Assembly: GCA_944326555.1 (NCBI GenBank)
Contig: CALVEK010000022.1
Location: 1-33,377, forward strand
Direction: 5' to 3'
Length of the DNA: 33,377 nt
From: Candidatus Gastranaerophilales bacterium
Lineage (GTDB): Bacteria; Cyanobacteriota; Vampirovibrionia; Gastranaerophilales; Gastranaerophilaceae
This document shows, in pieces, positions 1-33,377 of this stretch; within the stretch, counting starts at the first letter, position 1; every line of letters begins with the position of its first letter. The position numbers and the translations under genes were made by a program. Under the pieces are notes generated by a model. That model saw only the letters and a list, made by a program, of their open reading frames with translations. It did no database searches and was not told the origin of the DNA.

Positions 1-220
1 TGCTTGCATCATCTGCATTTAGATGGTCTAGCTGGGTGAGTACAAATTGGCCATTTATTAAACTTGCTTTGACTTTTCAAAAATTTTGAGCATATACTGC
101 TGGTAGCAATTGTTTGGGATATAAACTTTGTAGAGGGTATATAGAATTTCTAAACTTTCTTAAAATGCCGGTTTTGTCTTGATTGTTCTGAAATAATAAG
201 TTTAAGTTTGAGTAGATATG
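1..220 (-). pseudogene. Possible remnant or partial ORF at left edge
   Basis: On the minus strand one frame stays open from position 220 to the left edge except for a single TGA at 79-77. The segment before the TGA reads like protein (it contains LRKFRNSIYPLQSLYPKQ and ends PAVYAQNF), and the frame continues after it (KVKASLINGQFVLTQLDH). No ATG start or ribosome binding site was found at the upstream end, and a TAA lies immediately upstream at 223-221. It may be a decayed gene whose 3' end lies outside the window, or a chance open frame in AT-rich DNA. No family was recognised. Confidence 0.2.
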
Positions 221-240
221 TTATAAATTGGAGGTTTTTT

Positions 241-423
241 ATGCAAAAATTTTGTCATCTTAAAACGGGTAATACTTATGAGATGGTAAGGGATGATGTT
301 ATTAATTGTACAAATGCTAATGACCATCAAATTATGGTTTTGTACAAGCGTCCGGATTACCCTGATTTGATTTTTGTTAGAGAAAAAAATGAATTTTATG
401 AAAAATTTAAAATTATTGAGTAA
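241..423 (+). CDS. DUF1653-like small protein
   Basis: This 60-residue protein starts at ATG 241, with a clear GGAGG at 230-234. An upstream in-frame start would place that Shine-Dalgarno sequence inside the gene, so the ATG is preferred. The layout of H-x-K-T-G-x-x-Y-E near the N-terminus, V-L-Y-K-R in the middle and a final F-V-R-E-K-x-E-F-Y-E-K-F segment resembles the short DUF1653 family (typically H-Y-K-G-G-x-Y-E ... V-V-Y-x-A-L-Y ... W-V-R-P-x-E-M-F). Those proteins are single small beta-rich domains of unknown function. It is a monocistronic unit closed by a strong terminator. The family call is by eye and moderate; the gene itself is well supported. Confidence 0.7.
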   Translation: MQKFCHLKTGNTYEMVRDDVINCTNANDHQIMVLYKRPDYPDLIFVREKNEFYEKFKIIE

Positions 424-424
424 T

Positions 425-448
425 AAAAAAGGGCTTATGCCCTTTTTT
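425..448. terminator. Bidirectional rho-independent terminator
   Basis: A 10-bp perfect stem (AAAAAAGGGC / GCCCTTTTTT) with a TTAT loop has an A run on one side and a T run on the other. It sits between the converging DUF1653-like gene and the minus-strand hypothetical gene ending at 465, so it can stop both transcripts. Confidence 0.9.
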
Positions 449-464
449 GTTACCTTTTATTCTT

Positions 465-815
465 TTATTGATTCAAGAAACTTTGTGTTTCACAGTATAT
501 GTATGCTTTTATGTCGCTAGTTGATGCAACATCTTGGCATAATGACGATATATCGAGGTTTGTATAATATGTATCCAACTTTGCTGCCAACTGTGGGTAT
601 TGTGCTTTTAAACTTGAAATGTAGTTTAATGCTGTTGTACGTGCTGTGTCTTCTGTAATTGTTGTATTTGTATTTTGCGAATTATTTTGATTTTCTTGCT
701 TATCTACTGAGAATAGACCTTCTTCTTCGTTTTGTTTTTTCTTTTTTTCTTCTTCTTCAATTTTTGATGATGTTGTTGAACTTGTTCCTGGTACTGAACC
801 GATTGAATCTACCAT
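465..815 (-). CDS. Hypothetical protein, Glu/Lys-rich N-terminal half
   Basis: This 116-residue protein was not recognised. Residues 1-55 are low complexity: a Ser/Thr stretch, then a run of Glu and Lys (about 18-33), then Asn/Gln-rich sequence, so this half is probably disordered. Residues 60-116 look like a small folded domain with predicted helices (starting near TARTTALNYISSLKA) and two cysteines. No signal peptide or membrane segment is visible. AGGAG lies 7-8 bases before the ATG, which supports translation. It stands alone, converging on the terminator at 425-448. Small proteins with disordered N-termini and no outside homologue are plausible lineage-specific genes here. Confidence 0.6.
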   Translation of the reverse strand: MVDSIGSVPGTSSTTSSKIEEEEKKKKQNEEEGLFSVDKQENQNNSQNTNTTITEDTARTTALNYISSLKAQYPQLAAKLDTYYTNLDISSLCQDVASTSDIKAYIYCETQSFLNQ

Positions 816-1175
816 TATTTACTCCTTATCTTTTGTTAGTTTAAACTTGTACTAAAAACTTGTGTTTTTATCTAAAAAATTTTTTATATTAATTTTTTAT
901 TTAATTTAGTTTTGGTTTTGTAGTCTTTATAAAAGATTTTGTTGAAATTTAAGTAATTTGTTGATTTTTTCGATTAAATTATTAAACAATAAATTCTTAC
1001 AACATATATTTCGGCATTTTCTTTTTAAATCTTTATTTTTTTTGTCTGAATTACATTATTTTGTTATAATCTTTTATTTAGATTAGTTTACAATATACTC
1101 ATTTCTTTAGATAAATCAAGGTATTTATAATATAATCTGAGTATCTGTTTGTAATATTTATTGAAAAGGAATTAT
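816..1175 (+). promoter_or_regulatory. AT-rich intergenic region with sigma-70-type promoter
   Basis: This gap holds no gene. At 1042-1070 there is TTGTCT, a 17-base spacer and a perfect TATAAT, giving a predicted start near 1077 and a leader of about 99 bases before the ATG at 1176. Two further overlapping TATAAT hexamers (1126-1136) lie within the leader, but neither has a recognisable -35 element. AAGGA at 1165-1169 is the ribosome binding site of the downstream gene. The leader is long for this window, where other leaders are about 0-50 bases, but I see no recognisable riboswitch fold. Confidence 0.6.
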
Positions 1176-3083
1176 ATGGAAAACTTGTTGAAACAAGAGG
1201 CTGAGTGGAAACATTGGCATATAAGCAGTGATTTGGCAGAGTTATTTAATTTGAGTCCTGCTGTTATTTTGCCTGAAACAAGAGATGATTTGATAGATAT
1301 GTCAGTTAATGGTAAGGGAAATTTAACCTTTTCCGTTGCTTATGATGTAGAAGGTAAAGGTAATATTGTTGAGGCGGATGTTGTTCGTTGTAAAAACGGT
1401 ATTGCTATAAATTATCCGGACCCATACATGAGGCGACGCGATCCTAATTGTATGGTTGTTAACAATATAGAAATGACTGATAAAGTTACTTTTGAAGAAA
1501 GATTTAAAAAAGAATTTGCACCTGTCAGAAAGCAAACGTTTGATTGGTTGGCAAAAAACGAGCTGATTCTTGTACCTTTTATGGCTGGAGGTTCTAAGTA
1601 CGGCTATCCTGCATTGATGGTTGCGCCAAAGAATGCAGCTTTTTTTGCTGCAAGTATTTATGATTTGCAGGGTGTTATACCGAATGATAAATTGGAGAAA
1701 AATTTTGAACCAAAGGCTATAATATATGTAGCTCCGCCTTTCAGACATACTCATTTTGATGGTAAACAGGTTGTTGTACACAATCAACAAGGTTCTGTGC
1801 ACGAGGTTTTCTCTTATAATTTATATCCGGGTCCTAGTGCAAAGAAAGGTGTATATGGCGTTCTTTTGGCATTGGGTCTTAAAGAAGATTTTGTTACAGT
1901 ACACGCTTCAACTGTTAATATAACAACTCCGTATGACAATGATATCAGTATATTGCATGAGGGCGCATCAGGTAGCGGTAAGAGTGAAATGCTTGAGTAT
2001 GCGCATCGTGAAGAAGACGGAAGGCTTCTTTTAGGTAGAAATGTAGTTACAGGAGAAGAAAAACATCTTGCTTTGCAACAAGGTTGTAAGCTCCAACCTG
2101 TTACTGATGATATGGCTTTGTGTCATTCTAGTTTCCAAAAAGAAAACGGTAAGTTGACTGTTGCAGATGCTGAAAATTCTTGGTTTGTGAGAATAGATCA
2201 TATAAAAAAATATGGCACAGACCCAAATCTTGAGTCTGTTACTACAAATCCTAAAGAACCTTTGATTTTCTTTAATTTAGAAGCTCACCCTGATGCAACT
2301 TGTCTTATATGGGAGCATTCTGAGGATTCTCCAGGAAAGAAATGTCCTAATCCCAGAATTATTATTCCGAGAGACCAGATGAAAAATATTCAAGATGGTC
2401 CAATAGAAATAGATTATAGAAGTTTTGGATTGAGAACTCCTCCTTGTACTAAAGAAAAACCGTCTTACGGTATATTTGGAATGTTACATATTTTGCCACC
2501 CGCACTTGCTTGGCTATGGCGTTTGGTTGCCCCGAGAGGCTTTGGTAATCCCAGCATAACAAGCTCCGGTAAAGATGCTTTTAAATTGGAAAGCGAAGGT
2601 GTTGGTTCTTTTTGGCCATTTGCTACCGGTAAGAGGGTTGATTTAGCAAATATTCTGCTTGAACAATTTATGAAAACAACAAAAACAAGAAATATTCTTA
2701 TTCCTAACCAGCATATAGGTGCTTGGGAGGTAGGCTTTATGGCTGAGTGGGTTATTAGAGAATATCTTGCAAGACGTGGTCAGGCTTCTTTCAGAAAACT
2801 TAACCTTAAACCGGCAAGACACCCTTTGGGTGGATATATCCCTGAAAATATTCACGTTGAGGGTACTGCTATTTCAAAGAAATTCTTTGATGTATCAAAA
2901 CAGCCTCAAGTTGAGGAAGAAGGTTATGATGCAGGAGCCAAGATGCTTGAAGATTTCTTTAAAGAAGAATTAAAACTGTATTTGAAATCTGATTTGCATC
3001 CTTTAGGTAAGGCCATTATTATGTGCTGTATGGACAACGGTTCTATAGATGATTATGAAAAATTAATTCCGGGTTCATACTAG
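1176..3083 (+). CDS. DUF4914 family protein, PEPCK-like P-loop fold
   Basis: The sequence of this 635-residue protein matches what I recall of the DUF4914 family, large cytoplasmic proteins related to the phosphoenolpyruvate carboxykinase/HPr kinase nucleotide-binding fold. The clearest motif is a P-loop, GASGSGKS at residues 263-270, in a context (LHEG-P-loop-EMLE) like PEPCK-type ATPases. Other conserved-looking blocks are VPFMAGGSKYGYPALMVAP (about 133-151) and the C-terminal NILIPNQHIGAWEVGFMAEW. ATG 1176 is preferred over an in-frame TTG at 1161 because AAGGA lies 6 bases before it. There is no signal peptide. It is monocistronic, with its own promoter and a downstream terminator. ATP or GTP binding is a fair inference; substrate and reaction are unknown. 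Confidence 0.8.
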   Translation: MENLLKQEAEWKHWHISSDLAELFNLSPAVILPETRDDLIDMSVNGKGNLTFSVAYDVEGKGNIVEADVVRCKNGIAINYPDPYMRRRDPNCMVVNNIEMTDKVTFEERFKKEFAPVRKQTFDWLAKNELILVPFMAGGSKYGYPALMVAPKNAAFFAASIYDLQGVIPNDKLEKNFEPKAIIYVAPPFRHTHFDGKQVVVHNQQGSVHEVFSYNLYPGPSAKKGVYGVLLALGLKEDFVTVHASTVNITTPYDNDISILHEGASGSGKSEMLEYAHREEDGRLLLGRNVVTGEEKHLALQQGCKLQPVTDDMALCHSSFQKENGKLTVADAENSWFVRIDHIKKYGTDPNLESVTTNPKEPLIFFNLEAHPDATCLIWEHSEDSPGKKCPNPRIIIPRDQMKNIQDGPIEIDYRSFGLRTPPCTKEKPSYGIFGMLHILPPALAWLWRLVAPRGFGNPSITSSGKDAFKLESEGVGSFWPFATGKRVDLANILLEQFMKTTKTRNILIPNQHIGAWEVGFMAEWVIREYLARRGQASFRKLNLKPARHPLGGYIPENIHVEGTAISKKFFDVSKQPQVEEEGYDAGAKMLEDFFKEELKLYLKSDLHPLGKAIIMCCMDNGSIDDYEKLIPGSY

Positions 3084-3096
3084 AACTTTTAAACAC

Positions 3097-3130
3097 AAAA
3101 AAGCTGATAACATTCGTTATCAGCTTTTTT
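3097..3130. terminator. Bidirectional rho-independent terminator
   Basis: A 15-bp perfect stem (AAAAAAGCTGATAAC and its complement) with an ATTC loop and flanking A and T runs. It lies between the converging DUF4914 gene and hpf and serves both. Confidence 0.9.
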
Positions 3131-3146
3131 ATTAGAAAAACTTAAA

Positions 3147-3518
3147 TTATTCAGAAACTGTTTCTGTTTCTTCAACAGCTTCTTCAAGATTAGCAGTTCT
3201 GATTGAGTCTAATTTTGATTTGCCAAGATTTTTATCTTTAAATTTTTTAACTTGTCTTGCCAACTTATCTGCAACCAAGTCGATACTTGCATACATAGAC
3301 TCTGCAGATTCTGCAACGTGCACAGCCCCTGTTGTCAATTTACAAGTAACTTCTGCAGTGTGATTTTCTGCTACACTTGGGTTTTTGATTACAGTAAGCA
3401 TTACATCTATACCCTCAATTTGGTCGTAATGATTAGCTACTTTACCGATTTTTTCTTTTGCGTATGCTTTGATTGCATCTGTGATTTCAATATTTTTGCC
3501 GTTTACATAAATACGCAT
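3147..3518 (-). CDS. hpf: Ribosome hibernation promoting factor (HPF/RaiA family)
   Basis: This 123-residue protein binds the 30S decoding region and silences ribosomes in stationary phase or stress. The first 100 residues follow the family closely: beta strand MRIYVNGKNIEIT, helix AIKAYAKEKIGKV, then HYDQIEGIDVMLTV and the helix beginning AESMYASIDLVADKLARQVKK. The C-terminus is a short acidic tail rich in Glu/Thr, not the roughly 55-residue dimerisation domain of long HPF (LrtA in Cyanobacteria), so this is a short-form protein. GGAGG precedes the ATG. The promoter is divergent from the amylase gene and shares its -35 element. The gene ends at a shared terminator. Confidence 0.93.
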   Translation of the reverse strand: MRIYVNGKNIEITDAIKAYAKEKIGKVANHYDQIEGIDVMLTVIKNPSVAENHTAEVTCKLTTGAVHVAESAESMYASIDLVADKLARQVKKFKDKNLGKSKLDSIRTANLEEAVEETETVSE

Positions 3519-3549
3519 GTATAGCCTCCAATAATAATGATACTTTCTA

Positions 3550-3601
3550 AGTATACCTCAACTTTTGTCGAGTTGCAATCACTATATGACTTTTGTATAA
3601 T
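3550..3601. promoter_or_regulatory. Divergent promoter pair sharing one palindromic -35 hexamer
   Basis: The hexamer TTGCAA at 3573-3578 is its own reverse complement. Rightward, it is followed by 17 bases and TATAAT (3596-3601), predicting a start near 3608 for the amylase gene. Leftward, it is followed by 17 bases and TATACT (3555-3550 on the minus strand), predicting a start near 3543 for hpf. Both leaders would be about 25 bases and carry good ribosome binding sites. Two RNA polymerases could not occupy this site together, so the genes would compete for initiation. A small inverted repeat, ATACTT-tct-AAGTAT (3540-3554), overlaps the hpf -10 box. Confidence 0.65.
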
Positions 3602-3631
3602 CAGAATATCAATGGTTTGAGGAGTTTTTTG

Positions 3632-5245
3632 ATGAGAAACATATTTACAAAATTAGTTCTTTTATTATCTTGTGCTTGTTTTTCAGCACCATCTTTTGCC
3701 ATTATGAATAATGGTGTGTGGATTAATGATGCTCGTTCTTTATTTGTTCAAAACAAAGCTGTCATTTTGGGTGTTAACATTAGATCTTTTAATGCTCAGG
3801 ATAAAAACGGAAATGACATAATAGAACTTGAAAAGGGTGAGGTCGCTGGAAATTTTGTTAATGCAGTAAAAAGATTGGATGAATTACAAAAACAAGGCAT
3901 AAATACAATACATCTTTTGCCTGTTACTCCTGTAGGCAAAGTTAAAGCTATTGGCACTGCCGGCTCTTTGTACGCTATTTCTGATTTTACAAAGCTAAAT
4001 TCACAATTGGATGATACTACAAATAACATGAGTGTTTATGACGAGGCCAAGTTGTTCATAAAAGAATGTCATAAAAGAAATATACGAGTAATTTTTGATT
4101 TGCCGAGTTGTGGTTCATATGACATGTATCTGGCTAATCCTAACTTATTTGTAAAGGGTGCTGACGGGCAGCCTGTAGTTCCATCCGATTGGACAGATGT
4201 TAGACTTTTTAAAGTTGAAAATGAAGATGGCAGATTGAATGAAGAAGTTTTCAATTTGTATAAAGATTACATTACCATGGTACAAAAACTTGGTGCTGAT
4301 GGAATAAGAGCTGATGTTGCAACATCAAAACCTTTTGATTTTTGGAAAAATCTTATTAACTATGCGAGACGTAAAGATTCTCAGTTCTTGTTTATAGCAG
4401 AAGCATCAGAAAGTTGGTGTACTCCTGTTGCTCAAAATGCTCCATTTACCCCATATTACAAGCTCCTCGAAGCTGGCTTTGACGGTTGGTACGGTAGTTT
4501 CTTTGATTTTAAAGATTGGGAAACTGCGGAAAGAATGGAAAAAGAGTTGTCTCTTATACAATCTGTCAGAAAAGATTTTGCTCTTAAAAAGCAGCCAAAA
4601 GCTGTACTTGGAAGTTTTGCGACTCACGATGTTGTTTCTCCTATTATGACAGGAGGTATGCCGTATTCTAATATGATTATTTGGCTTCAGGCAACATTGC
4701 CTTTAAATTCATATTTTTTGGATGGTTTTCAAACAGGTGATGCTTACCAATATAAGTACGCAAATCAAAAAGCACCAAAAACTTATACGGATGATGATAT
4801 TTACTATGTCCATAATGGTAAATTTGACATATTTAACTTTTCTCGTAAACCGGGAGCCCAAAATACAGATTTGCTCTCGGATTTTGTATTGGGTAATAGA
4901 TTAAAGGTTATGTCCAATGAGATAGTTAACAGAGGTAAATTGACTTTCTTGAAAACTAATAATCCGAATGTCTTTGCTTATCAAATTAATTACAAATATT
5001 CAACCATTCTTGTAATTTTTAATAAGGACCTTGTATACCAAAGTTCAGCTACAATTAAACTCAAAGATCATGAATCTTCTGATATGATGTTTCCTGTAAA
5101 AAGTTCATCAAAACCAGTGATGAAGAAAAATAAACTGGTTCTTGACATGTTACCGGGTGAGACAATTGTCTTTTTGATAAGTAAGACAGTTGATAGCAAA
5201 AATAAACCGCAATCAGGATCTGCTAGTAATCCTGTATATAAGTAA
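3632..5245 (+). CDS. Secreted GH13 alpha-amylase-family glycosidase
   Basis: This is a 537-residue protein. Residues 1-23 are a signal peptide (basic start, hydrophobic LVLLLSCACF, cleavage likely after PSFA). The TIM-barrel pattern of glycoside hydrolase family 13 follows: LDELQKQGINTIHLLPV (about 83-99), region I as VIFDLPSCGS (Asp156), region II GIRADVA with the nucleophile Asp228, region III LFIAEAS with the acid/base Glu257, and region IV THD with Asp333. Region I lacks the usual Asn-His, and region IV has Thr for Asn, so it belongs to a less typical subfamily. The C-terminal 100 residues look like a beta domain. ATG 3632 has GAGGAG 7 bases upstream. It likely acts in the periplasm or outside on alpha-glucans; hydrolysis versus transglycosylation cannot be told. 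Its 3' end overlaps the convergent peptidase gene by 23 bases. Confidence 0.88.
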   Translation: MRNIFTKLVLLLSCACFSAPSFAIMNNGVWINDARSLFVQNKAVILGVNIRSFNAQDKNGNDIIELEKGEVAGNFVNAVKRLDELQKQGINTIHLLPVTPVGKVKAIGTAGSLYAISDFTKLNSQLDDTTNNMSVYDEAKLFIKECHKRNIRVIFDLPSCGSYDMYLANPNLFVKGADGQPVVPSDWTDVRLFKVENEDGRLNEEVFNLYKDYITMVQKLGADGIRADVATSKPFDFWKNLINYARRKDSQFLFIAEASESWCTPVAQNAPFTPYYKLLEAGFDGWYGSFFDFKDWETAERMEKELSLIQSVRKDFALKKQPKAVLGSFATHDVVSPIMTGGMPYSNMIIWLQATLPLNSYFLDGFQTGDAYQYKYANQKAPKTYTDDDIYYVHNGKFDIFNFSRKPGAQNTDLLSDFVLGNRLKVMSNEIVNRGKLTFLKTNNPNVFAYQINYKYSTILVIFNKDLVYQSSATIKLKDHESSDMMFPVKSSSKPVMKKNKLVLDMLPGETIVFLISKTVDSKNKPQSGSASNPVYK

Positions 5246-5873
5246 AAATGTCTTTGTTTGTATGCCACAATAACTCTTTATCTTCTTTTTCCGGAAGTTC
5301 AAGAGTTATTGTCGGTATATTCCTTTCTACTCCGCAGTACGTTCCAAAACTTCCGGGTGTCGGATATCCGATATTTTTTTCTATTTTATATCCTGTAATT
5401 TTTGAAATATCTTCTGCAATGTTTTCTGCAGGACCGTCATAGTTTACAACTTTGTATGGTTCGTGTATTGATAAAATTAAATCAGGTTTATATTTTTCTA
5501 TGACATAAACCAAAAATTGGGTTTCTATTTCGCTTGCAGGTTTTTCTCCACCGTAGTAATCATCACTTTGGGAAACTTTTATCCAATTTTTAGTTGGAAA
5601 ATTTCTGTTTAAATCAACACCATTTATGTTTTTTCTTGTTTGAATTTCTTTTCCGTCAGGATTTAGACAGGGAATAAACAAAAGTCTGTTGGATGTTTCT
5701 GTCCTGTCTTGCAGATATCTGCTTATCAGATATTCTCCGTCGGGCTCATCTCCATGAAAAACCCCTATTGTCAAAATCGTTTTTTTGTAATCGTTTTTAC
5801 TTTGTCTTTTTAAAAGTAAAATTTCATTTCCTTTTTGGCTGTTAATTTTAAGTTCAATATCTGCGTATATCAT
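5223..5873 (-). CDS. M14-family zinc carboxypeptidase (MpaA-like)
   Basis: This is a 216-residue compact metallopeptidase. The M14 signature is complete: zinc ligands His40 and Glu43 (GVFHGDEPDGE), Arg90 in GVDLNRNFP for the substrate carboxylate, the third zinc ligand His137 in ILSIHEP, and a late Glu192 in TITLELPE as general base. There is no signal peptide, and the size matches MpaA-type enzymes that trim gamma-D-Glu-diaminopimelate bonds in recycled murein peptides; that substrate is inferred from family only. The start overlaps the stop of the solute-binding protein gene as ATGA, so the two are translationally coupled. This is the last gene of the minus-strand run, and it ends inside the 3' end of the convergent amylase gene. 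Confidence 0.85.
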   Translation of the reverse strand: MIYADIELKINSQKGNEILLLKRQSKNDYKKTILTIGVFHGDEPDGEYLISRYLQDRTETSNRLLFIPCLNPDGKEIQTRKNINGVDLNRNFPTKNWIKVSQSDDYYGGEKPASEIETQFLVYVIEKYKPDLILSIHEPYKVVNYDGPAENIAEDISKITGYKIEKNIGYPTPGSFGTYCGVERNIPTITLELPEKEDKELLWHTNKDIFTYIQDY

Positions 5874-7132
5874 ATTTCTTCCATTTTTTTCCAGTTTTTG
5901 GCTGCTTCTTTCAAACCTTTTTGTGTTTGTATTTTATCAAGCATTATTTGTTGAGTTGTGTTATTTATAAGTGTAATTATTTCTTTTTTGTTGTGTTCAA
6001 GTTTTATTGGAATAAGCAGATTATTGAGTTGTTTTGAACTTATGTATCTTGCCTTTGATATTACATCTTTCTCATTATAGGATGTAAAATAACTATCATT
6101 TAATGCATTTTTATTTACTGGCAAAATAGAAGTTAGTTTTGCCAGTTCTATTTGGTTTTTCTTATTTGTCAGGAATAATGCAAATTTTAAAGCAGCATCT
6201 TTATTCTTTGCTCTTTGTGGGATTATGAGATTCATTACAGATACATCATATTTTCCGTTAGAGCCTTTTGGCTGATAGGAAACATCTGTATATTTATAAA
6301 TTTGAGGGGCATTTTCTTTTACTATATTTAAAAAGTTTGCACCTGATTGGATGAATGCAAGTTGCCCAGACATGTACTTTTCCAGTGCTTCTTGGTGGTT
6401 TTGTGTAATAGATTCTTTTGGAATATAGTCATTTTTGTATAAATTTTTATATTCATTAAATATTTCTTCACTTTGCTTTGTAGCAAGTTTTTCAGACGTA
6501 TTAATGTCATATTTGTTTAGTATTTTTAAAAATGTATCATTCTCTGTAAGTGTTGGCATTGTAACAAACAGGTTCGTTTTTTGTTTTATTTGGTCTGCTG
6601 TCGCATTCATCTCACTGTAGGTGGATGGAATTTTGTTTATACCAGCTTTTTTCAAAATATTTTTGTTATAAAAAGTAATGGATGAGGTTGCATAAAATGG
6701 AACTGCGTAGCATTTTCCGTTTTGTTTGAGCATTTCTATAATTTGTGGGTTGTATGCATCGAGTTTGTTGCAGTCAATAAACTCAAGAGCTTGCTTTTGT
6801 GCAAGTATGCTTGAAAAATCAGGGGTCAGATTGACGAGATCAGGCGGCGTACTGCTCAATATAGAAGCCAGTGTTCTCTTTTCGCCCTCTGAGTAAGGTA
6901 CATCAATCCATTTGATTTTTATATCAGGGTTCTCTTTTTCAAATTCGGTTATAAGAGGATTCATATAGCTGCCAAATGTTCCCATTTGTAAAGACCAAAA
7001 TACTACTTCCTGCTTTTTCACTTTTTCGCTGGGTTTTGTGTATTTTGTAGGTTTTGTGATTTCATAAATAGCACTTACACATATTAATGTGATTATTGCT
7101 ATTGTTATTATTGTTTTAATATTTTTTTTCAT
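5870..7132 (-). CDS. Extracellular solute-binding protein, family 1 (sugar ABC type)
   Basis: This is a 420-residue protein. Residues about 5-22 form a hydrophobic segment after a basic start, without a cysteine lipobox, so it is either periplasmic after cleavage or anchored in the inner membrane. The mature part follows family 1 binding proteins: VVFWSLQMG, PLITEFEKENPDIKIKW, a TPPDLVNL block, AVPFYATSSITFYNKNILKKAG and later KDAALKFALFLTNKKNQ. Such proteins deliver sugars, oligosaccharides or glycerol-phosphates to an ABC permease. No permease or ATPase gene is next to it, which is unusual. It lies 11 bases after the chromate-transporter pair and overlaps the peptidase gene downstream. A glucan breakdown product from the nearby amylase is a possible ligand, but this is speculation. 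Confidence 0.85.
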   Translation of the reverse strand: MKKNIKTIITIAIITLICVSAIYEITKPTKYTKPSEKVKKQEVVFWSLQMGTFGSYMNPLITEFEKENPDIKIKWIDVPYSEGEKRTLASILSSTPPDLVNLTPDFSSILAQKQALEFIDCNKLDAYNPQIIEMLKQNGKCYAVPFYATSSITFYNKNILKKAGINKIPSTYSEMNATADQIKQKTNLFVTMPTLTENDTFLKILNKYDINTSEKLATKQSEEIFNEYKNLYKNDYIPKESITQNHQEALEKYMSGQLAFIQSGANFLNIVKENAPQIYKYTDVSYQPKGSNGKYDVSVMNLIIPQRAKNKDAALKFALFLTNKKNQIELAKLTSILPVNKNALNDSYFTSYNEKDVISKARYISSKQLNNLLIPIKLEHNKKEIITLINNTTQQIMLDKIQTQKGLKEAAKNWKKMEEI

Positions 7133-7143
7133 AATAAATTTCT

Positions 7144-7710
7144 TTATATTTTTACTAACAAACCTGTAATAATTGCTATTGCAATCAGTATCATTGGATT
7201 TTTTCTCAATTTTAATCCCATTATACCAAATATAACAAGCAGAATAGATGCTTTAAGTGAAATAATATCTCCAATATTGTGAGATGTTGTGAATTTTTCT
7301 ATATGAAAAACTGTAGTATTCATAATTTTCAATCCGGCTATGCTTATGAGAGCAACGGCAGCAGGTCTTAATCCATATAAGGCACTGTTTATATATTTAT
7401 TTTCCTTATTGCGTTTCAAAAATTTTGCAAGTAGGCAAATAATTATAAATGAGGGTAGCATAAATGCTACTGTGGTCAATGCTGCTCCCCAAATCCCTCC
7501 TACTTTTATTCCTACAAAAGTAGCCATGTTTATACCGATAGGCCCTGGTGTAAGATTTGATACTGCTATCATTTGAGTGATTTCTGCAATATCAAACCAT
7601 TTGTATTTATCAACCAGATAGTATAAAAAAGGTATAACAGTGTAGCCACCGCCAATGGCAACAGCTCCTATCTTCATGTATTCTATTGCAAGAATGAGAA
7701 TGTTATTCAT
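7144..7710 (-). CDS. Chromate transporter family protein, half-size (second of pair)
   Basis: This is a 188-residue membrane protein with about five to six hydrophobic helices. It carries the CHR-domain hallmarks: GGGYTVIPFLYYLV near residues 20-33 and SNLTPGPIGINMATFVG at about 51-67. Full-length ChrA fuses two such domains; here they are separate adjacent genes, the short-chain paired form thought to work as a heterodimer. Many members occur where chromate is absent, so the natural substrate may be another anion. AAGGAGG precedes the ATG, and the start overlaps the end of the upstream partner by 8 bases, consistent with coupled synthesis in equal amounts. Confidence 0.88.
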   Translation of the reverse strand: MNNILILAIEYMKIGAVAIGGGYTVIPFLYYLVDKYKWFDIAEITQMIAVSNLTPGPIGINMATFVGIKVGGIWGAALTTVAFMLPSFIIICLLAKFLKRNKENKYINSALYGLRPAAVALISIAGLKIMNTTVFHIEKFTTSHNIGDIISLKASILLVIFGIMGLKLRKNPMILIAIAIITGLLVKI

Positions 7711-8275
7711 TTACATCCTCCTTAGCATCTTTTTTATTTTTGGGAAATAGAAAATTTTTTAACAATCCCAATATTCCTGCTGATATTACTATTATGAAAG
7801 GAGAAATATTTAATATAGCTGCAGTAAGTGTAATAATAAAAATAAATACCGTAAACTTATCGTAAACAGAGAACTCCCAGAGTTCTAAGACTGTTAGCAA
7901 AATTAATATGCACACTGCTATGTCTAAAATTTCGAATATGTTTTGAACAATTGGGTAGTTTGTAATTATGCTTAGAAAAGCAAAAATTGCAACGATTGAT
8001 ATAAAAGCAGGTAAACAAACGCCAAAAACAGCAGCAAAGGCGCCGGCAATTCCTCTTGCTTTGTATCCTGTGAACATTGAAACATTACCTGCAACCAAAC
8101 CGGGGAAGCATTGGCTTAGGGCATAATAGTTTGTTATTTCTTCCATTGAGCAGATTTTTTCTTTTTCTACCATTTCTGCTTTTAAAAAGGGTAAAATAGC
8201 ATATCCTCCCCCAAAGAGAACAAGTCCTATTTTAAAAAATATCCAAAATAATTTTATTAAACTTATCTTTTTCAT
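7703..8275 (-). CDS. Chromate transporter family protein, half-size (first of pair)
   Basis: This is a 190-residue membrane protein homologous to its neighbour. The matching motifs are LFGGGYAILPFLKAEMVEK (about residues 20-38) and YYALSQCFPGLVAGNVSMFTGY (about 50-71), followed by several hydrophobic helices and a Lys/Asp/Glu-rich tail. It is expected to pair with the downstream half-transporter in the inner membrane. No strong ribosome binding site precedes the ATG. It begins 26 bases after the end of lpxB on the same strand, so it is probably co-transcribed with that gene. Transport substrate is unproven. Confidence 0.88.
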   Translation of the reverse strand: MKKISLIKLFWIFFKIGLVLFGGGYAILPFLKAEMVEKEKICSMEEITNYYALSQCFPGLVAGNVSMFTGYKARGIAGAFAAVFGVCLPAFISIVAIFAFLSIITNYPIVQNIFEILDIAVCILILLTVLELWEFSVYDKFTVFIFIITLTAAILNISPFIIVISAGILGLLKNFLFPKNKKDAKEDVNE

Positions 8276-8301
8276 AAGATTTTTTATTTTAAGTTCGTAT
8301 T

Positions 8302-9435
8302 TTATATTGCATTACTTATTATTTGAGCAACTTCTTTTGATGATTCGTGTGTTGAGAGTATGTTTCTGACTTTTAGTAAGTTTTCTATCATATTATTTCT
8401 ATAACTTTCATCATCAAGAATTTTTAGTAACTCTGATGAAATTATTTGCGGTTTACAGTCGGATTGCAAAAGTTCGGGAACAATGTCTTTGTCCATAATT
8501 ATGTTAGGCAAACAAACTCTTGTTATACATCTGACAATTCTGTAAACCCAATAAGCTATCCAAGGACCTCTATAGCTTATAATCATTGGTGTTCCATACA
8601 ATGCTGCCTCAAGAGCAACTGTTCCCGAGGCTAGCATAAGCGCATCGGAAACACTCAGCAGAGAATAATTGTCATTTTTTATAACTTTAATTGAAGATTT
8701 GCCAAGATACTTTTTAAATACATCATCTTTTAGACTGTCTGCTTGTGCTATGACAAATTGTACATCTGTTCTTTTTTCAGAAATTTCTTGTGCTGATTTT
8801 AAGAAAACATCCATTAAGTTCTGCAATTCAAAAACTCGACTGCCCGGAAAAATAGAAATTAATTTTTTGTTTTTGTCTAAATCATATTTTTCAAAAACCG
8901 CATCTCTATTTGCCTTTTGTGGCATTTGTGAGATTAGTGGATGTCCTACAAATGTTGCATCTATACCCTCTTTTTCGTACATCTCTTTTTCAAAAGGGAA
9001 TATTGTCATAACTTTTGAAATGTTTTTTTTGACTGTCTTTATTCTCCATTTGCGTGATGCCCATATTTGAGGAGGTATATAATAAAATACTTTTATACCT
9101 GCTTTATGCAGGAATTTTGAAATATTAAGATTAAATCCGCCATAATCAATGAGTAAAACTAAATCCGGCTTATAATCATTTTTTAGATAATCTACAAGTC
9201 TTTTACCGAGAGTCAGGTGGTCAAAAAGTATCTTTGGAGTTAACCCCATAGCTGACATGTGTGCTTTTGAATGGTCAGAAAAAAGTTTTATTCCAAGCTG
9301 TTTTAGGTTTTCACCGCCAATAGCCTGTATTTCTATATCGTTTCTTAATTGCAGCAAATTTTTTACAACCGCACTGGCATGCTTGTCTCCTGATAACTCT
9401 CCTGTAACGATAAATAATTTTTTCTTTGTCTCCAT
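8302..9435 (-). CDS. lpxB: Lipid-A-disaccharide synthase
   Basis: This 377-residue protein, of the family's normal length (GT19), joins UDP-2,3-diacylglucosamine and lipid X to form the lipid A disaccharide on the cytoplasmic face of the inner membrane. Diagnostic segments are FIVTGELSGDKHAS at the N-terminus, QAIGGENLKQLGI, HMSAMGLTPKI, LVLLIDYGGFNLNIS, YYIPPQIWASRKWR, FVGHPLISQMP, SIFPGSRVFELQNL and LASGTVALEAALYGTPMIISYR. A strong ribosome binding site (GAGGGGAAG) precedes the ATG. It follows lpxI after 81 bases, so the preceding step of the pathway is encoded next door. Its presence is direct evidence of lipid A synthesis. Confidence 0.97.
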   Translation of the reverse strand: METKKKLFIVTGELSGDKHASAVVKNLLQLRNDIEIQAIGGENLKQLGIKLFSDHSKAHMSAMGLTPKILFDHLTLGKRLVDYLKNDYKPDLVLLIDYGGFNLNISKFLHKAGIKVFYYIPPQIWASRKWRIKTVKKNISKVMTIFPFEKEMYEKEGIDATFVGHPLISQMPQKANRDAVFEKYDLDKNKKLISIFPGSRVFELQNLMDVFLKSAQEISEKRTDVQFVIAQADSLKDDVFKKYLGKSSIKVIKNDNYSLLSVSDALMLASGTVALEAALYGTPMIISYRGPWIAYWVYRIVRCITRVCLPNIIMDKDIVPELLQSDCKPQIISSELLKILDDESYRNNMIENLLKVRNILSTHESSKEVAQIISNAI

Positions 9436-9480
9436 ATCTTCCCCTCGACTTGTCTACAGGATTTGTAGGATTAAATATTT

Positions 9481-9492
9481 TATCAATTGATA
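9481..9492. repeat. 12-bp perfect palindrome between lpxI and lpxB
   Basis: TATCAATTGATA is a perfect palindrome in the 81-base gap. Nearby are TTTCAG/CTGAAA (9495-9513) and CTACA/TGTAG (9453-9467) inverted repeats. None has the T run of a terminator on the minus strand. The cluster could be a weak regulatory or processing site; short palindromes also arise by chance in AT-rich DNA. Confidence 0.3.
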
Positions 9493-9516
9493 TCTTTCAG
9501 TGTTTTGCTGAAAAAT

Positions 9517-10332
9517 CTATATTGCCATAACAATTATGCCGTGTCTGTCAGCAAATTCAATTACTTTCTTTTGGTCTACTATAATTGTTTCGTTTGCTTC
9601 TATGGCAAGAATTTTTGCTCCAAATCTGTTCATTGTTTTCAGGGTGTTTAATCCAATTGCAGGGATATCAAAACGTTTATCTTGTGTAGGTTTACTTACT
9701 TTAACAACTGTAATACCTTTGCCGCCGAGTTTACAACCTCTTTCGATACATTTATCAGTACCTTCGATTGCTTCTACAGCCATAATCATTTTGTTTTTGA
9801 TAACAACAGACTGACCGACATCAAGTTTACCCATTTCTTTAGCTAACCAGTATCCGTATTCAACGTCAAGAGATTGTTCTTCATCCGGTTCATGTACGCC
9901 AAGAACACCGGGAGGTGCCATTAAATTTTTGATAAATATTGTTTGATCAAGAACTCTTATACCCATTTGTTCCAATTGGTCTACAAGAATAAGCATAACG
10001 GCATCATCATTGAGCCTTTGTGCTTCTTTCATGAGTCTTAATGCTTCCATATCCAGCTTGGGTCTTCTTAACAAAAGACCTTTGTGTACTTTACCGATGA
10101 AGGTAAGTTGGGTGATTTTTTCATCAACCAGAGTCTGTTTGATTTTCAAGACTTCACCGGGACCGAAATTGTACACCTTGCTGCAATATTTTTTTAATCT
10201 GTTTCTGTTATCTGAAGAAAGGGAAATTGCCACAACATCAAATCCGTTTTTTTGTGCTGATTCTGCCATTGCTACAGGCAACTCTCCGTCTCCTGCTATC
10301 AAGCACTGCTTTTTATCCAATACGATAGACAA
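9517..10332 (-). CDS. lpxI: UDP-2,3-diacylglucosamine pyrophosphatase LpxI
   Basis: This 271-residue protein of the LpxI (former DUF1009) family hydrolyses UDP-2,3-diacylglucosamine to lipid X and UMP, the step just before LpxB. It replaces the unrelated LpxH of gamma-proteobacteria. Recognisable parts are CLIAGDGELPVAMAESAQ near the N-terminus, TFIGKVHKGLLLRR, the GVLGVHEPDEEQ region, and the C-terminal domain with KVSKPTQDKRFDIPAIGLNT and AIEANETIIVD. Translation appears to start at TTG 10332: AAAGGAGAGG lies just upstream, and the next ATG would remove the conserved N-terminal strand. A possible promoter lies at 10388-10415. Confidence 0.95.
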   Translation of the reverse strand: MSIVLDKKQCLIAGDGELPVAMAESAQKNGFDVVAISLSSDNRNRLKKYCSKVYNFGPGEVLKIKQTLVDEKITQLTFIGKVHKGLLLRRPKLDMEALRLMKEAQRLNDDAVMLILVDQLEQMGIRVLDQTIFIKNLMAPPGVLGVHEPDEEQSLDVEYGYWLAKEMGKLDVGQSVVIKNKMIMAVEAIEGTDKCIERGCKLGGKGITVVKVSKPTQDKRFDIPAIGLNTLKTMNRFGAKILAIEANETIIVDQKKVIEFADRHGIIVMAI

Positions 10333-10387
10333 TTTTCCTCTCCTTTATTAATTAATTTACTATGTATACACTTTTATCCGTTACTTT

Positions 10388-10415
10388 ATCATACAATATA
10401 CAGTTTTTTTTTCAA
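10388..10415 (-). promoter_or_regulatory. Possible lpxI promoter
   Basis: On the minus strand TTGAAA (10415-10410), a 16-base spacer and TATGAT (10393-10388) predict a start near 10381 and a leader of about 50 bases before the TTG start. The match is moderate. Confidence 0.4.
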
Positions 10416-10461
10416 ATTGTTTAAATTTGTTAACCCCTTACTGCTTATATTTAAATTGTTT

Positions 10462-10467
10462 TATAAT
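10462..10467 (+). promoter_or_regulatory. -10 box of xer, placed for a leaderless transcript
   Basis: A perfect TATAAT ends 6 bases before the A of the ATG at 10474, so the predicted transcription start coincides with the start codon. No Shine-Dalgarno sequence precedes the ATG. The -35 region (about 10438-10444, TTACTG-like) is weak. Confidence 0.5.
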
Positions 10468-10473
10468 AACGTT

Positions 10474-11388
10474 ATGGCACTAAGTGGAATTGTAAAAAGT
10501 TATTTAAAAGATTTTCTTTTGTATCTTGAAGTTGAGAAGAATTTTTCCAAGCATACTATTAGAGCTTACAATTCAGATATCTTGAGCTTTTTAATTTGGC
10601 TTGGAGATACTCAGCTTACCGAAACTAACCATGAAAAGTTAAAAGATTTTCTTATTTATGTGCAAAAATTTAATTATTCAAAAACCACATTATCTCGTAA
10701 AATAGCTGCAATTCGTACTTTTTATAGGTTTTTATACAGAGAGAGAATAATTGATTCTAATCCTGCAAATAGTGTTCATTCTCCAAAACGAAGTAAAACG
10801 CTTCCTAGATTTTTGTCAAATGAAGAAATCGAACAGATTTTAAATAATATAAAAATTGATACCCCCGCAGGATTTAGAAATAGGGTTATATTGGAGCTTT
10901 TGTATGCAACAGGCATGCGTGTTTCTGAGTTGAGTAACTTAAATTTTGGAAATCTTAATCTTGATGAAAATGAAATAACAGTAATGGGTAAGGGTGCAAA
11001 AGAAAGAATTGTTCTTGTTTCAAGCAGAGCTAAAGATTTCTTGCAAAAATACATACAAAATGTTAGAAATCTTGTTCCCGAAGAAAAATGTGTTCTAACT
11101 CAAAATGAGAATGATGCTGTTTTTATCAACAAAACAGGTTACAGGCTGCAGACACAATCAATAAGAACCGCTTTAAATGATATTGTAAAGAAAATAGAGT
11201 TGCCCAAAAAGGTTACACCTCACGTATTTAGACATAGTTTTGCAACAAAATTGCTTGAAAACGGTGCAGATTTAAGGGTTGTGCAAGAGCTTTTGGGACA
11301 TGCTTCGATATCTAATACGCAAATTTATACGCACGTATCGACAGAGCGTCTAAAAGCGGTGTATGATAGTACTCATCCGAGAGCATGA
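10474..11388 (+). CDS. xer: Tyrosine recombinase XerC/XerD family
   Basis: This 304-residue protein is the usual size for Xer recombinases, which resolve chromosome dimers at dif. The N-terminal core-binding domain is residues 1-105 (FLLYLEVEKNFSKHTIRAYNSDI). The catalytic domain carries all active-site residues: Arg149 (ATGMRVSEL), Lys173 (GKGAKE), His250 and Arg253 (HVFRHSFAT), His276 (LLGHASIS) and Tyr285 (QIYTH). The ending ERLKAVYDSTHPRA is typical of the family. The open frame extends upstream to a TTG at 10417, but ATG 10474 gives the family length and sits at a leaderless-type promoter. The kinase gene follows after 13 bases. XerC and XerD cannot be separated by eye. Confidence 0.93.
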   Translation: MALSGIVKSYLKDFLLYLEVEKNFSKHTIRAYNSDILSFLIWLGDTQLTETNHEKLKDFLIYVQKFNYSKTTLSRKIAAIRTFYRFLYRERIIDSNPANSVHSPKRSKTLPRFLSNEEIEQILNNIKIDTPAGFRNRVILELLYATGMRVSELSNLNFGNLNLDENEITVMGKGAKERIVLVSSRAKDFLQKYIQNVRNLVPEEKCVLTQNENDAVFINKTGYRLQTQSIRTALNDIVKKIELPKKVTPHVFRHSFATKLLENGADLRVVQELLGHASISNTQIYTHVSTERLKAVYDSTHPRA

Positions 11389-11401
11389 TAGGAGAAAAAA
11401 C

Positions 11402-12445
11402 ATGTATGATTTTATAACTATTGGTAGTGCAACTATAGATGCATTTGTAGAAAGCGATGCGGCTGATATCGTTTCTGTCTCTACCAAAAAGTCAAGCAAT
11501 GAATTTATGTCTTTCCCTTATGGGGCAAAAGTTGAAATTGACAGTTTTAAAACAGCTGTTGGTGGTGGTGGATTGAATGCTGCTGCTAACCTTGCCCATC
11601 TCGGATACAAAACAAGTGCAATTTTCAAAATCGGTGATGATTTTCAAGGAAAAAATATTTTACATAAAGTGAAATTGGCTGGTGTTGATACTTCAAATGT
11701 TATAACAAGTGAAGACGAGAGCTCCGGATTTTCTATTATTTTGCTGAGTTTTGAAGGTAATAGAACTGTTCTTGCACATAGAGGTACAAACGGTACTGTT
11801 AAAGAAAGTGAAATTAATTATGATGCTATAAAAAATGCAAAGTGGCTTTATATTGCGCCTTTAAACGGTAAATCCGGTGCAGTTTTGGATAAACTTGCTC
11901 AATTTGCAGAAGAAAATGGTGTGAATGTTGCTATAAATCCAGGTAGCTCGAGTCTAAAAAAAGGATTAAAGTATTTTGAAAAAATTCTTGCAACAGCAGA
12001 GGTTGTTGTTATGAATAAGGAAGAGGCTTCTCTAGTTACAAATATAGAGGTTCGCCCTGATACCAAAACAGAGTCTTTTTCTTCTGAGATAATTCATCCC
12101 GATATAAAATCAATGTTGGATAAATTAAAATCAACTGATGCAAAAGTTGTTATTATAACTGACGGAAAACATGGTGTTTACGCTTTTGACGGACAAAAAT
12201 ACTATAGATGTCCTGAGTTTCCGGCAAAAGTTGTTAGTACGCTAGGCGCAGGGGATGCACTTTCTTCAACTTTTGCTGCTGCATTGGAGTACACAAATTG
12301 GAATGTAGAAAAATCTCTTATGCTTGCTTCTGTCAATGCTGCTTCTGTTGTTTCAAATTTTGGAGCACAGGAGGGCTTTTTGTCTTTTGAAGAAATGGAG
12401 CAGCGTTTAAAAAATGCTCCAACATTTAGAGTTGAAGTTATATAA
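11402..12445 (+). CDS. PfkB-family carbohydrate/nucleoside kinase
   Basis: This 347-residue cytoplasmic kinase has the ribokinase fold. It shows the N-terminal FITIGSATIDAFVE strand, the glycine-rich substrate loop GGGGLNAAANLAHLGYKTS (about 56-74), and the C-terminal signature STLGAGDALSSTFAAALEY with the catalytic Asp of GAGD. A His-Arg-Gly-Thr-Asn stretch (LAHRGTNGTV) corresponds to the substrate lid. Fructose, ribose, adenosine or an aminosugar are all possible substrates. ATG 11402 has TAGGAG 7 bases upstream. It lies 13 bases after xer and is probably co-transcribed with it. Confidence 0.88.
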   Translation: MYDFITIGSATIDAFVESDAADIVSVSTKKSSNEFMSFPYGAKVEIDSFKTAVGGGGLNAAANLAHLGYKTSAIFKIGDDFQGKNILHKVKLAGVDTSNVITSEDESSGFSIILLSFEGNRTVLAHRGTNGTVKESEINYDAIKNAKWLYIAPLNGKSGAVLDKLAQFAEENGVNVAINPGSSSLKKGLKYFEKILATAEVVVMNKEEASLVTNIEVRPDTKTESFSSEIIHPDIKSMLDKLKSTDAKVVIITDGKHGVYAFDGQKYYRCPEFPAKVVSTLGAGDALSSTFAAALEYTNWNVEKSLMLASVNAASVVSNFGAQEGFLSFEEMEQRLKNAPTFRVEVI

Positions 12446-12478
12446 ATCTTTTGAGAAAATTTGACTCTAAGACTTTAT

Positions 12479-12512
12479 CAAAGAAAACAAATCCAATAAA
12501 TTGTTTTCTTTG
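12479..12512. terminator. Hairpin between converging genes
   Basis: A perfect 12-bp stem (CAAAGAAAACAA / TTGTTTTCTTTG) with a 10-base loop lies between the kinase gene and the minus-strand hypothetical gene. It lacks a long T run after the stem, so it may act as a weak terminator or an mRNA 3'-end stabiliser. Confidence 0.6.
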
Positions 12513-12557
12513 GTAAGTATAGTTTTAGGGCGAAAATATCATATAAAATAAACTGTG

Positions 12558-12917
12558 TTATACACTGGTGTTTATAGTGGAATTATCTTTTCTTTGTGGT
12601 GTATTTGTTGAACCAGTGTCTATAATATCCAAAATAGTGTCAGTGTTTTTTTCTATTTTATCGACATTATATCTATGAGGTTTTTCTATGTACTCAGTAA
12701 TCCATTTTTTGATGCTTTTAGAAAAATCTTTTATTGTTGACGCTTTGGGCGGTTTTATTGATGCACAAAGATACTTTGGCTGCTGCATTGGGGCTTGCTT
12801 TTCAGGTACCGTATTACCATTGTTATTTTTGTTTTCCGTATAAACAGGCAACGAACGATTTTGTGCTCCCACTGTATATTGATTTGCAACACCCAAAGCT
12901 ATAGAATTATTTGTCAT
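12558..12917 (-). CDS. Hypothetical protein, Asn/Lys-rich
   Basis: This 119-residue protein was not recognised. The first 45 residues are polar and probably disordered (Asn-rich, with repeated Gln/Pro). Residues 55-100 may form helices (TIKDFSKSIKKWITEYIEKP, then an Asp/Ile-rich stretch), and the tail is Thr/Asn-rich. No signal peptide or membrane segment is seen. AAGGTG lies about 5 bases before the ATG. It begins 74 bases downstream of lptA on the same strand, with a possible terminator between them. It resembles the gene at 465-815 in having a low-complexity half and a small helical half, but no clear sequence match is visible. Confidence 0.5.
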   Translation of the reverse strand: MTNNSIALGVANQYTVGAQNRSLPVYTENKNNNGNTVPEKQAPMQQPKYLCASIKPPKASTIKDFSKSIKKWITEYIEKPHRYNVDKIEKNTDTILDIIDTGSTNTPQRKDNSTINTSV

Positions 12918-12967
12918 AAAAACACCTTACTTTACACTTCCGTATTTATATAAAGTATTCTTTTTAC

Positions 12968-12991
12968 AAAAAATTGCCAATTAATTTGCAA
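12968..12991 (-). terminator. Possible terminator of lptC-lptA
   Basis: Immediately after the lptA stop, the minus strand reads TTGCAAATTAATTGGCAA followed by six T. The near-palindrome can fold into a short interrupted stem, so this is a plausible but weak intrinsic terminator. Confidence 0.45.
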
Positions 12992-13969
12992 TTAAAATCC
13001 TGCCGATTTTTTGTTGCTTTGTATGTTCTTTATAACTGTTTTCACATTACCTTCGGCAAAGAAGTTTTTAGGGTTAATAAACATTTTTATTCTGTCAGCT
13101 TCTATTGTTCTCATTTGTTCTGTTATAGTAGAACGACCGAGGAAAACAATTTCGTTTGGTTTATTTGTTACTTTATCAGGATAAACGGTTGCTTTAGGAC
13201 CTTTTGCATCGTAATCCTTGTATATTACGTGTACTTTTTCTGAAGCCTGAATTATATTTGTTTTTTTGTAATATTCTTGACGACTGGACCATACATTTAT
13301 TCTTGTTCCATCCATGTCTACATCACTATGAGCAGAACCAAGAGCATAAGCGATTTCTTTTACTGCATCATATATGAATTTGTTGGCAGTAATTACACTG
13401 TTTTGTTGTTTGATTCTTCCGTTCCCTGTTAGTGTTAGTTTTTGTAAGTCTCCTGCTTGGTTCAAGTTTGCTACAGCAGAATTAGAAAATGTTTCGACAT
13501 CTTTATAATAGATTATTACATTTCCTTTTGCTGTTAGTGTTTTTGTGTTTGTGTCATATTCCTGTTCGTCTGCAGTTATAACAACTGTAGGCTTCATTGC
13601 TCCTGTTTCGGTAACTGTTGTTTGGGTATTACCTGTTGCTTTTATTTTTTTGTTAAGCAAAGACATTTTCAATATGTTAGCTTTTATTTCACTTGTCTTT
13701 GCCTGCTTTACCTGTACGACATATGGTTGGTCATACATTACTGCATCAGTTAGTTGTTTTGTTTTAGGGTCAATTAAAACTTCAGCTCTTGGCGAAGTCG
13801 CTTTTATATCGTCCATTTTTACCCTAACATTACCTTCAAATTTTGCTTTGTTTTCTTCCATTTTGAAAGTTTGTTTGTCAGATTCTATTGATAAATCTGA
13901 TGCAATTGCAAATCCGATAGTAGATATTGTTATTGCCAATATTAAAAATAAAATTCTAAAATTTTTCAT
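12992..13969 (-). CDS. lptA: LPS transport protein LptA (OstA-like)
   Basis: This is a 325-residue protein with a signal peptide (residues 1-23, cleavage likely near GFAIA). The rest is built of beta-jellyroll OstA repeats, recognised by recurring patterns of D-K-Q-T-F-K-M-E-E-N...A-K-F-E-G-N-V-R-V (about 31-51), A-D-E-Q-E-Y-D-T-N-T-K-T-L-T-A-K-G-N-V (about 130-150) and further A-D-x-I...A-E-G-N-V near the end. At about twice the length of E. coli LptA it probably holds two repeat blocks, giving a longer periplasmic bridge. LptA carries lipopolysaccharide from LptC to the outer-membrane LptD. AAGGGGAA precedes the ATG; its start overlaps the end of lptC by 14 bases. Confidence 0.88.
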   Translation of the reverse strand: MKNFRILFLILAITISTIGFAIASDLSIESDKQTFKMEENKAKFEGNVRVKMDDIKATSPRAEVLIDPKTKQLTDAVMYDQPYVVQVKQAKTSEIKANILKMSLLNKKIKATGNTQTTVTETGAMKPTVVITADEQEYDTNTKTLTAKGNVIIYYKDVETFSNSAVANLNQAGDLQKLTLTGNGRIKQQNSVITANKFIYDAVKEIAYALGSAHSDVDMDGTRINVWSSRQEYYKKTNIIQASEKVHVIYKDYDAKGPKATVYPDKVTNKPNEIVFLGRSTITEQMRTIEADRIKMFINPKNFFAEGNVKTVIKNIQSNKKSAGF

Positions 13970-14537
13970 TAAAATTCCCCTTGCTGTATAGTTCAGTTTT
14001 TGAACGACCCTTTATTCTGACATTTGTCATTTTATTGCCCAAATAGGCTTCATTGCTGTATGTTTTTAATTCACCATTTCTTTTAATAACTACATTTCCT
14101 TGCGCAACAATATCTTTGTCATTACCTTGCCAAGTAAAACGGTCTGCCTTAACATTTGTTCCGTCTTTGTAAATTATGTATGTGTTTTCGTATAGTACAA
14201 CTCTTTTAGTTTCTTCGTTGAATGTACCTTTGCTTGATTCCATACTTAGTACAACTTCGTCATTGTTATAGAAGTTGCCTATTATATTGTATAAAATAAC
14301 GACTTTACTTTGGCTGTCATAGTATCCTGAATCGGCATATAGTTCCCAATACTTCTTATCTTCTTTTGTTTCTGTAATTAATACATCTTTGACATCTAAT
14401 TTCTGTTTTTCTCCTGCATTTTGGAGTGCTTCTTTTTTAAAGTTTTTGGTGATGACGCCTGCAGAAATAAATGCCCAAAGACATCCCAGAAAAATTAGAG
14501 AAAATATTGCTATGTATGCTATTCTTCTTTTTGACAT
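13956..14537 (-). CDS. lptC: LPS export protein LptC
   Basis: This is a 193-residue protein with one N-terminal membrane anchor (about residues 6-28, IAYIAIFSLIFLGCLWAFIS) and a periplasmic beta-jellyroll. The pattern of W-E-L-Y-A-D-S-G-Y-Y-D...V-V-I-L-Y-N-I-I-G-N-F (about 63-89), then S-S-K-G-T-F-N-E-E-T-K and a G-N-V-V-I strand near 147, is typical of LptC. It takes lipopolysaccharide from the LptBFG transporter and passes it to LptA, encoded immediately downstream. No Shine-Dalgarno sequence precedes the ATG; an extended -10 box is placed so that transcription would start at the ATG. Confidence 0.9.
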   Translation of the reverse strand: MSKRRIAYIAIFSLIFLGCLWAFISAGVITKNFKKEALQNAGEKQKLDVKDVLITETKEDKKYWELYADSGYYDSQSKVVILYNIIGNFYNNDEVVLSMESSKGTFNEETKRVVLYENTYIIYKDGTNVKADRFTWQGNDKDIVAQGNVVIKRNGELKTYSNEAYLGNKMTNVRIKGRSKTELYSKGNFNEKF

Positions 14538-14543
14538 AAAAAA

Positions 14544-14552
14544 ATATTAGCA
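14544..14552 (-). promoter_or_regulatory. Extended -10 box of lptC, leaderless placement
   Basis: The minus strand reads TGC-TAATAT, an extended -10 element, ending 6 bases before the A of the lptC ATG. The predicted start is at the ATG itself. No convincing -35 is seen, as expected for extended -10 promoters. Confidence 0.5.
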
Positions 14553-14779
14553 CGAAATATAAATTTGTTCGAGAAAATTTCCTGAGATATTGTATGTATT
14601 TTGGCAGATATTTTATAGTTATTGGTAGTAATGTGAATATAAACCTTTGTTATATGTATGTTCAGAATAAATTATAACTTGTAACAAAATATTGCATTTG
14701 ATAAAAATATCTGATTTTATTAACAATTTTTTTTATTTACAATATTTATCTCTGGATGTGAAGAATATTGGAAATAAAG

Positions 14780-16186
14780 ATGAATATAAGTAATATTGGA
14801 TTTAACAGTTATGTAAATTTGGTAAATAAGTTCCCTCTCTCGTTTGGTATGGCAACAAAGTCAGACAACAAATTAGAAAGGACTCCCTCTACCGATAAAT
14901 TTGAGCTTAGAGAAGTTGACTTAAAAAGAAAAAAATTATCCCAAGCAGATATGCAAAAAATAGCTTCTGATTTAGAGTATGTTAAAGAAGAAGAGTTGTT
15001 GAATGAAGAACTTCTCTATTTCTTGCAACCTAAAAAAGATGCAAAGGGTCGTATCTCTTTTACACCAAGCCAAGCTCTTGTTATTGGTATGGCAACAAAT
15101 AAAATAAAACATTTTAAAAAATTGGCAAATACTTTGCACTCTGAAGCTGTAAAATATGGTGAGGATTGTGCAAATCAGATGAAAGAAGTGTTCGGCGGAG
15201 ACAAAGGTCTTGGAAAATACGTAGAGTACAGGGCTAAAGATTCTGAATCTATTTATAACAAGCTGGTAAAAGAATATAAAGATAATAAAGTTAATTCAGA
15301 AATGATGGATATAGTGTCTCGTAAGGCATTTAAACTCCCTATTGATGAATTAGATAAAGAGGATAAAGCTCTTTTGAAAATAGCTGTCATGGATGGTGAT
15401 ATTAGTTTTGATTCAAGAGATTATCGAAAAATTGCAGATATCTTAAAACATAGCAGGAAAGATCATCTTGAATCTATTAATTATATAAAGGACTTAGTTG
15501 GTACAAGATTAGTTTTGCCAGTTGGTGATCAAAAAGAGCTTGCACTTGTTGAAAAATATCTTACAAAAGCAATTACAAACGGTGATTTACAAGTTACAAG
15601 AGTAAGCAATTATCATGCTAACCATATTTTGCCTTATATCTCTCACGATGTTGCAAAATACTGGAAACAAATAGTTCCCGGCTTGAGAGTTGTTGAAACA
15701 AAAGAAGTCCGTAAAAAGAACGGTTATACGACTACTCAGATAAATGTTGTGCATAAGGTAAAAACTAAAAATGGTACTAAAGATGTTCTTGGTGAATTTC
15801 AGATACGCACAAAAGAACTTAATTATATAGGCAATGTTGAACATCTTATTTATGATATTTTGCAAAACAAAAATATCAGTAAGAATATTCCTGAATTAAA
15901 AGAATATTACGATAAAATCGGAATAGAAAAAGACGTAAAAGAAGTTTTTAATGATCCTAAAAAAGAACAGGCTTATTTTAATTATGAAAAAGCTATGTAT
16001 TATTGGGTAAGAAACAACGAAACCCAAAAAGATACAGACAGGAAATATCCAAAACCAAGATTATATGAATACGGGCTTGGTGAATATTGGAATACATTGA
16101 GTTTCGATTCTCTTATGAGAATTGATAAAACGGCTTCTGCCATAAAGAAAAAGTATAAAGAAAGTAATAAAATGGAGAATAAATAA
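14780..16186 (+). CDS. Divergent RelA/SpoT synthetase-fold protein
   Basis: This is a 468-residue protein. Residues about 148-355 carry the (p)ppGpp-synthetase pattern: YRAKDSESIYNKL with Arg151 and Lys153 for ATP, IKDLVGTRLVL with the metal-binding Asp238 and Arg243, NGYTTTQINVV with the G-loop Tyr316, and GEFQIRTKELNYIGNVEH with Glu339, Gln341 and Arg343. There is no HD hydrolase, TGS or ACT domain, so this is not a housekeeping Rel. A charged insert of about 70 residues (166-235) separates the first two motifs, and there are extra N- and C-terminal regions. It could make alarmones or, like some toxic small alarmone synthetases, pyrophosphorylate tRNA. ATG 14780 is chosen over TTG 14768; the ribosome binding site is weak. 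The stop overlaps the next start (TAATG). Confidence 0.75.
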   Translation: MNISNIGFNSYVNLVNKFPLSFGMATKSDNKLERTPSTDKFELREVDLKRKKLSQADMQKIASDLEYVKEEELLNEELLYFLQPKKDAKGRISFTPSQALVIGMATNKIKHFKKLANTLHSEAVKYGEDCANQMKEVFGGDKGLGKYVEYRAKDSESIYNKLVKEYKDNKVNSEMMDIVSRKAFKLPIDELDKEDKALLKIAVMDGDISFDSRDYRKIADILKHSRKDHLESINYIKDLVGTRLVLPVGDQKELALVEKYLTKAITNGDLQVTRVSNYHANHILPYISHDVAKYWKQIVPGLRVVETKEVRKKNGYTTTQINVVHKVKTKNGTKDVLGEFQIRTKELNYIGNVEHLIYDILQNKNISKNIPELKEYYDKIGIEKDVKEVFNDPKKEQAYFNYEKAMYYWVRNNETQKDTDRKYPKPRLYEYGLGEYWNTLSFDSLMRIDKTASAIKKKYKESNKMENK

Positions 16187-16602
16187 TGAAAGTGTTGTAT
16201 AACAATAATAAAGGGCTTTCTCGAGTTTCTTGCAAAATGAATGTTGTAAAGAAACCTGTTGCTGACAGATTTGCTTCTGCTATTGGTGAGATATTGTCTT
16301 TATTCCAAAAAACAAATGAGGTTGGAAGAATAGATAAGCCTATAATCGTTAGTATTTTAAAACCATTAAAAGATTCAAAAATATCAGAGGCTAAGATAAA
16401 AATAGAAAGTCCAAAGGTAAAATCGGATTTCCGTTCGAGAGTTTTGTCGTTTATTGCTGAATCTGAAGAATTTAACGGAGGGACTTCTGTTGTAATAGCA
16501 AACGGAAATAAGTTTGCCATTGAATCAACTTTAAAAAATCCTTCTACTGTTATGGAATTTAAGAAATTTATTAAAGAAGCAGAAAAAGATTTTGTATACT
16601 AA
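16186..16602 (+). CDS. Unknown partner protein coupled to RelA/SpoT-like gene
   Basis: This 138-residue protein was not recognised. Its ATG uses the last base of the upstream stop codon (TAATG), so it is almost certainly translated by termination-reinitiation. It is basic at the start (KGLSRVSCKMNVVKKP), then has alternating strand and helix character (PIIVSILKPLKD, IAESEEFNGGTSVVIANGNKFAIES) and ends in a Lys/Glu helix (EFKKFIKEAEKDF). There is no signal peptide or membrane segment. A regulator or antitoxin of the preceding enzyme is one reading of this arrangement; a simple co-expressed factor is another. Confidence 0.6.
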   Translation: MKVLYNNNKGLSRVSCKMNVVKKPVADRFASAIGEILSLFQKTNEVGRIDKPIIVSILKPLKDSKISEAKIKIESPKVKSDFRSRVLSFIAESEEFNGGTSVVIANGNKFAIESTLKNPSTVMEFKKFIKEAEKDFVY

Positions 16603-16613
16603 TATGTTTGAGC

Positions 16614-16722
16614 CGTGCTTCACTTGTAGAGGTCAGCGACCGAGTGTGGAGTTAGGCGAGTCTCACTTGAAAAAGTGAGTAAGATGACGGAAACGGTGAG
16701 TTTTCGGCAGCTTACGATTCTA
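16614..16722. other. GC-richer structured intergenic element
   Basis: This stretch is visibly richer in G and C than its surroundings and lies between converging genes. It contains a 7-bp stem capped by a GAAA tetraloop (CTCACTT-GAAA-AAGTGAG, 16662-16679) and motifs such as CAGCGACCGAG and GGCGAG that resemble the base composition of the non-coding block near 33060-33130. There is no T run for a classical terminator. It may be a small RNA, a structured 3' end or a dispersed repeat. A 23-codon open frame starting at 16604 is not convincing as a gene. Confidence 0.35.
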
Positions 16723-16740
16723 GATTAGTTAATTTTAAAT

Positions 16741-17772
16741 TTAAACTTTTGTTCTGAAACCGTAGTTTTGTGAAATATTTCTTCCAATTGATTTTATTTT
16801 ATCAACTACGGTTTTTTTGTGAGATTCTGCAGAAATATTTTCTCCTGCTTTTCCGGGGTAAATTGTGTATTTCTTTTTGTAATTTATGTTCGTGATATTA
16901 GGCATTACAACATTGGCTCCGCTTTTTAAAGCAAAAATTCTTCCGTCAGGATGAAGTGTTTCCATAGCTGTTGTTGCTGGAATGTTTATATCAGGCAATA
17001 AAAGTCTTGTTATTGCCATAACCTTTAGTGCAAGTGTTAAATCTCCGCCCTGCTCATTTTGTAATGGAGTGTTTGGGGCCGGTATAAAAGGTCCTAAACC
17101 AACCATATCCGCATTGAGTTTTTTAAAAAATAAAATATCTTCAGCAAGAGAGTCTACCGTTTGTAGAGGTAAGCCCACAAGACACCCTGTTCCTGTCTCA
17201 TATCCCAATTCTTTTAAGTTATTAAGACAATTTATTCTGTTTTCAAAGGACATATTAGGGTGCATTTGCTCATAGAGATTTCTATTTGTTGTTTCTATTC
17301 TCAATAAGTATCTGTCTGCACCCGCTTCTTTATAATCCTTATATTCTTGGTATGTTTTCTCTCCAATACTTAGTGTTACGGCTAAATTAAGTTTTTTTAT
17401 CTGTTCGATTATTTTACACAATTTTTCTGTAGAAAAAAAAGCATCTTCTCCAGATTGAAGAACAACTGTTTTGTAGTCCAAATCTTTCGCTAATTTTGCC
17501 AACGAGATGATTTCTTCTTCTGTCATTCTGTATCGTTCTATGCAGTTGTTATCTTTTCTTATTCCACAGTATTTGCAGTTACATTTACAGATATTAGAAA
17601 ATTCAATCAAAGCTCTAAGATGCACATCATCGCCTACAAATTGTTTTCGGACATTGTCAGCAACATTGAATAGATTATTGTTTATTGAGTTATCTTCCAG
17701 AAGTTTGATTATTTCCTCTTTTGTCAATGAATGGCAGCTTTCTGCTTTTTTTATAAGTGCAAAATTACTCAA
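16741..17772 (-). CDS. hydE: [FeFe]-hydrogenase maturase HydE, radical SAM
   Basis: This 343-residue protein is a radical SAM enzyme that works with HydG and HydF to build the H-cluster of [FeFe] hydrogenase. The 4Fe-4S motif CX3CX2C is at Cys62, Cys66 and Cys69 (FSNICKCNCKYCGIR). Other family blocks are TVVLQSGED, VTLSIGE, ADRYLLRIETTN, CLVGLPLQTVDSLAEDI, MVGLGPFIPAPNTPL, PATTAMETLHPDGR and ANVVMPNITN. I place the start at TTG 17772, overlapping the mnmA stop by 8 bases with a G-rich sequence before it. This gives cysteine positions within one residue of Thermotoga HydE as I recall it. An in-frame ATG at 17811 would overlap mnmA by 47 bases and has no ribosome binding site. HydG, HydF and the hydrogenase are not in the window. 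Confidence 0.93.
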   Translation of the reverse strand: MSNFALIKKAESCHSLTKEEIIKLLEDNSINNNLFNVADNVRKQFVGDDVHLRALIEFSNICKCNCKYCGIRKDNNCIERYRMTEEEIISLAKLAKDLDYKTVVLQSGEDAFFSTEKLCKIIEQIKKLNLAVTLSIGEKTYQEYKDYKEAGADRYLLRIETTNRNLYEQMHPNMSFENRINCLNNLKELGYETGTGCLVGLPLQTVDSLAEDILFFKKLNADMVGLGPFIPAPNTPLQNEQGGDLTLALKVMAITRLLLPDINIPATTAMETLHPDGRIFALKSGANVVMPNITNINYKKKYTIYPGKAGENISAESHKKTVVDKIKSIGRNISQNYGFRTKV

Positions 17773-18829
17773 TCCAGCCCCCGCCGATAAGGTGTTTGTC
17801 GTTGATATCATAAAACACAGCTGCCTGACCTGGAGTTATCGAAGCGATTTGTTCGTAAAAATCAATTTTCCCTGTTTTGTTCTCCATGTCAATGATAATA
17901 TGTGCTTTTTGTGCATCCATGTTATATCTTATTTTTACGTATGCATCAAATTCTGTTTTGTTTATGTCGTATTGAACCTTTAAGTCTTTAAAAGTAAGAG
18001 ATGATTTTAGCAAATCTTTTTTTGTTCCAACATAAACAACATTTTTGTGAGCATTTAAGCCTACTACATACAAAGGTTCTTCGTAAGCTATTCCTATACC
18101 TTTTCTTTGACCTATTGTATATTGGTAAAATCCATCGTGGGTTCCTATTTTTTCTCCAGTTTTTATGAGAATAAAATCACCTTTTTGTATGCCAAATTTT
18201 TCTGTAATATATTTTTTTGTTGTCATTGGTTTTGTTATGAAACAGATATCTTGGCTTTCTTTTGCCGATTTGGACGGCAAATCATTATCTATTGCTATTT
18301 GTCTTATTTCTTCTTTTTTGTATTCTGACAGTGGGAAAATAATTTTTTGAAGATGATGTTGGTTAAGTTCAAACAAGTAATATTGTTGGTCTTTTTTTGC
18401 ATCCAATGCCGGATAAAGTTTCTTTATTCCGTTATCATCAACAATTTTTGCGTAATGTCCCGATGAGACTAAATCACATTTTAGTTCGTCTATTGCATAA
18501 TCAAAAAGCCTGCCCCATTTTATAGTCCTGTTACACATAATACAAGGGTTTGGGGTTAGACCTTGTTTGTATGAGGTTTCAAAATATTCAATTACATCTT
18601 TTTTGAACTCATAACTTAAATCAAGTACATGATGAGGAATGCCTATTTTATCCGCAACATTTTTTGCATTTTTTATTATTTGTTCAAACTTATCATCGTC
18701 AACCATTTTTACTGTAACGGCAATGACATCATACCCTTGTTGTTTTAAAAGCAGGCATGTAACACTGCTGTCTAAGCCCCCGCTTAATCCGACAGCTACT
18801 TTTTTTGAAGATAACGGTTTATTCAACAA
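17765..18829 (-). CDS. mnmA: tRNA-specific 2-thiouridylase MnmA
   Basis: This is a 354-residue enzyme that thiolates U34 of Lys, Glu and Gln tRNAs. It has the PP-loop SGGLDSS (16-22), NPCIMCNRTIKWG with Cys99, SAKESQDICFI with the catalytic Cys196, and GQRKGIGIAYEEPLYVVG. Cys99 and Cys196 correspond to the disulfide-forming pair known in E. coli. The start is TTG 18829, preceded by AAGGAGAGG, inside the last codons of the upstream gene (11-base overlap). The 3' end overlaps hydE. The three genes 19505-16741 therefore form a translationally coupled operon that places a sulfur-transfer tRNA enzyme with an iron-sulfur maturase. Confidence 0.97.
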   Translation of the reverse strand: MLNKPLSSKKVAVGLSGGLDSSVTCLLLKQQGYDVIAVTVKMVDDDKFEQIIKNAKNVADKIGIPHHVLDLSYEFKKDVIEYFETSYKQGLTPNPCIMCNRTIKWGRLFDYAIDELKCDLVSSGHYAKIVDDNGIKKLYPALDAKKDQQYYLFELNQHHLQKIIFPLSEYKKEEIRQIAIDNDLPSKSAKESQDICFITKPMTTKKYITEKFGIQKGDFILIKTGEKIGTHDGFYQYTIGQRKGIGIAYEEPLYVVGLNAHKNVVYVGTKKDLLKSSLTFKDLKVQYDINKTEFDAYVKIRYNMDAQKAHIIIDMENKTGKIDFYEQIASITPGQAAVFYDINDKHLIGGGWIE

Positions 18830-19505
18830 AATAGCCCTCTCCTTTTTCTGTTAGAGTGTATTCTGTTAATTCACTTGTCCCTGTCAGGTCGGGAACTATT
18901 CTTATCAGTTCTTCATCAATTGCTTGTTGAATCATTGCGTGGTCGATAGGTTTGCCTGTTAACGGTACAAGTTTTGCGTTGATTTGTTTGATAGAGAATC
19001 GTTCCTGATTTTCTATATTCAAAATATAAAGAGCTGTTGTAATAAGGTAATCAGTTTGTGTTTGAGGATTGTATGATTTTATGTGTTCTTCAAAATCAGA
19101 TATTGTATCAACTTTTTCGACAACTTCAGTTTTAGGGTTTTGTATGGAGTCATTCAAGGCTTCTTCAAAACTTATTTCAGAGGGTAGAGGCTGCTCTTCT
19201 TCTTTTTCTCCGAGATTAAAATTGGCAGCGAAATCAGGTGTTTGCATTTCGTTTATGGATGTAAGATTTTTTACGTCGATAAATCCGCTTCTTTGTAAAA
19301 CTTTTTCTTCTTTTTCCTGTTCGGATAATTCATTTTGTGTATTATTTTGTATTTCCGTTGGTTCATTATTCGATGGAACAACACAGCTGCCTTTAACTAT
19401 TCCGTTAATCCAATCGGAAAGTTGTTCTTCGAATGTTTTTTTGTCTGTTGTTGAGCATTCAAACTCAATATCACCTTTTCTTATTTTAAAGTAGTATTCG
19501 TGCAT
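18819..19505 (-). CDS. Hypothetical protein with acidic linker and C-terminal winged-helix-like region
   Basis: This 228-residue protein was not recognised. Residues 1-40 look like a small beta/alpha unit (YYFKIRKGDIEFECS, then a helix through QLSDWINGIVKG). Residues about 45-145 are acidic and low complexity, rich in Glu, Asn and Gln, and probably a flexible linker. Residues about 150-228 look like a helical domain ending in a beta hairpin (DYLITTALYILN, MIQQAIDEELIRIV, EYTLTEKGEGYF), reminiscent of winged-helix domains. It is first in the operon with mnmA and hydE and overlaps mnmA by 11 bases. The ribosome binding site (AGAAAGA) is weak. Confidence 0.6.
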   Translation of the reverse strand: MHEYYFKIRKGDIEFECSTTDKKTFEEQLSDWINGIVKGSCVVPSNNEPTEIQNNTQNELSEQEKEEKVLQRSGFIDVKNLTSINEMQTPDFAANFNLGEKEEEQPLPSEISFEEALNDSIQNPKTEVVEKVDTISDFEEHIKSYNPQTQTDYLITTALYILNIENQERFSIKQINAKLVPLTGKPIDHAMIQQAIDEELIRIVPDLTGTSELTEYTLTEKGEGYFVE

Positions 19506-19645
19506 AAATTATCTTTCTTCTAGACGATGACTCTTGTGCTTCTTATTTACAAAAAATTATTCTAAAAAGCAGTGTAATATATTAATAACTTTTCAGAATT
19601 TTTCAGATAACCTTATGTTACACAATTTTTTTTAATGAAGCAATT

Positions 19646-19864
19646 TTATTTATCAAAACTAAACAAATCAGGCAGTTTTATTTTGAGTGCTCGAGATATT
19701 TTAAAAATCATCAAAAGGCTGGGATTTCTCTCTCCTCTTTCAATAAAACTCATGTAGGTTCTATGAATATTTAATTTTTCCGCAAATTCCTCTTGAGAAA
19801 AACCGTTTTCTTTCCTCAAGTTTTTTACTTGTTGTCCAAATTTTTTCAATATTTTAGTGTTCAT
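19646..19864 (-). CDS. XRE-family HTH regulator, C-protein-like
   Basis: This 72-residue protein consists almost entirely of a Cro/CI helix-turn-helix domain: FGQQVKNLRKENGFSQEEFAEKLNIHRTYMSFIERGERNPSLLMIFKISRALK. The recognition helix with HRTYMSFIERGERNPS closely resembles controller (C) proteins of restriction-modification systems and solitary relatives. No restriction or methylase gene is adjacent. It lies 35 bases downstream of gcvPB on the same strand, lacks a Shine-Dalgarno sequence and may be read from the gcvPB transcript or a weak promoter of its own. Targets are unknown. Confidence 0.85.
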   Translation of the reverse strand: MNTKILKKFGQQVKNLRKENGFSQEEFAEKLNIHRTYMSFIERGERNPSLLMIFKISRALKIKLPDLFSFDK

Positions 19865-19899
19865 AGTTTTTGATGCTAACTAATCGTCATTTGGAGAGA

Positions 19900-21348
19900 T
19901 TAATCTTTTTTGTATCTCAAATCTAAATGTCTTGCTGCGTTAGTTTCATCTACCCTTTTTACAGGTGTATTGTGCGGTGCTGACAATACATTTTGCGGAT
20001 TTTCTTTTACTTCTTTTGCTATATCTATCATCGCATTCGCAAAATCATCAAGCCTTTTTTTATTTTCTGATTCTGTTGGTTCAATCATCAATGCTTCAGA
20101 TACGATAAGCGGAAAATAAACAGTTGGCGGGTGGAACTTAAAATCCATAAGTCTTTTTGCTATTTCAAGCGTATGGACTCCGTCTGCTTTTTGTTTATCA
20201 CCTGACAGTACAAATTCGTGCATACAAGTATAGTCGTACGGTAATTCGTAATATTCTTTTAATTTTTCTTTCAGATAATTTGCATTCAATACTGCATCTT
20301 GGGAGGCTTGTTTTAGCGTGTTGCCTCTCATTAATATATATGCGTATGCTTTTATTAGAACGCCAAAGTTTCCGTAAAATTCTTTAATTTTTCCTATGGT
20401 GTTTTTCAAATTATAGTTTCTTGAATATTTTTTACCGTCGTAAGTTATTACAGGTACAGGTAAAAATTCTTTTAATTTTTCAACAACGCCAACAGGGCCT
20501 GCTCCCGGACCTCCACCACCATGAGGAGTGGAGAATGTCTTGTGTAAGTTCAAGTGTACTATATCAAAGCCCATTACCTTTGGATTTGTTATTCCAAGAA
20601 TTGCGTTAAGGTTTGCTCCGTCATAGTACAGCAGGGCACCGTCATTGTGAGCGATTTGTGAGATTTTTAAAATATTTTCTTCAAAAAGCCCTAATGTATT
20701 TGGGTTTGTCAACATTATGGCAGCTATTGTGCCTTTGTTTTCTTCAAAAATTTGTTCTAAATGATTTATGTCGACTTGGCCTTTTTCGTTGCTGTTTACT
20801 TTTAGTATATTAAAACCGCACATCCCTGCGCTGGCAGGATTTGTTCCATGCGCCGAGTCAGGCACTACTACATTTGTTCTTTGAGTTTCATTTTTTGATT
20901 TGAAATAGTGCTTAACAATCATCATTCCGCACAGCTCACCATGAGCACCTGCCGAGCCTTGTAATGTAATTGCAGACATTCCTGTAATTTCTTTCAATGC
21001 TTCTTGTAACTTGTACATAAGTTCAAGTGCACCTTGAGCATCCTCGTCAGACTGATGCGGGTGTAAGTTTGTAAAACCATCGAGAGATGCCAGATATTCA
21101 TTAACCTTTGGGTTGTATTTCATTGTGCAAGAGCCAAGAGGGTAGAACCCTGATTCAACGCAAAAGTTTTTGTCAGAAAGCTCCTTAAAATGTCTCATAA
21201 CCTCAAGCTCACTTACTTGCGGAAGTTCCGGTTCTTCTTTTCTTAAAAACTTCTCTTTTATACCAAGGGTATTTACATCTACAGTTTCATCAGTGATTGT
21301 TACTCCTGTCATTCCTGATATTGATTTTTCAAAAATAAGCTGTGTCAT
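19900..21348 (-). CDS. gcvPB: Glycine dehydrogenase (decarboxylating) subunit 2, P-protein
   Basis: This is a 482-residue protein of the split P-protein type. With subunit 1 (GcvPA, not in this window) it decarboxylates glycine and loads the aminomethyl group on the lipoyl arm of GcvH. The pyridoxal phosphate lysine is Lys270 in HLNLHKTFSTPHGGGGPGAGP. Other family blocks are FYPLGSCTMKYNPK, TLQGSAGAHGELCGMMI, VPDSAHGTNPASAGMCG, MLTNPNTLGLFE and HPPTVYFPLIVSEALMIEPTE. A strong promoter (TTGACA, 17 bases, TAATAT) lies upstream. Neither gcvT nor gcvH is nearby. Confidence 0.97.
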   Translation of the reverse strand: MTQLIFEKSISGMTGVTITDETVDVNTLGIKEKFLRKEEPELPQVSELEVMRHFKELSDKNFCVESGFYPLGSCTMKYNPKVNEYLASLDGFTNLHPHQSDEDAQGALELMYKLQEALKEITGMSAITLQGSAGAHGELCGMMIVKHYFKSKNETQRTNVVVPDSAHGTNPASAGMCGFNILKVNSNEKGQVDINHLEQIFEENKGTIAAIMLTNPNTLGLFEENILKISQIAHNDGALLYYDGANLNAILGITNPKVMGFDIVHLNLHKTFSTPHGGGGPGAGPVGVVEKLKEFLPVPVITYDGKKYSRNYNLKNTIGKIKEFYGNFGVLIKAYAYILMRGNTLKQASQDAVLNANYLKEKLKEYYELPYDYTCMHEFVLSGDKQKADGVHTLEIAKRLMDFKFHPPTVYFPLIVSEALMIEPTESENKKRLDDFANAMIDIAKEVKENPQNVLSAPHNTPVKRVDETNAARHLDLRYKKD

Positions 21349-21381
21349 AGTTGTTAATTATCCTCAAATTAGATATTATAT

Positions 21382-21410
21382 ATATTATGTATTTGTATTT
21401 CTATTGTCAA
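21382..21410 (-). promoter_or_regulatory. gcvPB promoter
   Basis: The minus strand has a perfect TTGACA (21410-21405), a 17-base spacer and TAATAT (21387-21382). The predicted start near 21375 gives a leader of about 27 bases, too short for a glycine riboswitch. Confidence 0.75.
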
Positions 21411-21431
21411 AATTATTAAGGTGGAGATTGC

Positions 21432-22157
21432 ATGTCAAAACTGGTGAATAAAATAATAAATTATATTTTAGAGCGAAGGAGAAAAAAGCTCGCCCAGACA
21501 ATGGAAAAACTTAAACCCCGTACTTATACAAATTCGACAACCAAAACACATATAAATGCGTCAGAGACCATGACTTTGTCTACACAGACAGAGAAAATTT
21601 TGGAGTCGATGGATGAAGAAGTAAAAAATATAGTTAAGTCTTGTTTTACAAATCCTGAATTGTTGTTGACGTTTGTAAAACAGCAGGGTACGCCTGTTTA
21701 TAAATTTGCTCATGCAGATAAAATACTCGCAAAAATAAATGAAGAAGAAGGCTTTATTACACCTCACAAAGGTTGGAAGGCTTTTTATCTTAACTTTTGG
21801 GTTGGTCTATTGTGTGATAAGAAGATTGTAGTTTCTTTTAAGTCCCGAGAAATGTTTGTCATGCGAGATGGTGAAATTAATGTTTACTATATGCTTCATC
21901 AGTTTCATAAGTGGTACGGGTTTAAGAAGAATTTGCCTGGGTTTGATGAATTATCGCAAGAACTTTTTAAGGAAAATCTTGATAGTATGACAGATTTGTC
22001 GGTAAAAGAAATGACTATAGAAGAAATTCTTTCTTTAAAAGAAGCTATAGCTCGAGATGCTCAGGCTGCTGATTTTGTTATTCAACTTGCAAAAGAAAAT
22101 GCAGGAGCTAAGAATGCTCTTAACAAAATGAAACAAGATGGTAGTGCCGAAATATAA
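21432..22157 (+). CDS. Hypothetical protein
   Basis: This 241-residue cytoplasmic protein was not recognised. The N-terminus is strongly basic (residues 1-28, with ILERRRKKLAQ) and may bind nucleic acid or membrane. Residues 55-180 look folded, with VKNIVKSCFTNPELLLTFVKQQG, a Trp/Phe/Tyr-rich patch (GWKAFYLNFWVG, about 112-123) and YYMLHQFHKWYGFKKNLPGFDEL. The C-terminal 45 residues are predicted helix with many Ala and Glu. A good ribosome binding site (AAGGTGGAG) precedes the ATG. It is divergent from gcvPB and lies 136 bases before the autotransporter gene. No transmembrane segment or catalytic motif is evident. Confidence 0.65.
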   Translation: MSKLVNKIINYILERRRKKLAQTMEKLKPRTYTNSTTKTHINASETMTLSTQTEKILESMDEEVKNIVKSCFTNPELLLTFVKQQGTPVYKFAHADKILAKINEEEGFITPHKGWKAFYLNFWVGLLCDKKIVVSFKSREMFVMRDGEINVYYMLHQFHKWYGFKKNLPGFDELSQELFKENLDSMTDLSVKEMTIEEILSLKEAIARDAQAADFVIQLAKENAGAKNALNKMKQDGSAEI

Positions 22158-22209
22158 AGCTATGTAAAGGTTTTTTATTAATTTTTTCAGTGTATTCCAT
22201 TATTTTTAT

Positions 22210-22230
22210 GTAAATGATATCATTTACAAT
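22210..22230 (+). promoter_or_regulatory. 18-bp perfect palindrome, putative operator of autotransporter gene
   Basis: GTAAATGATATCATTTAC at 22210-22227 is a perfect palindrome 66 bases before the autotransporter start. It runs into TACAAT (22225-22230), a possible -10 box, so a bound dimer would block polymerase. AT-rich 18-19 bp palindromes with a TGAT-ATCA core resemble boxes of the Fur/Zur family, but the regulator cannot be identified from here. It has no T run and is not a terminator. Confidence 0.5.
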
Positions 22231-22293
22231 AATTGGCTTTCACTTTTTGTGTATGGAATTAAAATTTATTATTAAAATATTAGGAGAGTATGA

Positions 22294-25200
22294 ATGAGTA
22301 AAACAAAACAGAAACGAATGGCAGCATATCTCTTGTTGCTGTCATTGTGTGGTGGTTCTGTTGGTGCGGCAACACAACCTGATAGTCCGCTTACACCAAA
22401 TAATGTTGGCGCATATATTTATGTAGACGGCAATTCTACCAATACGTCTTTTGATGTAGGAACAGTTTCCGGTTGGACAGGTACAAACCAAGGAGCTATT
22501 GTAAACTATTACAGCGGTAAAAATGTTACTCTTAATTCGCTGCCAAATAGCATTCAAAGTTATATATCCAATGCTGCAGGTAGTGATGTAGCTGGTGCCA
22601 TTTATAACAGTTCTAATGACCAAAGTGTATCTGTTACTATTAATGGTGAGGTTGAGTTTATTGATAATTCTGCCAAGAGGGGCGGTGCTATATATAATGA
22701 CGGCACAATGATTTTTAATAACGGAAATGTTACCTTCTCCAACAATAAAGGAACAAATTCTTCTCTTGGAAATTGGTCCGGTGGCGGTGCTATTGTTAAT
22801 ATAGACGGAAAACTCGAATTCAATAGTGGTAAAGTTGTATTTAACGGCAATACAGCAAACGGTAACGGTGGTGCTATTCTTGCAGGCGATACAGGCTTGC
22901 ATAAAGATTCTCCTGCTTCTGTTGATTTTAATACTGAGGCAGAGTTTGTTGGAAATAGTTCAACTAACGTCGGTGGTGCGATAGCAAATTTTGATTCTAC
23001 TTTAAATGTTGATCAAACAAACGGCAAAGTATCATTTGACGGAAATAAGTCTGATTCCCGCGGTGGTGCAATATATAACGAGGGAACTGCAAATTTAGGA
23101 GAAAATGCTTCTTTTACAAATAACGTAGCGCAAGGTAACGGTGGTGCTATATTTAATAACGTTGATGCCGTAATAAATGCAGGGCACAATATTGTATTTA
23201 AAGGTAATACATCAAATGCTCAGTATTATGGCGGAGGTGCAATATCTAACCAAGGCAGTGTTGAAATAGGTAATAACGCACTTTTTGAAGAAAATTATCT
23301 TGGCGGAGTTTCAGATCCTAACAATGGCACAGCTGGAGGAGCAATTGCTTCTTGGAATGGCGGATCTATTGAACTTGGAAATAACGCGTCTTTTAAAAAT
23401 AACGGTTATACGGATTTAACTCATTCTTCTATTGCTTCTGCAGCAGGTGGTGCGGTTTATGTTTCAGGCGGCGGAAATAATGACCCTCTAAACCAAGGTA
23501 GCTTTGTAGCAGGCGACAACTTACAGTTTATTGGAAATGCTACTAACGGTAGTGGCGGTGGTTTGTATGTTGAAGGTTCTAACGTACAAATTGGCAACAA
23601 TGCTGTATTTAAGGATAATTTCTCTACATCTGGCGGCGCAATATATAATTATGAGTATAATGACGTAGCCTCTGATGTTAAAATAGGCGAAAATGCACTA
23701 TTTGAAAATAATATTGTTAAAGATAACAGCGGTGGTGCTATCTTCAATTACGGCGGTGATTTAAATGTTGATAAAAATGCGACATTTAGCGGTAATACTG
23801 CAGGTTATGCAGGTGGTGCAATTAAAAATTACGGTACTGCAACAGTCGGTGAAGCATCAACTTTCGTTAATAACTCCGCAAGTGCAATAGATAACGGCGG
23901 TGGTGCTATTTCAAACAGTGGTAAGATGACTGTTTCAAAAGGTGCATTGTTTGACGGAAACAGTTCTGCTTATGCCGGTGGTGCTGTATATAATGACGGT
24001 ACATCATTGGTTATTCAAGGCGGTGTTGCAAATAAAACCTTGGCAGACGGTTCTGTGATTCAACAGGCAACAAAGTTTGTAAACAACACTTCTGCTTCTA
24101 AAGGCGGTGCTATTTACAATGCAGGTACAGCTGAATTGTATACTACCGGTGGAGATATTTCTTTTAGCGGTAATACTGCTGCTGATATTGCAAATGATAT
24201 TTATGCGGCTACCTCATCTCACACTGATATTTATGGTATCGGCAACGTATCTATTGGTAGTGGTTTGTTTTCAGAAACCGGTTCATTTATCACTGTGAAT
24301 AATACTTCTAACTTGGTTATTGAAGAAAATGTTACTGCACAAATTGGTGGTGATATTACTACTTCTACTACGGCAAATGTTGTTAATAACGGTAAAATCA
24401 ATATCTCAGGAACAGGTTCCGGAAACTTGGTTAATAACGGAACACTTACTGTAGATAATGGTGGTAAATATGTCGGTAATGTAATCCAGACAAACGATGA
24501 TTCGACTATAAGTGTTCTTAAAGGTGGAACTTTCGGTTCTACTTCTGTTCTCGATGGAGGAATTTTGAGTATAGCAGAAGGTGGTAAGGTTGATAGCACT
24601 GTTAACGTTACCGTTACCGAAAATGTTCTTTTAAAAGTTGCAGATAGTGTTGTATTTGATACAACAGGATTGCGGGTTGGTGGAGATCCCTCAAACGGAC
24701 ATATTAAGGGTACATTTAATCTTAGTGATACAGAAGTATCTTTTGCAAGCGGTACTCAATTTACTCAAGATATGATTTTATCAGGTGATTCTTATATTAA
24801 AACCCAAGATAGTATAGTAAATATCGGTGATGGAAAGTCTCAAAATACCTTGACTTTATCTAACGGTAGTAATAATGCAGCAGGAGGAAAAGGTTTTAAT
24901 GTTACAGCACCTGCTACTATCAAATTGTCTCCTGACGCAGGAAATTCAATGACACTTGATGAAAATGTAAAGGGCAACGGTAATGTTTTAGTTGATCAAA
25001 AAATTACTATGGTTGATAACCCTGAGTATGATCCTGACAAAGCTGCGATTGATTCATCTTATTCTGTACCTGAAAAAATTCCGCATAAGTGGGGAGTTGG
25101 AACGGTTAATATAACATCAGATAACCATGAGTTTAGCGGCAACTTCTTGCAGAAGATGGGAACAGTTATCGCTCAGGCAGGTTCAAAATTCTTTGGCGGA

Positions 25201-27768
25201 AAAAATAACGTCGTACAAGGAGGTACTCTCGTATTGCAAGACGGTGCTGATTTAACATCCGAAGTAAATGTTATTGCAGACGGTTCAAACGGTTACGGTA
25301 CGGTAAACATCTATAACGACATAAAAGGCACTGTAGGTGCTGATGGTGTTAATAGAATTGATGCAGATTCAATTGCTAACGGCAAAAATATTGCTGTTAT
25401 TGGTTATATAAATTCTGATGATTCTGTTGTTAACGTTAATGTTAATTCTGCAGGTTTAGGCTTGTTTAACGGAACAAGAGTAACAGGTGATTTAACTCTA
25501 TATCAAGATTCAGGTGTCAGAGACTTGACCTTTGGCAATGGTTCTGGGGCTGAGTCTGACAATATTATATTGAATGAAGCAACTAAACTTACGTATGCTG
25601 ATAATGCTTATATAAAAGATAATTCAACAGTTTCTGTAGGTAAAAATGCCTCATTGAATTTTGCAAATAATTCTACAAATATTGTCTATAATCCTGTTAT
25701 TTCATCAACTGCTGATACAGCAGCAATTAATCAAACAGGTGCAGGCAAGACAACAATAGCTTCATCTCTTGAAAACTTCAATGGTGAGGTTAATGTAAAT
25801 AACGGTATTTTAGAGTTAGCTTCATCTGAAGATAAATATCTAAGCGCAGTAAATGTAAACAACGGTGCTTTGGATGTTAAAGGAAATCTTGCTGTTGAAA
25901 ATGCAGCAGGAGATGACGGCAAGTTAACCGTAAATAACGGTTCTTTAGCCGTAGAAAAGGCTATAGAAACTAACAGTGATTTGACTTTGAATAATGCAAA
26001 CCTTTCTGTTGGTGATTATCTTGCAGTTGGCGAGAATGCCAATATGACAGATTCTTTTGTGAACATCGCAAATGAGTTTGTTGCAGTGGGTGATTTATCT
26101 GTTGACAATACTCAATTAAATGTTGGTGGAGAATCTGAGTTTAATAGTCTTTCCGTTACTGGCGATAATTCTGTTGTCAATTTGAATAAATCAGCTGCAA
26201 TTGGAAATCTTACTACCGCAGACAAATCTGTTGTTAATTTGCTGGGCAATTCAACAATTCTTAATATGTCCTTGAATAATGATTCTGTTGTTAATTTAAG
26301 AGGAAACTCAGAAATGACAACGTTATCTGTATATAATAATGCAGTTTTGAATACTGCAGGTAATATGCAGGTTAATGATGTCTTTACTATCGGTCAGGCA
26401 GGTGGAACAGGTACACCGACAATTAACATGATGTCCGGTTCTATAAATACAATTAATGCTGATAGTGTAGTTGTTAATTCTAATGCAAACATTTCATTTG
26501 ATGTCGATCCAAGAACTCAGACAACCGACCAAATTGTATCATCTAACATAATCAACAATACAGGAACGTCTGGAGATCCTTTCCAATTGCTTGTTGGTGG
26601 TATAAACTTTACAACATCTCCGATTGACAGGAATGTTCAGTTTGATATTTCAAATCTCTTGACAGATCCAAACGGTGGTCATGCCGACATGATTAAATTG
26701 CCGGATGGCGGATTTTTAACTAACACAGCAATGGGTCAATATTTGGTAACATCTTCGGGTGCAGGTTCTCCTATATTGACAGCGAGCTTGATGAATTTTA
26801 ATCCGCAACAATATAGAGGACAGGTTGCAACAATTGCTTCTTGGCAAAACCAACTTGTTGTTAATAACCTGTTGTTTGACCACGTAAATTTAATTACAAG
26901 CAAATTGATAGAAGAAGAAAGAACTGCTAATAAATATGCATCAGCTATACCATTTATTGACAAATACCAATATAGTGTAAAAGATGGTGGTTTATGGTAT
27001 AAAGCATACGGAGTTTTTGAAACTCTTTCAATGACAAAGGGGCTAAATGTAGGGAATAATGCTTATGGCTCTTTAATTGGCGCAGACTTCCCGTTGATTA
27101 AATTGGGTAATGGATGGAAGATTGTTCCAACAGCTTATATTGCTTACAATGGCGGACATCAGCACTTTAGTGGCGTTAGTATGTACCAAAATGGAGCTCA
27201 ATTAGGCTTTATGGGTACAGCATACAAGGGCAACTTTATGACATCATTGTTGGCATACGGTGGTGGTTATGCAAATGATATGTCTGTAAGAGGTCAATAC
27301 GGAAGCGGTAGTGATACTACTGGTAACTGGTTTGCCGGAGTGGCTTCTAAATCTGCATATAACATTCACTTACCTCACGATTTTGTTATTCAACCTGCAT
27401 TTATGGCAGCATATAATGCTTTCGGTCAACAAAATTGGAGTTCAAACTTTGGTGCTATGAGTATGAGCTCAGGTATGCTTAATGGTATAAATTTAGCTCC
27501 TGGGTTGAATTTTATATGGCAAAAGAAAACATTCAGTATCTATGCAACTACCCAGTTAGTATACAATATTATGGGTAGTGTAGACGGTAAAGCAGGAAAT
27601 ATTGATACTGATCATATTAGAATGAGACATTGCTATTTTGAATACGGATTGGGTGTAATGAAGAAATTCAAAGATACATTCTCTGGATATCTTCAGTTCT
27701 CAATCAGAAACGGTGGAAGAACCGGTATAGGCTTCTCCGGCGGCTTGCAATGGAAGATTGGTAAATAA
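22294..27768 (+). CDS. Autotransporter adhesin with Pmp-like FxxN/GGAI repeats
   Basis: This is an 1824-residue type V secreted protein. Residues 1-25 are a signal peptide (basic start, YLLLLSLCGG core, cleavage near SVGA). Residues about 100-620 hold about 16-17 repeats in which F-x-x-N is followed by GGAI, GGAV or GGGL, the tandem motif pair of chlamydial polymorphic membrane proteins, forming a beta-helix. Residues about 620-1540 are a Thr/Asn/Val-rich beta-helical stalk with recurring V-x-N-N-G and L-x-V elements. Residues about 1564-1824 are the outer-membrane beta-barrel (from GGLWYKAYGVFETL), ending GGLQWKIGK. AGGAGAG precedes the ATG. It likely displays an adhesin on the cell surface. 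It is monocistronic with a strong terminator. Confidence 0.92.
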   Translation: MSKTKQKRMAAYLLLLSLCGGSVGAATQPDSPLTPNNVGAYIYVDGNSTNTSFDVGTVSGWTGTNQGAIVNYYSGKNVTLNSLPNSIQSYISNAAGSDVAGAIYNSSNDQSVSVTINGEVEFIDNSAKRGGAIYNDGTMIFNNGNVTFSNNKGTNSSLGNWSGGGAIVNIDGKLEFNSGKVVFNGNTANGNGGAILAGDTGLHKDSPASVDFNTEAEFVGNSSTNVGGAIANFDSTLNVDQTNGKVSFDGNKSDSRGGAIYNEGTANLGENASFTNNVAQGNGGAIFNNVDAVINAGHNIVFKGNTSNAQYYGGGAISNQGSVEIGNNALFEENYLGGVSDPNNGTAGGAIASWNGGSIELGNNASFKNNGYTDLTHSSIASAAGGAVYVSGGGNNDPLNQGSFVAGDNLQFIGNATNGSGGGLYVEGSNVQIGNNAVFKDNFSTSGGAIYNYEYNDVASDVKIGENALFENNIVKDNSGGAIFNYGGDLNVDKNATFSGNTAGYAGGAIKNYGTATVGEASTFVNNSASAIDNGGGAISNSGKMTVSKGALFDGNSSAYAGGAVYNDGTSLVIQGGVANKTLADGSVIQQATKFVNNTSASKGGAIYNAGTAELYTTGGDISFSGNTAADIANDIYAATSSHTDIYGIGNVSIGSGLFSETGSFITVNNTSNLVIEENVTAQIGGDITTSTTANVVNNGKINISGTGSGNLVNNGTLTVDNGGKYVGNVIQTNDDSTISVLKGGTFGSTSVLDGGILSIAEGGKVDSTVNVTVTENVLLKVADSVVFDTTGLRVGGDPSNGHIKGTFNLSDTEVSFASGTQFTQDMILSGDSYIKTQDSIVNIGDGKSQNTLTLSNGSNNAAGGKGFNVTAPATIKLSPDAGNSMTLDENVKGNGNVLVDQKITMVDNPEYDPDKAAIDSSYSVPEKIPHKWGVGTVNITSDNHEFSGNFLQKMGTVIAQAGSKFFGGKNNVVQGGTLVLQDGADLTSEVNVIADGSNGYGTVNIYNDIKGTVGADGVNRIDADSIANGKNIAVIGYINSDDSVVNVNVNSAGLGLFNGTRVTGDLTLYQDSGVRDLTFGNGSGAESDNIILNEATKLTYADNAYIKDNSTVSVGKNASLNFANNSTNIVYNPVISSTADTAAINQTGAGKTTIASSLENFNGEVNVNNGILELASSEDKYLSAVNVNNGALDVKGNLAVENAAGDDGKLTVNNGSLAVEKAIETNSDLTLNNANLSVGDYLAVGENANMTDSFVNIANEFVAVGDLSVDNTQLNVGGESEFNSLSVTGDNSVVNLNKSAAIGNLTTADKSVVNLLGNSTILNMSLNNDSVVNLRGNSEMTTLSVYNNAVLNTAGNMQVNDVFTIGQAGGTGTPTINMMSGSINTINADSVVVNSNANISFDVDPRTQTTDQIVSSNIINNTGTSGDPFQLLVGGINFTTSPIDRNVQFDISNLLTDPNGGHADMIKLPDGGFLTNTAMGQYLVTSSGAGSPILTASLMNFNPQQYRGQVATIASWQNQLVVNNLLFDHVNLITSKLIEEERTANKYASAIPFIDKYQYSVKDGGLWYKAYGVFETLSMTKGLNVGNNAYGSLIGADFPLIKLGNGWKIVPTAYIAYNGGHQHFSGVSMYQNGAQLGFMGTAYKGNFMTSLLAYGGGYANDMSVRGQYGSGSDTTGNWFAGVASKSAYNIHLPHDFVIQPAFMAAYNAFGQQNWSSNFGAMSMSSGMLNGINLAPGLNFIWQKKTFSIYATTQLVYNIMGSVDGKAGNIDTDHIRMRHCYFEYGLGVMKKFKDTFSGYLQFSIRNGGRTGIGFSGGLQWKIGK

Positions 27769-27772
27769 AAGT

Positions 27773-27805
27773 TAAAAGCTCCTTGAAAAAGGAGCTTTTA
27801 TTTTA
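27773..27805 (+). terminator. Rho-independent terminator of the autotransporter gene
   Basis: A perfect 12-bp stem (TAAAAGCTCCTT / AAGGAGCTTTTA) with a GAAA tetraloop is followed by a T-rich stretch. It begins 5 bases after the stop codon. Confidence 0.9.
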
Positions 27806-27813
27806 AAAATTTT

Positions 27814-27842
27814 TTGACATAGACTTTTGTCTAAAATACAAT
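27814..27842 (+). promoter_or_regulatory. Promoter of the yceD-rpmF-plsX-fab cluster
   Basis: A perfect TTGACA (27814-27819), a 17-base spacer and TACAAT (27837-27842). Transcription would begin about 2-3 bases before the ATG at 27852, leaving almost no leader. Confidence 0.75.
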
Positions 27843-27851
27843 GAGAAAACC

Positions 27852-28367
27852 ATGAAGATTTCTATAGATGATATTAAAAACTCCAAAAATCAATCTTTAA
27901 AGATTGATTTTGCTAATGAAGTAAGTGATTTAGATACGCTCGGCCCTGTTGAAGCAGAGTTGATTTTTAGTGCTTACGGAGCATATATAAATGTAAAAGG
28001 CACGATTGTTGCAAATGTTAAGTTGGTTTGCGACAGATGCTTAAAAGATTTTGTTCAAAAAATTGATGTCGATGTGGATGAGACATATAAACTCGGTCGC
28101 CTTGATTCTGCTGTGAATGGGCACAGCGGACAGGAGATTGAACTGAAAGACGGCGATTTTGTTACAGAACTGGATGGGGATGATGAAATTGATGTTGAAG
28201 ATTTAATTTATCAATCTGTAACATTAAACATTCCAAATCCTTGTGTTTGTGATATAAATTGTATAGGAGACCCCGAAATAGAAAAATATATCAAAAAAGA
28301 AATTTCGGATCCTCGTTTGGAAGTTTTTAAGAATTTAAAGATTAATAAACTAGAAGAAGGAAAATAG
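27852..28367 (+). CDS. yceD: YceD/DUF177 family protein
   Basis: This 171-residue protein is of the DUF177 family, normally encoded just before rpmF and linked to 23S rRNA maturation or ribosome assembly. The family core is LVCDRCLKDFVQKIDVDVDETY (about 58-79), followed by an acidic EIDVEDLIYQSVTLNIPNPCVC segment. Four cysteines (CDRC and CVCDINC region) suggest metal binding, as is common in bacterial members. No Shine-Dalgarno sequence is visible, and the promoter predicts a leader of only 2-3 bases. rpmF starts 3 bases after the stop codon region, so the two are in one operon. Confidence 0.88.
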   Translation: MKISIDDIKNSKNQSLKIDFANEVSDLDTLGPVEAELIFSAYGAYINVKGTIVANVKLVCDRCLKDFVQKIDVDVDETYKLGRLDSAVNGHSGQEIELKDGDFVTELDGDDEIDVEDLIYQSVTLNIPNPCVCDINCIGDPEIEKYIKKEISDPRLEVFKNLKINKLEEGK

Positions 28368-28369
28368 AA

Positions 28370-28732
28370 ATGGCAGTACCAAAGAAAAGAACAGGTGCAT
28401 CAGCACAAGGACACAGAAGATCTAACTGGAAAGCTACAGTTCCTGAAACTACAACTTGCCCAAATTGCGGTGAGTTGGTTTTGACTCATACTGTATGTAC
28501 AGCTTGTGGGCAATACAAAGGTAAAGTAGTTTCAAGAAAAGCAGAAGGTTTCGTAGAAGACGTAAAAGAAGCTCCTAAGGCTAAAGCAACAAAGGCTAAA
28601 AAAGCTCCAGCTAAAAAAGCTAAAAAAGCTGAAGAAGCTGTTGAAGAAGTAAAAGCTGAAGAAACTTCTGTTGAAGTTAAAAACGAAGCTCCTGCTGAAG
28701 AAGTAAAAGAAGAAAAATCTTCTGAAGAATAA
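28370..28732 (+). CDS. rpmF: Ribosomal protein bL32 with long charged C-terminal tail
   Basis: This is a 120-residue protein. Residues 1-58 are canonical bL32: MAVPKKRTGASAQGHRRSNW and the zinc knuckle with CPNCG and CTACGQYKG. Normal bL32 is about 56-60 residues. Here a further 60 or so residues follow: first a Lys/Ala block (about 68-87) and then a Glu/Ala/Val/Lys block to the end, clearly low complexity and probably disordered. The tail is in frame and uses the same codon style as the rest. Bases AGAAGGA precede the ATG. It lies between yceD and plsX as in many bacteria; a hairpin follows the gene. Confidence 0.93.
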   Translation: MAVPKKRTGASAQGHRRSNWKATVPETTTCPNCGELVLTHTVCTACGQYKGKVVSRKAEGFVEDVKEAPKAKATKAKKAPAKKAKKAEEAVEEVKAEETSVEVKNEAPAEEVKEEKSSEE

Positions 28733-28741
28733 TAGTTGTTG

Positions 28742-28771
28742 TTATTGCGCCGAATAACTTCGGCGCAATAA
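28742..28771 (+). terminator. Strong hairpin between rpmF and plsX
   Basis: A perfect 13-bp stem (TTATTGCGCCGAA / TTCGGCGCAATAA) with a TAAC loop. It lacks a T run (ATTAAAAG follows), so it may be a partial attenuator or an RNA-stabilising or processing element that lowers plsX expression relative to rpmF. Confidence 0.65.
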
Positions 28772-28823
28772 ATTAAAAGTTTGGTAATTAAATAAGATAG
28801 TTTATAGGGAGAAGAGTTTAAGT

Positions 28824-29876
28824 ATGACAAGGATAGCTATAGATGCAATGGGTGGTGATCATGCACCTCAGGAGATTGTAAAAGGTGCTTTGTGGGCTGC
28901 TGATGAATATAATGTTGCAATTGAGCTTGTCGGTAAAGAAGATGAAATAAAACAAATAATCGACGATGTCAAAAAGAACGGGTTTAGGACAAATAATATA
29001 AATTCTCCCAAAAGTAGAATCAGAGTAGATGTCGATAAACTGGATATAAAAATTACCCCTGCTTCTGAAGTAATTGAAATGGGTGAAGCTCCGGGTGCAG
29101 CTATTAGAAAGAAAAAAGATTCTTCTATTGTTTTGGCTGTTAAGGCTGTTGCAACAGGTAGTTCTCAAGCTGTTGTTGCGGCTGGTTCTACTGGTGCGGC
29201 TATGGCATCGAGTTTATTTGGTTTAGGTCGTCTTCCAGGTATAGAAAGACCTGCTATTGCTACTACTTTGCCTACTATGAAGAAACCTGTTGTCTTGATT
29301 GATTCAGGTGCTAACAGTAATTGTACGCCTGATATGCTATATCAGTTTGCAATTATGGGGTCTGCTTTCTCTAAAAACGTCCTTGGGGTTGAAAATCCGA
29401 GAATCGGTGTTTTGAATATTGGAGAAGAAGCTGGTAAAGGCAATGAATTAGCGCAAGCCGCTTATAAATTGTTAGAAGACAACAAAGATAAGATGAATTT
29501 TGTTGGTAACGTTGAGGGTAAGGAAATTTTCCTTGGCGATTGCGATGTTGTAGTTTGTGATGGTTTTGTTGGTAACGTTGCTTTAAAAAGTATTGAGGGA
29601 GCTTCTTCGATGCTCTTTAAAATGATAATGCAAGAATTCAAAAGAGATCCTATTTCTATGTTGATTGGTTTGCTTGCAAAATCTGCAATGAAGAGAATAT
29701 TCAAAAGAATTAATTACGAGGAATTTGGAGGTGCTTTACTTTTAGGTGTTAAGGGCATTACCGTTATTTCTCATGGAAGAAGTATGGCTTATGCGATAAA
29801 AAATGCCGTAAGAGTGGCAAAAGAAGCTGTTGAGTCAGAAGTTAATAAGAAGATAGCAGAATTATACGAAGGATAG
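28824..29876 (+). CDS. plsX: Phosphate acyltransferase PlsX
   Basis: This 350-residue protein converts acyl-ACP to acyl-phosphate, the first step of phospholipid synthesis in bacteria with PlsY. It shows the N-terminal IAIDAMGGDHAPQEIVKGA, then ITPASEVIEMGEAPGAAIRKKKDSS, AVVAAGSTGAAMASSLFGLGRLPGIERPAI, LIDSGANSNCTPDMLYQFA, VLNIGEEAGKGNELAQAAY, CDVVVCDGFVGNVALKSIEG and the C-terminal GALLLGVKGITVISHG. The GGGAGAAGAG sequence before the ATG is a strong ribosome binding site. FabH follows after 4 bases, so they are co-translated from one message. Confidence 0.97.
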   Translation: MTRIAIDAMGGDHAPQEIVKGALWAADEYNVAIELVGKEDEIKQIIDDVKKNGFRTNNINSPKSRIRVDVDKLDIKITPASEVIEMGEAPGAAIRKKKDSSIVLAVKAVATGSSQAVVAAGSTGAAMASSLFGLGRLPGIERPAIATTLPTMKKPVVLIDSGANSNCTPDMLYQFAIMGSAFSKNVLGVENPRIGVLNIGEEAGKGNELAQAAYKLLEDNKDKMNFVGNVEGKEIFLGDCDVVVCDGFVGNVALKSIEGASSMLFKMIMQEFKRDPISMLIGLLAKSAMKRIFKRINYEEFGGALLLGVKGITVISHGRSMAYAIKNAVRVAKEAVESEVNKKIAELYEG

Positions 29877-29880
29877 GTTT

Positions 29881-30888
29881 ATGTCATTAAATTTAATTCC
29901 TGTAATGATTGCAGGTGTAGGTTATGGTGTTCCAGAGCATGTTATTACAAATGATGATTTAACAAAACTTGTTGATACAAGTGATGAGTGGATTACAACT
30001 AGAACTGGTATCAAAGAGAGAAGAGTTGTGTCAGGTGAAGAAAATGCAGTTACACTTGGCATAAGAGCAGCTGAAAATGCTTTGAAAAAAGCAAAGATGG
30101 ATCCAAAAGATATCGATATGATTATTGCTGCAGCTTCGGTGCCTGCTCATCCTTATCCTTCTACTGCTTGTGAAATCCAAGCTGCAATTGGTGCGGATAA
30201 TGCTGCTGCTTATGATATTACAGCGGCTTGTACCGGTATGATTTATGCGATGAATATAGCTAAGGCTTTTATCTCTTCAGGAATCTACAAAAACATTTTA
30301 CTTGTTGCTACCGATGCAAATTCTAAGTATATTGACTGGTATGATAGAACCAGCTGTGTTTTATTTGGTGATGGTGCCGGAGCATTTGTTCTTAAAGAAT
30401 CAGTTGATGGAGTAGATGACATCATTGCTATGGACATGCATTCTGACGGTAAGAGAGGCGATTTTATTTTGATGCCTATGAACGGCGAAAATTGTCCTTT
30501 GGTTGAGCCTTGTGAGCCTAAAAAACAGAAAATTGTGATGAATGGTAGAGAAGTATACAAATTTGTTGTTACAACAATGCCTGAGTCTATTAGCAATTGT
30601 CTTGAAAAAGCAGGGCTTACTCCCGATGATGTTGATTATTTGATACCTCATCAAGCCAATTATAGAATTATAGAAGCAATGGCATCAAGACTTAATTATA
30701 GTGATGAAAAGATTATTACAAACCTTGACAAGTATGGTAATACTTCTGCTGCTTCAATTCCTTTAGCAATGGCAGAAGGTATTGAAGAAGGTAAGATTAA
30801 ACTCCCTTGTAAAGCTATATTGAGCGGATTTGGCGCAGGTTTAACTTGGGGTACTGTAATTGTAAGATTAAGAGAAGGTATTGCTTAG
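29881..30888 (+). CDS. fabH: Beta-ketoacyl-ACP synthase III
   Basis: This is a 335-residue enzyme starting fatty acid synthesis by condensing acetyl-CoA with malonyl-ACP. The catalytic triad is visible: Cys117 (ITAACTGMIYA), His257 (LIPHQANYRI) and Asn287 (KYGNTSAAS). Other family segments are the N-terminal GYGVPEHVITNDDL, DEWITTRTGIKERR and the C-terminal LSGFGAGLTWG. It is 4 bases downstream of plsX. A short gap with its own promoter-like sequence precedes fabD. Confidence 0.97.
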   Translation: MSLNLIPVMIAGVGYGVPEHVITNDDLTKLVDTSDEWITTRTGIKERRVVSGEENAVTLGIRAAENALKKAKMDPKDIDMIIAAASVPAHPYPSTACEIQAAIGADNAAAYDITAACTGMIYAMNIAKAFISSGIYKNILLVATDANSKYIDWYDRTSCVLFGDGAGAFVLKESVDGVDDIIAMDMHSDGKRGDFILMPMNGENCPLVEPCEPKKQKIVMNGREVYKFVVTTMPESISNCLEKAGLTPDDVDYLIPHQANYRIIEAMASRLNYSDEKIITNLDKYGNTSAASIPLAMAEGIEEGKIKLPCKAILSGFGAGLTWGTVIVRLREGIA

Positions 30889-30891
30889 CTT

Positions 30892-30920
30892 TTGCAAGAA
30901 TTATTTGCAAAATGTGTAAT
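30892..30920 (+). promoter_or_regulatory. Possible internal promoter before fabD
   Basis: TTGCAA (30892-30897), a 17-base spacer and TGTAAT (30915-30920) predict a start near 30927 and a 29-base leader for fabD. The -35 is the same TTGCAA hexamer as in the hpf/amylase promoter. TTTGCAA occurs twice in this gap, which could alternatively be a regulator site. Confidence 0.45.
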
Positions 30921-30955
30921 GCATTTCAAAGATAGTTATTAAGGAGAAAATATAT

Positions 30956-31888
30956 ATGGGAAAAGTTGCGTTTGTATTCCCCGGACAGGGTTCTCAATCT
31001 GTTGGCATGGGAAAATCTTTGTATGAATGCTCTAAAGCCGCTAAGAATATTTTTGATAAAGCAGATGAAGTTTTAGGCAGAAGTATTTCAAAACTCTGTT
31101 TTGAAGGGCCTGAAGAAGATTTAAAACAAACTATTAACACACAGCCGGCTATTTTGGTAACATCAATTGCTGCATTAGAAGCCTTAAGAGAAAAAATAAA
31201 ATTGACTCCTGATTTTGTTGCAGGTCATTCTCTTGGTGAATATGGTGCATATTATGCTTCTGGTGCGGTTGATTTTGCTACTGCTATGAAATTAATAGAC
31301 AAAAGAGCTAGAGAAATGAATGCTGCAGCAGAAGCAACAAAAGGTGCTATGACAGCAGTTATTGGCATGGATAAGGGGTCTATTCTTGATGTAATTTCTA
31401 AAATTGATGGAATGGTCTCTGTGGCCAATTACAATTCTCCTGCTCAGATTGTAATTACCGGTGAAGAAAATGCAGTAGCTAAAGCTAATGAGGCTTTGAA
31501 AGAAGCGGGTGCAAAAAGAGTTATTCCTCTTCCTGTATCCGGTGGTTTCCACTCTATGTTGATGGAAGAAGCAAGTGTTAAATTTTCGGAAATTTTGGAA
31601 GATTGTGAAATTAATGATGCCAAAATTCCTGTTTATACAAACGTAGATGCGGAACCTACAACTTCCGCCATCAGATTTAAGGCAAAAATGACTGCACAGA
31701 TTTATTCATCTGTTTTGTGGACTCAAACTATTGAAAAAATGGTTGCAGATGGTGTGGATACAATTGTAGAAATCGGTCCCGGTAAAGTTTTGGCAGGACT
31801 TGTTAAGAAAATAAATCCGGCGTTAACTGTGTTGAATGTTTATGATGAAGAAACACTAAATTCAGTAGCTGATGTTCTTAACAATTAG
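30956..31888 (+). CDS. fabD: Malonyl-CoA:ACP transacylase
   Basis: This is a 310-residue enzyme that loads malonyl groups on acyl carrier protein. It has FVFPGQGSQSVGMGKSL at the start, the nucleophile Ser92 in VAGHSLGEYGAYY, Arg117 in DKRARE, VANYNSPAQIVITG, and His199 in PVSGGFHSMLM, near the positions in E. coli FabD. The leader has TTAAGGAGAAAAT before the ATG, nearly identical to that of fabG. It probably belongs to the fab operon but may also be transcribed from the promoter in the 67-base gap. Confidence 0.97.
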   Translation: MGKVAFVFPGQGSQSVGMGKSLYECSKAAKNIFDKADEVLGRSISKLCFEGPEEDLKQTINTQPAILVTSIAALEALREKIKLTPDFVAGHSLGEYGAYYASGAVDFATAMKLIDKRAREMNAAAEATKGAMTAVIGMDKGSILDVISKIDGMVSVANYNSPAQIVITGEENAVAKANEALKEAGAKRVIPLPVSGGFHSMLMEEASVKFSEILEDCEINDAKIPVYTNVDAEPTTSAIRFKAKMTAQIYSSVLWTQTIEKMVADGVDTIVEIGPGKVLAGLVKKINPALTVLNVYDEETLNSVADVLNN

Positions 31889-31943
31889 ACTTTTTTGTTC
31901 GTATTATATTAAAATTTGAAAATTAGTAATTAAGGAGAAAATT

Positions 31944-32672
31944 ATGTCTGAAAAGAAAGTTGCATTAATTACAGGTGCATCACAAGGTATCGGTAGAGTT
32001 ACTGCAATAAAATTGGCAAGTTGTGGCTATGATATCGCTATTAACTACATTGGTCGTGAAGACGATGCAAAAGCTGTAAAAAAAGAATGTGAAGCATTTG
32101 GCGTTGAAGCTGAAATCTTTGAGTTTGACGTAACAAACGTTGAAGCTGTAAACGCAGGTGTGGATGCTATTGTTAAAAGATTTGGAAGAATAGATGTTCT
32201 TGTAAACAATGCCGGTATTACAAAAGATGGTTTGTTCTTGCGTATGACACCTGATCAATGGAATGCAGTTATCAATATTAACTTAACAGGTGCTTACAAT
32301 GTTACACATCCTGTAGTAAAAGTTATGATGAAACAAAGAATCGGTTCTATCATCAACATGTCTAGTATTGTTGGTGTTATGGGTAATGCAGGTCAAGCAA
32401 ACTATTCTGCATCAAAAGCCGGTTTAATTGGTTTTACAAAATCTTTGGCTAAAGAATTAGGCTCAAGAAATATTAGAGTTAACGCAGTTGCTCCAGGATT
32501 TATTAAAACTGCTATGACTGAGGGTCTTGATAATAACGAAATTTATCAACACATTCCTCTAAGAAGAATGGGCGAAGCTGAAGATATTGCTACTGTTATT
32601 AAGTTCCTTGCAGAAGATGCAACTTATGTAACAGGTCAAGTTATCGGTGTTGATGGTGGACTTGTTGTATAA
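31944..32672 (+). CDS. fabG: 3-oxoacyl-ACP reductase
   Basis: This 242-residue short-chain dehydrogenase reduces 3-ketoacyl-ACP with NADPH. The cofactor loop GASQGIGR is at residues 11-18, NNAG at 88-91, and the active site is Asn113, Ser141, Tyr154 and Lys158 (YSASK). The ending TGQVIGVDGGLVV is typical of FabG. AAGGAG precedes the ATG. It is the last gene of the run, and a strong terminator follows; acpP and fabF, which often come next, are not present. Confidence 0.97.
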   Translation: MSEKKVALITGASQGIGRVTAIKLASCGYDIAINYIGREDDAKAVKKECEAFGVEAEIFEFDVTNVEAVNAGVDAIVKRFGRIDVLVNNAGITKDGLFLRMTPDQWNAVININLTGAYNVTHPVVKVMMKQRIGSIINMSSIVGVMGNAGQANYSASKAGLIGFTKSLAKELGSRNIRVNAVAPGFIKTAMTEGLDNNEIYQHIPLRRMGEAEDIATVIKFLAEDATYVTGQVIGVDGGLVV

Positions 32673-32691
32673 TCAACTGTTAATAGTTTAT

Positions 32692-32726
32692 AAAAAAGAG
32701 GTTGAATATCTTTCAACCTCTTTTTT
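32692..32726 (+). terminator. Rho-independent terminator after fabG
   Basis: A perfect 15-bp stem (AAAAAAGAGGTTGAA and its complement) with a 5-base loop ends in six T. It closes the yceD-fabG transcription unit. Confidence 0.93.
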
Positions 32727-32782
32727 GATGCTTTGATAATATTTATTATGTAAAAACAAATAGAATTTTAAGACTAAACAAC

Positions 32783-32888
32783 AATTCCATTTTAATTTTA
32801 TATATTTTCAATTCTTTTCTTTTGAATTGCGTAGGCAAAAGAAAAGAAACGAAGCAAAGAAAAGAAAACCGACGCTGATTACAACAGG
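32783..32888. repeat. 106-bp direct repeat, copy 1
   Basis: This copy matches 33272-33377 with a few differences in the first 30 bases and complete identity from TTCTTTTCTTTTG onward. Inside it, TTCTTTTCTTTTG (32812-32824) and CAAAAGAAAAGAA (32836-32848) form a 13-bp perfect stem around GCGTAGG-containing loop sequence. The copy is followed by a GGGGC-TTACA-GCCCC hairpin (32887-32901). Confidence 0.9.
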
Positions 32889-33271
32889 GGCTTACAGCCC
32901 CCGTACCTCTAGTTATATTAAAAGATTTTTTAATCCCGACCTTTGTGAAGTGAACTACATAAACTTATTTAAACAACAATAAGTTCCATTTGTTTGAGGA
33001 CAGGGTAATTATATCAATCACTTTACTCTTTGTACTTTAGCAATTTTGACTGTCCGAGTTGCGCGAGTGAGCAGAGGCAGAAAGGCAAAACCACGCTTTT
33101 GCCGGTGCCGTTTATCGCGAACGAGTAAGACAAAGTACACTTTGTGAGAACGAAACAACCGGTCGGAGTTTTCTTGGGCTCCACCCGTTCTTTACGCTAA
33201 AGAATGGGTGGAATATATTTTGCTTATTATTTTCTTTCGCAAAAAAGAAAGAAAAGTATCAATGAAAAAAG
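32889..33271. other. Non-coding, hairpin-rich spacer between repeat copies
   Basis: No gene is supported here. The stretch 33050-33211 is richer in G and C than the genome around it and holds several perfect or near-perfect inverted repeats: GGCAAAA/TTTTGCC (33084-33103), ACAAAGT/ACTTTGT (33130-33145) and a 14-bp stem CCACCCGTTCTTTA with its complement (33181-33211, one G-T pair). A minus-strand frame is open from 33191 to 33018 but has no ATG or ribosome binding site. Confidence 0.6.
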
Positions 33272-33377
33272 AATTCCATTTTATTTTTATATATCTTCAT
33301 TTCTTTTCTTTTGAATTGCGTAGGCAAAAGAAAAGAAACGAAGCAAAGAAAAGAAAACCGACGCTGATTACAACAGG
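33272..33377. repeat. 106-bp direct repeat, copy 2, cut by the window end
   Basis: This is the second copy of the 32783-32888 sequence, in the same orientation and 489 bases downstream, including the 13-bp stem. The match runs to the last base of the window, so the true right boundary is not visible. Confidence 0.9.

Follow-up and report, generated by a model that had tools for sequence, protein, structure and literature searches.

Within the window, the 33,377-nucleotide stretch of Candidatus Gastranaerophilales DNA analysed here, two forward-strand genes overlap at their stop and start codons. The first (14780–16186, + strand; ATG start, with a TTG at 14768 as an alternative) encodes a 468-residue protein, a predicted 3′-pyrophosphokinase, that profile, PDB and alignment matches place as a divergent member in the RelA/SpoT synthetase fold, to which the producers of the stress signal ppGpp belong. 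The second (16186–16602, + strand) encodes a partner protein of 138 residues with conserved E45-x-G47, G107 and L116, belonging to a new companion family found across the order. A first-pass annotation had described a divergent RelA/SpoT-type synthetase coupled to a partner of unrecognised family, and our analysis supports that description. The TAATG junction is borne out by the two ATG-initiated open reading frames (ORFs), the charged insert of about 70 residues is real (K161 to D238, 77 residues), and the key residues it had singled out (R151, K153, D238, R243, Y316, E339, Q341 and R343) are numbered exactly and invariant in 23 homologues. The complete motif set reads R151-x-K153...S157...K161, D238/R243, NGY316, E339-x-Q341-x-R343 and E354-H355. 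It comprises a pyrophosphate-donor (ATP) motif, RAKDSESIYNK (residues 151–161; 15230–15262, + strand), a catalytic DLVGTR (D238–R243; 15491–15508, + strand), a long family-specific G-loop with NY (277–278), LPYIS (284–288) and KKNGY (312–316) (15608–15727, + strand), and a catalytic GEFQIRT (residues 338–344; 15791–15811, + strand).

The assignment to the RelA/SpoT superfamily rests on several comparisons. The Pfam model RelA_SpoT (PF04607) matched residues 219–356 (E 1.4e-5; 25.8 bits, just under the 27-bit cut-off) and was also matched by 20 of 23 synthetase relatives, with a best E of 4e-8; L072, a member of the same family, scored 31.5 bits, above the cut-off. Among PDB sequences, the 468-residue protein matched small alarmone synthetases only (2be3, YjbM and YwaC), and a wider-family profile matched both small and long alarmone synthetases. 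In a profile-profile comparison (hhalign) of 66 family domains with 26 synthetase domains of ordinary long RSH proteins, the two groups aligned from the ATP motif through E-x-Q-I-R to the following E-H, with 92% probability and an E of 6e-7. Pfam and NCBIfam scans found no HD, TGS or ACT domain in the 468-residue protein, in agreement with the first-pass annotation. Structure models had a mean pLDDT of 46 for the synthetase and 40 for the partner, too poor for inferring a fold or an interface.

We then aligned 84 synthetase domains from the order-wide family described below. No substitution occurs at R151, K153, D238, Y316, E339 or Q341 in any of the 84, and K161, R243 and Y278 are each identical in 83. 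The acceptor side of the pocket is less conventional. In RelSeq, GDP stacks on Tyr308, together with Lys304 and Asn306, and its phosphates are contacted by Lys304, Lys297, Tyr299 and His312 (PMC9143738). The alignment indicates that the family keeps Tyr308 (Y316), Lys304 (K312; Lys or Arg in 72 of 84 domains) and Tyr299 (Y278). At the position of Lys297 it has Ser, Glu or Asn, and at that of His312 it has Gln in 72 of 84 domains, with the alignment being uncertain near the long insert; the window protein has S276 and Q320 there, subject to the same uncertainty around the G-loop insert. This G-loop is ~29 residues longer than that of RelSeq, with 38 residues from Y278 to Y316 against nine from Tyr299 to Tyr308. 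As two of the four RelSeq 5′-phosphate contacts appear to be replaced, it would be premature to take GDP or GTP for the acceptor, and the family enzyme may use a different one; the altered site would be a plausible source of a new acceptor substrate. A similarly reduced phosphate-binding patch is known from the tRNA-modifying FaRel2 (PMC11782079).

The same replacements, together with two long inserts, one within the G-loop and one separating the ATP motif from the catalytic Asp, could instead mark a catalytically altered or dead relative of RelA/SpoT, serving, for example, in nucleotide sensing or tRNA binding. We consider this very unlikely, since drift would have lost ATP-binding and catalytic key residues that are identical in 84 of 84 domains. 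Moreover, both genes are under purifying selection, with dN/dS of 0.04–0.18 for close pairs.

The pair is a stable feature of its genus. The synthetase was found in 21 of 22 other genomes of the genus, the sole exception being 80% complete, and the co-occurrence analysis found the partner ORF directly downstream in each of these 21; the two genes are arranged likewise in another genus, g33. Named genomes yielded two relatives, with 71 and 64% identity, both from metagenome-assembled genomes of Candidatus Gastranaerophilales. Conservation of both genes in the genus, combined with purifying selection, indicates that the two genes are not a product of chance. In all 18 contexts examined from the two genera, the pair diverges from lptC (13956–14537, − strand), which is followed by lptA (12992–13969). 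The first-pass annotation had suggested a toxin-antitoxin-like unit specific to this lineage. Its toxin-antitoxin logic is probably right, but the window copy occupies a fixed chromosomal locus beside lptC-lptA, and on account of this identical address in 18 of 18 contexts we rejected a mobile toxin-antitoxin module for it; the pair likewise had no match in phage, plasmid or viral-contig sequences. The synthetase itself diverges much faster than its neighbours, as in L104, in which it has 45% identity compared with 75% for lptC. The genome also encodes an ordinary long RSH of 764 residues, separate from the 468-residue synthetase. Because a long RSH is present here, as it is in 57 of the 60 genomes examined in the class, the 468-residue synthetase is an additional enzyme. 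Elsewhere in the window, a HydE-type radical SAM maturase gene (16741–17811), beside mnmA, lies next to the two genes in most members of the genus, though not in every one. Positions 22294–27768 encode an autotransporter-like protein of 1824 residues, which contains GGAI(Y/F)N repeats and has a barrel-like C-terminal end.

An order-wide search with a profile built from a 29-row domain alignment (threshold E 1e-4 or better) detected the synthetase domain in 177 of 241 Gastranaerophilales genomes, representing 37 of 50 genera. It was not detected in any listed genome outside the order in the phylum sample, nor in 17 genomes from other orders of the class; the profile does not pick up the ordinary RSH (E 0.7). 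The proposed lineage specificity thus holds within what was searched, but at the level of the order rather than the genus. The domain is often carried by proteins much larger than the 468 residues of the window protein, with ORFs spanning 309 to 4366 residues. Giant ORFs of 1200–4366 residues (L146 (G023:C4, 4366 residues), L147, L123, L058, L060, L118 and L128) hold the domain centrally or at the C-terminus. Large carriers have unrelated extra segments, including calpain-like (L060) and HD (L058, L061) regions and, by eye, a HEIAH motif (L057). Several giant ORFs also have EF-hand-like DxDGDG stretches at the N-terminus, and others share a helical start.

Nearly every synthetase ORF, whatever its size, is followed on the same strand by an ORF of ~140 residues. 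Among the 81 synthetase ORFs with room downstream, 70 had a same-strand ORF of 110–160 residues within 110 nt, compared with 44 of 414 other long ORFs; for downstream ORFs of 130–160 residues, the counts were 63 of 81 and 30 of 414. A profile iterated from the window's partner recruited 66 of the 73 downstream ORFs but not one of the 447 controls, the nearest of which scored an E of 0.0011. A partner profile also recovered the diverged partners in G009 and G022 (E 3e-35 and 3e-34), which a single-sequence search had missed. Six of the seven remaining downstream ORFs form a family of 119–125 residues tied to synthetases of 309–365 residues. This second companion family has INFKAT-like starts, and the synthetases that it follows form a class of their own (L071, L074, L129, L132, L133 and L134). 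Five further synthetase relatives of ~340–460 residues (L072, L131, L135, L136 and L137) have a DTVSF tag and lack a recognisable partner; they are possibly an ancestral or partner-free subfamily.

The linkage also holds in the reverse direction. We compared 131 partner genes from across the order with the synthetase list, leaving out weaker matches and those whose synthetase match fell outside that list, and 128 of them come immediately after a synthetase domain, in the same orientation. Of the other three, two are at the start of a contig, and the third is a genuine orphan (G034:C2:84657–85046, E 9e-15), distant from every synthetase domain on the list. Clustering of 598 ORFs from 59 contexts outside the genus showed the partner recurring at 43 loci and the next-best family at 11, so that the partner is the only widely recurrent family besides the synthetase. 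The partner had no convincing match in Pfam, NCBIfam, PADLOC, PHROG or PDB, and none of these linked it to a known antitoxin family. Matches to Spo7 and DUF5512 (Pfam, E 0.01) and to PDB entries 4o8w (E 0.03) and 2ldk (E 0.14, or 1.4 with a larger alignment) were treated as chance.

Domain and partner have diverged in parallel. Their pairwise distances correlated with a Mantel rho of 0.57, the best of 500 shuffles reaching 0.09; outside the two short-form genera, rho was 0.57 compared with 0.21 for shuffles. This correlation is in part due to species descent. The domain and partner trees share most clades, and in G054, which has two pairs (the short L111 and the giant L122), the pairs sort to different clades in both trees, with each partner grouping by its own synthetase type and not with its genome-mate.

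Taken together, these patterns suggest how the unit might work. The synthetase domain is the only part common to carriers of 309 to 4366 residues and would therefore be the partner's target, upon which the partner most likely acts either as an inhibitor (antitoxin or immunity protein) or as an obligate regulator. On balance, we regard a cognate unit as the probable reading, in which the first gene would encode an active ATP-dependent 3′-pyrophosphokinase of the RelA/SpoT fold and the second a small protein that would bind its synthetase domain directly. Such binding would inhibit the enzyme, much as antitoxins and immunity proteins do. Cognate inhibitors are known for toxSAS and for several exported synthetases (PMC11782079, PMC12691689, PMC12226406): ATfaRel2 blocks the ATP site, whereas Tis1 and IapK block the acceptor site (PMC11782079; PMC12226406). 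Since the known cognate genes beside such domains mostly encode inhibitors, restraint of a harmful pyrophosphokinase is the best supported role and ranks above obligate regulatory subunit, export chaperone and dead enzyme, in descending order.

The second-ranked alternative, that the synthetase is a cytoplasmic signalling enzyme whose partner is an obligate sensor or activator subunit and which makes an alarmone-like nucleotide upon a lineage-specific cue, appears possible but distinctly less probable. The fixed lptC-lptA locus, seen across two genera in 18 of 18 contexts, would suit a housekeeping role, as would the strong purifying selection on both genes, the near lack of orphan partners and the lack of secretion genes nearby. 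It does not readily explain why domain and partner also occur in proteins of 1200–4366 residues with unrelated segments and at unrelated loci. In addition, about a quarter of the genomes lack the domain, which would be odd for a housekeeping signal, and a long RSH is already present in almost all genomes.

Several known systems resemble the family and also differ from it. Like the toxSAS enzymes (FaRel, FaRel2, PhRel and CapRel), it joins a hydrolase-free RelA/SpoT synthetase to an adjacent cognate small protein, although in CapRel the inhibitory part is fused rather than encoded by a separate gene. It differs from toxSAS in that the enzyme gene comes first and the partner second, the partner is of a different, unrecognised family without a PADLOC or PHROG match, the locus is chromosomally fixed in the genus without a phage or plasmid match, and the relatives include giant multidomain proteins. 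Exported alarmone synthetases include Apk1/Tas1 (type VI), Apk2 (MuF phage toxins), AaEAS (type VII) and XopAD-linked domains (PMC12691689, PMC12226406). The family resembles these in having the domain in larger proteins and a small cognate gene downstream, in effector-immunity order. Unlike them, it has no recognisable export domain of those named in the PMC12691689 survey, its domain is central in several large forms and not always C-terminal, and orphan partner genes are almost absent. That survey did not extend its search to large multidomain proteins, and Gastranaerophilales are not mentioned in its main text.

RelP and RelQ (YwaC/YjbM) are the best matches among solved structures and share the Ser/Asn-Gly-Tyr, E-x-Q-I-R and E-H motifs. 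Their solved chains have ~210–255 residues, whereas the window protein has an extra 140 N-terminal residues, an insert before the catalytic Asp, the lengthened G-loop, a Gln in place of the His that follows the G-loop, and a partner gene that is nearly obligatory. Long RSH proteins (Rel, RelA and SpoT) have the same synthetase core and catalytic residues, together with the HD, TGS and ACT domains that the window protein lacks. The synthetase branch and its partner thus represent a lineage-specific variety of the systems that pair a synthetase with a cognate protein, distinguished by its new partner family and by its unusual carriers. We found no earlier description of the pair in the open-access literature searched. 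Alarmone-type synthetases have lately been recognised as toxins and exported effectors in addition to stress sensors, and here a divergent branch occurs in three quarters of the genomes sampled from an uncultured, gut-dwelling order of cyanobacteria. This branch is mostly accompanied by a single new companion family and often sits inside giant proteins. The small size of the pair permits direct testing in E. coli.

Finally, we considered whether the synthetases might be exported. The window protein begins with MNISNIGF...FPLSFG followed by LERTPSTDKF (14780–14900, + strand), an N-terminal lineage tag recognised from relatives and from a sample of its own genome. Tags of this type, [hydrophobic][N/S/T/P]F[G/K]G, also occur on unrelated proteins of the same genome. 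In the 300-kb sample surveyed, they are enriched in the first 65 residues relative to protein interiors, and the tag could be a sorting signal. Pfam and NCBIfam scans of the window protein and Pfam scans of the large relatives revealed no LXG, MuF, PAAR/Rhs, DUF4157 or XopAD export domain, and no secretion gene recurred beside the pairs in 59 contexts outside the genus. From the giant carriers, the EF-hand-like N-terminal stretches and the lineage-wide tag, one might guess that the large members, and perhaps, by its tag, the window protein, are exported effectors whose partner protects the producer. The fullest version of this idea, with order-wide effectors of up to 4366 residues leaving by an undescribed F[G/K]G-marked route, transferring pyrophosphate to a non-canonical acceptor and being countered by a new immunity family, seems to us rather unlikely as a whole. 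The near absence of orphan partners (1 in 131) and the low dN/dS argue against an arms-race effector.

Classical secretion chaperones attach to the N-terminal region of an effector, and those of type III systems are acidic. A partner of this kind, keeping an effector synthetase soluble and delivering it to some secretion route, would account for a small companion gene directly downstream. It would also fit the frequent occurrence of the lineage tag on partners of large proteins (among all 73 partners, 21 have it in their first 45 residues) and the presence in the genome sample of an ORF that by eye resembles the flagellar export protein FliR (L083). However, the N-termini of the carriers are wholly different, yet the partner follows the synthetase domain, and by inspection the window's partner looks basic, making a chaperone role improbable and leaving restraint of the synthetase domain as the preferred reading. 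In the same sample, Ser/Asn-rich starts of 5–60 residues ending in [N/S/T/P]F[G/K]G were present on ~4–5% of ORFs. Their bearers include a 5′-nucleotidase-like protein and an AAA ATPase (own-genome loci L079–L088), with examples at L088:6727 and 8392, L087:2550–5420 and L082:14987–17854.
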